DNA of 64,000 bases from positions 62,001 to 126,000 of the forward strand of contig NZ_ATTM01000008.1 in the NCBI RefSeq assembly GCF_000419685.1. Direction: 5' to 3'. Below, in pieces: positions 1-64,000 of this stretch. Made by a program: the position numbers and the translations under genes. A model generated the notes under the pieces. The model was not told where the DNA came from and did not search any database. It was given only the letters and a program-made list of their open reading frames with translations. This stretch comes from Flavobacterium antarcticum DSM 19726 (GTDB lineage Bacteria > Bacteroidota > Bacteroidia > Flavobacteriales > Flavobacteriaceae). The first letter of the stretch is position 1. Each line of letters starts with the position of its first letter.

Positions 1-165
1 TTCGTCCTTAACCAGATCGATGTTTTTGTTGTACACTCGCTTGAATTCATCCGTATAATAAGGAGTTTCATTGATGGTAAATAGAATCCTCTTGGACGAG
101 TCTTGTGCTTTAGAAACAAAAGCGGTTACTAGCAAAAAACCCAACAACAACTGTTTTAATTTCAT
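1..165 (-). CDS. PpiC/SurA-type peptidylprolyl isomerase, N-terminal fragment
   Basis: Only the first 55 codons lie in the window; the gene continues off the left edge. The translation begins with a charged MKLKQ, then a hydrophobic stretch ending in SKAQD, a clear signal peptide. The mature start (ILFTINETPYYTDEFKRVYN) matches the opening of Bacteroidota periplasmic PpiC-type foldases, which assist outer membrane protein folding. The catalytic parvulin domain is not visible, so the family call rests on this N-terminus only. Two candidate -7 elements lie upstream on the same strand. Confidence 0.6.
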   Translation of the reverse strand, partial: MKLKQLLLGFLLVTAFVSKAQDSSKRILFTINETPYYTDEFKRVYNKNIDLVKDE

Positions 166-201
166 TTGTTTAACCTATTATATTACTATTATTTAGCGCT
201 T

Positions 202-229
202 CAAAATTAGGGCGACTGCTGCAAATTTA
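202..229 (-). promoter_or_regulatory. Candidate promoter(s) for the left-edge foldase gene
   Basis: On the minus strand, 202-209 reads TAATTTTG and 222-229 reads TAAATTTG. Both fit the Bacteroidota -7 consensus TAnnTTTG and lie 37-64 bases before the ATG at 165. No convincing -33 element is paired with the first; GTTG about 23 bases upstream of the second is a weak candidate. The assignment is by consensus only. Confidence 0.4.
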
Positions 230-358
230 AGGCGCAAAAAACGCTGATTTACAACGACCAACAAAATTAACAATTCAAAAACATTATGCAAGTTACTTGA
301 ATACTATTAACAAAAAATTATACGGAGTGGTTTTTACCTGTTTTTAGGGCAAATAAAA

Positions 359-2284
359 TCAGATTCCCGTTACTATAAATTCACTTCTTCTATTGAATTG
401 GTGTTGTACTTCCGAACATGGAATTCCATCAGCACAACTGTTTATTAGTTCTGTTTCTCCACATCCTTTTCCTGTCAACCGATTCGCTTCAATGCCGTTT
501 TCTACGAACCATTTCAACGTAGCTTTTGCTCTCTTATTTGACAAAATCAGATTATTTTCATCCGTATCACGACTGTCGGTATGGGATTTTATAATTATGG
601 TTACTGAAGGACTTTGTTGTAAAACTCTTTTAATTTTAGCCAACTCAATTGCCGCATCTTCGCGGATGTCCCATTTCCCGAGGTCGAAATAAATAGGCAA
701 TAGCGATAAATTTTTAGCCAAATCGTCTCCAATTTTAAAAGCAGGTTGGACTTGCTGTATAATTATGTTTTGAAGATGCATTTCCTCATTTACTCTTGGC
801 AGCACCACAATTTCCTGCGAAACAAATCCATCTGAGGTGAATTCGATGGTATATTCTTGTTGGCACTCGACAGTAAAATGATAACGACCTTCTGTGTCCG
901 CTGTCGTTGTGGAAATTTGCGTTCTATTGGCGTCAAGCAATCGAATTACCGGGTTTAATTGTAAATCTGTCTGTTGTGCTGCAACCACACTTCCTTCCAA
1001 AATCGTTTCGCACGGCAGTGAAATTACTTCCTCAAATTCGTAGATGTCGTCCATTCCAATTCCATTGACACGATTTGACGTGAAATAACCGGTTTTAGTC
1101 GTTTCGTTCATTATAAATCCGAAATCATCCATGGCAGAATTTACAGGCGTTCCTACATTTTGAGGTGGTGAAATTTTAAAATTACCTGTTATATTTGACA
1201 CAAAAATGTCTAAACCTCCAAAACCATCGTGACGGTCTGAAGAAAAATACAATTTGTTGTTTTGACTTGCAAAAGGAAAAGTTTCTCGTCCAAACGTATT
1301 GATGTTTTTTCCTAAATTTTGAGGCGTTGCAAAACTACCGTCGTCATTTATAGCAACGCTATACAAATCGGATTGTCCAAAACCGCCGGGTTGATCGGAA
1401 GCAAAATACATTGTTTTTTCGTCGAAACTTAAAGCGGGATGAGCCACATTATACCTGTCGCTGCAGAACGATAACGGACCAATAACTTTCCATTCTTCGT
1501 CAATTTTTACTGCTTTGTAGATTTTCAGTAAAGTCGTTTGGTCTTCATTTGTTCCCGGTTTATTGCGATCAGAGTTATTTCTAGTGAAATACACCGTCAA
1601 TCCATCTTTTGTAAAAACAGCAGTAGATTCATTAAATTTAGAATTGATGCTTTTTGAAAATTTAGCAGGCTTGTCATTTGCTGTATCCGAATGAACCACA
1701 TATAAATCCGTAAAACGATGGTTGGTCCAAGAGTGTTTGCGTTTGAAAATTGTTCCTGTGTCTCTTGTAGAAGCAAAAACAATTTTGTCACCAAAATAAG
1801 ACGGTCCAAAATCAGAAAGTGCGGAGTTAAAAGAGGCCAACTTGACATTAAATCTACCGGAATTTTTAATTCGATTCGTTTCTATGGGTTGATTAGACCG
1901 ACTTGAGTCATCCGTATTTTCATTGGGAAAATGCAACTCCATTTTTTTCAAAAGCGTCGTAGATCTATCTTCTTTTCCAATAGATTTCAGTGTTTGTGCA
2001 TATCTGAAATAATGAATTTTCGAATTGTTATCTGAATTTTTGAATAAGAGTTGGTACCATTTGGCGGAAGCCGGATAATTTGCATTAAAGTAGTACGCAT
2101 CGGCTAATGCTGCATAAATTCTTGGATTACCAAAACCTTTTTCGACTGCTTTTTCAAAACTGATAATGGCATCACTATAAGCTAAATTTTCAAATTGTTG
2201 GTACCCTCTTTCTACCTCTTTTTGCGACCAAACAGGAACGGCAAAAATGAAGAAACAAACAAAAAAAATAAATCGGTTTTTCAT
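359..2284 (-). CDS. OmpA-family outer membrane protein with TPR, PD40 and carboxypeptidase-regulatory-like domains
   Basis: 641 residues. A signal peptide (about 1-20, ending WSQ) is followed by TPR-like helices (about 25-115), several PD40/WD40-like beta-propeller repeats (about 150-425, recurring YFxSxR and GxDIY motifs), a CNA/carboxypeptidase-regulatory-like beta-sandwich (about 430-505) and a C-terminal OmpA peptidoglycan-binding domain (about 530-641, with HTDSRDTDENN and NRRSEF). This architecture is typical of the OmpA partner of SprF/PorP proteins in type IX secretion and gliding. It lies 12 bases after the SprF-like gene, so the two are very probably co-transcribed. It is predicted to anchor an outer membrane assembly to peptidoglycan. 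No adhesin-type T9SS substrate gene is adjacent. Confidence 0.9.
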   Translation of the reverse strand: MKNRFIFFVCFFIFAVPVWSQKEVERGYQQFENLAYSDAIISFEKAVEKGFGNPRIYAALADAYYFNANYPASAKWYQLLFKNSDNNSKIHYFRYAQTLKSIGKEDRSTTLLKKMELHFPNENTDDSSRSNQPIETNRIKNSGRFNVKLASFNSALSDFGPSYFGDKIVFASTRDTGTIFKRKHSWTNHRFTDLYVVHSDTANDKPAKFSKSINSKFNESTAVFTKDGLTVYFTRNNSDRNKPGTNEDQTTLLKIYKAVKIDEEWKVIGPLSFCSDRYNVAHPALSFDEKTMYFASDQPGGFGQSDLYSVAINDDGSFATPQNLGKNINTFGRETFPFASQNNKLYFSSDRHDGFGGLDIFVSNITGNFKISPPQNVGTPVNSAMDDFGFIMNETTKTGYFTSNRVNGIGMDDIYEFEEVISLPCETILEGSVVAAQQTDLQLNPVIRLLDANRTQISTTTADTEGRYHFTVECQQEYTIEFTSDGFVSQEIVVLPRVNEEMHLQNIIIQQVQPAFKIGDDLAKNLSLLPIYFDLGKWDIREDAAIELAKIKRVLQQSPSVTIIIKSHTDSRDTDENNLILSNKRAKATLKWFVENGIEANRLTGKGCGETELINSCADGIPCSEVQHQFNRRSEFIVTGI

Positions 2285-2296
2285 GTGTATTTGGAT

Positions 2297-3229
2297 TTAG
2301 AAAAAACGAGGTGAAACAATTTTATCGTACTTTGAGAACAGTTCCAAACGCAGAAAAATTTCATGCGAACCTGAATTGTAATTTGCTAATCGCGTTGTTT
2401 CGGCATCGTAAGCATAGCCAATTTGCCACGCTTTGGTGACTTGAAAACCGACCAAAGCTGTGACAGCAGCATTAAAACGGTAGCCGGCTCCAAATGTGAA
2501 TTTGTCGTTGAACAGAAAATTTGCAGAAACATCAATTTGCAAAGGAGCTCCTTGTACCAATTTAGTCAATAGTGCAGGTTTAAATTTCCAATCGGAATTC
2601 AAATCAAACACACTTCCTGCAATGAAATAAAAATGCATTTTGTCATTTGCTGTGGAACTAATGTTGTCGTCGTAGCGTTTGGTTTCTAGAAAATGAGGTA
2701 TTGAAACTCCCACGTAATTTTTATTGGAATGCAAATAAACACCGACTCCGACATTTGGCGAAAATTGATTGTCTATTTCATTTTGCTGACTCAAAATAAT
2801 ATCATTTGGATCCCGAATCGTCATTCGACTGTAGTCAACGCTCAACCAATTGGCGGAAGCCTTGATTCCAAAAGATAATTTATAAGAAGCCGCAAGGGGA
2901 ATTGAGTAGGAAACGTCAGCGGAAACCGTATTGTCGTCTGAAACCCCAATCCGATCGTTGACCACTGAAATCCCATATCCCAAAGCCGAGTTCGCTACTG
3001 ATTTGTTAACCGAAAACACATTCGTTACCGGAGCGCCGTCAAGTCCCACCCATTGATTGCGGTGCATCAGAAAAATACTTGTCACACCCCGAGAACCGGC
3101 ATAAGCAGGATTAACAGCTACCGTATTGTACATGTACTGACTGTACTGGGAATCTTGCTGACTTAGGACAACCGTTGAAGTCAAGAAACTGATGAACAGT
3201 AAAAAATATCTAGGTAGAAATAGTTTCAT
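2297..3229 (-). CDS. PorP/SprF family type IX secretion system membrane protein
   Basis: 310 residues with a signal peptide (about 1-23, ending LSQ). The conserved start of the mature protein, with SQYMYN, VNPAYAGSR and HRNQWVGLDGAP, is diagnostic of the PorP/SprF family. The rest alternates as expected for an outer membrane beta-barrel. In gliding Bacteroidota these proteins work with large surface adhesins such as SprB and with the core type IX translocon. It is the first gene of a two-gene unit with the OmpA-like gene, 12 bases apart. Which substrate it serves cannot be told from the window, because no large adhesin gene flanks it. Confidence 0.92.
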   Translation of the reverse strand: MKLFLPRYFLLFISFLTSTVVLSQQDSQYSQYMYNTVAVNPAYAGSRGVTSIFLMHRNQWVGLDGAPVTNVFSVNKSVANSALGYGISVVNDRIGVSDDNTVSADVSYSIPLAASYKLSFGIKASANWLSVDYSRMTIRDPNDIILSQQNEIDNQFSPNVGVGVYLHSNKNYVGVSIPHFLETKRYDDNISSTANDKMHFYFIAGSVFDLNSDWKFKPALLTKLVQGAPLQIDVSANFLFNDKFTFGAGYRFNAAVTALVGFQVTKAWQIGYAYDAETTRLANYNSGSHEIFLRLELFSKYDKIVSPRFF

Positions 3230-3398
3230 GCTGCTGATTTACGTCTGCAATGGAAAGTTGCGTTGAAATTGACTGTTGAAAATTACAAAAATTAATTCAA
3301 AGCCACTCCCTTTTCGTATTTGAGATAAATGTAAGTTGAATTACACATTTTACTTACGAATTTGCAAGCTAAATATTTAAAATTCAAAACTTATGATA

Positions 3399-3406
3399 TA
3401 TATTTG
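3399..3406 (+). promoter_or_regulatory. -7 element for the propeller histidine kinase
   Basis: TATATTTG fits the Bacteroidota -7 consensus TAnnTTTG and lies 29 bases before the ATG at 3436. A -33 TTTG at the usual spacing is not obvious. Confidence 0.45.
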
Positions 3407-3435
3407 AAGATACAAAATCATTCTAATTCGAATTT

Positions 3436-6400
3436 ATGCGTTTTCAAAAAATCCTTTATACGTGGCTGGCAACTTTTTGCTTTTTTACTGTTGCTATAGC
3501 CCAAACGCAAAATCGGATTAATTGGACGGCTGACAGTGATTTACTTCCCCAGAATAGCGTAAAATCTATTATACCAGATAAATACGGTTACATTTGGCTC
3601 AGTACAGAAAATGGATTGGTTCGTTTTGATGGATTGAATTACAAAATTTACAACAGTAAAAATTTACGTTCAAAGAGCAATCGAATCCTTTTTATTCAGG
3701 GCAATGCTGCGTCAGATACTTTATTCGCAGGTACGGATGTTATTGGTGAATTGATATTAATCCATAACCGTACTGCGGTTAAAATTGATCCTACCACCGT
3801 AAAAAATGCTGCTGTTTACATTAATGAGCTTAAAAATTCTTACAATTCGTTTGGCACCAGTCCCTACAAAATTGAATTGCGAAATATGTCGTACCGCATT
3901 CTTCTTAATTCAAAACGGTACTATCTAATTACTGAAAAAATGGTGCAATATTACTCGTCTACCAACGAGTTATTGAGCGAAGTTCCATTTGAGCATTCCA
4001 ATTCAAATTATTTTTTTACGATAGGTGAGAAATTATTCTATCTCGAAAATAAAAAACAATTTGCCGTATTTGATGAAGGTAAAATAGAATGGCATACACC
4101 TCAATTTGAGTTAGCGTCTAACTTTAAAATACTATGGAATAAAGGGAGCGAACAGGTCTTTTTACAATCAAATTCAAAACTGTTTCAAATTACAAGTAAG
4201 GAAAATAAACTTAACTCTAAGTTGCTCTTAACAGACAACCAACTGCCATTTGCAAATTTAAATTCTGCTTACTACGACAAAGTACGTTCAATTATTTTTT
4301 TAGGCAGTAGTACAAATGGTTTGGGTATTTACCGCATACGCAGTTTTAAAACACAAACAATAGTAGATGACAAACAATCCGCTGTTTTTTATGCCATGCA
4401 TCCACTGACGGACAGTACAATTATTACCTCTTCTGGTGTTGTGATGAGTAAGGACACGATTCTACACCAGTACAACTTTACGAATAAAGAACGAACAGCC
4501 ATGGCAATGGACGCTGCTAATAATATATGGTTAAAAAGCAGTGCAGAGTTGTATCAATATACCAAAGCAACAGGATATACGGTACGGAAAACGTATGGAT
4601 TTAAAGAAAGAATTGGTACTATCTTTTTAGACAATTCGAATAAAATCTGGATTACTTTTGAAAATAACTATCGAACTACAAGTAAGCTTCTTTCTTTTAC
4701 ACCTTCCGAACATCCGGTTTTTAAAAACAGCATCAATCTAAATTTTTATATAAACTACATTAAACAACGCGACGATGGAACGCTTTGGATCGCTGGTTCA
4801 AAAGGACTCTATTTGTTTAATCCGAAAACTTATTCTCTAAAACGTATTGATGGAACTTCTAAATTAAACATAAGAAGTGTTTTAGAAACAGAAAAAGAGG
4901 AGGTTTGGATTGCAACCTACGAAAGTGGGTTTTATCTGCATAAAAACAATACGTTACACCATTTCCCGCTGGACAAGAAACAGTATCTATCGACGACGCA
5001 CTATTTTATAGCAGATGGAAAAGGATATTTCTGGATCACTACAAATAAAGGTCTTTTTCAGGTTAAAAAAGAAGCATTACTTGCATATATAAAAAACCCG
5101 AAGCGCGGTATTTATTACCATTATTACAGTAAAAATTCTGGTTTTCTAACCAATGAATTTAATGGTGGTGGCAGTCCTTACGCCGCAAAACTAGGAACCC
5201 AATTGTTCCTACCGAGTATGAACGGAGTCGCTACTTTTGACACCGAAAAAATTGTACCTCTTGAACCAAAAAATCCGATATACATTGACAGAATTGATGT
5301 TGACAATAAAGAAGTCAGCCTTAATATTCCTTTAAAATTACCAAAGGACTACAAACGGGTAACCTTTAGTTTTTCAAGTCCGTATTATGGAAATGAGTTA
5401 AATTCCAATTACGAAGTCATGTTGGAAGGCCCTACAAATCTTGAATGGACAACACTAAATGCGGAACAAGAATATTCATTGATGAAATTACCTCCGGGAA
5501 ATTATACATTAACAGCTCGGAAATTAGCAGGATTTGACTCCGACTATATCTACAAAAAAATAAATCTAAGTATTGAACCCACGTTCTACGAGACGAACTG
5601 GTTTGTTGTACTCATCGCATTAGTGATCATGCTTCTGGCGTATTGTTTTTCAAAAATATACTCGAATAATGTGCGTCACAGAAATAAAATACTGATTCAG
5701 AAAATCAAAGAAAAAACAAAAGATTTACAGAATACGATATCGACTTTGCGTGCTACGAAAGACAATATGAAGCGACAAGCCGACAAAAACAATAAGTTGA
5801 TTCAGATTATTTCCCATGACATTAAAAGCCCACTGAAATTTATGTCGATGGCAAGTAAGTACATGTACGATGATTTTGACCCGAACAGTCCTGATTTAAA
5901 AGAGAACATTCTATCGATTCATACTTCTTCCTCGCAAATCTATAATTTCTTAGATAACATACTTTCTTACTCTAAAGTAAATAACGAAGATGGAGCACTG
6001 GCAAACGAACGTTTTCTACTTTTTAACGAAATTTACGATAAAATAGAATTGTTTAAAAACATTGCCACTTCACAAAAAACGAAGGTGATTAATGCTATAC
6101 CGCAGACGTTGCAATTGAATACAAATAAGTCCTTGTTTGCGATTATCATTCATAACTTACTGGACAATGCGTTGAAGCATACTGTTACGGGAAAAGTTAC
6201 GTTTTCAGCAGAGCAAAAAGAAGATGATTTTTTTATTACGATTGCCGACGAAGGAACGGGAATGGATTCAGAAACGCTGACGTATTATCAATCTGTAATT
6301 TCAGATTTTGATGGGCATGAAAATAGATCCAAACGAAAGTTAGGCCTTCATTTAGTCATTGAACTTATGCTAATTTTAAATGGAAAAATTGAACTGATTA

Positions 6401-6468
6401 GTCAAGAAAGTAAAGGAACAACCGTTATATTACAATTCAGCAATCAGACCGAAAAGGAGTCGTCGTAA
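3436..6468 (+). CDS. Two-component sensor histidine kinase with Reg_prop periplasmic propeller and Y_Y_Y domain
   Basis: 1010 residues. Signal peptide (about 1-22), then Reg_prop beta-propeller repeats (about 25-590; the first has YIWLSTENGLVRFDG), a Y_Y_Y domain (about 640-705), one membrane helix (about 720-742), a coiled linker, a HisKA domain with SHDIKSPL (phospho-acceptor His794) and a HATPase_c domain (N-box LLDNALKH, then DEGTGMD). The layout resembles the sensor half of Bacteroidota hybrid two-component systems, but the protein ends after the ATPase, with no receiver or AraC domain. The separate response regulator encoded convergently and overlapping its 3' end is the obvious partner. 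The ligand is unknown; such propellers often sense surface glycans, but nothing adjacent supports that here. Confidence 0.92.
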   Translation: MRFQKILYTWLATFCFFTVAIAQTQNRINWTADSDLLPQNSVKSIIPDKYGYIWLSTENGLVRFDGLNYKIYNSKNLRSKSNRILFIQGNAASDTLFAGTDVIGELILIHNRTAVKIDPTTVKNAAVYINELKNSYNSFGTSPYKIELRNMSYRILLNSKRYYLITEKMVQYYSSTNELLSEVPFEHSNSNYFFTIGEKLFYLENKKQFAVFDEGKIEWHTPQFELASNFKILWNKGSEQVFLQSNSKLFQITSKENKLNSKLLLTDNQLPFANLNSAYYDKVRSIIFLGSSTNGLGIYRIRSFKTQTIVDDKQSAVFYAMHPLTDSTIITSSGVVMSKDTILHQYNFTNKERTAMAMDAANNIWLKSSAELYQYTKATGYTVRKTYGFKERIGTIFLDNSNKIWITFENNYRTTSKLLSFTPSEHPVFKNSINLNFYINYIKQRDDGTLWIAGSKGLYLFNPKTYSLKRIDGTSKLNIRSVLETEKEEVWIATYESGFYLHKNNTLHHFPLDKKQYLSTTHYFIADGKGYFWITTNKGLFQVKKEALLAYIKNPKRGIYYHYYSKNSGFLTNEFNGGGSPYAAKLGTQLFLPSMNGVATFDTEKIVPLEPKNPIYIDRIDVDNKEVSLNIPLKLPKDYKRVTFSFSSPYYGNELNSNYEVMLEGPTNLEWTTLNAEQEYSLMKLPPGNYTLTARKLAGFDSDYIYKKINLSIEPTFYETNWFVVLIALVIMLLAYCFSKIYSNNVRHRNKILIQKIKEKTKDLQNTISTLRATKDNMKRQADKNNKLIQIISHDIKSPLKFMSMASKYMYDDFDPNSPDLKENILSIHTSSSQIYNFLDNILSYSKVNNEDGALANERFLLFNEIYDKIELFKNIATSQKTKVINAIPQTLQLNTNKSLFAIIIHNLLDNALKHTVTGKVTFSAEQKEDDFFITIADEGTGMDSETLTYYQSVISDFDGHENRSKRKLGLHLVIELMLILNGKIELISQESKGTTVILQFSNQTEKESS

Positions 6469-7094
6469 GCTTGCAGTAGTGAAACCAAAGCGACGGTATT
6501 ACTGATCGCTAATTTCTCAAAGATTCGGTTTTTATAGGTACTTACGGTGCTGGTTTGCAAATTGAGTTTGTTGGCAATTTCTAAATTCCCTTCTCCTTTT
6601 ACAAGCAAACGCGCAATTTCGATTTCACGGTTGGAAAGAATATCCAATGGATTGTCGGATTCCTTTTTTAAAGTCGCATTTATAATTTTCTGCTTGATAG
6701 CCTCGCTCATGTAGGTTCCGTCTTCCAGCATGGATTTAAAGGCTTTTTTAAATTCCGTTTCAGAACTTAATTTATTCAAATAACCTTCGGCACCTGCTTT
6801 TAAATAACGCATGGCGTACAATTCTTCTTCGTAAGCGGAGAATACTAAAATTTTAATTTCTGGATTGATAGCTTTTACGAGTTCAATCATTTGTACTCCT
6901 TTTCCTTCAGGAATAGAAATGTCTAAAACGAGTAAGTACACTGCGTTGTTGCGAAGTTGTGTTAATGCAGTTTCAAAATCGGCGGCGTGTAAAATGGTCA
7001 AGTCTTTGTAAGATTCTTTCAATATCATTGAAATGCCTTGTCTTACTACACTGTGATCATCGGCTAATAAAATGGTCTTCGATAAATTGGTCAT
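6444..7094 (-). CDS. NarL/FixJ-type response regulator with LuxR HTH
   Basis: 216 residues from the chosen ATG (an upstream ATG at 7118 would add 8). Receiver domain with the acidic pair in LLADDH, the phospho-acceptor Asp in LLVLDISIP and the conserved Lys in GYLNK, then a LuxR-type HTH near the C-terminus (LSNREIEIARLLVKGE... TVSTYKNRI). It would activate or repress transcription when phosphorylated. It is convergent with the kinase gene and the two coding regions overlap by 25 bases. The shorter start is preferred because a -7 element at 7127-7134 would leave almost no leader for the longer one. The longer start cannot be excluded. Confidence 0.9.
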   Translation of the reverse strand: MTNLSKTILLADDHSVVRQGISMILKESYKDLTILHAADFETALTQLRNNAVYLLVLDISIPEGKGVQMIELVKAINPEIKILVFSAYEEELYAMRYLKAGAEGYLNKLSSETEFKKAFKSMLEDGTYMSEAIKQKIINATLKKESDNPLDILSNREIEIARLLVKGEGNLEIANKLNLQTSTVSTYKNRIFEKLAISNTVALVSLLQAYDDSFSV

Positions 7095-7126
7095 CTTAAA
7101 ACTATTGTCTATATTCATAACTTTTT

Positions 7127-7134
7127 CAAAAATA
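7127..7134 (-). promoter_or_regulatory. -7 element for the response regulator
   Basis: On the minus strand this reads TATTTTTG, matching TAnnTTTG. It sits just upstream of the first in-frame ATG and about 33 bases upstream of the preferred ATG at 7094. The -33 element is weak. Confidence 0.45.
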
Positions 7135-7250
7135 CTGCAAAAACTTCAATTTATAACCAGTAGCCTTTAAATTATTACTAAATTAATATCGAATACTTTA
7201 AAAGAATAAGACGTATCTACTTTAAAGCCTATTTATTCCGCTAGAATCAT

Positions 7251-7258
7251 TATTTTTG
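7251..7258 (+). promoter_or_regulatory. -7 element for prfC
   Basis: TATTTTTG matches TAnnTTTG and lies 19 bases before the ATG at 7277. It overlaps an upstream in-frame TTG at 7256, so that TTG is unlikely to be the start codon. Confidence 0.5.
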
Positions 7259-7276
7259 CATCCAATAAAAAATACT

Positions 7277-8866
7277 ATGAGTTTTAATACAGAAATTGAC
7301 AGACGCCGAACCTTTGGAATTATTGCCCATCCCGATGCGGGTAAAACAACCTTAACTGAAAAGTTATTGCTTTTTGGAGGTGCGATTCAAGAAGCAGGTG
7401 CTGTTAAAAACAATAAAATCAAAAAAGGAGCTACTTCCGATTTTATGGAAATTGAACGCCAAAGAGGGATTTCAGTTTCAACTTCTGTATTGGCTTTTAA
7501 TTATAAAAATAAAAAAATAAACATCCTTGATACTCCTGGACACAAGGATTTTGCAGAAGACACCTTCAGAACTTTAACAGCAGTGGACAGCGTTATTGTG
7601 GTAGTCGATGTAGCAAAAGGAGTGGAAGAACAAACAGAAAAGTTAGTAGCGGTTTGCCGCATGCGAAACATTCCCATGATCGTCTTCATCAATAAATTAG
7701 ACCGAGAAGGAAAAGACGCTTTTGACTTGATGGACGAAGTGGAACAGAAATTAGGTCTTACAGTAACGCCGATGAGTTTCCCAATTGGTATGGGTTATGA
7801 TTTCCAAGGAATTTACAACCGATGGGAAAAGAACATTAATTTATTCAGTGGCGACAGCCGTAAAAACATCGAAGAAACGATTGCTTTTTCGGATGTAAAT
7901 AGTCCCGAATTAGATGGAATTGTGGGTGCAAAACCAGCCGCTCGTTTGCGCGAAGAATTGGAGTTGATTGACGAAGTCTATCCCGAATTTGATCGAGATG
8001 CTTACCTGAATGGTGATTTGCAACCCGTGTTTTTTGGTTCGGCTTTGAATAATTTCGGAGTTCGAGAGCTTTTAGACTGTTTCGTAGAAATTGCTCCTTC
8101 ACCCCGACCAAAAGAATCAGAAACGCGATTAGTTGATCCTAAAGAAGAAAAACTATCCGGTTTTATCTTTAAAATACACGCCAATATGGATCCAAAACAC
8201 CGCGATCGATTGGCATTCTTAAAAATTGTTTCGGGTACTTTTGAACGAAACAAACCGTATTACCACGTCCGTCAGAAGAAGAATTTCAAATTCTCAAGTC
8301 CCAATGCGTTCTTTGCTGAAAAGAAAGAAATTGTAGACATCTCATTTCCAGGCGATATTGTAGGATTGCATGATACCGGTAATTTCAAAATTGGCGATAC
8401 CTTGACCGAAGGTGAAATCATGAGTTTCAAAGGTATTCCAAGTTTTTCTCCAGAACACTTTAGGTACATTAATAATGCAGATCCTTTGAAAGCAAAACAA
8501 CTGGACAAGGGAATTGACCAATTGATGGACGAAGGTGTAGCCCAATTGTTCACTCTAGAAATGAACAATCGTAAGATTATTGGAACCGTTGGTGCCTTAC
8601 AATACGAAGTAATTCAATACCGATTAGAGCACGAATATGGTGCAAAATGTACTTACGAAAACTTCCCAGTGCACAAAGCTTGTTGGGTAAAACCCGATGA
8701 TGCAAAAAACGACGAGTTTAAAGAATTCAAACGAATCAAGCAGAAGTTTCTTGCCAAAGACAAATACGGTCAGCTGGTGTTTTTAGCCGATTCCGATTTT
8801 ACTATTCAAATGACAGTTGCTAAATACCCATCGGTTAAATTATTCTTTACGTCTGAATTAGATTAA
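7277..8866 (+). CDS. prfC: Peptide chain release factor 3 (RF3 GTPase)
   Basis: 529 residues, the usual length of RF3. The translational GTPase motifs are clear: AHPDAGKTT (G1), DTPGHKDF (G3) and NKLDR (G4), followed by domain II and an RF3-type C-terminal domain. RF3 uses GTP to recycle RF1 and RF2 from the ribosome after peptide release. The ATG at 7277 is chosen over an in-frame TTG at 7256 because that TTG lies in the -7 element and the family starts close to the IDRRRTFGIIAHPD motif. The CpsB-like gene follows after 22 bases on the same strand and is probably co-transcribed. Confidence 0.97.
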   Translation: MSFNTEIDRRRTFGIIAHPDAGKTTLTEKLLLFGGAIQEAGAVKNNKIKKGATSDFMEIERQRGISVSTSVLAFNYKNKKINILDTPGHKDFAEDTFRTLTAVDSVIVVVDVAKGVEEQTEKLVAVCRMRNIPMIVFINKLDREGKDAFDLMDEVEQKLGLTVTPMSFPIGMGYDFQGIYNRWEKNINLFSGDSRKNIEETIAFSDVNSPELDGIVGAKPAARLREELELIDEVYPEFDRDAYLNGDLQPVFFGSALNNFGVRELLDCFVEIAPSPRPKESETRLVDPKEEKLSGFIFKIHANMDPKHRDRLAFLKIVSGTFERNKPYYHVRQKKNFKFSSPNAFFAEKKEIVDISFPGDIVGLHDTGNFKIGDTLTEGEIMSFKGIPSFSPEHFRYINNADPLKAKQLDKGIDQLMDEGVAQLFTLEMNNRKIIGTVGALQYEVIQYRLEHEYGAKCTYENFPVHKACWVKPDDAKNDEFKEFKRIKQKFLAKDKYGQLVFLADSDFTIQMTVAKYPSVKLFFTSELD

Positions 8867-8888
8867 CGCGTTTAAAACCATCGTCCCA

Positions 8889-9626
8889 ATGCTTTTTTTC
8901 AATAAGAAAACAATTTTAAAAGATTTAATTCCCGACGATCACATTGATTTCCATTCGCATTTGTTGTTTGGGATTGACGACGGTGCGAAAACTTTTGACG
9001 ATACAGCAGGACTTGTACAATCGTTGATGAAATTTGGCATTAAACAGTTCATCACCACGCCTCACGTGATGCAACACGTTTGGGAAAACACCACGGAAAT
9101 CATTATCAACCGACAAAATGAAGTAAACGAATTGCTAAAACTCCAGCAAATTGACGTCACAATAAAAGCTGCTGCGGAATATTTAATGGACGACCATTTT
9201 GCAAAACTGTTCAAAAGTCAGCCTCTATTGACTTTGAAAGACAATTATGTATTGGTCGAAATGTCGTACATCAACGCGCCAATTCAGTTGTATGAAATTT
9301 TATTTGACTTACAAGTTGCCGGTTACAAGCCTGTTTTAGCACATCCAGAACGGTACAATTTCTATCACAATAATTTTGACGAATATAAGAAACTCAAAAA
9401 GCAGGGGTGTTTGTTTCAACTGAATTTACTTTCCGTAATGGGATATTATGGTGAAGGTGTGGCAAAAACAGCTCAGAAGTTATTGACACAAGGCATGATT
9501 GATTTTGCAAGTTCGGATACGCATCATCAGAAACACATCGCGGCTTTTGATGGAAAAGTGCTTTTAAAAGACATGAAACCTTTGCAAGAAGCAATTTCGA
9601 ACAGTGCGTTTTTCAAACAAAAATAA
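8889..9626 (+). CDS. CpsB/CapC-type PHP-domain tyrosine phosphatase
   Basis: 245 residues. PHP metal-binding motifs are visible: DFHSHLLFGIDDGAK near the N-terminus, TPHV, then HPERY and SDTHH towards the C-terminus. This is the metal-dependent tyrosine phosphatase family that counters BY-kinases controlling polysaccharide chain length or export. It follows prfC by 22 bases, some 6 kb from the polysaccharide operon, and no BY-kinase gene is in the window. A cytoplasmic enzyme is expected because no signal peptide is present. Substrate not determinable from sequence. Confidence 0.88.
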   Translation: MLFFNKKTILKDLIPDDHIDFHSHLLFGIDDGAKTFDDTAGLVQSLMKFGIKQFITTPHVMQHVWENTTEIIINRQNEVNELLKLQQIDVTIKAAAEYLMDDHFAKLFKSQPLLTLKDNYVLVEMSYINAPIQLYEILFDLQVAGYKPVLAHPERYNFYHNNFDEYKKLKKQGCLFQLNLLSVMGYYGEGVAKTAQKLLTQGMIDFASSDTHHQKHIAAFDGKVLLKDMKPLQEAISNSAFFKQK

Positions 9627-9766
9627 TGGTTCACACCTTCTAAAATACCGTTTTTATTCAAAATTTGCTACGATCAGTTAGCGCTACTAGTAAATTAAGA
9701 ATATACCTTTTTCGCCTGAATTGTTTTCGAAGCCACTTATTTACTTAATTAAAATATACACGCCTT

Positions 9767-11881
9767 ATGTCTAACGAACTGCTGCACGCCAAATTAAAAG
9801 AACATTTTGGGTTTGAAAAATTCAGACCGAATCAAGAAAGCATCATACAAACAGTGCTGTCAGGAAAAGATACGTTAGCCATTATGCCAACGGGTGGCGG
9901 TAAATCGATTTGTTTCCAACTTCCCGCGTTATTATTCAACGGTATTACAATTGTAGTTTCTCCCTTGATCGCGTTGATGAAAGATCAGGTGGACAGCTTG
10001 AAAGCCAATGGAATTGCCGCTTGTTTCATCAATTCCACCCAATCTTCCGAAGAACAACAACACTACATTGAAGCTTTGCGAAACAACAGCATCAAGCTTG
10101 TTTATGTTGCTCCTGAAAGTTTATCCTATTTGGACCAAGCGTTTGACTCACTCGAAATTAGCATGATTGCGATTGACGAAGCCCATTGTATTTCGGCGTG
10201 GGGACACGATTTCCGGCCTGCTTATACGAATTTGGGCTACCTCAAAAAACGTTTTCCCACTACTCCTATTTTAGCCTTAACCGCGACTGCCGACAAAGCG
10301 ACGCGTACCGATATTGCAACACAATTGAACCTTGCTGAACCTAAAATTGTAGTCGCTTCTTTTGACCGTAAAAACTTGAGTTTAGAAGTCCGACCTGCCG
10401 TGGATCGCGTAAAACAAATTATTGAATTTATAGAACGAAAGCCCAATGAATCGGGAATCATTTATTGCTTGAGCAGAAAGACGACGGAAGAATTGGCACA
10501 AAAATTACAACAGAAAGGCATTAATGCGAAAGCGTACCATGCGGGTTTAGAAGCAAAATTACGGGCAAAAACACAAGATGATTTCATCAACGACGATTGT
10601 CCTATTGTTTGCGCTACCATTGCTTTTGGGATGGGAATAGACAAATCAAATGTACGTTGGGTAATTCATTACAATTTACCAAAAAATATTGAAGGCTATT
10701 ACCAAGAAATTGGCCGTGCCGGACGCGACGGATTGCCTTCGGAGACCATTTTATTCGAAAGTTATGCGGATGTAATTCAATTGCAAAAATTTGCTTCTGA
10801 AGGTTTGAATGCCGACTTGCAATTGGCCAAACTCGAACGCATGCGACATTATGCTGACGCTTTAAGTTGCCGTCGGAAAATCCTGCTTTCTTATTTCGGA
10901 GAATTGGTCACGGAAAACTGTGGCAACTGCGACATTTGTCAAAATCCACCGGTCTTTTTTGACGGAACGATATTGGCACAAAAAGCCTTATCGGCCATTA
11001 CTCGTTTGCAAGAAAAAGAACCAATGACGTTGATTGTAGATTTTCTTCGGGGTTCTAAAAATGCTTCGATATATGAAAAAGAATACCATCAATTGAAAAG
11101 TTACGGTATTGGTGCCGAAACGTCGTGGTACGATTGGAATCAGTATCTGATTCAGTTGATCAATCTTGGGTATTGTGAAATTGCGTTTCACCAAAAAAAC
11201 AGGATTCTACTCACTCCTTTGGCAAGAAAAGTTTTGTTTGAAGGCGAAAAAGTGCTTTTGACCGCTGTGGTTCAAAAATCTGTGGCGAAATTAGTTCTGA
11301 AGGAATCGAAAGCAAGTGCTGCAAAAAATGGTTTATTTGAAACGCTTCGCCAATTGCGTTATACGATTGCTAAGGAAGAAGGCGTGCCGGCTTATGTTAT
11401 TTTCAACGATGCCACGCTTCGCCAACTCGAAACCGTCCGACCTATGAGTGAAGCGGAATTCTTAACAATTGACGGTGTTGGAAAAGCAAAACTTGAAAAG
11501 TACGGAGCCGAATTCATTGACGCTATAGCTGAATTCCAAAAGAATAAAAAGATTCGCGTCAAAAAAGAAGGAGCGACTTATAAGGAAACCTTGGCCCTTT
11601 TTACGAAAGGCGTTTCTGTGGAGGAAATTGCGCAACAGCGGAAATTAGGCGTTTCCACAATTCTGTCGCATATTGCAAAATTATATACCGACGATCATAT
11701 TACGGATTTGAGCACTTTCGTAACGCTTGAAGAAATTGAGCAGTTGAAAGAAGCCCATAAAACCATTGGATCTGCATCAGTTCTAAAACCGTACTTTGAT
11801 TACTTCGAAGAACAAATCGCCTACAGCACGATTCGTATGGGATTAGCGGTGATTGAGAAAGAGGAAGTGAGAAGATTGTAG
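9767..11881 (+). CDS. recQ: ATP-dependent DNA helicase RecQ (zinc-site type)
   Basis: 704 residues. SF2 helicase core: Walker A in MPTGGGKS (about 40-47), IDEAHCISAWGHDFR (about 136), QEIGRAGRDG in the C-lobe. A zinc-binding subdomain follows, with cysteines in SCRRKILL and in ENCGNCDICQ, then the RQC winged helix, an HRDC domain (about 520-590) and a C-terminal HTH-like extension. RecQ unwinds 3'-5' in recombination and fork repair. A second RecQ gene lies at 45188-47383; unlike it, this copy keeps the zinc ligands. The region just after its stop is low-complexity and purine-rich. Confidence 0.96.
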   Translation: MSNELLHAKLKEHFGFEKFRPNQESIIQTVLSGKDTLAIMPTGGGKSICFQLPALLFNGITIVVSPLIALMKDQVDSLKANGIAACFINSTQSSEEQQHYIEALRNNSIKLVYVAPESLSYLDQAFDSLEISMIAIDEAHCISAWGHDFRPAYTNLGYLKKRFPTTPILALTATADKATRTDIATQLNLAEPKIVVASFDRKNLSLEVRPAVDRVKQIIEFIERKPNESGIIYCLSRKTTEELAQKLQQKGINAKAYHAGLEAKLRAKTQDDFINDDCPIVCATIAFGMGIDKSNVRWVIHYNLPKNIEGYYQEIGRAGRDGLPSETILFESYADVIQLQKFASEGLNADLQLAKLERMRHYADALSCRRKILLSYFGELVTENCGNCDICQNPPVFFDGTILAQKALSAITRLQEKEPMTLIVDFLRGSKNASIYEKEYHQLKSYGIGAETSWYDWNQYLIQLINLGYCEIAFHQKNRILLTPLARKVLFEGEKVLLTAVVQKSVAKLVLKESKASAAKNGLFETLRQLRYTIAKEEGVPAYVIFNDATLRQLETVRPMSEAEFLTIDGVGKAKLEKYGAEFIDAIAEFQKNKKIRVKKEGATYKETLALFTKGVSVEEIAQQRKLGVSTILSHIAKLYTDDHITDLSTFVTLEEIEQLKEAHKTIGSASVLKPYFDYFEEQIAYSTIRMGLAVIEKEEVRRL

Positions 11882-12118
11882 AGATTAGATAATAGAGAAT
11901 AGAAGATAGATTTTAGAAATTAGAATACGGACAATAGAAGCGTGAATCAGAAACGCACTAAACTTTGAAAGTCGTTAAGTTTGTGTCAATTAAAGTCAAT
12001 GCTGTGTTACTACTTTTAAAATTGCCACCAATCCAAATTCTAGAAAAATACAGAATGTTCTAAAAGCAAAGTTCTCTCCAATCTCAAACTCTTCGCTCTA
12101 AATTCTTTGTTCTTTACT
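11882..12118. repeat. Intergenic purine/pyrimidine-rich low-complexity tracts between convergent genes
   Basis: Right after the recQ stop (about 11882-11940) the plus strand is rich in degenerate AGA/TAGA units. Towards the pssA stop (about 12075-12130) it becomes pyrimidine-rich and repeats CTCTAAATTCTTTG. Both genes therefore end in purine-rich sense-strand tails. No gene is seen. Confidence 0.55.
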
Positions 12119-12835
12119 CTAAATTCTTTGCTCTTTCCGCTTCAAATTATTATTCACCACAGAAAGCAATACATACATAATAATCACAAGTGGAATTCCT
12201 AAATATTGGAACGCAATTAAAAGCGCAATTGACGCCGTTAAGAATCCGATTTGCAGTTTGTTTTTGGCAAAATTAAATTCTTTGATTTTCAATGAGAACA
12301 AGGGAATTTCCGCATTCAACACATAAGCACTTAAGGCCGTTACTGCTAAAAGCACCCACTGATTTTCTAAGATTGTACGGATGAATTCGGAATTTGTGTG
12401 TTGTAAAACGAGCGGCAAACTCAATATAAAAAGGGCGTTGGCAGGTGTTGGAAGTCCAATGAATGAGTCGGTCTGACGGGTATCGATGTTGAAATTAGCG
12501 AGTCGGTAGCACGATCCCAATGTGATGATAAAACCTAAATAAGCAATCCAATTGGTCGTTTCAAAATTCCCTTCACACAACATGGCAAACATTACAAATC
12601 CGGGTACTAAACCACTCGTCACCATATCTGCTAACGAATCCAATTGCAAACCCAGTTCGCTTGACACTTTAAACAAACGAGCGAAAAAGCCGTCGAAGAA
12701 ATCCAGAAAGATACCTAGACTTACAAAGAAAAACGCCATTTCGTAATTGAATCGCACTGCGAAAACTAAAGCAATACAACCCGAAAATAAATTCAGTAAC
12801 GTAATTAGGTTGGGAACGTGTTTTTTAATGTTCAT
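12119..12835 (-). CDS. pssA: CDP-diacylglycerol-serine O-phosphatidyltransferase
   Basis: 238 residues from the ATG at 12835. The CDP-alcohol phosphotransferase motif DGxxARx8GxxxDxxxD is complete (DGFFARLFK...GLQLDSLAD). Six or more hydrophobic helices are visible, as expected for this integral membrane enzyme. It condenses CDP-diacylglycerol with serine to form phosphatidylserine, the precursor of phosphatidylethanolamine. The reading frame extends to 12883, but a good promoter (TTG at 12881-12883, -7 at 12856-12863) lies inside that extension, so MNIKKHVPN is the likely start. Confidence 0.94.
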   Translation of the reverse strand: MNIKKHVPNLITLLNLFSGCIALVFAVRFNYEMAFFFVSLGIFLDFFDGFFARLFKVSSELGLQLDSLADMVTSGLVPGFVMFAMLCEGNFETTNWIAYLGFIITLGSCYRLANFNIDTRQTDSFIGLPTPANALFILSLPLVLQHTNSEFIRTILENQWVLLAVTALSAYVLNAEIPLFSLKIKEFNFAKNKLQIGFLTASIALLIAFQYLGIPLVIIMYVLLSVVNNNLKRKEQRI

Positions 12836-12855
12836 AAGTGTAGCATTTTGAAAAA

Positions 12856-12883
12856 CAAATTTAATACAATAACTGAAAGACAA
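12856..12883 (-). promoter_or_regulatory. Promoter of pssA
   Basis: On the minus strand, TTG at 12881-12883 is followed after 17 bases by TAAATTTG at 12856-12863. This matches the Bacteroidota -33/-7 pattern closely and leaves a leader of about 15-20 bases before the ATG at 12835. Confidence 0.6.
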
Positions 12884-12984
12884 GCACGTTTTTAAGAGAG
12901 ATTTTTAATGTGTCTTTTTCAGTCCCCTATTTTGAATGAAACACCTTAATGCTCATTAAAAATTTATATTTTTACGCTCTCAAT

Positions 12985-12992
12985 TAATTTTG
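12985..12992 (+). promoter_or_regulatory. -7 element for the PorV/PorQ family gene
   Basis: TAATTTTG matches TAnnTTTG and ends 14 bases before the TTG start codon at 13007, implying a very short leader. Confidence 0.45.
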
Positions 12993-13006
12993 CTAAATAC
13001 CGGCTT

Positions 13007-14074
13007 TTGAAAAACATCGCGTTGATACCTCTTTTACTGATCACCTTCACTTCCAGCAGCCAAGTGGTGCGAAAATATTCAAATGAATTTATGAATATTG
13101 GCGTAGATGCCGCGGCTTTAGGAATGTCTAATGCATTGGTCGCCAGTACGAACGATGTGAATTCGGCGTATTGGAATCCAGCGGGGTTGGTGCATTTAGA
13201 AGACCACCAAGGCGCTTTGATGCATGCGAGTTATTTTGCCAATATTGCCCAATACGATTATGCGGCTTACGCCAAACCAATTGACGATCGAAGTGCTTAT
13301 GCCATTTCCTTTATCCGTTTTGGGGTCGACGATATTTTGAATACCACCGAATTAATTGACGGCCAAGGCAATATTGATTACAGTCGGATTAAGTTATTTT
13401 CAGCAGCTGATTATGCTTTTACGTTTTCTTACGCCCGAAAATTACCCGTTCCTGGCTTTCAATATGGTGTGAATGCAAAAGTAATCCGACGCGTCATTGG
13501 GGATTTCGCCAGCTCTTGGGGTTTCGGATTTGACGTCGGTTTGCAATTTGAACGCAACGATTGGAAATTTGGTGTAATGGTCCGCGACATCACCACGACC
13601 TACAACATTTGGAACATCGATGAAGAAGCGTACGACAAAATAGCGAATGCCATTCCCGGTCAGAATCAAGAATTACCTGAAAGTACAGAAATCACTTTAC
13701 CAAAAGCCCAATTGGGAATTTCTAAAAAGTGGGAGTTTCACAACGACATGAGTCTTTTGGCAGCGACGAATTTGAACATGCGTTTTGCTCAAACCAACGA
13801 CCTTATTTCTACTAGTTTTGTGAGCATTGACCCTGCTTTGGGATTTGAAGTCGGTTATACTGATCTGGTTTTCTTTAGAACCGGTGTGGGAAATTTTCAA
13901 AACATCACACAATTGGACGGTTCACAGCAAGTTGGGTTCCAACCCAATATCGGTGTGGGATTCAAATACAAAGGCATCCAGATTGATTATGCGTTAACGG
14001 ATTTGGGCGACCAAAGTGCGGCGTTGTATTCCAATATTTTTTCATTGAAAATTGATTTGGGTATTTTTAGATAA
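13007..14074 (+). CDS. PorV/PorQ family outer membrane protein
   Basis: 355 residues with a signal peptide (about 1-18). The start of the mature protein has NIGVDAAALGMSNA and NSAYWNPAGL, the conserved opening of the FadL-like PorV/PorQ barrels associated with type IX secretion. The C-terminus is beta-strand rich. The start codon is TTG at 13007: the first in-frame ATG (13088) would remove the signal peptide. PorV itself shuttles T9SS cargo to the attachment complex; whether this paralogue does so, or is PorQ-like or orphan, cannot be told. The DUF4105 gene follows 19 bases downstream. Confidence 0.87.
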   Translation: MKNIALIPLLLITFTSSSQVVRKYSNEFMNIGVDAAALGMSNALVASTNDVNSAYWNPAGLVHLEDHQGALMHASYFANIAQYDYAAYAKPIDDRSAYAISFIRFGVDDILNTTELIDGQGNIDYSRIKLFSAADYAFTFSYARKLPVPGFQYGVNAKVIRRVIGDFASSWGFGFDVGLQFERNDWKFGVMVRDITTTYNIWNIDEEAYDKIANAIPGQNQELPESTEITLPKAQLGISKKWEFHNDMSLLAATNLNMRFAQTNDLISTSFVSIDPALGFEVGYTDLVFFRTGVGNFQNITQLDGSQQVGFQPNIGVGFKYKGIQIDYALTDLGDQSAALYSNIFSLKIDLGIFR

Positions 14075-14093
14075 AACTATTTCGGTTGTAATT

Positions 14094-15215
14094 ATGAACA
14101 AAATCTACCTTCTTTTACTCTTCTTTTTTGTCCAAAACATTTTGGCACAAGCAAGTCCAGACGACGCCATCCAAATAAGTGTCTTAACCGTTGGCGTTGC
14201 TGATGAATCGCATTCTTTGTACGGACACACCGCGATTCGGATCAAGGATGATTTTAGAGGGATTGATCAAGTGTATAATTACGGCATGTTTGATTTTAGA
14301 ACACCGAATTTTATACTTCGTTTTGTAAAAGGCGACATGCAGTATTTTGCGGGAGCGTATCCGTATGTTGATTTTGAAGACAATTACCGCTTTGAAAATC
14401 GTTCTATTTACGAACAAACGCTTGCATTGTCTACAGCGAAGAAACTGGCCCTTATTTCCGCTTTGGAAGAATCAATTACAGGAGACGACAAATTTTACAC
14501 CTACAAATTCATCGACCGAAATTGCACGACAAAAGTGGTGGACGTTATCAATGCCGTGTTGCAAAAAGATATTATTTACAAACACGACGTTTCCGAATTG
14601 ACCTATAGAGATGTGCTGTATCCGTATGCTGAACAGCCCTTTTTTCAACGGTTGGGTATTAATATTATTTTCGGTGCGAAAGTCGATGAGCAAGCAACGC
14701 GTATTTTCCTGCCGTTTGATTTGAAGAATAATCTGGACCAAACCGAATATAAAGACAAAGAGCTCGTAAGTGAACGTAAAACACTTTTTGAGGCGAATCG
14801 CGTTCCAAAGACTGTTTGGTGGGATTCTATTTACACGTTGATTTTCTTCTTGGTACTTATTGTTGTCGTTAACAAAAAAGCAGTCACAAATGGCTACTTC
14901 CTATTCATTGGAGTTTTGGGAATTTTCTTTTGTGTGGTGGGGTTTTATTCTTTTCACAAAGAATTACTGTGGAATTACAACGTACTTTTATTCAATCCTG
15001 TTTATTTGTTTGTCGCTTATTTTGGTTGGCAAAAAAACCGAACTGCTTTGTTGTGGAGTAGTTTTATAGCCCTCGCCAGTATCGTGGTATATTTATTATA
15101 TATGCTGAACAAAATCCACTTGGGAATTGTTTGGCCGTTTATGGTGGCAAATGTGGTTTTGGTGGTAAGAGGGTTACTTTTGGGAGTGGGGAATGATCAG
15201 GTAGTTAAATCTTAA
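14094..15215 (+). CDS. DUF4105 (Lnb N-terminal periplasmic domain) membrane protein
   Basis: 373 residues from the ATG at 14094. A signal peptide ends near ILAQ, followed by a DUF4105/Lnb-type periplasmic domain (ESHSLYGHTAIRI, YNYGMFDF, DRNCTTKV) and about four C-terminal membrane helices. DUF4105 is thiol-peptidase-like in fold; the histidine in YGHT and the cysteine in DRNCT are candidate catalytic residues, which is inference. The frame is open back to 14052, but that start would overlap the preceding gene and hide the signal peptide. It sits 19 bases behind the PorV/PorQ gene and is probably in the same unit. Function unknown. Confidence 0.85.
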   Translation: MNKIYLLLLFFFVQNILAQASPDDAIQISVLTVGVADESHSLYGHTAIRIKDDFRGIDQVYNYGMFDFRTPNFILRFVKGDMQYFAGAYPYVDFEDNYRFENRSIYEQTLALSTAKKLALISALEESITGDDKFYTYKFIDRNCTTKVVDVINAVLQKDIIYKHDVSELTYRDVLYPYAEQPFFQRLGINIIFGAKVDEQATRIFLPFDLKNNLDQTEYKDKELVSERKTLFEANRVPKTVWWDSIYTLIFFLVLIVVVNKKAVTNGYFLFIGVLGIFFCVVGFYSFHKELLWNYNVLLFNPVYLFVAYFGWQKNRTALLWSSFIALASIVVYLLYMLNKIHLGIVWPFMVANVVLVVRGLLLGVGNDQVVKS

Positions 15216-15279
15216 AGCATTGGTTGACTAAGATAGAGCGTAATAAGAATTACCTCTAAAGAGCTAAATGTTTGATCTC

Positions 15280-15301
15280 GCAAAGACGCGAAGACGCAAA
15301 G
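15280..15301. repeat. Short GCAAAGACGC-type repeat
   Basis: Positions 15280-15301 contain overlapping copies of GCAAAGACGC/GAAGACGCAAAG. Similar motifs are scattered in Flavobacterium intergenic DNA. It lies between two convergent genes. Confidence 0.4.
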
Positions 15302-15370
15302 TGTCGTTATTAAAAATTCCTTAAAACTACCCCATTCCTCGCGTACAAAATTGTTCTGAAATAAATTCTC

Positions 15371-15398
15371 ACAACCTACAACTTACAACCTACAACCC
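15371..15398. repeat. Heptamer tract (ACAACCT), four units
   Basis: Four 7-bp units (ACAACCT, ACAACTT, ACAACCT, ACAACCC) end three bases before the stop codon of the minus-strand sugar transferase gene. On that gene's sense strand the tract reads AGGTTGT, the same orientation as the other members of the family in this window. Confidence 0.6.
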
Positions 15399-15401
15399 TT
15401 C

Positions 15402-16799
15402 CTACTGCCCTCTCGCGAACAAAACTGTACTAAACGTTTTAATTAAAATGTTCACGTCCAAGAAAATGCTTCGGTGTTTGATGTAATACAAGTCGTATTG
15501 AAGTTTGATAAGGCTTTCCTCAATGGATTCGCCGTACGAATAATTGACTTGAGCCCAACCCGTTAATCCCGGTTTAATGACATGGCGGGTTTCATAAAAA
15601 GGCATTACAGCAGACAATTCTGCTACGAAGTACGGCCGTTCGGGACGTGGACCGATGAATGCCATGTCGCCTTTGAGGATGTTCACAAACTGCGGAAACT
15701 CATCGATACGGGTTTTGCGCATGAATTTGCCGAAAGGCGTCACCCGTAAATCACCTGTTGTGGAAAATACTGCTCCATGTTGTTCGGCGTCGCTTCGCAT
15801 GGTGCGGAACTTTAGTATTTCAAAGGGAATGCCGTTTTTTCCAACACGTGTTTGCGTGTAAAACAAACTGCCTCTGTTTCCGATTGCATTTCCAATAAAG
15901 ACCAAAGGAACTAGAAGAAGTCCGAGTGTTAGTCCAACAAGTGACAACACGATGTCGAACAACTTCACAAACGACAAATAAAACTGGTTGTGATTGGATC
16001 TACTGAACGGGAAATACCGATAAAAATCTGTATTGAAATGCTGTATGGGTATCCGAAACGTATTGCTTTCGTATACTTGAGTGTACTCTCGAATGATGTA
16101 GCCTTGTTCCAACAGCGTTAAGACTTGTTGGTACAAATGCGGCGTAATTCCTTCCGTACGGTGTGATGCAATCACCACTTCTGAGATCGAATTGGCGAAA
16201 GCAAACTCTTTTAAGCTTTTCTGTTCTATTACTTCTTTAAAGGACTTCGCGACGTAATCCAACTTCCGTGTGCCGTCCAGCAGATATACCGCTACCACTT
16301 TATAATGCGGGTTGCTTTCTTCAAGTGCATTTACTAATTCGCCACAATCATCGGCACCACACAGCAGAACGACCCTTTTTTCAAAGCGTTGGGATGCTAG
16401 AAATCTTTGGTAAAAAAGACGCCACAACAGCAAAGCGATGAACACACCGCCGAAGAAAAACAAAATCTGTAACCGATTGAGGGGTAAAGTTGGCGTTAAA
16501 ATCGGTGTCAGTAAATAGAGTAGAACCGTTGTGGAGGAAGTCAGTAAAATACTTTTGATGACTTGGTACTGATTGCTTGCCACTTGCAGGTTGTACATTT
16601 CAAAAACAGTTCCAATAATGGTCAGATAAATGCTGAGTACTACCGCCCATCTTGCGTTATGAATTGAGAGTAAAAAGTAATCAAAACTAAAGAACACACT
16701 CAATAAATGCAACACGAGTAATACAAATGCAATGTCGCAAAACCGCAGCAGGATTTTACGTTCAGAAACTTCGAAATGCATTTTACGTTTGTTCTTCAT
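15402..16799 (-). CDS. Polyprenyl-phosphate sugar-1-phosphate transferase (WcaJ/WbaP-like initiating enzyme)
   Basis: 465 residues. Four to five N-terminal membrane helices (about 15-125), a nucleotide-binding-like middle domain (about 135-250) and a C-terminal bacterial sugar transferase domain with KFRTMRSDAE, TRIDEFPQF, GDMAFIGPRPE and KPGLTGWAQVNY. It would transfer a sugar-1-phosphate from an NDP-sugar to undecaprenyl phosphate, the first step of glycan repeat assembly on the inner face of the cytoplasmic membrane. It is the last gene of the minus-strand polysaccharide block, but has its own -7 element and a 308-base gap upstream, so it may be expressed independently. The sugar is not predictable from sequence. 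Confidence 0.93.
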   Translation of the reverse strand: MKNKRKMHFEVSERKILLRFCDIAFVLLVLHLLSVFFSFDYFLLSIHNARWAVVLSIYLTIIGTVFEMYNLQVASNQYQVIKSILLTSSTTVLLYLLTPILTPTLPLNRLQILFFFGGVFIALLLWRLFYQRFLASQRFEKRVVLLCGADDCGELVNALEESNPHYKVVAVYLLDGTRKLDYVAKSFKEVIEQKSLKEFAFANSISEVVIASHRTEGITPHLYQQVLTLLEQGYIIREYTQVYESNTFRIPIQHFNTDFYRYFPFSRSNHNQFYLSFVKLFDIVLSLVGLTLGLLLVPLVFIGNAIGNRGSLFYTQTRVGKNGIPFEILKFRTMRSDAEQHGAVFSTTGDLRVTPFGKFMRKTRIDEFPQFVNILKGDMAFIGPRPERPYFVAELSAVMPFYETRHVIKPGLTGWAQVNYSYGESIEESLIKLQYDLYYIKHRSIFLDVNILIKTFSTVLFARGQ

Positions 16800-16844
16800 G
16801 GATTGCTGCGCTACACAAGAGTTGGTAATTTACCCCTATTGAAA

Positions 16845-16852
16845 CAAATATA
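16845..16852 (-). promoter_or_regulatory. -7 element for the initiating sugar transferase
   Basis: On the minus strand this reads TATATTTG, fitting TAnnTTTG, 46 bases before the ATG at 16799. No good -33 match. Confidence 0.45.
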
Positions 16853-16916
16853 GCATCATTGCCGTGTAAAATTTTATGTAAATTTAATAAAAATTATCAA
16901 TTCCTCCATTCAGCAG

Positions 16917-17084
16917 AGAAAGAGGACCGTTTATCGGTAGAAGGTGGAAGATGGAAGGAAGAAGATGGAAATATGGAAGATGCTAGAAGGTTGGAAGATG
17001 GAAGAAGATGGAAGAAGATTGGCAGATGGGTAGATTGGAAGATAGAAGGATGGAAGATCGAAGATCGAAGAAGATTGGAAGATT
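16917..17084. repeat. GGAAGAT-type purine-rich low-complexity tract in the 16800-17107 gap
   Basis: The gap between the sugar transferase and O-antigen ligase genes holds a strongly strand-asymmetric tract of degenerate GGAAGAT/GGAAGAAGAT units on the plus strand, about 170 bases long. It ends about 25 bases from the stop codon of the upstream gene. A frame crosses it on each strand, but the translations are repetitive (for example WKIEGWKIED) and are not credible proteins. Confidence 0.6.
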
Positions 17085-17107
17085 TATTCATCTCCTATTT
17101 AAGTTTC

Positions 17108-18478
17108 TCATACTGCTGCAACTTCTTCAGCGGTTTCATCCTCATCTGTGTTGTTTGGACTTGAGAAGTTTACTTTGAGTAGCGCTAAACTGTACACAAA
17201 AGCGGGAGCGGCAATTCGCATAGCGGCGTGATTGATGGTCAACAGCCAGAACACCATAAATACCAGTGCGAAAATCTGATAACGGTTGCCTAAGTACAAT
17301 GCAATGGGCGTTATGAATAAAATCAGCAATCCTGCTAAACCTAAGCTTCCGTGTTCGGCGAGCATTCTGGTAATTTCATTGTGACTTGCCGCTTCAATAC
17401 CTGTTTTTTGTTCCCGTATTTCTTTGTTTTTTCCGACGCCAACTCCCAGATAGGGATTGTTTAAAAACATATTCAGTTCCGTAGCGATTAAGGTTTCACG
17501 ACCCGACAACGCACTTTCCTTTTTCCGGCCTCTGGCATCTTCATTGGCGTAGCGTTTGTCAATCAATCCGCCTGTTTGAATGGAGGTGTATCCCCAAATG
17601 AGTAGACCTGCAAAAGCAGCGATTCCTGTTGTGACTAAAATTTTACCTCTCCCTTTTAATCCAACGATTCTGTAGAGTACAACTAAAAAAAGAACCATCA
17701 TAATTAAACCGGTCAGCACTCCGCCTCGGGAAAAGGTGACAATGCCACGAAACGCAAAAACCAGTACTAAAATTCCGTTTATTATTTGCAGTTTTTTAGT
17801 GGGTGCGTCTAACAGCAACTTGGCAAATGCAAAAAACATTCCGAGTCCGAGAACAGTGGCGACTTGATTGGGGCCAAATCCACCCGATGTGGCAAAATTA
17901 GACTGCGTACTTGTCACTACATCTCTAACACTTGGTGTAAACAAAATTAAATTGACCACCATCGCGACAAGTGGCAACATAAGCATCGTCAGTACGTCTT
18001 TGATCCGTTCAAAACTAATACTTCTTTGAAACGTATAAATCGCACAAACTCCTAAACAAGCTGGTCCTGTTATATTAAATGCTATGGCTTTTCGAATATT
18101 GGCGTCAAGCGACAAACTTTCAGTTGCAATGAAAATACCAGGCAGTAACAATGCGAGAAAAACGACGTATAAGAAAGCGCCTTTGGAAAAGCCTTTGTAA
18201 AACATACCAATTACCATAAAGATCATCACCGTGTACTTCCCGTATTCATTTAGAAACGCAGCGTCTATCATTTTTAAATAGACATCTATACCTGTGAAGT
18301 AAGCAGCCATTAACAGCACTTCATTGTTGCGGTTTTGGGTATTGATGACATACAGTAGACCAAAAATAAACACACCTACACCGTATATTTTTCCTATAAA
18401 AGGCAGGAAGAAAAATAAAAACCCCATCCCCACATGCAGGAGCACAATAAATAAGTAAAATTGTTCTTTTTTAGTCAT
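17108..18478 (-). CDS. O-antigen ligase/polymerase family protein (WaaL/Wzy-like)
   Basis: 456 residues with about 10-12 hydrophobic helices. The Wzy_C/WaaL-type region is recognisable: TFSRGGVLTGL, then a long periplasmic loop with SGRETLIATELNMFLNNP, GVGVGKN and ASHNEITRMLAEHG (candidate catalytic His). Family members either polymerise repeat units or ligate the finished chain to lipid A core. Because the operon also encodes an ABC exporter (Wzm/Wzt), a ligase role fits better than a Wzy role; this is inference. The start overlaps the preceding glycosyltransferase by 8 bases, indicating translational coupling. Confidence 0.85.
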   Translation of the reverse strand: MTKKEQFYLFIVLLHVGMGFLFFFLPFIGKIYGVGVFIFGLLYVINTQNRNNEVLLMAAYFTGIDVYLKMIDAAFLNEYGKYTVMIFMVIGMFYKGFSKGAFLYVVFLALLLPGIFIATESLSLDANIRKAIAFNITGPACLGVCAIYTFQRSISFERIKDVLTMLMLPLVAMVVNLILFTPSVRDVVTSTQSNFATSGGFGPNQVATVLGLGMFFAFAKLLLDAPTKKLQIINGILVLVFAFRGIVTFSRGGVLTGLIMMVLFLVVLYRIVGLKGRGKILVTTGIAAFAGLLIWGYTSIQTGGLIDKRYANEDARGRKKESALSGRETLIATELNMFLNNPYLGVGVGKNKEIREQKTGIEAASHNEITRMLAEHGSLGLAGLLILFITPIALYLGNRYQIFALVFMVFWLLTINHAAMRIAAPAFVYSLALLKVNFSSPNNTDEDETAEEVAAV

Positions 18479-19553
18479 TATTTCCTTGAAGTACCTTTAT
18501 ATAATTTTCTAAAATTGTGTTTTGAGCATATTCAGTAGTAATTCGATTAGTAACGTTCAGCATTCGTTCTTCAAAAGAAATAGCATTTATTTCAATTGAC
18601 TTTGTAATAGCTTTTAATTTAGCCCTGCAAAGCTGTTCCTCTTTGGGATCAAAAAGTAAAGATTCTTCTTTCAAAATAGCGGTACATTCGCCTACATTTG
18701 TTGAAAAAAGTGCCAATCCCGCTGTTGAATATTCTATTAATGTTACCGGAAAACCTTCATACGTAGAGGCCAAAACGCCTAACGTACTCTGACTTAACAC
18801 AAAGTTTACATCAGTACACTGGTCGTAAAAATAGACATTCTGTACTGCATTTGTGCGAATGTAACTTTTTAAATCAGAAGAATACGTGTCGTTAAAATCT
18901 TTTCCAATGAAATGCAACGACCAATCGGATTTGTGAATACTAGATTTCCAAAATACTTCTAAAAAAAACAGGTGGTTTTTAGGGGGCTTTAAATTAGCAA
19001 CCATTACGATTCTTCGGCTTGGTTTTCCTTTTAAAAAAGTAACTTCTAACTCATTTGCTTGGGGAGCTACAAAGTTCGGTAACTGTATAATATTACTGCA
19101 CTTTAAATGTGTGGTTGCCCAATCCTTTAAATCCTCATTTACAACAATTACTAGATCAAAGAAAGAGGAACATCGTATGAGCATTTTATTAACGGACGAA
19201 TTGGCTTTTGCTCTATTGCCAAAATGGTCGTGCCAAATTACTTTGATTTTCCTACATGATAATTTCAGTACTACTGCCCAAAAAAAAGACGTACTGTGGG
19301 CGTGAATATGCGTAATTTTCTTTTGTATGCAAAATTTTCGCAGTCCATTAAAAGCTAAAACGTCAAAATTATTGTTTTTATTTACAAAGAAATAATCCAC
19401 GTTATTACTTAGAGATTCTTTCAAAACACCTTCTTTTCTAGTGCTTGCTAAAGCAGAATAGTCAATCGCTTCTGCCAAACCATTTGCATAATGCACGGCC
19501 ATTCGTTCTGCACCGCCAGCGTCTAAAGAATCGATGAGTTGGAGTATTCTCAT
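18471..19553 (-). CDS. Glycosyltransferase family 4 (GT-B fold)
   Basis: 360 residues. N-terminal LIDSLDAGGAERMAVHYANGL is the common opening of GT4 enzymes; the C-terminal half has the Rossmann domain with FIGKDFNDTY, STYEGFPVTLIEYSTAG (the EGFP...E donor-binding motif) and VGECTAIL. It would add a sugar to the lipid-linked glycan at the cytoplasmic membrane. It overlaps the previous gene by 4 bases and the next by 8. Donor and acceptor unknown. Confidence 0.85.
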   Translation of the reverse strand: MRILQLIDSLDAGGAERMAVHYANGLAEAIDYSALASTRKEGVLKESLSNNVDYFFVNKNNNFDVLAFNGLRKFCIQKKITHIHAHSTSFFWAVVLKLSCRKIKVIWHDHFGNRAKANSSVNKMLIRCSSFFDLVIVVNEDLKDWATTHLKCSNIIQLPNFVAPQANELEVTFLKGKPSRRIVMVANLKPPKNHLFFLEVFWKSSIHKSDWSLHFIGKDFNDTYSSDLKSYIRTNAVQNVYFYDQCTDVNFVLSQSTLGVLASTYEGFPVTLIEYSTAGLALFSTNVGECTAILKEESLLFDPKEEQLCRAKLKAITKSIEINAISFEERMLNVTNRITTEYAQNTILENYIKVLQGNND

Positions 19554-20668
19554 GACTTTAGTATTTGTTGGATTTCGGCCTCAAAATAATCCAGTGTATA
19601 CGTTCTTGACCACGCCGCAGCGGCTTCTCTTTTCTTTTGAAAAAGCACCTTCTCTTTTAAAAGTGCGCTTATCTTCGCACTATCTATTTTAATATCCATT
19701 TCCAAAACAATGCCTCGAGTGCCGTGGTCTAGCATCGTAGGCACACACGAAACAGGCGTGGCTATTGGAATGCAACCCCAAAACATGCCTTCGGCAATGA
19801 CTTTTGGCCAACCTTCACTTTTAGAAGGCAATAGCACAAAATGACTACTTTGATAGGCGTGCTTCAATACGTCTGCGTTTTGGTTGCCGTGCAAAATCAG
19901 ATGCGATTCTAATTTTAAATCGACTACCATCTGTTCTAACTCTTGTCGTAAAATACCTTCACCGTATACATCCAAGTGAATAGTAGGAAAGGTCTCTTTC
20001 AGTTGGCTTATCAGTTGAATGGCATACTGTGGGTTTTTACCCACCACTAAACTTCCCGCAAAAACAAATCGAATTTTAAGCGCGTGTTCCAATGGTACTA
20101 ACGGCACTATTTCGCTTTTATAGTAGGAAGCGGTAAAAAAAGGTTTGATGTTTTTGGAGCTATTGGGCCATTCGCCGTAGACCAATACTTGCATATTTCT
20201 AGTGAGAAACGTGTTGGACACGATCCACTTTTGCAACCGGTAACTCCAAGGTTGTTTGGACTTTGGATCCCAATTCCCAGCATACTTGGCTGATTTGGTT
20301 TTGGATGGAAAAGCAATTTGCACAATACTTCCCAGTAATCCCATATTTCCTGGACACCTTAGATGGATGTGATCGGCGGATTGCATGGCTTTGAAAATTT
20401 GGTAGATTAATTTCGGTAATTTAAAAAGCGAACTAATTATTTGTTTACTTGATGTCAACTCAAATGCAGGAACTGCTTTAAAATCAATTTTATTGGCACT
20501 ATAAGGTAAATCAATTTCAGAAATTGCACCTGTTTGGATCGGTGCGACTATAATGACTTCATCCACATACCGAAGCCAAATATTCATTTCGCGAACGTAA
20601 GGTCCATAGCCGTAGAACTGATCCTCTTTTTTAATGTGATTCACGTGCGTGATGATGCAGAATTTCAT
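19550..20668 (-). CDS. Glycosyltransferase family 4-like (GT-B fold)
   Basis: 372 residues. The C-terminal GT1/GT4 domain is clear: FAGSLVVGKNPQYAIQL, DVYGEGILRQELEQMV, SHFVLLPSKSEGWPKVIAEGMFWGC (nucleotide-sugar binding) and PVSCVPTMLDHG. The N-terminal Rossmann half is more divergent. It is the first gene after the only large gap in the operon (20669-21093), so its expression may differ from the upstream genes. Substrate unknown. Confidence 0.83.
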   Translation of the reverse strand: MKFCIITHVNHIKKEDQFYGYGPYVREMNIWLRYVDEVIIVAPIQTGAISEIDLPYSANKIDFKAVPAFELTSSKQIISSLFKLPKLIYQIFKAMQSADHIHLRCPGNMGLLGSIVQIAFPSKTKSAKYAGNWDPKSKQPWSYRLQKWIVSNTFLTRNMQVLVYGEWPNSSKNIKPFFTASYYKSEIVPLVPLEHALKIRFVFAGSLVVGKNPQYAIQLISQLKETFPTIHLDVYGEGILRQELEQMVVDLKLESHLILHGNQNADVLKHAYQSSHFVLLPSKSEGWPKVIAEGMFWGCIPIATPVSCVPTMLDHGTRGIVLEMDIKIDSAKISALLKEKVLFQKKREAAAAWSRTYTLDYFEAEIQQILKS

Positions 20669-21093
20669 GTATTTGTAAATTTACAGATCGTGTTTGACTA
20701 TGTGGTGCTGATCAATCTAAAACTTTATAGTAACTGGTAATTCTAAATATTGCTCCTGAATTATTTTGTAAATATACGATTTAGCTTTAATTGTGCGGTG
20801 TGTATTATCTATTGATGAAGTTGCTGCATTCTGTTTCTGATTCCGATGCGTTACGCTCCATACTTAAGGGTTAAGTCTTTTTGTTACAGACAAAGCAAAC
20901 TTCTTCCCTCTCACCAGCAGACCCTATTATTTTCTGTTTTACATAATATTTTTCATACATTACTCATACACTATCCATACTTGTGGCATACCTCTGGCAT
21001 AGACCAGGTATGTAGCTAATTTGAGTTTGACCCGTACTAAAATAATTATTTAGTTGACTGTATTGTCATTTTAAGGAACTTAATTTATGCATT
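20669..21093. other. 425-base non-coding gap inside the polysaccharide block
   Basis: No credible coding frame on either strand. The left part is plain AT-rich DNA with the short palindrome TGTAAATTTACA near 20676. The right part holds a phased CATAC array (separate entry). No TAnnTTTG element is apparent on the minus strand ahead of the gene starting at 20668, so readthrough from upstream is likely. Confidence 0.5.
20954..21012. repeat. CATAC array at 11-bp spacing with terminal inverted copy
   Basis: CATAC begins at 20954, 20965, 20976 and 20987, and CATAG at 20998: five hits spaced exactly 11 bases. The next 11-bp position (21009) is TATG, the inverted copy. CATACCT (20987-20993) and AGGTATG (21006-21012) form an inverted pair around a central CATAGA. 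Spacing near one helical turn suggests a protein-binding array. It lies about 80 bases past the stop of the gene at 21094-22086. Confidence 0.6.
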
Positions 21094-22086
21094 TTACTTC
21101 GGCGTATTAAATGCTAAACTACACCAACCCACAATTCTTCCAGCAGTTTCCGTTAATGCTTGCTTTTTATCAGCAGAAGTAATGATATTTGTCGCGCGAA
21201 TACTAATCAATAGTACCGTTACGGCATGCCATTTACAGCGATCTTTAAAATTAGGACTTGGATTTTTAACTCTCCAAACATACCAACCGTTGCGCACTAC
21301 CATTTTTCCGTATTGAAATTTATTTGGCCGTCCGGCGGGATCGTGGTAATGGCTCAATTGGGCACTTGTATTTACAAAAAGTTTGCCCATTTTTGCGACC
21401 CGAATTGTAAAATCGGCGTCTTCGTACAATCCATATCCTTCAAAATAAGCAGCGAATTGCAACGTCTCAAAAACTTCTTTTTTAAACGAGGAAACCCCTC
21501 CCATGAGTTGTTCTACCTCATATATTTTTCCGGAAGGCGGTAAAAAGCCTATACTGCGGCCGTGCGAATAATTAGAAGACCATCCTGGGGCACAATCCGA
21601 ATCCAAATGTAACTTTTTCCGAATTACAAATCGACTGCCGTCTTTGCGTTTGTAGCCGTCGTAAAAAAATTCATTTAGGCTGGGTTTGTAGTTATCCTCA
21701 ACTTTCTGCCACTGCACCTCGTTATTGATATAACCGCCTACTCCTAAGGCTTTGGGATGCAAACTATAAGTTTCTAGTAAATTTTCAAAATAATGGGTAT
21801 CTAAAACAGTGTCATCATCCAAAAACCCAATAATTTCAGTAGTAGAATTGACTCGCTCTATTCCGAAATTACGTTGTTTCGTTAATCCCCTGTCTTCAGG
21901 GTCTACTTTAAAATACACTAGATTCTTGTAGGATTTCGCGGCTAGAACTTCTTTAGTTAAATCATCAGGTGAACCATCAACAATTAATACCTCATCGGGA
22001 TACAGCGTTTGTTGTACTACCGAATCAAGCAGATCTGTTATTACTTTCGAACGTTTATAGGTACAAATGATAAGGGTTAGTTTCAT
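21094..22086 (-). CDS. Glycosyltransferase family 2
   Basis: 330 residues. GT-A fold: LTLIICTYKRSKVITDLLDSV at the N-terminus, LIVDGSPDD, then FLDDDTVLD (DxD metal and nucleotide binding) and a later GYGLYEDADFTIRV (acceptor-side ED motif). It is likely a cytoplasmic glycan-assembly transferase. The start overlaps the upstream gene by 4 bases. A 425-base gap follows. Sugar specificity unknown. Confidence 0.87.
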   Translation of the reverse strand: MKLTLIICTYKRSKVITDLLDSVVQQTLYPDEVLIVDGSPDDLTKEVLAAKSYKNLVYFKVDPEDRGLTKQRNFGIERVNSTTEIIGFLDDDTVLDTHYFENLLETYSLHPKALGVGGYINNEVQWQKVEDNYKPSLNEFFYDGYKRKDGSRFVIRKKLHLDSDCAPGWSSNYSHGRSIGFLPPSGKIYEVEQLMGGVSSFKKEVFETLQFAAYFEGYGLYEDADFTIRVAKMGKLFVNTSAQLSHYHDPAGRPNKFQYGKMVVRNGWYVWRVKNPSPNFKDRCKWHAVTVLLISIRATNIITSADKKQALTETAGRIVGWCSLAFNTPK

Positions 22087-23615
22087 TTTACTTTATTTAA
22101 TTCGGTCGCCCAAAAGACACTTTGCTTCCACTGCTTTTGAAACATTTCGTAATAGCGAAATGGATTTTTTATTTTTTGTGCTTTATAATATTTAAAAAAA
22201 AGTACAGATTTGTATCCTAAGATTTGTTGTGTCGTATTGTGCTTCATTTTATACAACATTATTGTAGGAGAAGGTTTAGGTTGGATTATTTCTTTACTCC
22301 ATTTTAAAACTGGTTTTGTCCTAAAGCCACCTATGGGAGCTTTTAAATGTACAATAACCAATTTAGGAACGTATATTACATCTATACCCACATTCCTTAA
22401 CTGCATTCCAAAATCACTATCTTCACCATATCCAAACTCTAACGCATTGCTAAACTGAACATCATTCAAGCAACGAGCATCTAAAAACGCATTTCCTGAA
22501 CCAAAAATCGCCGATTGATTCAATAAACTGCTTTTCATTTTTTCCTTTTTTTGCGGATAAAAGGTCGTAATACATTTAAATTTATAATGAAGCAAATACT
22601 GTAAAGCGTCCCTTATTAATGTAGATTCAAAACGATTGTCATCATCATTTAAAAAAAACCATTTACTTTTAACTTCTTCTAGTGCTAAATTACGAGCGTT
22701 ACAAGCACCTGCCCGGTGAGTAAAGATATGTTTGATTTCAAAGGGCCAATTTTCATTTTCAATATAGTCCAATTCGGATACGGAGTCCAGTAAAGGATTT
22801 TGCTCAACGATGATTACCCGAACAGGAAGATGCAATTGTGCCTTCAAATCAAGTAAAACATCGTGTAAATACTGCTTTCTTCCTATCGTTGGTATAATTA
22901 CGTCGATAGTTTCTTTACTTACATCTGACTTTATTTTTTCCGACTTAAAATCACAAGCAACATTATTAACGGAATGCTTTTTAACGAAGAATGTGTTCAA
23001 CACAGAAAAAAAAGGTACTTTTTTATCATGTAACAGTATATTTAATAACAACAAGTACACCCATATTACTTTATAATGTTGCTTCACAAATTTAAATAGT
23101 TGATTGAAATTTGCTTTTGGAAGAACTAACTTCGTAGTTGCTTTAAGTAGCTTAGGGTCGGAATAACAAAATAAGCCTAGAGGTTGGTATATCTTTGCAA
23201 TACTATTTAAACAATAATCAAAATCAGTCGCGTCCCAACTCCTTTCATCTGTTTGAAGTATAACAGTTGCTTTAATCCCTCCTACTAAACTACTCATTTG
23301 CCAAGTGGGATAAATTACTTTTTTAGAAACGTTGATAAAAGGGCTATCCTCAACATAACCGATAGTATCAGTTAAATAATTTTTGATTGGATTATAAGAC
23401 CGCATACTTCGTCCTGATTCAAATATACTACTACAATAATCCAAATCTATAATCGAACCTACATCTTCATGACTCCAAATAATAATTTTATTCGGAAATT
23501 GTAATGCTAAGGTATATACATTTTTCGCTATTGATAAACGGGAATTAAATGGAATTGAAGTATCATCTAAAATTATAGATGTTACTTCCTTGAAGTTATG
23601 CATTAGTAAAATCAT
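22083..23615 (-). CDS. Two-domain glycosyltransferase: unassigned N-terminal half plus GT2 domain
   Basis: 510 residues, much longer than a single GT2. Residues about 237-460 form a GT-A domain: DVIIPTIGRKQYLHDVL, VIIVEQN, RAGACNARNLAL and FFLNDDDNRF. Residues 1-235 resemble no domain I can name, although they include IIIWSHEDVG and a hydrophobic helix near 185-200. The N-terminal part could be a degenerate second transferase. It overlaps the next gene by 4 bases and lies 5 bases after the previous one. Confidence 0.8.
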   Translation of the reverse strand: MILLMHNFKEVTSIILDDTSIPFNSRLSIAKNVYTLALQFPNKIIIWSHEDVGSIIDLDYCSSIFESGRSMRSYNPIKNYLTDTIGYVEDSPFINVSKKVIYPTWQMSSLVGGIKATVILQTDERSWDATDFDYCLNSIAKIYQPLGLFCYSDPKLLKATTKLVLPKANFNQLFKFVKQHYKVIWVYLLLLNILLHDKKVPFFSVLNTFFVKKHSVNNVACDFKSEKIKSDVSKETIDVIIPTIGRKQYLHDVLLDLKAQLHLPVRVIIVEQNPLLDSVSELDYIENENWPFEIKHIFTHRAGACNARNLALEEVKSKWFFLNDDDNRFESTLIRDALQYLLHYKFKCITTFYPQKKEKMKSSLLNQSAIFGSGNAFLDARCLNDVQFSNALEFGYGEDSDFGMQLRNVGIDVIYVPKLVIVHLKAPIGGFRTKPVLKWSKEIIQPKPSPTIMLYKMKHNTTQQILGYKSVLFFKYYKAQKIKNPFRYYEMFQKQWKQSVFWATELNKVK

Positions 23616-23620
23616 GATAG

Positions 23621-24763
23621 TTAAATTAGATTTTTATAAAAAATAATATTTTGCTGTACTATTTTTTGAATATCAAAATTTTGCTTAACAAAGTCAAGCG
23701 CTTCCATTCCTATCTTTACCGATAAAGTGTCATTTTGTAGTACGGATATGATTCTATTTGCATACTCCTCATGATTCGAAGGATGTACTAAAAAACCACT
23801 TTTACCGTCTTCCATTAATTCTTGAGCCCAACCAAAGTCACTGTTTACAACCGGTTTTTGCATAGCCATGGCCTCAATGGTTACCATGCCTAATGTTTCA
23901 GCATAAGTGGGAAATAGGCAAACGTTTGAATTTTTTATATAGGCTTGCACATCGGAATAGGGGATTTTACCCAAATAGGTGACACAAAGTAAAGCTTCTT
24001 TTGAAAATTGTTGTTGGACTAAACTCCAGGTGGAATTAGAACCAGTTTGAATATCCGCCGAATCTCCACCAATTAAAACCAATTTAACTTCTGGCATCTC
24101 TTTTAATACCTTTTCAAAAATGATTGGCAATTCAAAAACTCCTTTTTTGCGTATAATAGTTCCTATGTAAAGCAACAACCCTTTTTCAAATTGGAGTGGT
24201 GAATCGTTCTGAAAGCGCTTTAAATTCAATCCGTTATGTACCGTTTTTATTTTAGCAGATGAGAGTCCAAATAACTTAGCCGAAACTTCTCCCGCAAATT
24301 TTGTCGGTGCAACATAACCCTGCGCATTTCGCACAGCTAAGGTTTCATAAAAACGATTCTTCCACTTCTGCTTCCGTTTTTCAAGATGACAAAAATAAGT
24401 ATCGCTTCCATGAAATCGAATCACTAAAGGAACTTTAAAATTCATAAAGGCGGTTACACCAGTCCAGTCTGCGGCTTCAATTACATCAATTTTATCAGCT
24501 TCAATAACTTTGTTGCAATAATTTTGAATATGTTTTCTGTAAAAAAACCACTTGCCCAAACGATAGCTTTTGTTTTCAATAAAGTGATAAGTAATTTCTT
24601 TTTCTTGAAAAACTGCTGCTTTGGACTGACCATAGATAAACAGCGTAACCTGTACTCCTTTAGATACTAAAGCCTCTGCTAAATTTTTAATACTGTTTCC
24701 TAAACCCGCAGAATGGTTCACTTTGGGATGGGGGTACTCGGGAATTAGAAAAGCGATATGCAT
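23621..24763 (-). CDS. Glycosyltransferase family 4
   Basis: 380 residues. N-terminal FLIPEYPHPKVNHSAGLGNSI resembles the GT4 opening with a glycine-rich loop; the C-terminal half has GTIIRKKGVFELP, LIGGDSADIQ, FPTYAETLGMVTIEAMAMQKPVV (donor-binding E-x7-E) and GWAQELMEDGKSGFLV. The stop of the previous gene and this start share one base (24763), so they are tightly coupled. Donor and acceptor unknown. Confidence 0.87.
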   Translation of the reverse strand: MHIAFLIPEYPHPKVNHSAGLGNSIKNLAEALVSKGVQVTLFIYGQSKAAVFQEKEITYHFIENKSYRLGKWFFYRKHIQNYCNKVIEADKIDVIEAADWTGVTAFMNFKVPLVIRFHGSDTYFCHLEKRKQKWKNRFYETLAVRNAQGYVAPTKFAGEVSAKLFGLSSAKIKTVHNGLNLKRFQNDSPLQFEKGLLLYIGTIIRKKGVFELPIIFEKVLKEMPEVKLVLIGGDSADIQTGSNSTWSLVQQQFSKEALLCVTYLGKIPYSDVQAYIKNSNVCLFPTYAETLGMVTIEAMAMQKPVVNSDFGWAQELMEDGKSGFLVHPSNHEEYANRIISVLQNDTLSVKIGMEALDFVKQNFDIQKIVQQNIIFYKNLI

Positions 24764-26169
24764 TAGGTTATAATTTTACTGATAGCATTCCAAATCTTCT
24801 CTGATGCCTTTGTCGGCTCACTTCCCACAATCACATCAAACCATTTTTTACCTACAGGTACGTTAGTCTTTTTTCCATCTAAAATTGACTTAACTATACT
24901 TGTCAGCTCCTTTTTATTCTGTACGAAAAGTGCAGCGTCTTTTGACGGCATAGAACGAAAGTGGATGTATTTATAATTTTGTCCAATATCTCGAATTCCT
25001 TTCGCGAGTTGCGGTTGTTCATAATCAAAAAATAAACACGATTTATTATGTGCAACAAAATCAAACACCATTGAAGAAGCAATATTTCCAACAAATTCGG
25101 TATGATGGCAAATATTAGCTTGTAAAGCAAAATCATCTTTAGTAGGCATAATTTCATTCCAACTTTTACCTATGGGGCGCCATAAAGGATCAATGGAAAC
25201 AATTACATCTTTATATTTTGCCAATATGGTATCATACCGACCTGTAAAGTCTACTGGACATTTCCGATAAATAATTCCTAAATTATAATCTTGTTTATTT
25301 AATTCACGAACAGAAAGTGCTAAATCTTCTAAATAATACTGATCTAAAGGTGAAGTGGTCGTATCATCTCCCGAAAAGCAAATGTATTTTTTATGGGTTT
25401 CTAAATTGTGCGTTTTATAAAAATCTGCTTTAGTTTGCAATAAGCTTGTGTCAAAATGACTTTCAAATTGCGGCGTACCTGTGACAAATACCTGTTCTGA
25501 TTTGACATAAGGACAATATTTCAATAATTCGTTTTTCATGTAATCACTCCACACAAAATAAAAATCAGGCTCAATTAAAGTAGTGGCTTTAGGCAAATTA
25601 TCCCACGAAAAAATGAAGGAAACGGTAGGAATTCCTAAATCTTGAGCGGCTAAAATCGGTGCAATTGCTTGCGAAGGTCTTGGGTTGGTGCAAAAAATTA
25701 CTTCTGGACGGCTTTCTTCTAGTTGCTTTTTACAGTAATCATATTTAGAAGTAGAACGTTCTAAATTTTTAATTTGAGTTCTAATGGAATTAACTCCCTC
25801 CTCATTCGATTTTGTGGCTACTAAAAAATCCACGTAAAGACTTTTAAAGGCATTTTTAATTCCTTTGTAGGACTGTGGGAAATTATAAGTGTTGTAGACC
25901 GTCTCGTTGAATTTTTTATCAAAAACATTCAGCTCGCATCTCTTTCGAGCACGTGTATACACTGTAGTCATCGGATGTATTTCTTGATTTTCGATTTTCA
26001 ATTCTTCAAAACCCAATTCGGATTTAATTTGAAAAGGGGTATTATTCCAATAACAAATTTCAAAACCCATTGCAGTTCCAATTGCATTAAAATTTGTCAG
26101 TGCAAAATTCCGCAATCCGACGCCATCAGGCAAAAATACAAAAGCTTTTTTACTCATATCTTGCTTCAT
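24763..26169 (-). CDS. GT-B-like surface carbohydrate biosynthesis protein (glycerophosphotransferase/glycosyltransferase-like)
   Basis: 468 residues, not confidently assigned. Two Rossmann-like halves are suggested: RPEVIFCTNPRPSQAI and IPTVSFIFSWDNLP, then VFVTGTPQF and a C-terminal block with ICHHTEFVGNIASSMVFDFV, similar to the CDP-glycerol glycerophosphotransferase and UDP-GlcNAc epimerase-like GT-B folds. It could transfer a sugar or a polyol phosphate. It overlaps the pyruvyltransferase gene by 4 bases. A start five codons in (MSKKAFVFLPDG) is also plausible. Confidence 0.6.
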   Translation of the reverse strand: MKQDMSKKAFVFLPDGVGLRNFALTNFNAIGTAMGFEICYWNNTPFQIKSELGFEELKIENQEIHPMTTVYTRARKRCELNVFDKKFNETVYNTYNFPQSYKGIKNAFKSLYVDFLVATKSNEEGVNSIRTQIKNLERSTSKYDYCKKQLEESRPEVIFCTNPRPSQAIAPILAAQDLGIPTVSFIFSWDNLPKATTLIEPDFYFVWSDYMKNELLKYCPYVKSEQVFVTGTPQFESHFDTSLLQTKADFYKTHNLETHKKYICFSGDDTTTSPLDQYYLEDLALSVRELNKQDYNLGIIYRKCPVDFTGRYDTILAKYKDVIVSIDPLWRPIGKSWNEIMPTKDDFALQANICHHTEFVGNIASSMVFDFVAHNKSCLFFDYEQPQLAKGIRDIGQNYKYIHFRSMPSKDAALFVQNKKELTSIVKSILDGKKTNVPVGKKWFDVIVGSEPTKASEKIWNAISKIIT

Positions 26170-26984
26170 AATTTAAATGGACACGCACGCATTAAACCTT
26201 CACACAGTTCCATCAATCGTTCTTGTTTAGGCAAGTTAGGGTATTTTTTGAATAAGTTTTCCATTTGCTCTTCTGTAAAACGAGTCAATTTTACTTCTGG
26301 TCTGTAAAATTGAAGTCCCACAGATTCCATATAATCTTGGTATTTAATATCATCTCCAAAAACTTTATCGGAAAATTTCTGCCAGACTGCTGGAATTCCG
26401 TACGCATGTGCAATAATGATGCCGTGCAACGAAGAAGAAATTATAGATTTGCATTGCAAAAATTCGATTGTTTTTGCTTCAATATCATTTGTCATCAGGT
26501 CTATTAAATGGACATCTGGTTGATCTTTAAACCAATCGGCAACTATTGAATAGTCATTATAATGCGGTACAATGCCATACTTGAATTTTTTATCAACTCG
26601 TGGTTTAAAAAATTGTGGCATTAATAGTGCAGGATCCCCGTAAACCTCAGGAACTTGATAACCAGATTTCATCAGATAAGCCCTAGTCTGTGGTCCTCGA
26701 ACCGCAGCAAATTTGGCTTTTTTAATTTTAATCTCTTGATTAATGATACCGCTTCCCCAAACAATACATTTGTCGTTTACATGATGGATAATACTTCCTA
26801 TTGTCACATAGATAGGTTGAGACCAATCTAAGAAAGAAAACTTTTTTGGCCATGCAAAAACAATTTTTCTACCAGATATTTTCTGCACTAAATACCTTCC
26901 CAACGCATCCCCATAATTTTCTTTCGTTTTGCCTTGAATTATTTTTTCATTCCACCAAAATAGACGGATCCGATCCTGAAACAT
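26166..26984 (-). CDS. Polysaccharide pyruvyl transferase family protein
   Basis: 272 residues. ENYGDALGRYLV near the N-terminus, WGSGIINQEIKIK, AVRGPQTRAYL and VYGDPALLMP, then SSLHGIIIAHAYGIPAVW, are the hallmark motifs of PS_pyruv_trans (WcaK/CsaB-like) proteins. They transfer a ketal-linked pyruvate from PEP onto a sugar, adding negative charge. It lies one base after the synthase gene and overlaps the next gene by 4 bases. Together with the nonulosonate genes it suggests an acidic polymer. Confidence 0.88.
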   Translation of the reverse strand: MFQDRIRLFWWNEKIIQGKTKENYGDALGRYLVQKISGRKIVFAWPKKFSFLDWSQPIYVTIGSIIHHVNDKCIVWGSGIINQEIKIKKAKFAAVRGPQTRAYLMKSGYQVPEVYGDPALLMPQFFKPRVDKKFKYGIVPHYNDYSIVADWFKDQPDVHLIDLMTNDIEAKTIEFLQCKSIISSSLHGIIIAHAYGIPAVWQKFSDKVFGDDIKYQDYMESVGLQFYRPEVKLTRFTEEQMENLFKKYPNLPKQERLMELCEGLMRACPFKL

Positions 26985-26985
26985 A

Positions 26986-27861
26986 TTATACTTTTTTATT
27001 TTTCAACTTGTCGCGCTGCACTTGCTCAATGGGTAAAATATCTTGATTTTTAAATTGTAAAGCTTGATAAACCGCTTTTAAATCGCGAGAAAGCTTACGC
27101 AATCCTTCTGGTTCTAGCGAAGCCGCATGATCGGTGCCTTTCCAAGTACGGTCTAATGTATAGTGTCGCTCCACTATATTTGCACCCAAAGTATAAGCAG
27201 CTACATCCACAGCAATTCCCAAGTGATGTCCTGAAAAACCAATGTGTTTTACTTTATTTCCATATTTTTGTATCAATAAGTTAATATCCAGTAAACACAC
27301 ATCTGTAAAAGGAACGGGATAACCCGAAGTACAGTTGTACAATACTAAATCCTTATTCCTTCCTTTGGATTCAAAAAAAGCAACTAATTCATCGATTTCA
27401 TCTTTAGTGGTCATTCCCGTCGAAATATGGATTTCTCCTGGATAGTTGGTACACAACCATGATAACATTTCAAAATTATTGTTACAAGCCGATGGGATTT
27501 TAATAAATTCGGGGTTCAATGACGCCATTTCTTGAGCTGAAGTAGTATCCCAAACCGACGTGGAATACACAATACCCAGTTCTTCACAATACGCCTTTAA
27601 TTCAGCATGCTGATCTACGTTAAATTCTAGATACTCGCGATGAGCACCGTAAGTATCACCGTAAGAATTTGAAGGATTTGGATGAGGAGCATTGTATTGT
27701 TCTTCAGTCAGTAGCTCAACATTATTCCTCTTCTGAAATTTAACTGCATCCGCATTACAAAATATTTTTGCAATCTTAATGAGTTCCTTTGCCAGGCTTA
27801 TCTCTCCTTTGTGATTGCAACCGATTTCGGCAATAACATAAGGTTTTTTATAGTGTGTCAT
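26986..27861 (-). CDS. neuB: NeuB-family nonulosonate synthase lacking the SAF domain
   Basis: 291 residues. The NeuB barrel is clear: YVIAEIGCNHKG, DAVKFQKR, STSVWDTTSAQ, FIKIPSACNNN, HISTGMTTKDEI, GFSGHHLGIAVDVAA and IVERHYTLDR. These enzymes condense PEP with a six-carbon N-acyl-mannosamine-like or mannose-type sugar (free or 6-phosphate) to give a nine-carbon sialic, legionaminic or Kdn-type acid. Bacterial NeuB proteins usually have about 340-350 residues with a C-terminal SAF/antifreeze-like domain; this one stops where that domain would start (ends QRDKLKNKKV). The CMP-transferase/phosphatase gene is immediately upstream in the operon. Which acid is made is not resolved. Confidence 0.88.
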   Translation of the reverse strand: MTHYKKPYVIAEIGCNHKGEISLAKELIKIAKIFCNADAVKFQKRNNVELLTEEQYNAPHPNPSNSYGDTYGAHREYLEFNVDQHAELKAYCEELGIVYSTSVWDTTSAQEMASLNPEFIKIPSACNNNFEMLSWLCTNYPGEIHISTGMTTKDEIDELVAFFESKGRNKDLVLYNCTSGYPVPFTDVCLLDINLLIQKYGNKVKHIGFSGHHLGIAVDVAAYTLGANIVERHYTLDRTWKGTDHAASLEPEGLRKLSRDLKAVYQALQFKNQDILPIEQVQRDKLKNKKV

Positions 27862-27948
27862 GATTTTATTTATTAACGCAAAGTAAACAAAAAATTATTG
27901 AAACTGCAGGTTCTGTCTAGTGCCGGTAGATAAGTTAAATTAAAAGTA

Positions 27949-29106
27949 TTAAAATCGATTATTGTATTTCATAATCCATTCGGAGATTTCTCGTATTGCC
28001 CCGCTACCAGAGCTACTTGTCAATACAAAGTCAACATGCTGTTTTACGATTTGAGTTGCATTTGCAGGCGCAAAAGACCATCCTACGGTACACAAGCAAG
28101 CTAAATCGTTTACGTCGTCTCCTACGTAAGCTAAATTTGACCAGCTCGTTTGCTGTTGCTGTATAAAATGCTGCATAAAAGAATATTTATCCTTCACTCC
28201 TAAAAACACATGTTGAATCTGTAATTTCTCCATTCGTTTCTGTACAAGTCTAGATTTTTCAGAGGTAATAACAACGACTTCTACCTCATTTTGACGTAGA
28301 ATTTCTAATCCCATACCGTCTCTCATATCGAATTTTTTAGTAAGCTCTCCATTAGAATCATAATGAACACCTCCATCTGTAAAAACACCATCAACATCCA
28401 GCACTAAATAGTCAAGGCGAGTTTGCTTTTTTATATTTTTTTGTCGGGTAGCCAAAAGTTGCTCTACGATGCTCCAGTCGCTCATACTATCTATTTCCAT
28501 TAACGTTTCCTCAGGCATTTCAATCAACCCTATTGTATTGCTTACACGATTTTTAGAATTCAGAAAGGCCTCTTTTGTTGATGCATAAATAGCACCATTT
28601 TCAATGAGTAGTCCTTTAAAATCCTGCCTTCTAGGGCGGTTAAATACATCGTAATTTTGGGCTGTACCGTCTTGATTCCAAATAAAGCGGTGGGTTTTAA
28701 CTACACTTAAAACAGATGTTTTATTTTCGTCTGTAATTTTTTGCAAAGCATTATTGATGTCTTCAGACCTCGTAAGCGGTGAAGTAGCTTGTAATAAACA
28801 GAAAACATCGAACTCATAATTGATTAGTTCCGCACATTCTAACATTGCACTTTCTGTCGAAGCACTATCATCTGCATTCGCATCACTTCTTAATAGTCCT
28901 TTTACTTTTGATGTCCATGTGTACTCTTTCTGAATATACTCTAAAATTTCAACATCATCTGTAAAAACAATAACCTCCTCTAAATCAGAAAAAACAGCAG
29001 CGGACAAAACCCATGAAAACAGAGGTCGTCCGAGCATTTTTTTCTTGTTTTTTTTAGGAATTCCTTTTGAACCTTTGCGCAAGGGTATGATGGCTGTTTT
29101 TTTCAT
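27949..29106 (-). CDS. neuA: CMP-nonulosonate cytidylyltransferase fused to a KdsC-like HAD phosphatase
   Basis: 385 residues, two domains. Residues 1-225 are an acylneuraminate cytidylyltransferase (IPLRKGSKGIPKKN, LLQATSPLTRSEDI, GAIYAS). Residues about 231-385 are a type C0 HAD phosphatase: LDVDGVFTDG (nucleophile Asp237, Asp239), ITSEKS and GDDVNDLACL. One polypeptide could therefore dephosphorylate a nonulosonate 9-phosphate and activate it with CTP. The layout matches vertebrate CMAS (cytidylyltransferase plus KdsC-like C-terminus), and Bacteroides has a separate Kdn-9-phosphate phosphatase of this HAD type. The neighbouring NeuB supplies the substrate. The domain calls are secure; the phosphorylated route is inference. 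Confidence 0.9.
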   Translation of the reverse strand: MKKTAIIPLRKGSKGIPKKNKKKMLGRPLFSWVLSAAVFSDLEEVIVFTDDVEILEYIQKEYTWTSKVKGLLRSDANADDSASTESAMLECAELINYEFDVFCLLQATSPLTRSEDINNALQKITDENKTSVLSVVKTHRFIWNQDGTAQNYDVFNRPRRQDFKGLLIENGAIYASTKEAFLNSKNRVSNTIGLIEMPEETLMEIDSMSDWSIVEQLLATRQKNIKKQTRLDYLVLDVDGVFTDGGVHYDSNGELTKKFDMRDGMGLEILRQNEVEVVVITSEKSRLVQKRMEKLQIQHVFLGVKDKYSFMQHFIQQQQTSWSNLAYVGDDVNDLACLCTVGWSFAPANATQIVKQHVDFVLTSSSGSGAIREISEWIMKYNNRF

Positions 29107-29143
29107 AATTTAGTATTGTAGTTTAAAATTCCGTTACTAATCA

Positions 29144-30325
29144 TTATTTGCTTAGATATTTTTTTAATTTAGCTTTTAAACTATTTTTCCAGCGAATATA
29201 ATTGTATATATAACGCTCTAGTTGATGACTAGCAGTTATTCTAAAATCATTTTCAATTAAAAATGACAAAACATTTTTATCTACTAAACTATTGTTTTTG
29301 TTTGCAAGTAACTTTCCGATGTATTTGCTTTTGTTTAATATATAAAATTCATTATTAAAAACTTTATTAAAATCTTCCAACCTTCCTAGAACATCTAATG
29401 TAACCTGCGTTCTCATACACTTTTCGCATTTAGAACAATTAATTTTTCCCTTCGCGTTGGTAGGATCGACACAAACGTCTAAATAATCAAACGCATACCG
29501 ATAATTAGAAACCAGACTTGTTCTTTCTTCCCGAGTTTTATCCGATAAACTAGAATAAAACTTAGTAGATTCCGTACTAATCATTTGGAGCGTTAATAAA
29601 TCATATTTATCTGAAATGAGATTGTTAATTTCAAATGTATCAAAACGAAAAGCTGACGCGTAATAATAGGTTTTAATAGATTTCTGAAGGTTTAAAATAC
29701 ACGACATATTTCTTAAAGTGTGCGTTGATACAAATTTCATTTTCAACAAATCACTAAGGTTGGTATCTACTTTAACTAAAGGCAATTTTATTTCTTTTGC
29801 AAAACGAGATATTCTTTGCGAGCGCATTTTGAATACATTTCTCCCATATTTTCCTCCATAATCGCTGTGCGAACCGGCATTGAGATAGGTCAAATAAGCA
29901 ATTTTCAAGTCTGTCTTAATATAAGCATGTTCAATAAGAGTAGCGAAAGAATCAATACCACATGAAATACCTGTAGCCGCTTGAGCAGAATGTTTAGAAA
30001 CAATCTGCTCATTTTCGTGTTCAGCGTAAATTTTTATTGTTACAAATTCTTTAAATGCAAGACATAATGCAGGTATTAAATAATGGTTTAGCTGATATTT
30101 CAAACGTGCGGAAATCGTACCTACCACATAAATATCTTCTCCCAATTTTAAAGCTAATAACAATAGACCTACTACAAACGCATCTGACTGTTCGAAGACA
30201 ATATCGTCTTTTAATTGCATGTCAAACTCATACCATAATATATCCGAATAATGATTAGTCTCAAATTTAGACCTTAAAATAACTTTATCACCCACAATCT
30301 CTAATTCTGGTGGAAATATTTTCAT
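29144..30325 (-). CDS. PP-loop ATP-pyrophosphatase (QueC-like) of unknown function in a polysaccharide operon
   Basis: 393 residues. A PP-loop is visible at about 118-128 (TGISCGIDSFA, variant of SGGxDS). Four cysteines near the C-terminus (C285, then C297-x2-C300-x2-C303 in INCSKCEKC) resemble the zinc site of QueC. The first 115 residues are an extra N-terminal domain I do not recognise. PP-loop enzymes adenylate a carboxylate or amide to install nitrogen or sulphur. In surface-sugar pathways, PP-loop amidotransferases such as PseA make acetamidino groups, so a role in decorating a nonulosonate or uronic acid is plausible but unproved. It lies 37 bases before the NeuA-HAD gene and overlaps the preceding GT4 gene by 4 bases. 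Confidence 0.7.
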   Translation of the reverse strand: MKIFPPELEIVGDKVILRSKFETNHYSDILWYEFDMQLKDDIVFEQSDAFVVGLLLLALKLGEDIYVVGTISARLKYQLNHYLIPALCLAFKEFVTIKIYAEHENEQIVSKHSAQAATGISCGIDSFATLIEHAYIKTDLKIAYLTYLNAGSHSDYGGKYGRNVFKMRSQRISRFAKEIKLPLVKVDTNLSDLLKMKFVSTHTLRNMSCILNLQKSIKTYYYASAFRFDTFEINNLISDKYDLLTLQMISTESTKFYSSLSDKTREERTSLVSNYRYAFDYLDVCVDPTNAKGKINCSKCEKCMRTQVTLDVLGRLEDFNKVFNNEFYILNKSKYIGKLLANKNNSLVDKNVLSFLIENDFRITASHQLERYIYNYIRWKNSLKAKLKKYLSK

Positions 30326-31452
30326 GCGAATATTTTTATCTCATTATATGCTTTTAAAACTTTATTTTTTAAAAAATCAAATGATAGTAAAGGACTTAAA
30401 ATTTCTTTATTATATTTTAATCCTTCACAATAGTTTTCTTTTTTTAAAGCTTTTAAAATTTGTAATTGCATGTTTCGTTTGTCCAGCAAAAGTCCATTAA
30501 ACCCATCTGTAATAATTTCAGAAGTAGCTCCTCCAGGATTTGATTGTAAAGGTAAGCAACCACAACAAATTGCTTCTAGCAAAGTGTTAGGCATTCCATC
30601 CGATTGGCTATAACCAATGTAGATCTTGGCTTTTCCCATTAGTTCCAGAACATTTTTATGTGGCAATCTTTGTTTAATTAAAAGATTAAGACCTGTATAT
30701 TTTTTTTCATTATTTACATGCTTTATGACTTCATCGTTTGCACCAAAGACAACAATTTCATAACCTGCTAATTGTTTTTTCATTAAAGCTAATATTTCCA
30801 ATACACTTATACAGTCGCCATGTACATCTTGATAACCTTTTACTACTATTAATTTTCTTTGATTATGTGGAGTAGATAAGGTTTGAATTAGTTTTAAATT
30901 AAAACCACCACCACCAGGAAAAATACCAAGCAATTTTCCTCTGAATCCAAATTCTTTTGCTATTTCATAATCTCTTTTACAATCTGTAAAAATATAATCG
31001 ATAAATGGAAGCGTATCGCTTATGACCCGTTTTCCGAGTAGTGTATTTTTTCGTGCATATAAATCGCTACCCCAAGAAGAATAAATCCATTTTACACTAG
31101 TACTTCTTTTCATTACTTCTGCTATTGGCGAACAAGCTAAGTGTAAGGCAAAACTATGCACTACATCTGGTTGAACTTCTAATAAATATTCTTCAAACTT
31201 CTTTGCTGTATCGTACTCATTATGCTTTTGTAAAAATTTATACAATCTAGGAAATCGCTTTTTTATAAAAGTTCTTCCTGCATAATTCCGCTTCAGTTTC
31301 CAATTTACTTTTTGTTGCACCCAATTTATTCTCTCCACAGTTTGACTCATGCCGCTGATATCAAACCAGTACACTTCATGACCCGAATCCTGCAGTTGTT
31401 CGGTCCATCGGAAAAAATGAAGACTTGGTATTGATACCATTAAAATTTTCAT
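30322..31452 (-). CDS. Glycosyltransferase family 4
   Basis: 376 residues. N-terminal MKILMVSIPSLHFFRWTEQL, DVVHSFALHLA and IYSSWGSDLY, then the C-terminal donor domain with LLIKQRLPHKNVLELMG, YIGYSQSDGMPNTLLEAIC and NPGGATSEIITDGFNGLLL. Typical GT-B retaining transferase. Start and stop overlap both neighbours by 4 bases. It lies next to the nonulosonate genes but is not a recognised sialyltransferase family. Confidence 0.87.
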   Translation of the reverse strand: MKILMVSIPSLHFFRWTEQLQDSGHEVYWFDISGMSQTVERINWVQQKVNWKLKRNYAGRTFIKKRFPRLYKFLQKHNEYDTAKKFEEYLLEVQPDVVHSFALHLACSPIAEVMKRSTSVKWIYSSWGSDLYARKNTLLGKRVISDTLPFIDYIFTDCKRDYEIAKEFGFRGKLLGIFPGGGGFNLKLIQTLSTPHNQRKLIVVKGYQDVHGDCISVLEILALMKKQLAGYEIVVFGANDEVIKHVNNEKKYTGLNLLIKQRLPHKNVLELMGKAKIYIGYSQSDGMPNTLLEAICCGCLPLQSNPGGATSEIITDGFNGLLLDKRNMQLQILKALKKENYCEGLKYNKEILSPLLSFDFLKNKVLKAYNEIKIFA

Positions 31453-32522
31453 GCTGTGAAATTTATAATAACACTTATTTGATTTGTATGTCTATCAAAC
31501 GAGTAATCATAAGGACAGTTTCGGAAATTAGTAATGATTTCCTCTAAAATCAAATTATTTACAACTTCCATACTGTAGAACGTATCGTGCTTTTTTCTGA
31601 CAAAACGTTTTAATGTGTTTTTAAAAACTTCCTTTTTATGCTCTTCTTTAATTTTTATTTTAACGACCTGGTTTTTAAAATTCTTAAATTGAGCCAACAA
31701 TGCTTTTATTGTTACAACAGAATTTGTATATTGCACGGTTGCAACTGGATTTTTTAATTCTTCATAAGCTTTTATCGCTGTAGGCATTCCCCATTCCATA
31801 CTTTGATTCACTAACGTTATTTTTGCTTTTCGAGTTTGAACCATGTAGGCATGATTAATTCTTTCTAACGACGAATGATAAGGTTGTTTACTTAAATTAC
31901 TTCGATACGTTTTAGGATGCCATTGGTGTTTTACAAGAACTTCAGTATCATAAAACTCACATGTATAGCCTGCATTTTGCATCCGAATGTGCACATCCGT
32001 ATCTTCAGCTCCCCATCCTTGATAAAATTCATCAAATCCATTAATTGCTTTTAAAGCCGCAGTAGGATAAAGAGTCATTCCAGTCGCCTCTTTATCAGAT
32101 GTAAAAGCTATATCGTAAGCGCCAAAAGTTGTTTCTTTAAGACTTTCCTGTTTATTAATAAATCCAACCTTAAAATATATTACTTTTTCAAAGTCCGAAC
32201 TAGAAATTATTTTTTTCATGAAATTTGGATGAAAAATCATATCAATATCACCCACAAAAAAAAAGGAATAACTCGCTTTTTTTAAAGCTATATTAATAGC
32301 TCTACATTTACTCCAAAGTTGTCCATAAGTTGGGCAAGTAATAAATTGTATTTGTGAATAATTTTGTATCAGACTTCGCAACTCTTCTAAATGACTCTCA
32401 TTGGAACCATAATCCACTAAAAACCATTCAAAATCAGTATTACTTTGATCCGCTAATGAATCTAAACAATTTTTAATAATACGAATGTCACGATTTCGAT
32501 TGGTTAATACTAGAGTTATCAT
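31449..32522 (-). CDS. Glycosyltransferase family 2 with galactosyltransferase-like C-terminal motif
   Basis: 357 residues. GT-A start LVLTNRNRDIRIIKNCL, then FFVGDIDMIFHP (DxD) and GFDEFYQGWGAEDTDVHIRM, the Glyco_transf_7C-like acceptor motif seen in chondroitin-synthase and galactosyltransferase families. The C-terminal 110 residues are lysine-rich and unassigned. It overlaps the downstream GT4 gene by 4 bases and sits 2 bases behind the upstream gene. Confidence 0.85.
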   Translation of the reverse strand: MITLVLTNRNRDIRIIKNCLDSLADQSNTDFEWFLVDYGSNESHLEELRSLIQNYSQIQFITCPTYGQLWSKCRAINIALKKASYSFFFVGDIDMIFHPNFMKKIISSSDFEKVIYFKVGFINKQESLKETTFGAYDIAFTSDKEATGMTLYPTAALKAINGFDEFYQGWGAEDTDVHIRMQNAGYTCEFYDTEVLVKHQWHPKTYRSNLSKQPYHSSLERINHAYMVQTRKAKITLVNQSMEWGMPTAIKAYEELKNPVATVQYTNSVVTIKALLAQFKNFKNQVVKIKIKEEHKKEVFKNTLKRFVRKKHDTFYSMEVVNNLILEEIITNFRNCPYDYSFDRHTNQISVIINFTA

Positions 32523-32524
32523 TA

Positions 32525-33454
32525 TTATCGTAGTAGAATTGATTTTATTGATTTCTTTAAAGAATAGAAGTATATTTTTATAATTTTTCTTTTATTATGA
32601 CTTTGGCTTAAATTTTGGAATAATAATTTTATTGACGATATATACTTTCTCTCTCGATTGTAACTTGTCATTAAGTTTCCGTTAAGCCGTTCAATACTAA
32701 TTTTAATAATATCTTTTTTATGAGCAAAATTTAAATCTGAAAAAATAAAATCTAAAATTAGCAAGTTAGCTTTAATAATATTCGAGTTTTTAATACGCAT
32801 TTTTGAGGATACTCCGATATCCATTCTGTATACTGCTGTAATATCCCCTAGTAAATGAATTTTACCTCCATTTCTGATTGTCCATAAGTAGGTAGGCCAA
32901 TCACCATATGGAAAATTTAGAATCCAAGAGGGCAGCGGCTCTTCAATTGTAATGTTTTTAAATACAGCTGTTACTGAAGGTAACAAATTGGCAAATATCA
33001 AATCGTCGAATTCATAAGTCTCTTGTCGACCTCTATTAATTGAAGCAATCATTTCCCCATTTGCGTATAACTTTTTCAGATTACTACCAACAATTGCATA
33101 GTCAGGATTTAATTCTAAAAAATCAACTTGTTTCTGCAATTTCAGCACGTCTGTCCAATAGTCATCTCCATCACATATAGCAATAAACTTTCCATCACAT
33201 TCCTTTATTGTACGCATATAGTTGGCTATTAAACCAATATTAAGATCTAACTTGGGTAATAATTTTATTTTACTAGGATATGCTAAAGCAAAATTTTCAC
33301 AGATTTTATATGTATCATCTGTGCTACAATCTTCTCCAATAACTAACTGATAAGCAAAGTTTGACTTTTGCATTAACACTCCATTAATCGCTTGTGCAAT
33401 AAAACACTCCTGATTATAAGTAAGCATAAAAACACTTACGGTAAATTGCACCAT
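32525..33454 (-). CDS. Glycosyltransferase family 2
   Basis: 309 residues. SVFMLTYNQECFIAQAI, VIGEDCSTDDT and AICDGDDYWTD (DxD) are the GT2 signature motifs. The C-terminal tail is very rich in lysine and isoleucine and lacks a clear domain. Coding DNA is conspicuously AT-rich compared with the housekeeping flanks. Substrate unknown. Confidence 0.86.
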   Translation of the reverse strand: MVQFTVSVFMLTYNQECFIAQAINGVLMQKSNFAYQLVIGEDCSTDDTYKICENFALAYPSKIKLLPKLDLNIGLIANYMRTIKECDGKFIAICDGDDYWTDVLKLQKQVDFLELNPDYAIVGSNLKKLYANGEMIASINRGRQETYEFDDLIFANLLPSVTAVFKNITIEEPLPSWILNFPYGDWPTYLWTIRNGGKIHLLGDITAVYRMDIGVSSKMRIKNSNIIKANLLILDFIFSDLNFAHKKDIIKISIERLNGNLMTSYNRERKYISSIKLLFQNLSQSHNKRKIIKIYFYSLKKSIKSILLR

Positions 33455-33480
33455 TATTATAAATATTATAGTTGAAATTA

Positions 33481-34311
33481 TTATTTGTTTTTAAATAATT
33501 TAAAACCAAAAAAAGTATGAAAGAATAAATTACATATTACTTTTCGGTTTTTAACTATCGGAAAATTTTCTCTAGAAATTTTCTCATAGGAATTATGAAT
33601 GGAGATAAAAGATCCATAATACTTTACATAAAAATCAGCATGCTTAATACTCATGTATTCCAATAAATATTTCTTTTCTTCAACTCCTAAATTTTTAAGC
33701 ATCGATTTTTCTTTAATTCTATAGTAGAATCCGACAGTATCTATTCGCATCACGGTTCCTCCATTTTTTAAAATTGCTATCCAAAACTCCCAGTCTTCAA
33801 GACTATAAATCATATTAACGTCATATCCCTTAACTCTTTCCCATTCTGTTTTTCTATATAATGCCGAACAGAAAATCATATTAAAAAGACCTAAATTTTT
33901 CAGATTGAATGAAGGTAAATTCCAAGAACCGGACTCGTATCCAAATTTTTCGGCATTGCAATAGACAACTTTTAACAAAGTGTCCTTCTGAAATTCTATT
34001 ATAGCTAATTCTAGATAGTCAGTACCAATTTTGTCATCGGCATCTAAAGGCAGTATGTACTCACCTTTAGCAACCATAATCCCAGCATTTCGGGCTGAAC
34101 TCAAACCTCCATTTTCTTTATAAATATATCTAAAACGACAGTCCTTTTTAAGCCATTCTTGAGCTATTATTTCTGTACAGTCTGGACTTCCATCATTAAT
34201 TATGATACATTCCCAATTTGCGTACGATTGGTCTAAAACAGACTGTAAAGCTTCATCCAAGAACTGTGCTTGATTATAACAGGGAACAATAATGGAAATT
34301 TTATTTGTCAT
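33481..34311 (-). CDS. Glycosyltransferase family 2
   Basis: 276 residues. ISIIVPCYNQAQFLDEAL, IIINDGSPDCTE, ENGGLSSARNAGI and LPLDADDKIG are canonical GT2 motifs. The core is followed by a short basic tail. It lies 26 bases before the next GT2 gene and 94 bases after the upstream GT4; that 94-base spacer is almost entirely A/T and shows no promoter match. Confidence 0.88.
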   Translation of the reverse strand: MTNKISIIVPCYNQAQFLDEALQSVLDQSYANWECIIINDGSPDCTEIIAQEWLKKDCRFRYIYKENGGLSSARNAGIMVAKGEYILPLDADDKIGTDYLELAIIEFQKDTLLKVVYCNAEKFGYESGSWNLPSFNLKNLGLFNMIFCSALYRKTEWERVKGYDVNMIYSLEDWEFWIAILKNGGTVMRIDTVGFYYRIKEKSMLKNLGVEEKKYLLEYMSIKHADFYVKYYGSFISIHNSYEKISRENFPIVKNRKVICNLFFHTFFGFKLFKNK

Positions 34312-34405
34312 TTTACTTTATCGAAAATTAAAAATTTATTAAAAAAAATTAAACAAAAAATATGATCAAAATATCGATTTTATTTTACTGTACTAATTGG
34401 AAAAC

Positions 34406-35566
34406 TTATTCTACGTTTGAAATTAACAAATATTTGTTTTCCAAATCTCTAATATGTTTAGTTATATCTCTAGTCATTAAAATATCTTGAAACTGAATTT
34501 CGGAAAGTGAATTAGCATCTTTTTCATTTGTTAATATTTCAACGCTTTTATTTACAAATTTTGTTAAACTTTTATAATGGGGGTATGTTTCATTAAAAAA
34601 ATCATTTGGCTTGTCAAAAAAATCCCAACATATTAATGGTGTTCCTGTAGAACAAATATCAAATCCTGCATATCCTGCGGGTCTATCATTATTATAGCCT
34701 TGAAACCAAGCTAAATTAATATGTTCAATTATGGCTGTTTTAAAAATACTTTCTTGATGACCTCTAAAAAAAACCTTATCCTGCAAACCTATTCTCTTAA
34801 GTGAATTTATCATACCCTGTTTCTCGGGATCGCCATTACCATATACATGTAACTCACAATTAGGCAATATCTCTAACAATAACTGAAATGAATAAAAGAA
34901 AGGATCTAATGGTTTATAGAAATTAAGTCTAGTGAAAATTCCAATTTTATAAATTTTAGTTTCTTTATAGAACCAGTGTCTATTCCTTTGAGAAACATGC
35001 ATTACTAGCGGAAAAAAAAAGTGTTTTATTTTTTTAAATTGACCGAACTCATGTTCTATCTCTCCTTCTTTAAATCCAGACATAAAATTATAAGGATATT
35101 CAAAATCGTATTTTGAATATATATTTGCGTCTTGAAATTTTGCAGTCATAGTACAAATCAAACTTTTCTTCCTGATTCTTATTGGTAGAGAATGTACAAA
35201 TGTATATTCACCCATCCAGTGAATAACATCAAACATGTCAAAAAATAACGAAAAGGCAAGGTTATATTTAGGTTTTATCTTTTTAAATTTATTTCTAGTA
35301 ATTTTATTAAAAACTCTTATTAGAAATGATGAAGACTGGTTTACTAAAAATTCATCAATATACTTTATTTTAGTTCCATTTTCTTTGTGTAAAGATTCAT
35401 AGTAACGCACATTCCAATCCTTATTCAATTCAGATATTTTTTCAAGACATAAAATTTCCACTTGAAATTTATTTCTATCGATAGCATTATCTACTTCATA
35501 ACAAAATCTTTCAGCTCCAGCTTGATAGAAATCCTCAACAACAAATAATATTTTAATTTTATTCAT
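34406..35566 (-). CDS. Glycosyltransferase, GT4-like
   Basis: 386 residues. Opening ILFVVEDFYQAGAERFCYEV is the GT4-type AGGAER region; later TRLNFYKPLDPFFYS, HVYGNGDPEKQGMI and VFFRGHQESI mark the donor domain. The EGFP-type motif is less conserved (GYAGFDICSTGTPLI), so activity or donor may be unusual. Coding DNA is strongly AT-rich. It overlaps the aminotransferase gene by 8 bases. Confidence 0.8.
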   Translation of the reverse strand: MNKIKILFVVEDFYQAGAERFCYEVDNAIDRNKFQVEILCLEKISELNKDWNVRYYESLHKENGTKIKYIDEFLVNQSSSFLIRVFNKITRNKFKKIKPKYNLAFSLFFDMFDVIHWMGEYTFVHSLPIRIRKKSLICTMTAKFQDANIYSKYDFEYPYNFMSGFKEGEIEHEFGQFKKIKHFFFPLVMHVSQRNRHWFYKETKIYKIGIFTRLNFYKPLDPFFYSFQLLLEILPNCELHVYGNGDPEKQGMINSLKRIGLQDKVFFRGHQESIFKTAIIEHINLAWFQGYNNDRPAGYAGFDICSTGTPLICWDFFDKPNDFFNETYPHYKSLTKFVNKSVEILTNEKDANSLSEIQFQDILMTRDITKHIRDLENKYLLISNVE

Positions 35567-36686
35567 TTTCTAATATATGTATAATTGAACTTACATTATC
35601 ATTTGCCAATTCAAAAAACATAGGCAAACGCAACAAAGTATCTGAAAACAAATCGGCATTGGGTAAAGTTTTACCATGATATTTAGCACTGTAGAAAGGA
35701 CTTTTGTGCAAACTTAAATAATGAAAAACAGCATTTACGCCATTTTTTTTCAAAAGTTCAATAGCATGGGTGCGGTCTTTTAATGATTTAAAGTTTATAT
35801 AGAACATGTGAGCGTTATTGGATGCATATTTAGGAATATTTGGGCAAGTGAAACTAAACCTACTATCCGTTAATCCATTGTAATACATATTCCAAATCTC
35901 TTTTCTTCGTTTTTGAATAATATCCAAACATTCTAACTGTGCCCATAAAAATGCAGCTATAATTTCAGAGGGCAAAAAAGAAGAGCCTATATCAACCCAA
36001 CCGTATTTATCAATTTCTCCTCTAAAAAAAGCAGCACGGTTAGTACCTTTTTCCCAAATAATTTCAGCGCGGTCTGCAAATTGCATATCGTTAATAGTCA
36101 ACATGCCACCTTCGCCTGAAATAATATTTTTAGTTTCATGAAATGAAAAAGTCGCTAAATGCCCTATGGAACCTAATGCTTTTTTTATACCATCTTTACC
36201 TGTATAAAAACTATCGATGGCTTGTGCGGCATCTTCCACCACAAACAAATTGTATTTTGTCGCCAACTCCATAATTAAATCCATATCGCATGCTACTCCC
36301 GCATAATGCACTGGAACAATCGCTTTTGTTTTTGGTGTAATTAAAGCTTCTATTTTAGAGGCATCTATATTCGGATTATCCACATAAGAATCAGCAAAAA
36401 TTATTTTGGCACCGCGCAACACAAAAGCATTCGCTGTAGAAACAAAGGTATAGGAAGGCATAATCACTTCATCACCTGGCTGAATGTCAATTAGAATAGC
36501 CGCCATTTCCAAAGCATCGGTGCACGAAGTGGTTAGCAAACATTTTCCAAAGCCATAACGGTTTTCAAAAAATTGCTGACACAATTGCGTGTATTTACCA
36601 TTTCCAGAAATTTTGCCAGACGCAACTGCATCGGTAATATATTTTGTTTCGTTTCCTGTTAAATAAGGCTTATTGAATCCTATCAT
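35559..36686 (-). CDS. wecE: dTDP-4-amino-4,6-dideoxygalactose transaminase
   Basis: 375 residues, a DegT/DnrJ/EryC1 PLP enzyme very similar in motif order to E. coli WecE (RffA): TTSCTDALEMAAIL, GDEVIMPSYTFVSTANAF, PVHYAGVACDMD, EDAAQAID and SFHETKNIISGEGG, with the PLP lysine at about residue 186. It converts dTDP-4-keto-6-deoxyglucose to dTDP-Fuc4N with glutamate as donor. The acyltransferase gene two places upstream in the operon could acylate the product. It overlaps both neighbours (8 and 4 bases). No rmlA/rmlB is in this window, so the nucleotide sugar must come from elsewhere. Confidence 0.92.
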   Translation of the reverse strand: MIGFNKPYLTGNETKYITDAVASGKISGNGKYTQLCQQFFENRYGFGKCLLTTSCTDALEMAAILIDIQPGDEVIMPSYTFVSTANAFVLRGAKIIFADSYVDNPNIDASKIEALITPKTKAIVPVHYAGVACDMDLIMELATKYNLFVVEDAAQAIDSFYTGKDGIKKALGSIGHLATFSFHETKNIISGEGGMLTINDMQFADRAEIIWEKGTNRAAFFRGEIDKYGWVDIGSSFLPSEIIAAFLWAQLECLDIIQKRRKEIWNMYYNGLTDSRFSFTCPNIPKYASNNAHMFYINFKSLKDRTHAIELLKKNGVNAVFHYLSLHKSPFYSAKYHGKTLPNADLFSDTLLRLPMFFELANDNVSSIIHILENE

Positions 36687-37585
36687 TTTTCTAATATTGC
36701 AAGTCCAAATCCTGTTTTGCCATAATCGTTTCCATTATATAGCATATATGTTTCACCATTATGGTAAAAAATAAATGGATAACAAATCATTTCACTGTCC
36801 CAGCCTAATTCTGAAACATCAATACCCACTTCATCGTGCTTTCTTTCCCAATTAATGCCATCATTGCTAAATGAATATCCTATTCGATATTTAGTTCCGT
36901 CACCACTCCTATAAGAATACCACATATGATAGCCATTTTCATCAATTATTACAGAAGGCTTAGAGAAGGCTTGTGCTACTCCTATTTCGTAAGGAATAGC
37001 TATTCCATGCTTATTCCAGTTTTCCCCATCAGTTGACGTAGCATAATTTATAACATGAATCATTTCGTCATTTTCTGAAGTCCAATCTAAAGTAGAGCCA
37101 TACCACATTTTGTAAATATTGTTGTGGTTAACAACATAAGGATAGGATAAACTAATAGGATCTTCTTTGTCGAGTTTCATAAAAGCTGAAGAAGGCGTTA
37201 AAATTAAATCTTTTTTATTTAAAAGTTCTAATCTACCAATTTCCCCTTTCCAATGTTCATTTTCGCGTAATTGCCATCCCATAAAAAGAATAAAATTTTT
37301 ATCCGCTTGTGTATAACAATTCCCAATACTTACTCCATGAGAATAAAAACTCTCATTTGCTCCATATTTAAAGACAATCTTTGACAAAGTGCCAACTACC
37401 TCTAAAGAAATAATATCTATATCAATAAAAGCTACAGATGATTTTCTTTCCTGATTTCGTGTACTAAAGAAAATGCGATAAATATTATCTTTAAGCTTTA
37501 TTGCAACAGGATTTGAAGCATGAGAAATTATTTCATTATGCTTTGAAGAATCAAATATATTTCCAAGCTTATTCCACAACATCAA
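36683..37585 (-). CDS. Five-bladed beta-propeller (GH43/GH32-like) protein
   Basis: 300 residues without a signal peptide. Recurrent blade motifs are visible: SHGVSIGN, YPYVVNHNNIYKMWYGS, YATSTDGENWNKHG, SKPSVIIDENGYHMWYS, YSFSNDGINWER and YPFIFYHNGETYMLYNG. These are typical of GH43/GH32/DUF377-type propellers. Because it is cytoplasmic and embedded between wecE and the acyltransferase, a biosynthetic or binding role is more likely than glycan degradation. It overlaps wecE by 4 bases and follows the acyltransferase by 1. Family fold confident; function unknown. Confidence 0.72.
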   Translation of the reverse strand: MMLWNKLGNIFDSSKHNEIISHASNPVAIKLKDNIYRIFFSTRNQERKSSVAFIDIDIISLEVVGTLSKIVFKYGANESFYSHGVSIGNCYTQADKNFILFMGWQLRENEHWKGEIGRLELLNKKDLILTPSSAFMKLDKEDPISLSYPYVVNHNNIYKMWYGSTLDWTSENDEMIHVINYATSTDGENWNKHGIAIPYEIGVAQAFSKPSVIIDENGYHMWYSYRSGDGTKYRIGYSFSNDGINWERKHDEVGIDVSELGWDSEMICYPFIFYHNGETYMLYNGNDYGKTGFGLAILEK

Positions 37586-37586
37586 G

Positions 37587-38252
37587 TTACAATTTTACTT
37601 CGTTGCTTTTTTTAGTAAGCATTATTGATTTTGAAGGGACATATATTGCATCTTCTTCTGTGTTTTTTGTCACCACACTTCCTGCTCCTAAAAGTGTTCC
37701 TTTTGCGATAATAACCTGATGTCCAATAGTTGCATTTACGCCTAAAAAACAATTCTCTTCAATTGTACAATGTCCTGAAATAACAACATGAGAACTTATG
37801 AAGTTATGACTTTTAATAACTGAATGATGACCAATATGGTTACCACTCCACAAAGTGACATTATCACCTATTTTCACATAGGGTTGAATTGTATTATCTT
37901 CTAAAATAAAGGCATTTTCTCCTGGTGGAAATTGTGATAAATAACTGCACTTACTACTTATATAAGAAGCAATTTTATAGTTCATTTTTTTTGCTGCGAA
38001 ATACTTTGTTTCTCTTAAGTTATTCATTTGTGCATAACTTAATGCAATAAACATTTCGTAATTTTCAGGTGAATAATGACTTAAAATTTGACCAAAAGGT
38101 AGCAGTGGCAAGTTTTCAAATGTATCTTGAGTACAAAAATCACTATCAACAGTAAAAGCTACAACTTCATAATTTGAATCAGTATCAAAATAATATTTAG
38201 CCAATTGGGCTATATCTCCAGTTCCAAAAATAATTACTTTTTTTAATTTCAT
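37587..38252 (-). CDS. Sugar O/N-acyltransferase of the NeuD/PglD left-handed beta-helix family
   Basis: 221 residues. An N-terminal PglD-like nucleotide-sugar domain (KVIIFGTGDIAQLAKYYF) is followed by left-handed beta-helix hexapeptide repeats (about 100-200: IQPYVKIGDNVTLWSGNHIG, CFLGVNATIG and GAGSVVTKN). The histidine in GHHSVI is a candidate base. Such enzymes acetylate UDP- or dTDP-aminosugars or sialic acids. Next to wecE, acylation of the 4-amino group is a reasonable guess, while O-acetylation of the nonulosonate is an alternative. It overlaps the methyltransferase gene by 4 bases. Confidence 0.85.
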   Translation of the reverse strand: MKLKKVIIFGTGDIAQLAKYYFDTDSNYEVVAFTVDSDFCTQDTFENLPLLPFGQILSHYSPENYEMFIALSYAQMNNLRETKYFAAKKMNYKIASYISSKCSYLSQFPPGENAFILEDNTIQPYVKIGDNVTLWSGNHIGHHSVIKSHNFISSHVVISGHCTIEENCFLGVNATIGHQVIIAKGTLLGAGSVVTKNTEEDAIYVPSKSIMLTKKSNEVKL

Positions 38253-38860
38253 TTTCGAACTAGTATAGTAAATTCATATAAATCATAATCATGCAGTAAT
38301 GCAACATTTCTGGAAAAATGTTTTTTACAAAAATCAAATATATAAGAAGGATTGGCATAATAAAGATACTCTTTCATAAATTCAAAATCTGAATAACTGG
38401 TTAAAATATTAAAAGCAAAACCTTTCTTTGCTAAATTATTTATTTCTGTCAATGTATTTTGAATGTACAGCAACCAGTTTTCGGAGGTATTATCTAATTT
38501 GATATTAAAAATGCCGCTCGCAATAACATAATCTACTTTTTGATTTGGTGTTTGATTGGTAAATATTGCTTTTTCATTTGAGAATTTTTCATTTGCTGCT
38601 GCAATCATTTTATCGGACAAATCGTATCCTAAATAATCGAAATTTTTAAACTTTTCTTCAAAATAACCAAACATACTACCAAAACCACATCCATAATCTA
38701 GGATTGAAAAATGTTCTCCCGAAGTTATTATTTTAGATAACATTTCAAATCGTAATTCTTGAGATTCAATAGAATTCCAATCTACACCTTGCGGAGTTGT
38801 TCCAAAAATGGTGATTTTTGCATCGTAATACGCTTTGACTTCTTTTCCTATTTTATCCAT
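38249..38860 (-). CDS. Class I SAM-dependent methyltransferase
   Basis: 203 residues. Motif I ILDYGCGFGSMFGYF, DYLGYDLSDKMIAAA and DYVIASGIFNIK define a Rossmann methyltransferase. It lies directly against the WbqC gene (no gap) and overlaps the acyltransferase by 4 bases, so it belongs to the same sugar-modifying module. It may methylate an N-acyl or hydroxyl group of the sugar, or an acyl chain; substrate unknown. Confidence 0.83.
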   Translation of the reverse strand: MDKIGKEVKAYYDAKITIFGTTPQGVDWNSIESQELRFEMLSKIITSGEHFSILDYGCGFGSMFGYFEEKFKNFDYLGYDLSDKMIAAANEKFSNEKAIFTNQTPNQKVDYVIASGIFNIKLDNTSENWLLYIQNTLTEINNLAKKGFAFNILTSYSDFEFMKEYLYYANPSYIFDFCKKHFSRNVALLHDYDLYEFTILVRK

Positions 38861-39550
38861 TTAACAGTACTTTAAAAATGATTTTGCATTTGTTCCTTCA
38901 TTAAAAATTAAATCTAAAATAGAAACGGCATGATCAAACGGTTCATGTAATTGATTGTATTCTGGATAGTTCGAATAATCAAAATAATTAATGTTTATAT
39001 TTTGTTTCTGAAAAGCAGCTTCATCCATATATGCTTTTGCTGCAGGTCCAGAATAATAATCCGTAGCGTCTAATTTTTTACAAATATTAACCAATCGTAC
39101 CGTCCGGTCTTCTTCCAAGACAAAGTCTGATGAGAAATGGAATTTGGTATTAATTTCTAGAAGTTCACAGATTGCCTTAATGAATCTGATATTAATCTCT
39201 GTTAAATATATAGATTTCGTATTTAAATATAATTCTTCAAAAAAATCTTTATATTCTTTAAAATGAGGTGCCTTCTTGTAATTCTGTTGAATAAGATTCC
39301 AATGTTCTCTATTCCAATTATTGTCTGAAACTTTTGTTTCATTTATCTTTTGAAAAAATTTACCTTTTACTTCTACCGGTATTGTAAGCCACTTGGTTCC
39401 GGAAAAAGTTTGAATCAAATTGCGGTTACGCCAATCTCTTTTGGTGTATTGCATATCATCATAAATCACAAAATCATCGGCAACAGCAATACTATCGAAA
39501 TAACCTTTCCACGGAATATAATTAGACTGCGTGATGACGACTTTTCTCAT
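38861..39550 (-). CDS. WbqC family protein
   Basis: 229 residues. VVITQSNYIPWKGYFDSI, FVIYDDMQYTKRDWRNRN and WLTIPVEVKGKF are the conserved WbqC motifs. WbqC proteins recur in O-antigen and capsule loci next to wecE-type aminotransferases, and are thought to help attach an acyl group to an amino-sugar, though the chemistry is not well established. It is followed without gap by the methyltransferase gene and lies 2 bases after wzt. Confidence 0.86.
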   Translation of the reverse strand: MRKVVITQSNYIPWKGYFDSIAVADDFVIYDDMQYTKRDWRNRNLIQTFSGTKWLTIPVEVKGKFFQKINETKVSDNNWNREHWNLIQQNYKKAPHFKEYKDFFEELYLNTKSIYLTEINIRFIKAICELLEINTKFHFSSDFVLEEDRTVRLVNICKKLDATDYYSGPAAKAYMDEAAFQKQNININYFDYSNYPEYNQLHEPFDHAVSILDLIFNEGTNAKSFLKYC

Positions 39551-39552
39551 AA

Positions 39553-40824
39553 CTAATTATTATTTAAAGTCCACTCTAATTGCGGACGAATAAGACCATT
39601 GATTTTTCCTAAATAGCCTGTTTCTCTCTTCACATCTTGCACTTCAAAAGTAAGTAATTCAACGTTGGAATATAACTGGCGCATTGCAGCAGTATGGATA
39701 TACATGTGAATCTGATAAAGTTCATCGTTCAAAAAGTTACCAGGTATTTGACAACGTAAGTCGGTTGCTTGATTAACAGCACAATTAAACTTACCTCCAG
39801 AACCAAATAAAACATCACCCTTAGCTGTCTTTAAATCAAAACCGATTGATAAAGTAGCATCGTCCGTTAAATTTACAATTTGGAAACGAATATTTATGGC
39901 TGAATACACATCAAGAGCAGCATCGAGATTGTTAGAAGATGCATTTTCAACAGCTGCATATAAAATTTTAACGTTAGAATTACCTATCGCATCATCTATA
40001 GATTCAAAGCTGATTTTACGATTAGAAAAAGAATTTTGAGATAAGTAGTTGTTAATCAATTTGCTTGTTTCACCAATTTCAGATATTAAACCATCTCTCA
40101 AGGTTATAGACCTGTTGCACAACGTTTCTACCGCCGCCATATTATGACTCACAAACAAAACAGTCCTCCCCTCTCCTTTACTAACATCATTCATTTTTCC
40201 CAAACACTTCTTCTGAAATTCAGCATCACCCACCGCCAACACTTCATCTACAATTAAAATTTCAGATTCCAAATGCGCTGCAACAGCAAAAGCCAAACGC
40301 ACATACATCCCAGAAGAATACCTTTTTACAGGCGTATCAATATAACGTTCAACTCCTGAGAAGGCAACGATTTCATCAAACTTACGTGTAATTTCGTGCT
40401 TACGCATGCCTAAAATAGCCCCGTTCAAATAGATATTTTCTCTACCGGTCATTTCTGGATGAAAACCAGTTCCCACTTCAAGTAGCGAAGCAATACGGCC
40501 TTTTGTGTATATCTTGCCCGTCGTGGGTTGGGTTACTTGACTTAATATTTTCAATAAAGTAGATTTTCCCGCGCCATTACGTCCAATAATCCCCACAGAA
40601 TCGCCTTGATTGATTTCAAAGTTGATGTCGCGCAAGCTCCACACGTAATCGCTTTCGCCTTTGGTACTGCGGTCGTTCGCTTCTCCAATTTTCAAAAAAG
40701 GGTCTTCTTTGCCGCGTGCATTATACCACCACCGCTTTAAGTCGTCGCGCACGGTTCCCGTACCCACGAGTCCTAAACGGTACTGTTTAGATATATTTTC
40801 TGCTTTTATAACTACTTTGCTCAT
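39553..40824 (-). CDS. wzt: Polysaccharide export ABC transporter ATP-binding protein (Wzt-like)
   Basis: 423 residues. ABC domain with Walker A GRNGAGKST (about 81-89), signature RYSSGMYVRLAF, Walker B ILIVDEVLAVGD and the H-loop VLFVSHN. Residues about 265-423 form a C-terminal beta-sandwich like the Wzt carbohydrate-recognition domain. It couples ATP hydrolysis to export of a finished lipid-linked glycan, and the extra domain probably recognises a chain-terminal modification. The cognate permease is 161 bases upstream, and a small TTTACA/TGTAAA hairpin (40960-40975) lies in the gap. Confidence 0.93.
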   Translation of the reverse strand: MSKVVIKAENISKQYRLGLVGTGTVRDDLKRWWYNARGKEDPFLKIGEANDRSTKGESDYVWSLRDINFEINQGDSVGIIGRNGAGKSTLLKILSQVTQPTTGKIYTKGRIASLLEVGTGFHPEMTGRENIYLNGAILGMRKHEITRKFDEIVAFSGVERYIDTPVKRYSSGMYVRLAFAVAAHLESEILIVDEVLAVGDAEFQKKCLGKMNDVSKGEGRTVLFVSHNMAAVETLCNRSITLRDGLISEIGETSKLINNYLSQNSFSNRKISFESIDDAIGNSNVKILYAAVENASSNNLDAALDVYSAINIRFQIVNLTDDATLSIGFDLKTAKGDVLFGSGGKFNCAVNQATDLRCQIPGNFLNDELYQIHMYIHTAAMRQLYSNVELLTFEVQDVKRETGYLGKINGLIRPQLEWTLNNN

Positions 40825-40985
40825 TCTTCTTTTATTCTTTTCAAAACTGTATATTTACAGAGCTAGTGCCCAAAATGTACTAAGAAATTTTTCTAATTTT
40901 TAAAATCTGCGTTCCTTTTTTGCGGTTCGCTCTTACTACATCAAGATCAATCGCTAAAATTTACAAACATGTAAACTAGAATTTT

Positions 40986-41867
40986 TTACACAGTATCCAT
41001 AAACGTTTTCTGCACTTTATTGAATACCAATATACCAAAAAATAATACCACTACTGCAAAAATACTTGGATAAATAAATCCCCACCAATCAAAAGTTCCT
41101 ACTCCCAAAAACGCATAACGCATGTAATCAAACAATCCCGCCAGCGGATTCATATTCGCAATCCATTGGTATTTTTCGGGAATGGCAGAACTTGGGTATA
41201 TGACAGGAGTCGCATACATAAAAAGTTGCATTCCAAACGAAATCAGCTGATTCAAATCTTTATATTTTGTAGTCATGGCGGATAAAATCAATCCTATTCC
41301 CATAGCAATTAACGCCATCAACACAATCACTAGAGGCAATGCAAGGATCCATAAATTGGGTTGGATTTGTCCCATCGAATAAAAATAAACCGCAAAGCAA
41401 ACAAATAGTAAAAACTGCACCAGAAACTTCATCAAATTGGAAATCACAATCGTCAACGGCATAATCAACCTGGGGAAATAGACTTTCCCAAAGATTCCAG
41501 CATTGGCATTAAATACGCCTGAAACGGAGGTTAAACAGCTAGAAAAATAACCCCATAAGGTAATTCCAGCCATATAGAAAACGACTTTTGGTGCGCCATC
41601 GGTGGACAATTGGGCCACGTTACCAAAGATTACGGTAAAGGTAATGGTCGTTAAAATGGGCTGTATAAAAAACCACAGCGGTCCTAATATGGTTTGCTTA
41701 TAAACCGTCACAAAATCCCGGCGTACAAAAAGAACTAGCAAATCTCTATAGTGCCACAATTCCTTGAAATTAATCGCAAAAAGGGAATGCTTCGATTCGA
41801 TTACAGCATCCCAATTCTGATCGTTACTTGTCGTATTTTGTTGAAGACTTTGTTCATTTGAAATCAT
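40986..41867 (-). CDS. wzm: Polysaccharide export ABC transporter permease (Wzm-like)
   Basis: 293 residues from the chosen ATG, ABC-2 type with six membrane helices (about 60-290) and the family motif QTILGPLWFFIQPI. It forms the channel for Wzt and is the first gene of the polysaccharide operon. The frame extends 10 codons to 41897, but the -7 element at 41895-41902 would overlap that start, so the ATG at 41867 (MISNEQSL) is preferred. About 50 residues before the first helix are cytoplasmic and variable. Confidence 0.92.
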   Translation of the reverse strand: MISNEQSLQQNTTSNDQNWDAVIESKHSLFAINFKELWHYRDLLVLFVRRDFVTVYKQTILGPLWFFIQPILTTITFTVIFGNVAQLSTDGAPKVVFYMAGITLWGYFSSCLTSVSGVFNANAGIFGKVYFPRLIMPLTIVISNLMKFLVQFLLFVCFAVYFYSMGQIQPNLWILALPLVIVLMALIAMGIGLILSAMTTKYKDLNQLISFGMQLFMYATPVIYPSSAIPEKYQWIANMNPLAGLFDYMRYAFLGVGTFDWWGFIYPSIFAVVVLFFGILVFNKVQKTFMDTV

Positions 41868-41894
41868 ACTAATGGTAAACTTTTTCTTTCCGTT

Positions 41895-41921
41895 CAAAAA
41901 TACATTATTTTAAACAAACAA
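41895..41921 (-). promoter_or_regulatory. Promoter of the polysaccharide operon
   Basis: On the minus strand, TTG at 41919-41921 is followed after 16 bases by TATTTTTG at 41895-41902, fitting the Bacteroidota -33/-7 pattern. The predicted transcript starts near 41888 and gives a leader of about 20 bases before the ATG at 41867. Confidence 0.55.
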
Positions 41922-42029
41922 TTACATTATTAATGATGGGATTGAATTGGAGGATTGAGGATAGTAGTAGACGTTCAATTTTGAGTGATCAGTTGGAATT
42001 GTGGTTTTTGAATGAGGATGGAAAGACTG

Positions 42030-42125
42030 AGAGATTGAAGAATGGAAAGACTAAAATTTTATCGAAATGAATCCAATATACTTAAGGAAGGAATTGGGAA
42101 GAGACTCCTTAATAGTGACAAACTT
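42030..42125. repeat. Diverged dispersed repeat, copy 1
   Basis: It begins with GAGATTGAAG and ends with an AAGAGACTCC...GTGACAAACTT-like block. It resembles 44842-44935, which begins identically and ends AAGAGACCTT...GTTACAAGTTT. Alignment by eye only; similarity is partial. Confidence 0.35.
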
Positions 42126-42178
42126 AGAGGTACTATGGTCTTAAAAATAATTCAAAACATCACATGAACCCAAAAATA

Positions 42179-42208
42179 AATCCCGATCATCATACAACAA
42201 TCGGGATT
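42179..42208 (-). terminator. Rho-independent terminator after the 42252-43001 gene
   Basis: AATCCCGAT (42179-42187) and ATCGGGATT (42200-42208) form a perfect 9-bp stem with a 12-base loop. On the minus strand it is followed by a T-rich run and lies about 44 bases past the stop of the orphan gene. Confidence 0.7.
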
Positions 42209-42251
42209 CAAATGTAAATCAAACTAAAATTTACAATACAAAAATGGACCA

Positions 42252-43001
42252 TTACACGCCAAGATCAAGAATCGTGAGTGCGGCTAAATCCATAGAATCA
42301 ATCTCACGGAACCCATTCGTTTCATCGATAAAAAGAAGCTGAACCAGGTAGAACAGATTAACTGTGGTCGTTGGTAATCCATCGGACTGTAAAACTAAAT
42401 CTGCCGTCAGATCCGTAATCGGCAAGTACACTTCCGGACTTCGTTTGGTAGAAACGCTGTTTTCATCTAAATCAAGTCCAATAAAAATCGCTTTCAATAA
42501 AAAATGCGTAGCCGTAGCAGGAGCAAACAAATCTCTCGTTGGATTAAAATCGTCAATCCGTGCTTCCCCGGTAGCTAAATCCACAACAAATTCACGATCG
42601 AGTAATTCAGAAACCGTGGTTTTACCATAGAAATCAAAATTCTTAAGTAAATTCCGAGCCCGAACGTTGTCCAAACCCGTAACTACGGTTCGCTTGCCCA
42701 TGCGGTGAATCGTGTTCAAGTTCTTAATTTCGTTAAACAATTTATTGATCCGTTGAACACCACGAAAAGGCTTGATCTGTTTCAACTCGCCTTTTGCACC
42801 ACTACGCAGCAACGCGCCAAAACGCGAATAAGAACCGAGTTCACTTTGCATCATCCGCAATTTTCGGTACTTTGGATTGGCATCCATTTTTGCCTTATTC
42901 AACGACGAACGAGAACGACTTAACTTCCCATTTACACCCTCTGAGTACGTAACTCCATCTATGGAGCCGCTTAATCGTACAATACTTTGATTTTTTGCCA
43001 T
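42252..43001 (-). CDS. Orphan 249-residue protein with basic N-terminus, unknown function
   Basis: 249 residues from the ATG at 43001 (the frame extends to 43049 without a better start). The N-terminus SIVRLSGSIDGVTYSEGVNG recalls a family of Bacteroidota hypothetical proteins that begin with MAKN and a short beta-hairpin-like segment; I know of no function. Residues 15-80 are rich in K/R/S; the rest is beta-rich and acidic near the end (ILDLGV). No signal peptide or helices through the membrane. It is isolated: a hairpin terminator follows and a 10-bp direct-repeat array lies 70 bases before it. A phage-derived or structural role is possible but unsupported. Confidence 0.7.
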   Translation of the reverse strand: MAKNQSIVRLSGSIDGVTYSEGVNGKLSRSRSSLNKAKMDANPKYRKLRMMQSELGSYSRFGALLRSGAKGELKQIKPFRGVQRINKLFNEIKNLNTIHRMGKRTVVTGLDNVRARNLLKNFDFYGKTTVSELLDREFVVDLATGEARIDDFNPTRDLFAPATATHFLLKAIFIGLDLDENSVSTKRSPEVYLPITDLTADLVLQSDGLPTTTVNLFYLVQLLFIDETNGFREIDSMDLAALTILDLGV

Positions 43002-43070
43002 TTTGCAAATATTTAAAATTATTGGAACGAAGATAATCGTACCGTACATTCAAAAAACAAACCGTGGTAT

Positions 43071-43120
43071 TTCTGTCAGTATTTGCCATCTATTGTCAGT
43101 TATTGTCAGTTATTGTCACT
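43071..43120. repeat. 10-bp direct-repeat array (TATTGTCAGT)
   Basis: Units at 43091, 43101 and 43111 read TATTGTCAGT, TATTGTCAGT and TATTGTCACT. The preceding 10-mers at 43071 (TTCTGTCAGT) and 43081 (ATTTGCCATC) look like decayed copies. The array ends 70 bases upstream of the start of the orphan gene transcribed leftwards. Confidence 0.6.
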
Positions 43121-43365
43121 AAATAATACAGTCAAAATGTACAAAATCACGAAATAAATGAAGTCTCAATGAAAAAAATACGCAGTATTGAACAATAAAT
43201 TAATTATTGAGTGACGATTAAAAATAGAAGAAAAAATACTGTTGTCTAAAAGGATGGGCTTACACAAATAAGCATAATTCACATAATTTTAATGCTATTC
43301 GTGCAGAATAAATGATGATATTCAAAAATAGTTGGCATAATATTTTTATTTGTAAAATAATATTT

Positions 43366-43373
43366 TACATTTG
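43366..43373 (+). promoter_or_regulatory. -7-like element upstream of the small ORF and 11-bp array
   Basis: TACATTTG fits TAnnTTTG and lies 63 bases before the ATG at 43436. TTTG at 43349-43352 is only 13 bases upstream, shorter than usual. Between this element and the ORF, 43413-43428 is a perfect GGTTTC-GGGA-GAAACC hairpin. Confidence 0.35.
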
Positions 43374-43435
43374 TAAACGTTTTAAATACTTAAAGCGCAG
43401 ACAACTAAGTACGGTTTCGGGAGAAACCACTCAAA

Positions 43436-43582
43436 ATGTCAAAAGGAATGTTGTCCATTTTAAAAAAAGGACAGACCATAAAACCTGTATCTTCACAACA
43501 GGTTTTAACAGAAATAAAGAGTAGACCGAAGAGCTTGTTTTTAATCTTAAAAAGCAATAAAAAACACCTAATACTACGTTGA
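43436..43582 (+). CDS. Possible 48-residue basic small protein
   Basis: ATG-started frame coding MSKGMLSILKKGQTIKPVSS and a lysine-rich tail ending in HLILR. About one quarter of residues are Lys or Arg. It is preceded by a -7-like element and a short hairpin, and its stop lies in the first unit of the 11-bp array. No homologue is recognised and the frame is short, so this could be chance. Confidence 0.3.
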   Translation: MSKGMLSILKKGQTIKPVSSQQVLTEIKSRPKSLFLILKSNKKHLILR

Positions 43583-43690
43583 AGTTACGTGCAGATTACG
43601 TACAAGTTACGTCAAATGCCGATCAAATTACGTACAGGTTACGTACAGGTTACGTGGAGGTTACGTGGAGGTTACGTGGAGGTTACGACA
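43575..43690. repeat. 11-bp direct-repeat array (core TTACGT)
   Basis: TACG occurs at 43575, 43586, 43597, 43608, 43629, 43640, 43651, 43662, 43673 and 43684: exact 11-bp spacing apart from one skipped unit and a 1-bp slip near 43619. The right half is nearly perfect AGGTTACGTGG. It ends 150 bases upstream of the 80-residue HTH-like gene. It could be an operator or iteron-like array. Confidence 0.7.
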
Positions 43691-43839
43691 ACGACACGAA
43701 CCAACAACGAATCAATAGCATACTTATAACCAACTTATAACGCTCCAACAACGAACAAATAAGTACATTCAAGCATTGCAACTGCCCAACATAGCAGTTG
43801 AACACAGCTTATTCTATAATAATTTAATACATCGAAGCC

Positions 43840-44082
43840 ATGAAATTAATCGATCCCCTTTTTATAAATGCAAAACAAGTACAAGTATTTATGGACAACG
43901 ACCTCCGATCTGCCTATCGAGAACTGCAAAGAATTCGCAGATTCTACAACAAAGAACCCACACACCGAATACTTTTTGTTGAGTTTTTTGAATACAAAGG
44001 AGTGGACAAAAGACACGTTCCCGAAATCATGAAGCAAATCAACAATCAATTGCGAAATAAAAGAATTTTGCTAGAAGATTGA
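43840..44082 (+). CDS. Small possible HTH/excisionase-like DNA-binding protein
   Basis: 80 residues, charged and helix-rich. The segment FINAKQVQVFMDNDLRSAYR followed by ELQRIRRFYNK resembles the excisionase-like HTH of small Bacteroidota proteins, in which an INAKQV... helix is followed by a recognition helix and a strand (THRILFVEFFEYKG). This is recognition by pattern only. It lies 150 bases downstream of the 11-bp TTACGT array and may be its binder or may be autoregulated through it. No integrase is nearby. The ORF itself is probably real: it has an ATG and good length for its class. Confidence 0.55.
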   Translation: MKLIDPLFINAKQVQVFMDNDLRSAYRELQRIRRFYNKEPTHRILFVEFFEYKGVDKRHVPEIMKQINNQLRNKRILLED

Positions 44083-44086
44083 AACT

Positions 44087-44344
44087 TTAAAGTGCAGCTG
44101 CAATTCGTACTAAAGCGACGTAGATCAGTAAGTCGGCTTTTAATTCAGTTGCCCAACCAAACTTGATTTTATATCTAGTTCGCTTTTCCATTGAATAATC
44201 GAGGAAGGAATTCCACAATGCAATTTCTAAATCCAAATTAAAAACCCCGTTCCAAATCAAAACACTTTCTAGAAATCTTATAAATGAAGCGTTTATCTTT
44301 TCTTCTAGATTTGCCGTAGTATAAATGGTGGCAACTAAAGCACC
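44087..44344 (-). pseudogene. Decayed or start-less ORF of about 85 codons
   Basis: An open minus-strand frame runs from a stop at 44345-44347 to a stop at 44087. It encodes a protein-like sequence (ATIYTTANLEEKINASF..., ALWNSFLDYSMEKRTRYKIK, FGWATELKADLLIYVALV) but lacks an ATG at the front; the first Met is internal. It could be a truncated gene or use a rare start. No family is recognised. Confidence 0.35.
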
Positions 44345-44556
44345 TTAAAACAATTGCAGATGGAATGGATTGAATACACAAGCATGTTATTTATCGTCGC
44401 ACTCGTACTTAGGTTTTGGAACAACGGACGCGGATTGATGGAACGATAAAAAGGGAATGGAAGAAATTGGGATTTTAATTTAAAATCTAAACAATCAATG
44501 ACTCACAATTTGAGGGACATAATTTACTCAATCAAGTTTCATATACACAACCTCCA

Positions 44557-44681
44557 ATTTGTCATCCCGAGGCACGAGGGATCGCTGCGTCAGGACTACA
44601 ATAGTCTATTAAATAATAACATCACAAATTACTAACGCAGAGATTCTTCCCGAAGTCTCGGGATTCGTCAGAATGACAAAT
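44557..44681. repeat. Imperfect inverted-repeat (MITE/REP-like) element
   Basis: The left arm begins ATTTGTCATCCCGAGG and ends GATCGCTGCGT; the right arm, read in reverse complement, begins ATTTGTCATTCTGACG and ends GAATCTCTGCGTT. Outer ends match over ATTTGTCAT and inner ends over CTGCGT. Each arm has its own small hairpin (for example CCCGA-GACT-TCGGG). No transposase is present. Confidence 0.6.
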
Positions 44682-44750
44682 AAATGTGATGATGTATTAA
44701 AGTTGTTCAATCACCTCCAATACGACAGTCTTTTCGTCGCTCTACCTTTC

Positions 44751-44803
44751 TTTTTGTCATCCCGAGGCACGAGGGATCACTGCGTCAGGACTAGATTCAT
44801 TTA
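44751..44803. repeat. Half copy of the inverted-repeat element
   Basis: Repeats the left arm of 44557-44681 almost exactly (TTTGTCATCCCGAGGCACG... CTGCGTCAGGACTA), with one base changed in GGGATCACTGCG. The right arm is absent. Confidence 0.6.
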
Positions 44804-44841
44804 TAAATCACCAAAAATAATGATGTTTGATTTTTGGTTTA

Positions 44842-44935
44842 GAGATTGAAGGACGAGAAATTTAAAAGATTAAAGGAATAAATCTTATTTTGCTGAGTAC
44901 GGTAAGGAAAAGAGACCTTTCTAGCGTTACAAGTT
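44842..44935. repeat. Diverged dispersed repeat, copy 2
   Basis: Partner of 42030-42125, same orientation: GAGATTGAAG at the left end and an AAGAGACC...GTTACAAGTTT block at the right. Alignment by eye. Confidence 0.35.
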
Positions 44936-45112
44936 TACATCGAACAGTACATATAATACAAAAGAATACATTCCTACTTCATCAGTATTACAATAAACAA
45001 AAATACCCATTCACAAACAGAAACAGGAAATCCACGTATCAAGAAAAGTAAGGCAAGCTACTACAATTATAACGTCAGTTAAAACAACAGAAAAGAAGTC
45101 GGATACCCTCTC

Positions 45113-45180
45113 AAAACCTACAACCTACAACCTACAACTTACAACTTACAACCCACAACCTGCAACTCAAAACATACAAC
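45113..45180. repeat. Heptamer tract (ACAACCT), about nine units
   Basis: Consecutive 7-bp units mostly ACAACCT or ACAACTT run up to 7 bases from the stop codon of the minus-strand RecQ gene. In that gene's sense orientation the unit reads AGGTTGT. Confidence 0.65.
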
Positions 45181-45187
45181 AAATCGC

Positions 45188-47383
45188 CTAATTCGCTACT
45201 TCACTAATAAACTTAATCCGCATCAATCGCAATTCCTCGGTATCGTAGTTGCCGTCAAATTCCTTTAACGCATTTTTGATGCTGTCGGATTCCGACTCCA
45301 TGTAGTAGTCGAAAATTTCTTCTTGTTGTTCGTCGTCGAGTAAGTCGTCCACCCAATATTTGATGTTGAGTTTAGTTCCCGAATAGACAATCATTTCCAT
45401 CTCTTTCAACAACGCATCCATGTCCAGTCCTTTTGCAGCAGCAATATCGCTTAAAGGGAGTTTACGGTCGATGTTCTGAATAATGTATAGTTTGTTTGCC
45501 GAATTCACGCCAGTGGATTTCACCACTAAATCATCGGGACGGATGATGTCGTTTTCGTCTACATATTTCGCAATGAGTTCAGCGAAATCTTTACCGTATT
45601 TCTTGGCTTTCCCTTCTCCTACTCCGTGGATACTTCCCAGCTCGGTAATGGACATGGGGTATTTGAGTGCCATATCTTCAAGCGAAGGATCTTGGAACAC
45701 CACAAATGGGGGAACGCCTAATTTCTTAGACACTTTTTTACGCAAGTCTTTTAACATGCCCATCAAAACCTCATCGGCAATGCCCGACGTTTTTGCAGCA
45801 GTTACAATGGTTTCGTCTTCTTTTTCGTTGTATTCATGGTCTTCCGACATCATAAACGAAACGGGATTGTCAATGTACTGCAATCCTTTTTCAGTCACTT
45901 TTAAAATACCGTAGGTTTCAATGTCTTTGGAAAGGTAATTTTCAACCAACACTTGGCGGATCAATGCCATCCAGTGCCGCTCTTCAAATCCTGCACCAAT
46001 ACCGAAAAACGCTTGACCATCGGTTCTATGGGCTTTTATAGTGGCGTTGACTTTGCCCACTAAAGTATACACAATCTCTTTTGATTTATATAAATGCTTG
46101 GTATCCCGAACGACTTTCAGCAGTTTAACTACTTCGTCCATGGCTTCCTTCTTGCTTTTTGGATTCCGAACGTTGTCGTCCATATCCGCACCTTCGCCGG
46201 TTTCTGAACTGAATTCTTCACCAAAATAATGCAACAAGAACTTACGTCGCGACATCGACGTTTCCGCGTACGCCACCACTTCTTGCAGTAAAGCAAAACC
46301 TATTTCTTGTTCTGCCACGGGTTTCCCAGACATGAATTTTTCTAATTTCTCCACATCTTTATAGGAGTAATACGCCAAACAATGGCCTTCACCTCCATCA
46401 CGACCGGCACGTCCCGTTTCTTGGTAGTAACTTTCAAGCGACTTTGGAATATCGTGGTGAATAACAAAGCGAACGTCTGGCTTGTCAATTCCCATTCCAA
46501 ATGCAATCGTTGCCACCACCACATCCACGTCTTCCATCAAGAACATATCTTGGTGTCGGGCACGGGTTTTGGCGTCCAATCCCGCATGGTACGGAACCGC
46601 ACTGATGCCGTTGACTTGCAAAACTTGGGCAACAGCCTCCACTTTTTTACGGCTCAAGCAATAGATAATACCCGATTTTCCTTTGTGTTGTTTGATGAAA
46701 CGGATGATGTCCGATTCGACGTTCTTTGTTTTTGTCCGTACTTCATAATATAAATTCGGACGGTTGAACGAAGCTTTGAAGGTATTGGCATTGGACATGT
46801 CCAAATTTTTCAAGATGTCTTCTTGCACTTTTGGCGTAGCCGTAGCGGTAAGACCGATGATGGCTACATCGCCCAATTGTTTAATTATGTGTCGTAAATT
46901 TCTATATTCCGGACGGAAATCGTGTCCCCATTCTGAAATACAGTGGGCTTCGTCAATAGCCACGAAGGATATGGTAACCGTTTGCAAAAAAGCAACGTAT
47001 TCCTGTTTTGTTAATGATTCTGGGGCTACATATAATAGTTTCGTAATTCCTGAAGTAATGTCGCGTTTGACTTGTGCAATTTCGGTTTTAGTCAACGACG
47101 AATTCAAAACATGGGCCACTCCAGGATCTGTAGACAGACTCCTGATGGCATCTACCTGGTTTTTCATTAAGGCAATTAAGGGAGAAACAACAATGGCCGT
47201 TCCTTCTTTAATTAAAGCAGGCAATTGGTAGCAAAGCGATTTACCACCGCCAGTAGGCATAATTACAAACGTATTGTTGTCGTGGATAATGCTTTTTATA
47301 ACCTGTTCTTGTAGACCTTTGAATTGGTTGAAACCAAAATATTTTTTTAACTCCTTATGGATATCAATTTCGTTTGAATTCAT
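45188..47383 (-). CDS. recQ: ATP-dependent DNA helicase RecQ, zinc-cysteine-free type
   Basis: 731 residues. Helicase core with MPTGGGKSLCYQLP, IDEAHCISEWGHDFRPEY and YYQETGRAGRDGG. Where RecQ has its zinc subdomain, this copy reads SMSRRKFLLHYFGEEF and then ETGEGADMDDNVRNP: none of the expected cysteines is present. RQC-like and HRDC domains (about 540-620) and a C-terminal HTH-like region follow. It is probably the main Bacteroidota RecQ type, with 9767-11881 as a paralogue. It is divergent from kpsF, and the two open frames overlap by 10 bases unless kpsF starts at the later TTG. Confidence 0.95.
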   Translation of the reverse strand: MNSNEIDIHKELKKYFGFNQFKGLQEQVIKSIIHDNNTFVIMPTGGGKSLCYQLPALIKEGTAIVVSPLIALMKNQVDAIRSLSTDPGVAHVLNSSLTKTEIAQVKRDITSGITKLLYVAPESLTKQEYVAFLQTVTISFVAIDEAHCISEWGHDFRPEYRNLRHIIKQLGDVAIIGLTATATPKVQEDILKNLDMSNANTFKASFNRPNLYYEVRTKTKNVESDIIRFIKQHKGKSGIIYCLSRKKVEAVAQVLQVNGISAVPYHAGLDAKTRARHQDMFLMEDVDVVVATIAFGMGIDKPDVRFVIHHDIPKSLESYYQETGRAGRDGGEGHCLAYYSYKDVEKLEKFMSGKPVAEQEIGFALLQEVVAYAETSMSRRKFLLHYFGEEFSSETGEGADMDDNVRNPKSKKEAMDEVVKLLKVVRDTKHLYKSKEIVYTLVGKVNATIKAHRTDGQAFFGIGAGFEERHWMALIRQVLVENYLSKDIETYGILKVTEKGLQYIDNPVSFMMSEDHEYNEKEDETIVTAAKTSGIADEVLMGMLKDLRKKVSKKLGVPPFVVFQDPSLEDMALKYPMSITELGSIHGVGEGKAKKYGKDFAELIAKYVDENDIIRPDDLVVKSTGVNSANKLYIIQNIDRKLPLSDIAAAKGLDMDALLKEMEMIVYSGTKLNIKYWVDDLLDDEQQEEIFDYYMESESDSIKNALKEFDGNYDTEELRLMRIKFISEVAN

Positions 47384-47385
47384 TC

Positions 47386-47413
47386 TTTGTTAAGGGTATT
47401 TTATATAAATTTG
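47386..47413 (+). promoter_or_regulatory. Promoter of kpsF-tatC
   Basis: TTTG at 47386-47389 and TAAATTTG at 47406-47413 are separated by 16 bases, close to the Bacteroidota pattern. It lies inside the first codons of the longest kpsF frame, which argues for the downstream TTG start at 47470. Confidence 0.5.
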
Positions 47414-47469
47414 CACTTCATAAAGATACAACTTTCTTTAATACGAACAACTTTTATAAAACTTCTGTT

Positions 47470-48435
47470 TTGAATTCATCACAAACGATTACGGCACTGG
47501 CCAAGAAAACGATAACAATTGAAAGTAAAGCGATTACAAAACTGCTTGATTTCATCGATGCTGATTTTGTAAAAAGTGTTGAAATCATCTACCAATCCAA
47601 AGGGCGTTTGATCGTCACCGGAATTGGAAAAAGCGCCATCATCGCTCAAAAGATTGTCGCCACCATGAACTCCACGGGCACGCCTTCTATGTTTTTACAT
47701 GCCTCGGAAGCCATTCACGGCGATTTAGGAATGGTACAACCGGACGATGTTTTGATCTGTATTTCTAAAAGCGGAAACAGTCCAGAGATTAAAGTTTTGG
47801 TCCCTATCATTCAACGTTTCGGAAATACCTTGATTGCAATGACGGGCAACCGTACTTCCTTTTTAGCGAAAGGAGCACATTACGTTTTGGACACGACCGT
47901 GGAAGAAGAAGCTTGTCCACTTAATTTAGCACCCACTTCCAGCACCACTGCTCAATTGGTCATGGGTGATGCCGTTGCGGTTTGTTTGATGGAATTGCGT
48001 GATTTCAAAAGTACTGATTTTGCCAAATACCATCCCGGTGGTGCTTTAGGCAAAAAGTTGTTGCTGCAAGTGAAAGACATGTTGGAACACTCCTTGAAAC
48101 CAATGGTTGGCCCCGATACTTCTGTAAAACAAGCTATTTTTGAGATTTCAGAAAAGCGCTTGGGTGTGACGGCCGTTATTGAAAACGAAAAAGTAATTGG
48201 TATCATTACCGATGGAGATATTCGAAGAATGCTGAACGAGCAGGATTCGATTACCGGTTTAACCGCAAAAGACATTATGACTAAAAATCCGAAGACGGTG
48301 AAAGCAACCGATATGGTGGTGGATGCCTTGAATATTTTAGAAGATTTTTCGATTACCCAATTGGTTGTTTTGGATGGTGATGCATACAAAGGCATTTTGC
48401 ATCTGCACGACATCTTAAAAGAGGGCATCGTATAA
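47470..48435 (+). CDS. kpsF: KpsF/GutQ-type arabinose-5-phosphate isomerase
   Basis: 321 residues from a TTG start, the normal length for the family. SIS domain (about 40-180: GRLIVTGIGKSAIIAQKIVA, ISKSGNSPEI) and two CBS domains (about 200-321). It converts ribulose-5-phosphate to arabinose-5-phosphate, the first step of Kdo synthesis for LPS. The frame is open to an ATG at 47374, but that would overlap recQ and the predicted promoter; Bacteroidota homologues begin close to the chosen NSSQTITALAKKT. tatC starts on its stop codon (TAATG). Confidence 0.92.
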   Translation: MNSSQTITALAKKTITIESKAITKLLDFIDADFVKSVEIIYQSKGRLIVTGIGKSAIIAQKIVATMNSTGTPSMFLHASEAIHGDLGMVQPDDVLICISKSGNSPEIKVLVPIIQRFGNTLIAMTGNRTSFLAKGAHYVLDTTVEEEACPLNLAPTSSTTAQLVMGDAVAVCLMELRDFKSTDFAKYHPGGALGKKLLLQVKDMLEHSLKPMVGPDTSVKQAIFEISEKRLGVTAVIENEKVIGIITDGDIRRMLNEQDSITGLTAKDIMTKNPKTVKATDMVVDALNILEDFSITQLVVLDGDAYKGILHLHDILKEGIV

Positions 48436-49250
48436 TGGCAAAGAAAACCCAAGGCGAAATGTCGTTCCTAGACCATCTTGAAGTATTAAGGTGGGTATTG
48501 ATTCGCAGTACAATTGCGATTCTCGTGGGTGCTGCAGTCGCTTACAATTACAGTGAATTTATTTTTGATACAGTTATTTTTGGCCCTAAAAATGCCGACT
48601 TCGTGACGTACCGCTTTTTCTGTGAAATGGCCACAAAATACGGATTGGACCAAAGCTTCTGTATCACCGAACTGCCGTTCACCATTCAGAACCGAACGAT
48701 GGAAGGGCAATTTTCAATGTTGATTTGGACTTCAATAACCGCCGGATTCATTATTGCGTTCCCTTTTATTTTATGGGAATTGTGGAAGTTTGTGGGGCCC
48801 GCTTTGTACGAGAAAGAGAAAAAGAACATCAAGTATTTTATTTTCTTAGCTTCCCTTTTGTTTTTCGTAGGTGTGGCTTTTGGTTATTTCGTACTCGTGC
48901 CTTTATCGATTAATTTCCTATCGAACTTGACGATCAGCAGCATGGTTCAAAACCAAATTGACATCGATTCCTACATCGGATTGGTGAAATCAACTTCCTT
49001 AGCAACAGGGCTTGTTTTTGAATTGCCTATTGTCATTTATTTCCTTTCAAGAATTGGATTGGTTACGCCAAAATTCCTCCGGGATTATCGAAAATACGCT
49101 TACGTAATCATTTTGATTATTGCTGCAATTGTAACGCCACCGGATGTAATCAGCCAGATGATTGTAACATTTCCTTTAATAATATTATACGAAATAAGTA
49201 TCTTTATTTCTAAAATCGTCAATAAAAACCGCGACGCTAAAACCGATTAA
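48435..49250 (+). CDS. tatC: Sec-independent protein translocase TatC
   Basis: 271 residues, six membrane helices. TatC motifs: SFLDHLEVLRWVLIRS near the N-terminus, PFILWELWKFVGPALYEKEKK, and YRKYAYVIILIIAAIVTPPD at the end. It is the receptor for twin-arginine signal peptides. A long periplasmic first loop with two cysteines (FCEMATKYGLDQSFC) is present. The ATG overlaps the kpsF stop by one base, indicating coupled translation. The AhpD-like gene starts 2 bases later. Confidence 0.96.
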   Translation: MAKKTQGEMSFLDHLEVLRWVLIRSTIAILVGAAVAYNYSEFIFDTVIFGPKNADFVTYRFFCEMATKYGLDQSFCITELPFTIQNRTMEGQFSMLIWTSITAGFIIAFPFILWELWKFVGPALYEKEKKNIKYFIFLASLLFFVGVAFGYFVLVPLSINFLSNLTISSMVQNQIDIDSYIGLVKSTSLATGLVFELPIVIYFLSRIGLVTPKFLRDYRKYAYVIILIIAAIVTPPDVISQMIVTFPLIILYEISIFISKIVNKNRDAKTD

Positions 49251-49252
49251 TT

Positions 49253-49603
49253 ATGAGTGATGTAATAAAAGAATTCAACGACTACCGTCAAAAAATGAAT
49301 GAGAAATTATTGGCAGACAATAATAAAATCATCAAACGTATTTTCAACCTTGACACCAATGCGTATGCCGCTGGTGCTTTAGATGTAAAAACCAAAGAAC
49401 TTTTGGGCTTAGTTGCTTCAGCTGTTTTGAGGTGCGACGATTGCGTAAAATACCACTTGGAAACAAGCCACAAAGAAGGCGTTACAAAAGAAGAAGTGAT
49501 GGAAGCTTTGGGAATTGCGACGTTAGTGGGCGGAACGATTGTTGTACCGCATTTGAGAAGAGCGTATGAGTTTTGGGAAGCGTTGGAGGAAAGTGGTCAG
49601 TAA
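49253..49603 (+). CDS. Carboxymuconolactone decarboxylase/AhpD-like protein
   Basis: 116 residues, all-helical CMD fold. The RCDDCVKYHLE motif holds the CxxC redox pair and following His of AhpD-type proteins, and VMEALGIATLVGGTIVVPHL is the conserved C-terminal helix. It may act in thiol-based peroxide defence or be a metabolic CMD; no AhpC is adjacent. The final codons lie in a 46-bp tandem duplication. It is the last gene of the kpsF-tatC unit. Confidence 0.88.
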   Translation: MSDVIKEFNDYRQKMNEKLLADNNKIIKRIFNLDTNAYAAGALDVKTKELLGLVASAVLRCDDCVKYHLETSHKEGVTKEEVMEALGIATLVGGTIVVPHLRRAYEFWEALEESGQ

Positions 49604-49671
49604 TCAGTTTTTAGTGTTCAGTTGAGCGTTGGAAGAAAGTGGTCAGTAATCAGTTTTTAGTGTTCAGTTGA
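49580..49671. repeat. 46-bp tandem duplication across a stop codon
   Basis: Two adjacent 46-bp copies, 49580-49625 and 49626-49671, both begin GCGTTGGA and end GTTCAGTTGA, differing at about one base. The first copy carries the last eight codons of the AhpD-like gene. A third partial copy starts at 49672 (GCATTGGAGGA). Confidence 0.75.
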
Positions 49672-49949
49672 GCATTGGAGGAACAGGTTTAAGGTTTTGA
49701 GCATTGGAATTTGTAGGTTGTAGGTTGTAGGTTGTAGGTTGTAGGTTGTAGGTTGTAGGTTGTAGGTTAATTTGAAATTAAAAAACAAAACTTCTTTCAT
49801 CTCTATTCTTTACTCTTTTTTCTATTCTCTATATTTTATTCTCTTTTCTCTCTAATCTATTCTTCGACCCACATTCCAAATTTGAAGTTAAATGAATTCC
49901 GTAAAGAAATGAAATTCGTTTCTTTGTACTAAATATAAATTCAGCATAA
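49604..49949. other. 346-base repeat-rich intergenic region upstream of lptB
   Basis: It holds the duplication tail, a heptamer tract (49711-49768) and a pyrimidine-rich stretch (about 49790-49865). Near 49934 TTTCTTTG resembles a -7 element, with the first base changed. No coding frame. Confidence 0.5.
49711..49768. repeat. Heptamer tract (TTGTAGG), about eight perfect units
   Basis: Eight near-perfect tandem 7-mers TTGTAGG on the plus strand, downstream of the AhpD-like stop and in the sense orientation of that gene. It is the cleanest member of the heptamer family here. Confidence 0.8.
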
Positions 49950-50690
49950 ATGAAGTTAAGAGCCGAAAATTTAATCAAAACCTACAAAGGCAGAAGTGTC
50001 GTAAAAGGGATTTCTGTGGAGGTCAACCAAGGTGAAATTGTAGGTCTTTTGGGACCAAATGGTGCTGGAAAAACAACTTCATTTTACATGATTGTGGGAT
50101 TGGTAAAGCCCAATTCTGGAAATATCTACTTGGACGATACCAATATTACGGATTATCCGATGTACAAACGTGCCCAATATGGCATTGGTTATTTGGCGCA
50201 AGAAGCGTCTGTCTTCCGAAAGTTGAGTATTGAGGACAATATTTTAAGCGTTCTGCAATTGACTAAATTGTCAAAAGTGGAACAAGTGGCTAAAATGGAA
50301 TCTTTAATTGAAGAATTCAGCTTGGAACACATTCGTACGAACCGTGGCGATTTACTTTCGGGTGGGGAACGCCGTCGTACTGAAATTGCCCGTGCTTTAG
50401 CTACTGATCCAAAGTTTATCCTACTTGATGAACCTTTCGCAGGTGTCGATCCTGTTGCCGTGGAGGACATTCAACGTATCGTTGCTCAATTGAAAAACAA
50501 AAACATCGGTATCTTAATTACCGATCACAACGTTCAAGAAACACTAGCCATCACCGACAAAACGTACTTAATGTTTGAAGGAGGTATTTTGAAAGCCGGA
50601 ATACCTGAAGATTTGGTTCAAGATGAAATGGTCCGACGCGTCTACTTGGGACAGAATTTTGAGTTGAGAAAGAAGAAGTTACTTTTTTAG
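49950..50690 (+). CDS. lptB: LPS export ABC transporter ATP-binding protein LptB
   Basis: 246 residues. Walker A GPNGAGKTT, the LptB-type Q-loop YLAQEASVFRKLS, signature LLSGGERRRTEIARAL and Walker B FILLDEPFAGVDP. With LptFG it extracts LPS from the inner membrane and drives it across the Lpt bridge. LptFG are not in this window. A heptamer tract follows its stop. Identity is strong. Confidence 0.96.
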   Translation: MKLRAENLIKTYKGRSVVKGISVEVNQGEIVGLLGPNGAGKTTSFYMIVGLVKPNSGNIYLDDTNITDYPMYKRAQYGIGYLAQEASVFRKLSIEDNILSVLQLTKLSKVEQVAKMESLIEEFSLEHIRTNRGDLLSGGERRRTEIARALATDPKFILLDEPFAGVDPVAVEDIQRIVAQLKNKNIGILITDHNVQETLAITDKTYLMFEGGILKAGIPEDLVQDEMVRRVYLGQNFELRKKKLLF

Positions 50691-50705
50691 AAGGTTTTTT
50701 TAAGA

Positions 50706-50772
50706 GTTGTAGGTTCTAGGTTGTAGGTTTTGAGCATTGGAGTTTGAAAGTTGTAAGTTGTAGGTTTTTAGC
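50706..50772. repeat. Heptamer tract downstream of lptB
   Basis: Degenerate GTTGTAGG units (GTTGTAGGTTCTAGGTTGTAGG, then GTTGTAAGTTGTAGG) flank a GAGCATTGGAGTT block also seen near 49699. On the plus strand, i.e. sense for lptB. Confidence 0.55.
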
Positions 50773-50905
50773 ATTGGTACTACTAGGTGAATTTAACGAT
50801 GCGCTTTTAAGTGAAATAGCTAACAAAATCTCTTTCACAAACAGCAATACACTGAAAACAAATCGCTTAAATTTTAGTGCAATGCCAATTCAAATTAAAC
50901 AGTCT

Positions 50906-52159
50906 TTAGTTATATCTGATTGCTTTTATGGGCGATATTTTAGTGATGATGTAAGAAGGAATCAATAAAATCAAGAAACAAATTACCACAGTCAGTAGAT
51001 TTAGCAGCAGTATGTTTTCTATTCCAATGTACACCGGTGCTTGATTCACATAGTAATTTTCAGGATTCAGTTTGACAATCCCAAAGTGCTTCTGCACTAA
51101 TAGAATCCCAATCCCGATTGCATTTCCCCAAAAAAGACCTTTTCCAATTAAATACAGTGCGTTGTACAAGAAAATCTTTCTGATGCTCCAATTATTTCCA
51201 CCTAACGCTTTTAGAATTCCAATCATTTGCGTCCGCTCTAAAATCAACACAAGTAAAGCCACCACCATATTTATAGTGGCAACAAATATCATCACAATAA
51301 GAATGATTTGGATGTTGATGTCAAACATTTTAAGCCATTCAAAGATGAAATAGTATTTTTCCACAATGGTTTGAGCATCTAATGGCTTCGCTTGATTCTC
51401 TTTATTAAATGTAGCTTTATACACTTGGTTGCCCAAGGCTTCAATTTGGTCAAAATCATTCACAAATACTTCAAAAGCACCTACTTCGTCCTTTTCCCAC
51501 TTGTTCATTCGTTGAATGTGTCGAATGTCGCCGATGATGTAATTGGCATCAAACTCTTGAAATCCGGAATCGAAAATGCCTACAATTTCAAAGTTTCGCT
51601 TATTGGGATATTTATTCACTTCATTTTTGAGAAAAAAGGTCATGAATTTATCGCCTAATTTAAGGTGCAACCGGTTGGCCAAAAATTTAGAAATGATGAT
51701 TTGATCATTTAAATTTGAATTGACATCCGGTAACTTCCCCTCTAAAATATAGCCTTTGATGCTTTTCCAATCGTAGTCTTTACCTACTCCTTTCAGCACA
51801 ACTCCTTCAAAGGTACTTTCAGTCCGGATGATTCCCGTTTTGGTCGCGATGGCTTGAATGTGGGTGACTTCAGGAACAGCAGTAAATTTAGGGTAGAAAT
51901 CCTGCTTTGTAGAAATGGGTGATAACGTTTCCTCCGACTGATTGCTGTCATAACTAGTTACCGTGATGTGTCCGTTGAACGCCGATATTTTATTGCGAAT
52001 CTCTTTTTTCAGACCAATACCTGTTGCCACAGAAACCAACATCATGATCATTCCGATGGCAATTGCCGAAACAGCAATTTTTATAATTGGTCCAGAAATA
52101 CTACTTTTATGATTCTTAGCAGTGATGAGTCTCTTTGCAATAAAATATTCTAGATTCAA
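50906..52159 (-). CDS. ABC transporter permease of the LolC/E-FtsX type
   Basis: 417 residues. N-terminal helix after YFIAKRLITAK (residues about 25-50), an extracytoplasmic MacB-PCD-like domain (about 55-265), then three C-terminal helices of an FtsX domain (about 270-410) with VALLVLILERTQMIGILKALG. This matches LolC/LolE subunits that release lipoproteins from the inner membrane. The ATPase LolD is not adjacent. A -7 element lies at 52177-52184. Confidence 0.9.
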   Translation of the reverse strand: MNLEYFIAKRLITAKNHKSSISGPIIKIAVSAIAIGMIMMLVSVATGIGLKKEIRNKISAFNGHITVTSYDSNQSEETLSPISTKQDFYPKFTAVPEVTHIQAIATKTGIIRTESTFEGVVLKGVGKDYDWKSIKGYILEGKLPDVNSNLNDQIIISKFLANRLHLKLGDKFMTFFLKNEVNKYPNKRNFEIVGIFDSGFQEFDANYIIGDIRHIQRMNKWEKDEVGAFEVFVNDFDQIEALGNQVYKATFNKENQAKPLDAQTIVEKYYFIFEWLKMFDINIQIILIVMIFVATINMVVALLVLILERTQMIGILKALGGNNWSIRKIFLYNALYLIGKGLFWGNAIGIGILLVQKHFGIVKLNPENYYVNQAPVYIGIENILLLNLLTVVICFLILLIPSYIITKISPIKAIRYN

Positions 52160-52176
52160 GTCTTTTATTTTTTTAT

Positions 52177-52184
52177 CAAAAATA
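52177..52184 (-). promoter_or_regulatory. -7 element for the LolC/E-like gene
   Basis: On the minus strand, TATTTTTG matches TAnnTTTG, 18 bases before the ATG at 52159. Confidence 0.45.
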
Positions 52185-52272
52185 CTTTATTCGCTTTAAT
52201 TAGTGTCTATTTTATCCTTATAATTGTACTGATTAGTCGCTAAACCTGTTTTTGATCCCTTTACACTTGTCT

Positions 52273-53559
52273 ATGAAAAATAAATCCACCTACTTTCGCC
52301 CTTTATCGTCTCTGCTTTTACTCTTATTACTTGTGTCGTGCAAGAGTTTGATTTCTGCAAACTATTCAAAGCCAAGTCGAGTGGCCTTAAAACCGAAAGT
52401 CAAAACGACAAAGTTCATGACTGGTGCTGATAATTTGAAAGATCATTTAGAATTATTTGAAAATAAAAAAGTGGGTATTGTCACTAACCAAACGGGTTTA
52501 GTTACCTACGATTCTATTTACAGTACGATGACTGAAGGACGCTCGCCTCAACCAAAAATACGCATTCGCACCGTCCATTTGGTCGATTATATTACGGAGA
52601 AAACGCCCATTCAGTTGGTCAAAATTTTCGCTCCCGAACATGGGTTTCGTGGAACGGCCGATGCGGGTGAACATGTGAATGATTCAAAAGACGCGAAAAC
52701 GGGCTTGCCCATACTTTCGCTTTACGGCAACAATAAAAAACCGACTGCCGAACAACTTGCCGGAATTGACATCTTGTTGTTTGATTTGCAAGATGTGGGA
52801 GCGCGTTTTTACACGTATATTTCACACTTGCACTACATTATGGAAGCGTGTGCGGAAAACAATGTTTCTCTGATCATTTTAGACCGCCCGAATCCAAACG
52901 GCTCTATCGTGGACGGCCCTATTTTAGATCCTAATTATTCAAGTTTTGTGGGTATGCATCCCATTCCTGTATTGCATGGCATGACCATTGGCGAATATGC
53001 ATTGATGATTAACGGCCAAGGTTGGCTCAAAAACAAAGTCCAATGCCATTTGAACATTATTCCTTGTGAAAATTACAAGCGAACCATGTCGTACAATTTA
53101 CCGGTAAATCCATCGCCTAACTTACCGAATTCACAATCCATAAATCTCTATGCGAGTTTGTGTTTTTTTGAAGGCACAAACGTGAGTGTGGGTCGCGGAA
53201 CTTCTAATCAATTTCAAGTATACGGTTCGCCGTACCTTCCTCAATCCAGTTTTAATTTTACTCCAATTCCAAATTTTGGAGCCAAGAATCCATTGTACAG
53301 TGGACTAATTTGCTACGGTGAAGATTTAACGCATGTGGCAAAACTGGATCAGTTGGAATTGAAATGGTTGCTGAAAGCCTACCAAGAAACCGCAAATCCG
53401 CAAACATTCTTCAATTCGTTCTTTACTAAATTAGCAGGAAGTCCCACCTTGCAAACGCAGATTGAGGCGGGACTGACGGAAGAAGAAATTCGCGAAACTT
53501 GGCAAGAAGACTTAAAAGACTTTAAGAAAATGAGAGCCGACTATTTGTTGTATCCGTAG
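52273..53559 (+). CDS. DUF1343/NamZ-family exo-beta-N-acetylmuramidase lipoprotein
   Basis: 428 residues from the ATG at 52273; an in-frame TTG 21 bases upstream is less likely. Lipobox LVSC with Cys23 after a leucine-rich helix. Conserved NamZ motifs: GIVTNQTGLV, FAPEHGFRGTADAGEH, LFDLQDVGARFYTYISHL, LDRPNPNG and NVSVGRGTSNQFQVYG. NamZ removes terminal N-acetylmuramic acid from peptidoglycan fragments. Predicted periplasmic or surface lipoprotein involved in wall recycling; no other recycling genes are adjacent. Confidence 0.93.
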   Translation: MKNKSTYFRPLSSLLLLLLLVSCKSLISANYSKPSRVALKPKVKTTKFMTGADNLKDHLELFENKKVGIVTNQTGLVTYDSIYSTMTEGRSPQPKIRIRTVHLVDYITEKTPIQLVKIFAPEHGFRGTADAGEHVNDSKDAKTGLPILSLYGNNKKPTAEQLAGIDILLFDLQDVGARFYTYISHLHYIMEACAENNVSLIILDRPNPNGSIVDGPILDPNYSSFVGMHPIPVLHGMTIGEYALMINGQGWLKNKVQCHLNIIPCENYKRTMSYNLPVNPSPNLPNSQSINLYASLCFFEGTNVSVGRGTSNQFQVYGSPYLPQSSFNFTPIPNFGAKNPLYSGLICYGEDLTHVAKLDQLELKWLLKAYQETANPQTFFNSFFTKLAGSPTLQTQIEAGLTEEEIRETWQEDLKDFKKMRADYLLYP

Positions 53560-53642
53560 CAAAAGGTGCAGGATATACAGTGAAAAAGGTTTTAGAATGG
53601 TTTTTTGAAATTGAGTGACTGTAACATTATTTCAAAACTTTA

Positions 53643-53650
53643 TAATTTTG
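53643..53650 (+). promoter_or_regulatory. -7 element for the small helical protein
   Basis: TAATTTTG fits TAnnTTTG, 67 bases before the ATG at 53718. No good -33. Confidence 0.4.
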
Positions 53651-53717
53651 GTGGGAATAAGTTTGAAGTGAATTTAGTACTTTAGAGGAAAATTTGAAAC
53701 CCAATAAACCACACACT

Positions 53718-53942
53718 ATGAACTATTCTGAAGTAATTTTTAGCTTGATGGATGAAGTCCGACAGCTCGTTGAATTTATCAACCAATACATTCACAAAGG
53801 AATCGAGTTATTTGAACAAGCGCGCTTGTGGATTGTAAAAGCAATCGAATACATCGAAGCCCGAATCAATGAATTCACTTATCGTATCCGAAATAAAAAC
53901 GTTGATTTCTTAGAGTTTTCTGAGGAAGATATGTTTGTTTAA
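53718..53942 (+). CDS. Small helical protein of unknown function
   Basis: 74 residues from the ATG at 53718 (the frame is open 8 codons further). The sequence is almost entirely amphipathic helix: VRQLVEFINQYIHKGIELF, WIVKAIEYIEARINEF and an acidic end EFSEEDMFV. It has its own promoter-like element and an excellent terminator, so it is probably a real monocistronic gene. Fold suggests a coiled-coil. No family recognised. Confidence 0.6.
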   Translation: MNYSEVIFSLMDEVRQLVEFINQYIHKGIELFEQARLWIVKAIEYIEARINEFTYRIRNKNVDFLEFSEEDMFV

Positions 53943-53948
53943 CTTCTC

Positions 53949-53972
53949 AAAACCCTGCTGCGTCAGGGTTTT
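53949..53972 (+). terminator. Rho-independent terminator after the small helical protein
   Basis: AAAACCCTG (53949-53957) pairs with CAGGGTTTT (53964-53972) across a six-base loop; the poly-T forms part of the stem and is followed by CTTATTT. It begins 6 bases after the stop codon. Confidence 0.8.
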
Positions 53973-54127
53973 CTTATTTCAAAATTTCATTAAGTTCGGC
54001 ACGGATTGGTACAAATTCTGGCCAATGTAAACGTTACGCATTTAAAATCATTTTGTTTATGTTCCTTACGGTTTAAAGAAAACACTTTGGCAGGAGCAAA
54101 AAACTAAATACGCTTTGTAAAAGCATT

Positions 54128-54622
54128 TTAGAGTGGCATTCTTTTCTTCATCTCTTCCACAATATTGTAAGCAGCGGGACAAATTTCTACATTTTTCAAA
54201 GTGAGGTTGCTAATTTGTTGAAACTTCTTTCTATCGGTATGGGGAAATTCCCTACACGCTTTTGGTCGAACGTCGTAAATCATGCAGTAATTTTCAGCGT
54301 CAAGAAAAGTACAAGGCACACTTTTCAACACATAATCATTGTCCTCGTCAATGCGAAGGTGTTGGTCTATAAATTGTTGTGGTTTTTGTCGGAAGTGCTT
54401 TGCCACACGTTCAATATCGGCAGAAGTAAAAAGTGGCCCTGTGGTTTTACAACAATTGGCACATTGCAAACAATCCGTTCGCTTGAATTCAGCTTCGTGT
54501 AAATCCTGCATCACGTAATCGAGATTTTTGGGCACTTTCTTTTTGAGCTTATCGAAATACTTTTTGTTTTCGTTATGCTTATCTTTGGCTAACTTTCCGA
54601 GTTCGTTAAGTTGTGGTTTCAA
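54128..54622 (-). CDS. YkgJ family cysteine-cluster protein
   Basis: 164 residues. Cysteines occur in CLQCANCCKTTGPLF, CTFLDAENYC, ACREFP and CPAAY, the YkgJ (CxxCxxCC) pattern of putative Zn/Fe-binding proteins. The start is TTG at 54622: the conserved N-terminal segment (LNELGKLAKDKHNENKKYF) begins right there and no upstream ATG is in frame. Function of the family is not established. A -7 element is present at 54641-54648. Confidence 0.87.
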   Translation of the reverse strand: MKPQLNELGKLAKDKHNENKKYFDKLKKKVPKNLDYVMQDLHEAEFKRTDCLQCANCCKTTGPLFTSADIERVAKHFRQKPQQFIDQHLRIDEDNDYVLKSVPCTFLDAENYCMIYDVRPKACREFPHTDRKKFQQISNLTLKNVEICPAAYNIVEEMKKRMPL

Positions 54623-54640
54623 GTTTCGTTATTTGAAATG

Positions 54641-54648
54641 CAAATTTA
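54641..54648 (-). promoter_or_regulatory. -7 element for the YkgJ-family gene
   Basis: On the minus strand TAAATTTG matches TAnnTTTG and lies about 19 bases before the TTG start at 54622. Confidence 0.45.
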
Positions 54649-54686
54649 CGCAACTTAAAAAAACCTAACCCTCAATCTGAATCAAA

Positions 54687-55397
54687 ATGTTGGATTTATT
54701 TGGCAAAGCCATTTTGGACTATCAAACTCAAAACGCTCCCGAAGCTTTAATTACGTTCACATCCATTTCGGATGAAGATGAAATGGACGTTGCTTATTTA
54801 TTTCGTCCGTATGATTTGATGCCAAAAATCGAACAGAAAGCTTTGCAACTTTCGTATGGCAAAATCCTTGACGTAGGTTGTGGCGCAGGAAGTCATGCTT
54901 TGTCGTTGCAAAATGATCGCAAATTAGACGTTACAGCAATTGACCTATCTACAAATGCTATCGAAACCTGTCGCTTAAGAGGGCTATCCAACGCGATTGT
55001 AACAGATGTCCTGGCATTTAATCCTGCGGAACAATTTGACACAATTCTTCTATTGATGAATGGTACCGGAATATTTGAAACCTTGGTGAAATCCGCACTT
55101 TATTTGCAGCATCTTAAATCATTATTAGCGCCAAATGGGCAAATTCTGATTGACAGTTCCGACTTAATTTATATGTACGACGCAGACGAAGACGGTGGCG
55201 CTTGGATTCCTAGTGCACACTATTACGGCGAATTGACTTTTACCGTTCGCTACAAAGGTCAAACCGATGAAACGTTCCCGTGGTTGTATATGGATTACAA
55301 TACGTTGCAAAACGCGGCTGTAGCCAATGGTTTGCACTGTGAATTAATTACCGAAGGCGACCATTTTGATTATTTAGCAAAACTTACGCATCTGTAA
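54687..55397 (+). CDS. Class I SAM-dependent methyltransferase
   Basis: 236 residues. Motif I ILDVGCGAGSHALSLQ, VTAIDLSTNAIETCR, and FDTILLLMNGTGIFE define the fold. It has a short N-terminal helix region and a C-terminal beta extension. It is convergent with the aminotransferase gene, with no gap. Target unknown; not part of the polysaccharide operon. Confidence 0.87.
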   Translation: MLDLFGKAILDYQTQNAPEALITFTSISDEDEMDVAYLFRPYDLMPKIEQKALQLSYGKILDVGCGAGSHALSLQNDRKLDVTAIDLSTNAIETCRLRGLSNAIVTDVLAFNPAEQFDTILLLMNGTGIFETLVKSALYLQHLKSLLAPNGQILIDSSDLIYMYDADEDGGAWIPSAHYYGELTFTVRYKGQTDETFPWLYMDYNTLQNAAVANGLHCELITEGDHFDYLAKLTHL

Positions 55398-56555
55398 TCA
55401 AACTTGAATCAAGTCCGTAGTAGCAATAATATCCTCCAAAGCTTTGTACAAAATATCCAGATCACTTTGCGAATTATACGCATTTATGGAATACCTCAGA
55501 TAAACCTTTTCATTCAGGATCATTATAGGTACTTGGATTTTATATTTGTCGTACAGCAAATCCTTTAGCTCTTGCGGATTCGAAGTTTGGATTGGAACAC
55601 TTGCCATCTGTCCCATGAATGCTGTTGAAAGTGGTGCAATGGGAGTGCTGTTCAGTAAAGCACAAAATCGTGGATAGTTTTTCAACACCAATTCTTTGGC
55701 TGCAGCCGATTTTTCCTTCCAATTGTTTTTCTGAAGAAATTCAATAACTGTTGGCGTACACAAATACGCTGAATGATCGTTTGTTCCTTGGTATTCATGG
55801 TAGTCTAAAAATGGGCTTTCGCTTGGCGTCAAACTTTCGTACCCCCAACTTACTACTAAAGGTTCTATTTCATTTTGCCATTCTTTTTTGACATACAAAA
55901 ACGACGAGCCTTTAGGAGCCAACATCCATTTGTGCAACGTTCCGGTGTAGAAGTCGGGATTTAAGCTAGCAATATCCAAGTCGATGTGGCCTGGAACATG
56001 AGCTCCGTCAATGATTGTCGTGATCCCCAATTCTCGGGCTTTGTCGCAAATTTCTTTGACCGGAAAAATCAAGGCTGTTATACTTGCTATTTGATTTATG
56101 AAGATGATCTTTGTTTTAGGGGTCAATCCTTGCCAAAACTCCGCAAGTATTTGTTCTTTTGAAATGACAGGTAGTGAAATAGATTGGCGAACGTATTTTA
56201 CGCCTGATTTCTTGCTGTAGAAGTGCCATGTTCGGTCCATGGCTCCATATTCATGATTGGTTGTTAAAATCTCATCTCCTTCTTTCAACTTTAAACTTCG
56301 CATGATGGTGTTGACCGCCACGGTAGGGTTTGGCGTAAAAACAAAATCGTCTGGATCACAATTGATAAAAGCAGCGAGTGCTTCTTTGGCTGTAGCCAAA
56401 TGTTTTGCAAACTGTTTCTGAATAAAATAAACTGGATCGCTTTCCATTTCACGTTGGAAGCTTTGCTGTTTTTCAAAAATAACTTTTGGACACGCTCCAA
56501 ATGAGCCGTGGTTTAAAAAGGTGTAGGTTGGATTGAGTAGAAATTGGTCTTTCAT
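55398..56555 (-). CDS. Class V PLP-dependent aminotransferase (isopenicillin-N epimerase/cysteine desulphurase-like)
   Basis: 385 residues from the ATG at 56555. YTFLNHGSFGACPK at the start, DDFVFTPNPTVAVNTIM, LTTNHEYGAMDRTWHF, IIDGAHVPGHIDLD and GTLHKWMLAPKG (PLP lysine) are typical of the isopenicillin-N-epimerase-like subgroup. The frame extends to 56660, but the extension runs across the terminator of the upstream gene, so it is rejected. Substrate unknown. Confidence 0.89.
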   Translation of the reverse strand: MKDQFLLNPTYTFLNHGSFGACPKVIFEKQQSFQREMESDPVYFIQKQFAKHLATAKEALAAFINCDPDDFVFTPNPTVAVNTIMRSLKLKEGDEILTTNHEYGAMDRTWHFYSKKSGVKYVRQSISLPVISKEQILAEFWQGLTPKTKIIFINQIASITALIFPVKEICDKARELGITTIIDGAHVPGHIDLDIASLNPDFYTGTLHKWMLAPKGSSFLYVKKEWQNEIEPLVVSWGYESLTPSESPFLDYHEYQGTNDHSAYLCTPTVIEFLQKNNWKEKSAAAKELVLKNYPRFCALLNSTPIAPLSTAFMGQMASVPIQTSNPQELKDLLYDKYKIQVPIMILNEKVYLRYSINAYNSQSDLDILYKALEDIIATTDLIQV

Positions 56556-56575
56556 CGGTGTTACTTTTGCATAAA

Positions 56576-56602
56576 AAAACCCAAACGTTGCGCTTGGGTT
56601 TT
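56576..56602 (-). terminator. Rho-independent terminator of the DUF2059 gene
   Basis: AAAACCCAA (56576-56584) and TTGGGTTTT (56594-56602) form a 9-bp stem with a 9-base loop. On the minus strand it is followed by a run of T, ten bases beyond the DUF2059 stop. Confidence 0.8.
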
Positions 56603-56611
56603 GTACTTTAT

Positions 56612-57016
56612 CTATTGTTCCATGTATTTCATCATGACACTTTGCAACTCCATGCCCCATTCCTGACCCGCATCAGTTGACTTTTTATAAAGTGCTCCTG
56701 CAGAACTGGAAATTTTCTTTCCAACAGGCGATTCATAAAACTTAATCATTTCTTTAACTTCATCGTGGGTATACGTTTCCATATATGCTACGGCAATTTT
56801 ATCATACAAAGAAGGCAATGAAGCGTCAAAATCTTTAGAGAAATCGGCTCTTTTTGTCAAAGGAATATTTTGCATGATTTGTTCCTTTGCCATTTGCATC
56901 GGTCCTGCAGCACCTGATTGCACGATTACTTTCAGTACATCTGCTTTAAAAGCATCTTGTGCCACAACTAAATGAGCGACAAACATAAATGCGATTGTAA
57001 TTACTAATTTTTTCAT
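56612..57016 (-). CDS. DUF2059 domain secreted protein
   Basis: 134 residues with a signal peptide (about 1-20, ending VVAQ). The DUF2059 core is visible: FYESPVGKKISSSAGAL and YMETYTHDEVKEMIK. Helical periplasmic protein; the domain has no assigned function. A -7 element (57043-57050) and a terminator flank it, so it is transcribed alone. Confidence 0.86.
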   Translation of the reverse strand: MKKLVITIAFMFVAHLVVAQDAFKADVLKVIVQSGAAGPMQMAKEQIMQNIPLTKRADFSKDFDASLPSLYDKIAVAYMETYTHDEVKEMIKFYESPVGKKISSSAGALYKKSTDAGQEWGMELQSVMMKYMEQ

Positions 57017-57042
57017 TGGTTGGTTTTTTTATAAATTAAACT

Positions 57043-57050
57043 CAAATATA
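57043..57050 (-). promoter_or_regulatory. -7 element for the DUF2059 gene
   Basis: On the minus strand, TATATTTG matches TAnnTTTG, 27 bases upstream of the ATG at 57016. Confidence 0.5.
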
Positions 57051-57057
57051 AAAAAAA

Positions 57058-57690
57058 TTACGGAATATTTAGAAATTTATGTGTTTGCAAAGAAACCCTC
57101 CATTTTGGATTATTCATTACGTAATCTACAATAAGTGGCGTCATTTCGTCTTTTTTGCTCCACTCCGGTTGTAAAAATAAAATCGCGTTCGGATTGACTT
57201 TTTCTGCTTGTTCTTCTGCGAAAATAAAGTCGTGCTTGTTGAAAATAATTACCTTCAACTCGTGTGCTATTTCGTAAACCGTTTTTGTGGGTAATTTATT
57301 TTTCTTTGGCGAAAGACAAATCCAATCCCAAGTTCCTGAAAGTGGATAAGCACCTGAAGTTTCAATATGTACTTTCCGTCCGTTCTCTTTTAGCTTTTGC
57401 GTCAGCAAGGTCATGTCCCAAGTTAAGGGTTCGCCTCCAGTGACCACCACCGTATCGGAATGTTTAGAAGCATTCGCAACAATCGTGTCTACATCTGTTG
57501 GCGGATGCAAATCCGGATTCCAACTTTCCTTTACGTCGCACCAGTGGCAACCAACATCACAACCGCCCACTCTAATGAAATAAGCTGCAGTTCCCGTATG
57601 GTATCCTTCCCCTTGAATTGTATAAAACTCCTCCATCAACGGCAACATTGCTCCTTTTTCTACGGCTACTTGTATTTCTTTTGCTAACAT
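57058..57690 (-). CDS. queE: 7-carboxy-7-deazaguanine synthase
   Basis: 210 residues from the ATG at 57690. Radical SAM motif C-x3-C-x2-C is present in GCDVGCHWCDVKESW, after EEFYTIQGEGYHTG. VVTGGEPL and HIETSGAYPLSG are further QueE/NrdG-like motifs. It forms CDG from 6-carboxytetrahydropterin in queuosine synthesis. A longer frame to 57714 would start inside the -7 element at 57712-57719. The other queuosine genes are not here, except that the PP-loop protein at 29144 is QueC-like in its zinc site. Confidence 0.94.
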   Translation of the reverse strand: MLAKEIQVAVEKGAMLPLMEEFYTIQGEGYHTGTAAYFIRVGGCDVGCHWCDVKESWNPDLHPPTDVDTIVANASKHSDTVVVTGGEPLTWDMTLLTQKLKENGRKVHIETSGAYPLSGTWDWICLSPKKNKLPTKTVYEIAHELKVIIFNKHDFIFAEEQAEKVNPNAILFLQPEWSKKDEMTPLIVDYVMNNPKWRVSLQTHKFLNIP

Positions 57691-57711
57691 TTTAAATTTT
57701 AAATAAGGGGG

Positions 57712-57719
57712 CAAAGATA
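57712..57719 (-). promoter_or_regulatory. -7 element for queE
   Basis: On the minus strand TATCTTTG matches TAnnTTTG, 22 bases before the ATG at 57690. Confidence 0.45.
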
Positions 57720-57790
57720 CAGAATTTCTTATGAAATAGAATCTAAATGCTGACCTGAATAATCTTCAAGCTCTGATATCATTCTCAATT

Positions 57791-57845
57791 ATATCCTAAA
57801 TCCAGGATATAAAAAAAACCGATACCATTTCTGATATCGGTTTTT
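57791..57845 (-). terminator. Terminator of the Ton operon (TPR gene end)
   Basis: AAAAACCGATA (57814-57824) pairs with TATCGGTTTTT (57835-57845), followed on the minus strand by a T-run. A second small hairpin ATATCCT/AGGATAT (57791-57810) lies just beyond. It starts 18 bases after the TPR stop codon. Confidence 0.82.
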
Positions 57846-57862
57846 GATCTACTTAAAATCTA

Positions 57863-59569
57863 TTATTTTAATGCTTTTAATCTTGCGGTTGCAGCTTCAT
57901 TTGTAGGATCAATCGCTAATGCTTTTTGATAATACTCTCTTGCTTTTGCTTTATCGCTGTTTGCGTAATACGTTGCAATATTTGTATATGCTTCAACAAA
58001 TTTTGTTTGATTCGCTGGCTTGCTTGCTTCTTCAGCTCCTTTTTCGTTCACCACTTTAATAAATTCTTCATAATTAGCCGCCATCTTCGCTTGTGCTTCC
58101 GCATTGTTTTCTAACAAACTGTTTACACGTGCTTTGTAGATGTAAGCGTCTTGAGTAGTCGGTGAAACCGCGATTACGTTGTCAAATGCTTTTGATGCTT
58201 TTTCAACAATAATTGGATCGATCTTTTGTCCTTGAGGTAAATTCACATTACCAAAATACAAGGCATAACCCAAATAAAAGTTGTCGTATAAGAAGTTCTG
58301 CGAATTTGGATTTGAAGTTGCTACTTCATAGATCGCTGCTGCTTCATTGTATAATTTAATGTCAAAGAATTTCTTACCAATGTCATTTAGTTCATTTGCC
58401 ATTGCTGGATCCATTTGAACTCCTTTCAACATGTCCGCTACACCTGCAGTAAATAATGTTTGGTCTACTTTATTTACATCCGCACCTTCTGCATCTTTTG
58501 TAGTGGTTAACGCTTTGTGCGTTTTTGCCATTCCTAAGTACAGATAATCACGTCCAATTGGTTTTGCATTTGGCGTTGACAAGAACTCATTTAATGCTTT
58601 AATTGCTTCCGCATCATTTCCATTTTCGTAAGCTGAATATCCTAAATAACGTAAAATACGTGGGTTTACTTTGTCCAGTTTTTTCATTTCAAGCGCTTCT
58701 TTTTCAAGCGCTGCATAATCCTTAGTTAAAATTAAGAAATCGGCATGACGCATTCTTGAATCTAAAGAATAATCAGTTAATGCTAAATACTTGTCGTAAT
58801 ATTCAAGTGCTTTCTTATTTTTTTCTGCATAGTTTTCAGTATCGTTCAATGACCATACATAATACGTTTCTGCTAAACCTCTGTAAGCAGGACCATAATT
58901 TGGATCTAGAGCGATAATGTTTTCAAAAGCTGTTTTTGCTTCCTGAAAAGCTTTAGAACCAATCGTGATGAAACCAAGTTGCAACTTCGCTTTCAAAACT
59001 GATTTATCCGCATCGTACGCATTTCTGTACGCAGAATACGCTTCGTTCGTGTTTCCTTCGCCATAATAAGCATCTCCTAATGACAATAAAACCTGAGCGT
59101 CGTTTGGCTGAATATCTTTTGCTTTATTTAAAAACAAAAGCGCTGATTTATAGTTTGGTGTTTCTGCATTCAAATACGCACGACCTATGTGCAAAAATTC
59201 TTCAAAATCTTTACGTCGCATATCGACTTGCGCTTTGTTGAAGTTTTCGTTTGACTTTACGGCGTCGTTGTTATTCAATGCCATTTGTCCTAAACCGATG
59301 TAATTGAAATTTGCATTTTTCTTTGCTGCTAAACCTTTTTGAAAATAGATTTGAGCAGAATCCTCTACTTTTTGCATCAAGTACAAATTTCCTAAAATAA
59401 AGAAATTTTTACCTTGATCTGCATCTGCAGTAGTTAGTGTTTTTAAAATTGATTTGGCTTTGTCAAACTTTTCCGCGTCAATTGCTTTCTGAGCTTGTTC
59501 TAAGTCTTGGGCAACTGCTGTTGCACCAATGGCTAAAAACGCAACGCTGAATATTTTTAATTTGTTCAT
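57863..59569 (-). CDS. Secreted tetratricopeptide-repeat protein
   Basis: 568 residues. Signal peptide (about 1-20, ending AVAQ), followed by tandem TPR units along the whole chain (for example LLSLGDAYYGEGNTNEAYSA, AYRGLAETYYVW and REYYQKALAIDPTNEAA). It lies last in the ExbBD/TonB/PstS-like cluster, 14 bases after the lipoprotein gene, and would be periplasmic. Such a TPR protein next to Ton genes is conserved in Flavobacteriia; a scaffold role is inferred. Confidence 0.88.
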   Translation of the reverse strand: MNKLKIFSVAFLAIGATAVAQDLEQAQKAIDAEKFDKAKSILKTLTTADADQGKNFFILGNLYLMQKVEDSAQIYFQKGLAAKKNANFNYIGLGQMALNNNDAVKSNENFNKAQVDMRRKDFEEFLHIGRAYLNAETPNYKSALLFLNKAKDIQPNDAQVLLSLGDAYYGEGNTNEAYSAYRNAYDADKSVLKAKLQLGFITIGSKAFQEAKTAFENIIALDPNYGPAYRGLAETYYVWSLNDTENYAEKNKKALEYYDKYLALTDYSLDSRMRHADFLILTKDYAALEKEALEMKKLDKVNPRILRYLGYSAYENGNDAEAIKALNEFLSTPNAKPIGRDYLYLGMAKTHKALTTTKDAEGADVNKVDQTLFTAGVADMLKGVQMDPAMANELNDIGKKFFDIKLYNEAAAIYEVATSNPNSQNFLYDNFYLGYALYFGNVNLPQGQKIDPIIVEKASKAFDNVIAVSPTTQDAYIYKARVNSLLENNAEAQAKMAANYEEFIKVVNEKGAEEASKPANQTKFVEAYTNIATYYANSDKAKAREYYQKALAIDPTNEAATARLKALK

Positions 59570-59583
59570 AGTATTTCGATTTA

Positions 59584-60522
59584 TTATTTATTAATCTGTT
59601 TTCTGATGTTAATGTTTCTCTCCGGAATTGTAATGGGTAGCAAATTTGCCGTCATGACAATTCGTTGTCCAATATCACCTACTACAAAAGAAGCAAAACC
59701 CGTACCTAAACCAGCAAATCCTTGATAATTTAACACATAGATGCTTCTCTTCAACGGATACAATCCCGCTCCTAGACTGGCTTGATTGGGCAAATAGTAA
59801 GTTTCGTTGTTCGTTCCGTTTTTAACATTTTTAACCGCAAGAACGTTAACGTTGTTGACTAATGTTTGCCATTCTGGGTAAGGTTCTGCCACAGCGTCCA
59901 TACCTATGACCCCAATGGCGTCCGGATTATTCTTTACAAATTCAAGCACTTCTTTCGTCGAATTTAATGAAAATACGTTTTCCTTTGCTCCATTTGGAAC
60001 GTTCGCCCAACGGTTCATGTACGTAACAACACTCGAATTTGGATTCTCAAAAACTAATTTTTTAATTGCACTTGACTTCCCATGTAACAAATTATATACT
60101 TCATCTAAATCAAGTACCGTATCGTTACTGCTTTTATTGCGAATAAAAACGATGGCATCTGAAGCAAAGTGTGAAATTCGGGGAATGATCTTCTTGTTGT
60201 GAAAATAATTTTCCTCTTCTTTCGTCAAGCGTCTCGTCAGCACCGCCATGTTGGTTTTGCCGCTCAGCAAATCATTTACAATTTCTGATTCTGATTTAGC
60301 CGTAAGGTGCACTTTTGCATCATACTGACTTTCAAAAACATCGACTTGTCCCTGCATTAAAGACTGTACCGTTTGATCTACGTATAAATCAATTTCTCCA
60401 GTCAATATAGTCTCTTTCTTTTCTGACTCGTCCAATTTATTCTTGCACGCCAATACAAGTGTAAAAATTGCAATAAACAATGCTATTACTTTCAAGTACG
60501 GCGGAATTAGTTGCTTTCTCAT
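59584..60522 (-). CDS. PstS-like phosphate-binding lipoprotein
   Basis: 312 residues with lipobox VLAC (Cys26). Periplasmic-binding-protein fold of the PstS family: a Ser/Thr-rich phosphate-loop pattern, NMAVLTRRLT, DAIVFIRNKSSN, VVTYMNRW and GVIGMDAV. No Pst transporter genes are adjacent, and the coding region overlaps a 77-residue membrane-protein gene by 4 bases in a Ton operon. It may present phosphate to, or sense it for, an outer membrane Ton-linked system, which is inference. Confidence 0.82.
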   Translation of the reverse strand: MRKQLIPPYLKVIALFIAIFTLVLACKNKLDESEKKETILTGEIDLYVDQTVQSLMQGQVDVFESQYDAKVHLTAKSESEIVNDLLSGKTNMAVLTRRLTKEEENYFHNKKIIPRISHFASDAIVFIRNKSSNDTVLDLDEVYNLLHGKSSAIKKLVFENPNSSVVTYMNRWANVPNGAKENVFSLNSTKEVLEFVKNNPDAIGVIGMDAVAEPYPEWQTLVNNVNVLAVKNVKNGTNNETYYLPNQASLGAGLYPLKRSIYVLNYQGFAGLGTGFASFVVGDIGQRIVMTANLLPITIPERNINIRKQINK

Positions 60523-60752
60523 TCTTTGTCATTTTTGATTAGGCGAATAAATCTAAAAAAGGCGTAGGCAATTAGCAATACACCAAAAGCAATACGATAT
60601 GTTTTGGACATATCGATTGGAAAATCCTTCCAGAATATAACGGTAATTCCCAATACAAAGTAAATGAGAAAAAACACTATTCCTAAAACGAGCAAAAATC
60701 GCACTTTAGGCGATTTCTGAACTCTTTTTATTTTATTATTGTTGTCTGTCAT
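60519..60752 (-). CDS. Small membrane protein of the Ton cluster
   Basis: 77 residues, basic N-terminus and two hydrophobic helices (about 19-43 and 52-72). Overlaps the PstS-like start by 4 bases and lies 7 bases after tonB. No named family is recognised; conserved position suggests a role in this cluster. Confidence 0.7.
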   Translation of the reverse strand: MTDNNNKIKRVQKSPKVRFLLVLGIVFFLIYFVLGITVIFWKDFPIDMSKTYRIAFGVLLIAYAFFRFIRLIKNDKE

Positions 60753-60759
60753 CTAGCAA

Positions 60760-61554
60760 TTATCCTCCAACAATACTAATTGGTAATGAATACAATACAC
60801 GTACCGGACGACCATTTTGAATTCCTGGTTTCCATCGCGGTGATTTTTTAAGTACACGAATCGCTTCTGCACCTGTTCCGTAACCTAAGTCACGCATCAC
60901 TTTAATATCTGTTAACGAACCGTCTTTTTCAACAACGAACTGTACGATCACTTTTCCTTTAATGTCCTCTTCAGGAGCTCGGTAATTTTTTCCTACAAAT
61001 TCTAAGAACTTCCCGATACCACCTGGGTATTCTGGACGTACTTCAACAGCATTATAAATGGTATTGTCTTCAACAATTTTCACATCCTTATCGCCTTCTC
61101 CTGACGGAGCGTCGATAACGATTTTACCATCGTCTCTACCCTTTACATCTTTCGTTCCAACGTTTTTGTCTTTCAGTTCCTCAATAGTTTTAATTTCTTC
61201 TACTACTTTCTCTTTTTCAACAACTTTAGGCTTCACAAATTTTACCTCATCCACTTTTGGAGCAGGTGGTGGTGGTGGTGGTGGTGGCACTAAAGGTTTG
61301 ATTTCTTCCACTGGAGGTGGAATATTCAACTTTGCCATGTCTACCATCGTCACTTTCTCTTGATCTGCGTCTTCGTCAGAGCTCCAATTTATCATTGGCA
61401 ACGCTAATAATCCTGCAAAAACAGTACTACCAATCAAAAGTGCCAGTAGGGTCATTTTTGGATTTTCTTTACGTAAAACGTAGGCACCGTAAGCTTTGTT
61501 ACGACCTTCGAATACCATGTCAATCCATTTCTGTTTGTATATATCTAGTTTCAT
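60760..61554 (-). CDS. tonB: Energy transducer TonB
   Basis: 264 residues. Cytoplasmic N-terminus with FEGRNKAYGAYVLRKENP (the Bacteroidota TonB start), one membrane helix (about 35-55), a proline-rich periplasmic linker with eight consecutive prolines (about 90-97) and a C-terminal TonB domain (about 175-264: YPGGIGKFLEFVGKNY, GKVIVQFVVEKDGSLTDIKV, PRWKPGIQNG). It transduces the ExbBD proton motive force to SusC/TonB-dependent receptors. The proline run is encoded by a trinucleotide microsatellite (61265-61287). Confidence 0.95.
   Translation of the reverse strand: MKLDIYKQKWIDMVFEGRNKAYGAYVLRKENPKMTLLALLIGSTVFAGLLALPMINWSSDEDADQEKVTMVDMAKLNIPPPVEEIKPLVPPPPPPPPAPKVDEVKFVKPKVVEKEKVVEEIKTIEELKDKNVGTKDVKGRDDGKIVIDAPSGEGDKDVKIVEDNTIYNAVEVRPEYPGGIGKFLEFVGKNYRAPEEDIKGKVIVQFVVEKDGSLTDIKVMRDLGYGTGAEAIRVLKKSPRWKPGIQNGRPVRVLYSLPISIVGG
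61265..61287. repeat. GGT trinucleotide microsatellite in tonB
   Basis: Seven consecutive GGT units and a GGC on the plus strand code the proline run of TonB on the other strand (CCA codons). Slippage here changes linker length in whole residues. Confidence 0.7.
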
Positions 61555-61584
61555 ACTGTATATTTTTAAATTAAAAGAATAAAA

Positions 61585-62139
61585 CTACTCTCCAAACAAT
61601 TGATTATCTTCTTTCGTGATGTCTACAATTGCATAGACTTTCACTTTACCGATAGCCATTTCATCTAAAACATCCACTAAATTTTTATAGGTAGACTCTT
61701 TACTTGCTTTAATTAAAACAATTAAAGGTTCTCCATTTGGTTTGGCAGCTGTTCTTGTTGCTAACGGCACCGATTGGATTTTGTCTAAAATCAATTTTCG
61801 CAGACTTTCTTTCGTATAGGTCAAATCCTTAGGCCCTTCTTTTGGGCTTGCTAATTGTCCCATGTAATATTTCAATTCATCCTTTGGACCTAACACAAGG
61901 TTAAGTGTTCTTTCTTCCGAAATTAAAATATCTTCTTCTGGTTTGTTTTTATCTCCTTTATCTGGCATTGCCAAATCCATCGATTGTGGTTTTGATAACG
62001 AAGTAGTCAACATAAAGAAGGTAATCAATAAAAATGCCAAATCTACCATTGCCGTTAAATCGACACTTGAATTTTGCTTCTTACTTCTTACTTTTCCGCC
62101 TTTGCCACCTTTACTGTCGCCAGTATCTAATTGAGCCAT
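61585..62139 (-). CDS. exbD: ExbD/TolR biopolymer transport protein (second copy)
   Basis: 184 residues. One N-terminal helix, with the essential Asp in VDLTAMVDLAFLLITFF, and a periplasmic domain ending in VKVYAIVDITKEDN. It is the second of two adjacent ExbD genes; the two differ a lot in their periplasmic domains (insert LGPKDELKYYMG here). Spacing to the upstream copy is 17 bases. Confidence 0.92.
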   Translation of the reverse strand: MAQLDTGDSKGGKGGKVRSKKQNSSVDLTAMVDLAFLLITFFMLTTSLSKPQSMDLAMPDKGDKNKPEEDILISEERTLNLVLGPKDELKYYMGQLASPKEGPKDLTYTKESLRKLILDKIQSVPLATRTAAKPNGEPLIVLIKASKESTYKNLVDVLDEMAIGKVKVYAIVDITKEDNQLFGE

Positions 62140-62156
62140 TTTTTATAATGTTTTAC

Positions 62157-62768
62157 CTACTCTCCTCGTAAGCCAGTAACCAAATTGAATTTGTTTACTT
62201 TCTGATCTTGAAGAATATCAATTATTTTTTTAATTTCAGGATACTGCTCTTTTGCATCACCTTTGATTGCAAAATTCAGTTGTTTTTCGTTCACTTCTGC
62301 GTTTGCATTACGTGCTGCTTTTACCCAAACCGTCAGTTGATTGTCTAAAGAATCATGTGGAATTCCTGTTTGGACTCCTTCTTTATTTCGATCTGTTGAA
62401 GATAATTTAATCAATCCATTCAATTGATTTACCGGAACACCAAACTCTTCCATTAAGCTGAATCGTTTTTTCTCTTCATCAGTAAAGGAAAGATTGTATT
62501 CTTCGCCTATCAATTCTAACGTTTTAATTCTAACATCTGCTGCTTTCACACCAAAGAATACTTTACCGCCATCTGCAATTGTAATAATTGCAAGATCTGT
62601 GTCGGGCAATTTTACTTGCACCGTTGAAGCTGGTGTTTCAACAGGAACAATTTCCGGTTGTTTTGCAGTAGCAGTTAAGATAAAGAACGTCAACAAAAGA
62701 AAGGCAACATCACACATCGCAGTCATATCAACCGCGGTAGCTTTTTTGGACATTTTAACTTTCGCCAT
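62157..62768 (-). CDS. exbD: ExbD/TolR biopolymer transport protein (first copy)
   Basis: 203 residues with one N-terminal helix and the essential Asp in VDMTAMCDVAFLLLTFF. The C-terminal domain carries VKAARNANAEVNEKQLN and KIIDILQDQKVNKFNLV. It begins 64 bases after the exbB stop, past a strong hairpin. With ExbB it forms the proton channel that powers TonB. Confidence 0.93.
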   Translation of the reverse strand: MAKVKMSKKATAVDMTAMCDVAFLLLTFFILTATAKQPEIVPVETPASTVQVKLPDTDLAIITIADGGKVFFGVKAADVRIKTLELIGEEYNLSFTDEEKKRFSLMEEFGVPVNQLNGLIKLSSTDRNKEGVQTGIPHDSLDNQLTVWVKAARNANAEVNEKQLNFAIKGDAKEQYPEIKKIIDILQDQKVNKFNLVTGLRGE

Positions 62769-62781
62769 ATTTATTATTTAA

Positions 62782-62810
62782 TATTGCATCAAAATAAATT
62801 TGATGCAATA
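62782..62810. promoter_or_regulatory. Long intercistronic hairpin between exbB and exbD
   Basis: TATTGCATCAAA (62782-62793) and TTTGATGCAATA (62799-62810) form a perfect 12-bp stem with a five-base loop. No strong T-run follows on the minus strand, so it is more likely a stabilising or processing element than a full terminator. A 7-bp ATTATTG repeat lies beside it (62811-62831). Confidence 0.6.
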
Positions 62811-62832
62811 ATTATTGATTATTGATTATTGA

Positions 62833-63672
62833 TTAACCTCTTAAAGTTCCTCTGAAACGTCTGTAAGTACCTACGATTGTAGAAGCTGCTTCGTCAATTG
62901 AATACGTCAATGTATCAATTTTTGAAGTAAAGAAGTTGTAAGCAATAATTGCTAAAGCAGAAGTTGCAATACCTGTAGCCGTATTAATCAAGGCCTCAGA
63001 AATACCGTTTGCTAATGCTGCTTGATCCGGAGCTCCAGAAGTTGCTAATGCACCAAACGCTGTAATCATTCCCATTACGGTTCCTAAAAGACCCGCTAAT
63101 GTTCCTAAAGATACTAATGTAGAAATAACCGTCATGTTTTTTTCCAACATTGGCATCTCTAAAGAAGTAGCTTCTTCTATTTCTTTTTGAATTGTTTCAG
63201 CAGCTGCTTCACTGTCGAAACCTTCTTTTTTCACTTCGTTATATTTAATTAAAGCTGCTTTAATTGCATTTGCAACAGAACCTTTTTGTTTGTCGCAGTC
63301 TTCAATAGCACCTTCAATATTTCCCATTGTGATGTTAGATTGTACATTTTTCATGAACTTGTCTAAACTTCCTGTTCCAGCTGCTTTTGAGATTACGAAG
63401 AAACGCTCAATTGAGAATACTACTACCATTAATAACAATCCCATCAAAACAGGTACAATTTTTCCTCCTTTGTACACCATTCCTAAATAATTTTGTGGAA
63501 GTGGATGTCCCGTATTATCTCCACCTTCAAAGTTAGCTCCAGCACCCATCACATATCTCCAAATTAGAATTCCCATTCCGATACATGCAATAATTGCAAT
63601 CCCTGTGAATAAATTTCCTCCAGTTGAACCACTTTCCTTTTTCGCTATAGTAGCGTTTGATGCATTTGCCAT
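62833..63672 (-). CDS. exbB: ExbB/TolQ proton channel protein
   Basis: 279 residues. Three helices typical of MotA/TolQ/ExbB: about 22-42, 70-95 and the pair around 180-250 with VISTLVSLGTLAGLLGTVMGMI and SALAIIAYNFFTSKID. A glycine-rich insertion (GAGANFEGGDNTG) between the first two helices is typical of Bacteroidota. First gene of the Ton operon, with a -7 element at 63754-63761. Confidence 0.94.
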   Translation of the reverse strand: MANASNATIAKKESGSTGGNLFTGIAIIACIGMGILIWRYVMGAGANFEGGDNTGHPLPQNYLGMVYKGGKIVPVLMGLLLMVVVFSIERFFVISKAAGTGSLDKFMKNVQSNITMGNIEGAIEDCDKQKGSVANAIKAALIKYNEVKKEGFDSEAAAETIQKEIEEATSLEMPMLEKNMTVISTLVSLGTLAGLLGTVMGMITAFGALATSGAPDQAALANGISEALINTATGIATSALAIIAYNFFTSKIDTLTYSIDEAASTIVGTYRRFRGTLRG

Positions 63673-64000
63673 TTTTTTAAATTTTAGTTTTTAAAAATTT
63701 TAACCGTTACGCCTTCGGGCAACGATATTTCTTTTATTAATTTAACAGAACGACAAATTTATATTTTTAGACCATATAAAAAAATAAAAAAAGTCATTTT
63801 ATTAATTATTAACACTAATTTCTGATATGCAGAAAGTGAAGATAATTATTTGAAAGCCTGTAATTATTTGTTAATCACTTTAAATTAGTAAAAAAATACG
63901 ATTATTTGCTGACCAAACGGGTTATAACCGCCTTCTTACTGATAATATGATGATTTCAAAATCTACTGTCTATAAACTCCTAAACTCATCGATTTATTGC
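63673..64000. other. Upstream region of exbB, right edge of the window
   Basis: 328 bases. It carries the exbB promoter; the rest is AT-rich. A plus-strand frame beginning with ATG near 63949 (MISKSTVYKLL...) runs off the edge for about 17 codons; too short to call a gene. Confidence 0.4.
63754..63761 (-). promoter_or_regulatory. -7 element of the Ton operon
   Basis: On the minus strand TAAATTTG matches TAnnTTTG, about 82 bases before the exbB ATG, giving a leader of about 75 bases. The -33 is unclear. Confidence 0.45.

Follow-up and report, generated by a model that had tools for sequence, protein, structure and literature searches.

A QueC/QatC-like PP-loop protein encoded in a variable slot of a nonulosonate-glycan cluster of Flavobacterium antarcticum

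The analyzed 64,000-nucleotide stretch of Flavobacterium antarcticum DNA (hereinafter, the window) contains a gene for a 393-residue PP-loop protein (29144..30325, minus strand), which is an optional member of a conserved nonulosonate-glycan cluster. By sequence comparison, the protein is a member of a separate family, nameless in the libraries searched, that is neither QueC, nor QatC, nor a WbpG/PseA amidotransferase. We propose, with moderate confidence, that it is an ATP pyrophosphatase with QueC-type metal ligands and a QatC-like architecture, acting as an optional glycan tailoring enzyme that would form an amide from a carboxylate.

The gene starts with ATG and is read from the minus strand, the plus strand of the same interval being full of stops. 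It is a real gene: full-length homologues from five further Flavobacteriaceae genomes, along with a homologue from another family of the class, place it beyond chance. Its start overlaps the stop of the upstream gene for a GT4-type glycosyltransferase (GT4a, 30322..31452, minus; PF00534, E 9e-14) as ATGA, and 37 bases separate its end from the gene for a NeuA-HAD fusion (27949..29106, minus), so that both the coupling and the spacing given in the earlier note were seen. The fusion consists of a PseF-like cytidylyltransferase part and a KdsC/KDN-9-phosphatase-like part; among NCBIfam models, TIGR01670 matched it above cut-off and others below. The same strand encodes a GT2-type glycosyltransferase with a Glyco_transf_7C part (GT2a, 31449..32522), a short, 291-residue NeuB-type nonulosonate synthase (26986..27861; TIGR03569, E 3e-59, below cut-off), a polysaccharide pyruvyl transferase family protein (PPT, 26166..26984; PF04230, E 1e-14) and a BFO_1060-type glycosyltransferase-like protein (GTx, 24763..26169; NF046086, E 2e-8, below cut-off, with no Pfam match). 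The recurrent nonulosonate-glycan cluster as a whole occupies positions 21094-32522 and has a variable slot before NeuA.

An AlphaFold2 model of the PP-loop protein (pLDDT 87.5, pTM 0.86) has the HUP alpha/beta/alpha fold that the earlier note had anticipated; the model is confident but predicted, not solved, and the fold class, HUP/PP-loop, is firm. Three regions were distinguished in it: an N-terminal domain of approximately residues 1-112 (29990..30325, minus; three strands, two helices, strand, helix, strand), a HUP core of approximately residues 113-317, and C-terminal helices up to residue 393; the extra N-terminal domain on a 393-residue chain was thus described correctly before. The core carries the variant PP-loop SCGIDS, whose residue numbers, 121-126, were right as well (29948..29965, minus), and a Cys4 site from C285 to R305 (29411..29473, minus) with the pattern Cx11CxxCxxC, ending in NCSKCEKCMR. 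The cysteines of the protein are at positions 88, 122, 209, 285, 297, 300, and 303.

In a second-look structural alignment, the best match was QatC (9y02; Z 14.7, rmsd 4.7, 300 aligned residues, model 1-378 against chain 6-457), a nearly full-length correspondence that the earlier note did not contain. It was followed by QueC (3bl5; Z 12.1, rmsd 3.1, 174 aligned) and Cap9 (9nto; Z 11.4, rmsd 3.0, 168 aligned), and after this group by MnmA (Z 9.6, rmsd 3.1, 151 aligned) and LarE (Z 9.5, 146 aligned); PP-loop enzymes filled the list, with Z from 8.1 to 14.7, mostly across model residues 112-310. Foldseek's own ranking of PDB entries had TilS at the top (E 8e-4) and Cap9 in seventh place, QatC and QueC being outside the best 50 matches listed. 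When predicted viral structures were searched with the model, the top five matches were all named QueC. The N-terminal domain searched alone yielded no confident solved relative, with no QatC among the 50 matches listed; its best rows, reverse-transcriptase RNase H regions (Z 5.3, rmsd 3.3, 84 aligned), were too weak for an RNase H-like assignment. The N-terminal part of the predicted model is matched to QatC in the whole-chain alignment, and homology of this domain is putative.

Searched alone, the protein matched nothing in Pfam or PADLOC (E up to 1), in PHROGs (E up to 0.001), or among PDB sequences (E up to 10), and only two chance rows, far below cut-off, came from NCBIfam. A PDB profile search yielded nothing but chance rows to Toll-like receptors. 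A profile of 25 family members scored 94% against QueC over 181 columns, from the PP-loop to the Cys4 site, and 85% against QatC over the N-terminal domain and the PP-loop; values for other families were 87% for MnmA, over 74 columns around the PP-loop, 62% for AsnB, 48% for GuaA, and 6% for ArgG. A profile restricted to close relatives favored neither QueC (10%) nor QatC (17%), both falling below MnmA (83%). Among 20 members scanned against NCBIfam, an asparagine synthase model matched three (best E 0.0038), QatC matched three (best E 0.12, with E up to 1 considered), and QueC models matched one of the 20 each. PF06508 appeared in three of ten relatives scanned, below cut-off (best E 0.0023), and in some relatives the Cys4 region matched DUF6395 (PF19932), for which the literature search found no paper, weakly and below cut-off. 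The QatC model NF041925 had no match in the F. antarcticum genome. As to the HMM search against known PP-loop families suggested in the earlier note, no Pfam, NCBIfam, PADLOC, or PHROGs model claims the protein, and its relatives give only sub-cut-off QueC rows. Taken together, the structural, profile, and NCBIfam comparisons do not place the protein by sequence in QueC or QatC, though its HUP fold class is firm. A literature search by title and abstract opening, with subscription papers mostly outside its scope, found no description of the family.

Nine positions are invariant in all 25 aligned members: G123, D125, R265, C285, N296, C297, C300, K302, and C303. These include the four C-terminal cysteines that had been likened to those of QueC, spaced C(x)11CxxCxxC here vs. 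C(x)8CxxCxxC in QueC; zinc binding at this site is inferred only. The loop SCGIDS departs from the superfamily pattern SGGxDS in its second position (residue 122). This residue is Gly in all 11 distal members; among the 14 close and mid ones, it is Cys in 10 and Ala or Leu in four. The motif WG(S/G)xP is present in 11/11 distal members vs. 0/14 close and mid ones, while C209 is found in the six close members and is not kept in the mid group. R205-N206 of the sequence THTLRN (201-206) recalls the RN of the QueC motif VPxRN. Of two QueC substrate motifs given in PMC13329287, YPDC occurs in none of the 25 family rows vs. all six QueC controls, and YxQxHxxE is absent from all 25 aligned members; hence, the substrate is not read as in QueC. 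YPDC is reported to be absent from QatC also (PMC13329287). The previous view that the protein is not an ordinary QueC agrees with these data, as well as with the lack of a Pfam or TIGR QueC match and with a position that is not beside queE.

The gene is rare. When 397 genomes of the host's bacterial family, Flavobacteriaceae, were searched with the single protein (E <= 0.001), seven matched: that of F. antarcticum, five with full-length homologues (29-46% identity, five different genera), and one (G112) whose match, to another protein, was rejected as a chance one; the gene is thus present in six of 397 genomes, its own included. A phylum sample of 395 genomes contained it in two, the second being G464, from another family of the class (26% identity). 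A profile search of the order retrieved five of 395 genomes: F. antarcticum, G010, G830 with a fragment, and G133 and G220 with remote members carrying SGGLDS, WGS(R/S)P, and CxxCxxC; the G133 copy is flanked by a gene for a protein of polysaccharide-export type on one side and one for a member of the pyruvyl-transferase family on the other. Named relatives were found in Ulvibacter litoralis, whose 46% identical copy is situated between GT4a and GT2a, on plasmids of Paracoccus yeei and Gloeothece citriformis, and on a plasmid of the haloarchaeon Halomontanus rarus; the last match is weak alone (E 0.07), but the motifs are present in this protein, which falls into the distal group of the tree. 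More than 13 loci on viral contigs contain family members. Profiles join the close members with the mid and distal ones at 100 and 99.85%, respectively. In the tree of 25 members, 14 close and mid members split from 11 distal ones, with many forks inside the first group unresolved. The underlying alignment left out L039, L042, the truncated L049, near-identical duplicate loci, and L026-L028.

All six Flavobacteriaceae loci lie among glycosyltransferase genes, in line with the glycan-operon setting noted earlier. In the five that bear NeuB (the window, L002, L060, L061, and L063), the PP-loop gene adjoins GT2a or is one gene away from it, and in four of them it abuts GT4a; the sixth, L062, is a uronate cluster with genes for two UDP-sugar dehydrogenases and two pyruvyl-transferase homologues, with no NeuB found within 20 kb. 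As a control, GT4a was searched in 395 genomes of the family; 59 matched at E <= 1e-50, four of them carrying the PP-loop gene, and 40 loci, two of which were shorter than 20 kb, were taken from the other 55. The 40 control loci contained NeuB in 37 cases, NeuA in 32, GT2a in 35, and the PP-loop gene in none; the single-protein search found no match to the PP-loop protein in these 40 genomes, one of which, G133, holds its remote distal-group member elsewhere. The gene order recurring in the clusters is GT2a-GT4a-NeuA-NeuB-PPT-GTx-GT4b, and the slot before NeuA is occupied elsewhere by genes for a GT10 fucosyltransferase (L113), an MBOAT acyltransferase (L143), or an epimerase (L130).

The earlier note had implied that the enzyme is tied to NeuA-HAD and to the nonulosonate, and these ties were not supported. 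NeuA-HAD adjoins the PP-loop gene in only two of the six loci, and its co-occurrence was dropped as a clue to the substrate. Since NeuB is also present in 37 of 40 comparable clusters without the PP-loop gene, the nonulosonate link is a property of the cluster rather than proof of substrate, and L062, with its dehydrogenases and no detected NeuB, likewise speaks against it. The pyruvyl transferase was rejected as a specific partner as well, a homologue being found close to the gene in 10 of 28 examined loci vs. 28 of 40 controls (27 of 40 with stricter blastp labels). Compared with the window, L063 has 80% identical NeuB and 59% identical NeuA but a PP-loop protein of only 30% identity, whereas L002, L060, and L061 have NeuB near 30% and PP-loop proteins of 42-44%. 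These clashing similarities suggest transfer of the gene between clusters with different nonulosonate products, and a substrate that need not be the nonulosonate. An asparagine-synthase-like gene is present in two of the same clusters (L002, 16049-17743, by Pfam; L061, 2689-4398, by similarity) and also in control L121; therefore, amide formation in L002 and L061 may have two enzymes.

Relatives outside the Flavobacteriaceae clusters have diverse neighbors. On L035, a contig with a UvsX-like gene, a class-V aminotransferase gene is followed by the PP-loop gene and then by genes for an FkbM methyltransferase and a pyruvyl-transferase homologue. The cassette of PP-loop, FkbM, and pyruvyl-transferase genes is shared by two phage-like contigs (L035, 4824-8429, with the aminotransferase, and L034, 1518-4119) and possibly alters the host surface sugar. 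L033 encodes a fusion of the PP-loop part with an Asp/Asn hydroxylase-like part, beside an alanine racemase and a TupA-like ATP-grasp protein. The N-terminal parts fused in L029 and L042 resembled a pyruvyl transferase by eye, but Pfam (L042) and a home-made profile (both) were negative, and this assignment was rejected. The G464 copy (L064), which adjoins a gene for an NADH dehydrogenase-type subunit, has no recognized glycan gene in its vicinity, and this counts against the glycan reading. One viral-collection contig, L032, carries two tandem family copies (6773-7936 and 7902-9059).

Among the additions considered earlier, of nitrogen, sulfur, or a nitrile, an amide-type bond appears the likeliest. 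QueC is reported to adenylate a carboxylate, which ammonia converts to an amide and then to a nitrile, and Cap9 to couple a carboxylate with an amine (PMC13329287, PMC13279940). The adenylation-amidation reading follows from this family resemblance, as the reactions of QueC and Cap9 both create a C-N bond at a carboxylate, and the first half-reaction of QueC/Cap9 applied to a glycan acid would be the most economical reading. ATP would be bound at the S-x-G-x-D-S loop; a carboxylate on a sugar nucleotide, a lipid-linked oligosaccharide, or a substituent (a uronate, the nonulosonate C1, or a pyruvyl ketal) would be adenylated; and an amine or ammonia would attack the adenylate to give an amide, AMP, and PPi. 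Zinc binding, ATP use, the carboxylate substrate, and the amide product are all inferred here, and the enzyme probably decorates the sugar chain as an optional extra. It is a long shot that the family forms a widespread branch of the QueC/QatC fold joining carboxylates to amines on surface glycans, a counterpart of protein deazaguanylation, in which 7-carboxy-7-deazaguanine or a similar base might even serve as the acid, or a sugar nitrile might result; such an acid or nitrile could fit, as the host family keeps QueE but seems to be without QueC.

The nearest overall architecture, that of QatC, together with relatives near phage tail genes (before a tail sheath gene in L048, approximately 4 kb from a minor tail protein in L031, and after a large protein with short tail-fiber-like matches in L029), would suit an enzyme that conjugates a carboxylate to the N-terminus of a protein, e.g., a glycosyltransferase or a secreted carrier. 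Cap9 modifies a protein, and QatC is believed to do likewise. However, no QatB, QatD, or QueE homologue was found among the 125 neighboring ORFs of seven loci, six of which are glycan clusters, and the base-binding YPDC is missing, so we regard this alternative as unlikely. Also unlikely is the formation of an acetamidino group from an N-acetyl sugar by a functional analogue of WbpG/PseA, even though a PP-loop and a Cys4 site do occur here inside a nonulosonate cluster and the nonulosonate of Tannerella forsythia is reported to bear an acetamidino group (PMC6120980). The difference from WbpG/PseA seen earlier is borne out by the cysteines of the solved enzyme LpNASAT, reported at positions 44, 47, 79, and 82 (PMC10607449) vs. 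285-303 here; moreover, the amidotransferase motif CxxCxn[GN]xCxxC is absent, only C88 lying ahead of the PP-loop, and no NCBIfam match to N-acetyl sugar amidotransferase-type families was obtained.

Sulfur transfer to a glycan carboxylate or carbonyl, with C122 and C209 as catalytic cysteines, would explain the frequency of Cys at the first position among close and mid members and its presence at the second in the six close ones, and LarE and MnmA are the structural runners-up after the QueC group; but residue 122 is replaced by Gly throughout the distal group and by Ala or Leu in four other members, C209 is not kept in the mid group, and the Cys4 site is QueC-like, which makes this reaction distinctly improbable. 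Finally, the window contains a QueE homologue (57058-57714, minus) approximately 27 kb from the PP-loop gene. QueC (TIGR00364) exceeded the cut-off in none of 60 genomes of the host family, with one weaker 205-residue candidate in G019; the host family apparently has QueE without QueC. A PF06508 search of seven genomes gave 42 rows, 14 of which, inspected by eye, were ArgG, MnmA, GuaA, AsnB, or CysD-like. With a QueE homologue in all 60 genomes and no QueC row at E 1e-5 in the F. antarcticum genome, the PP-loop enzyme might be taken for the missing QueC, yet a gene restricted to six of 397 genomes, devoid of YPDC and situated in a glycan operon, can hardly play this role.

Base synthesis and, in defence, protein modification are established roles of the QueC fold. 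A family that differs in sequence but shares the overall architecture, found in bacterial glycan clusters and in phages, offers a new, testable route into the chemistry of this fold and leads one to expect a glycan modification not described so far. Operon neighbors alone, in this case NeuA-HAD, mislead on the substrate, the gene behaving like a mobile extra within a conserved cluster.

N-acetyl sugar amidotransferases, with which PseA is grouped, resemble the PP-loop protein in combining a PP-loop and a Cys4 site in a surface-sugar setting (WbpG, WbuX, LpNASAT; PDB 8WEX), but the Cys4 site of LpNASAT (residues 44-82) is reported to lie ahead of the PP-loop region (PMC10607449). QueC (PF06508, TIGR00364; PDB 3bl5) agrees with it in the HUP core and in how the four cysteines are ordered, but is only about 220 residues long vs. 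393 and has the VPxRN motif, absent here. In Cap9 of type IV CBASS (PDB 9nto), the core and the Cys4 fold are alike, but the protein of approximately 185 residues is reported to retain a YxDC motif and to be encoded beside a CD-NTase gene (PMC13329287). QatC of the qatABCD defence system (NF041925; PDB 9y01/9y02), whose reaction is described as unresolved (PMC13279940), likewise has a QueC-type core, an added N-terminal domain, C-terminal helices, and four C-terminal cysteines; it differs in the reported cysteine variant C(x)19CGxCxxRR (PMC13329287) vs. Cx11CxxCxxC, in the TTHP motif, absent here, and in the loop, which is SGGxDS there and SCGIDS in the protein of F. antarcticum.
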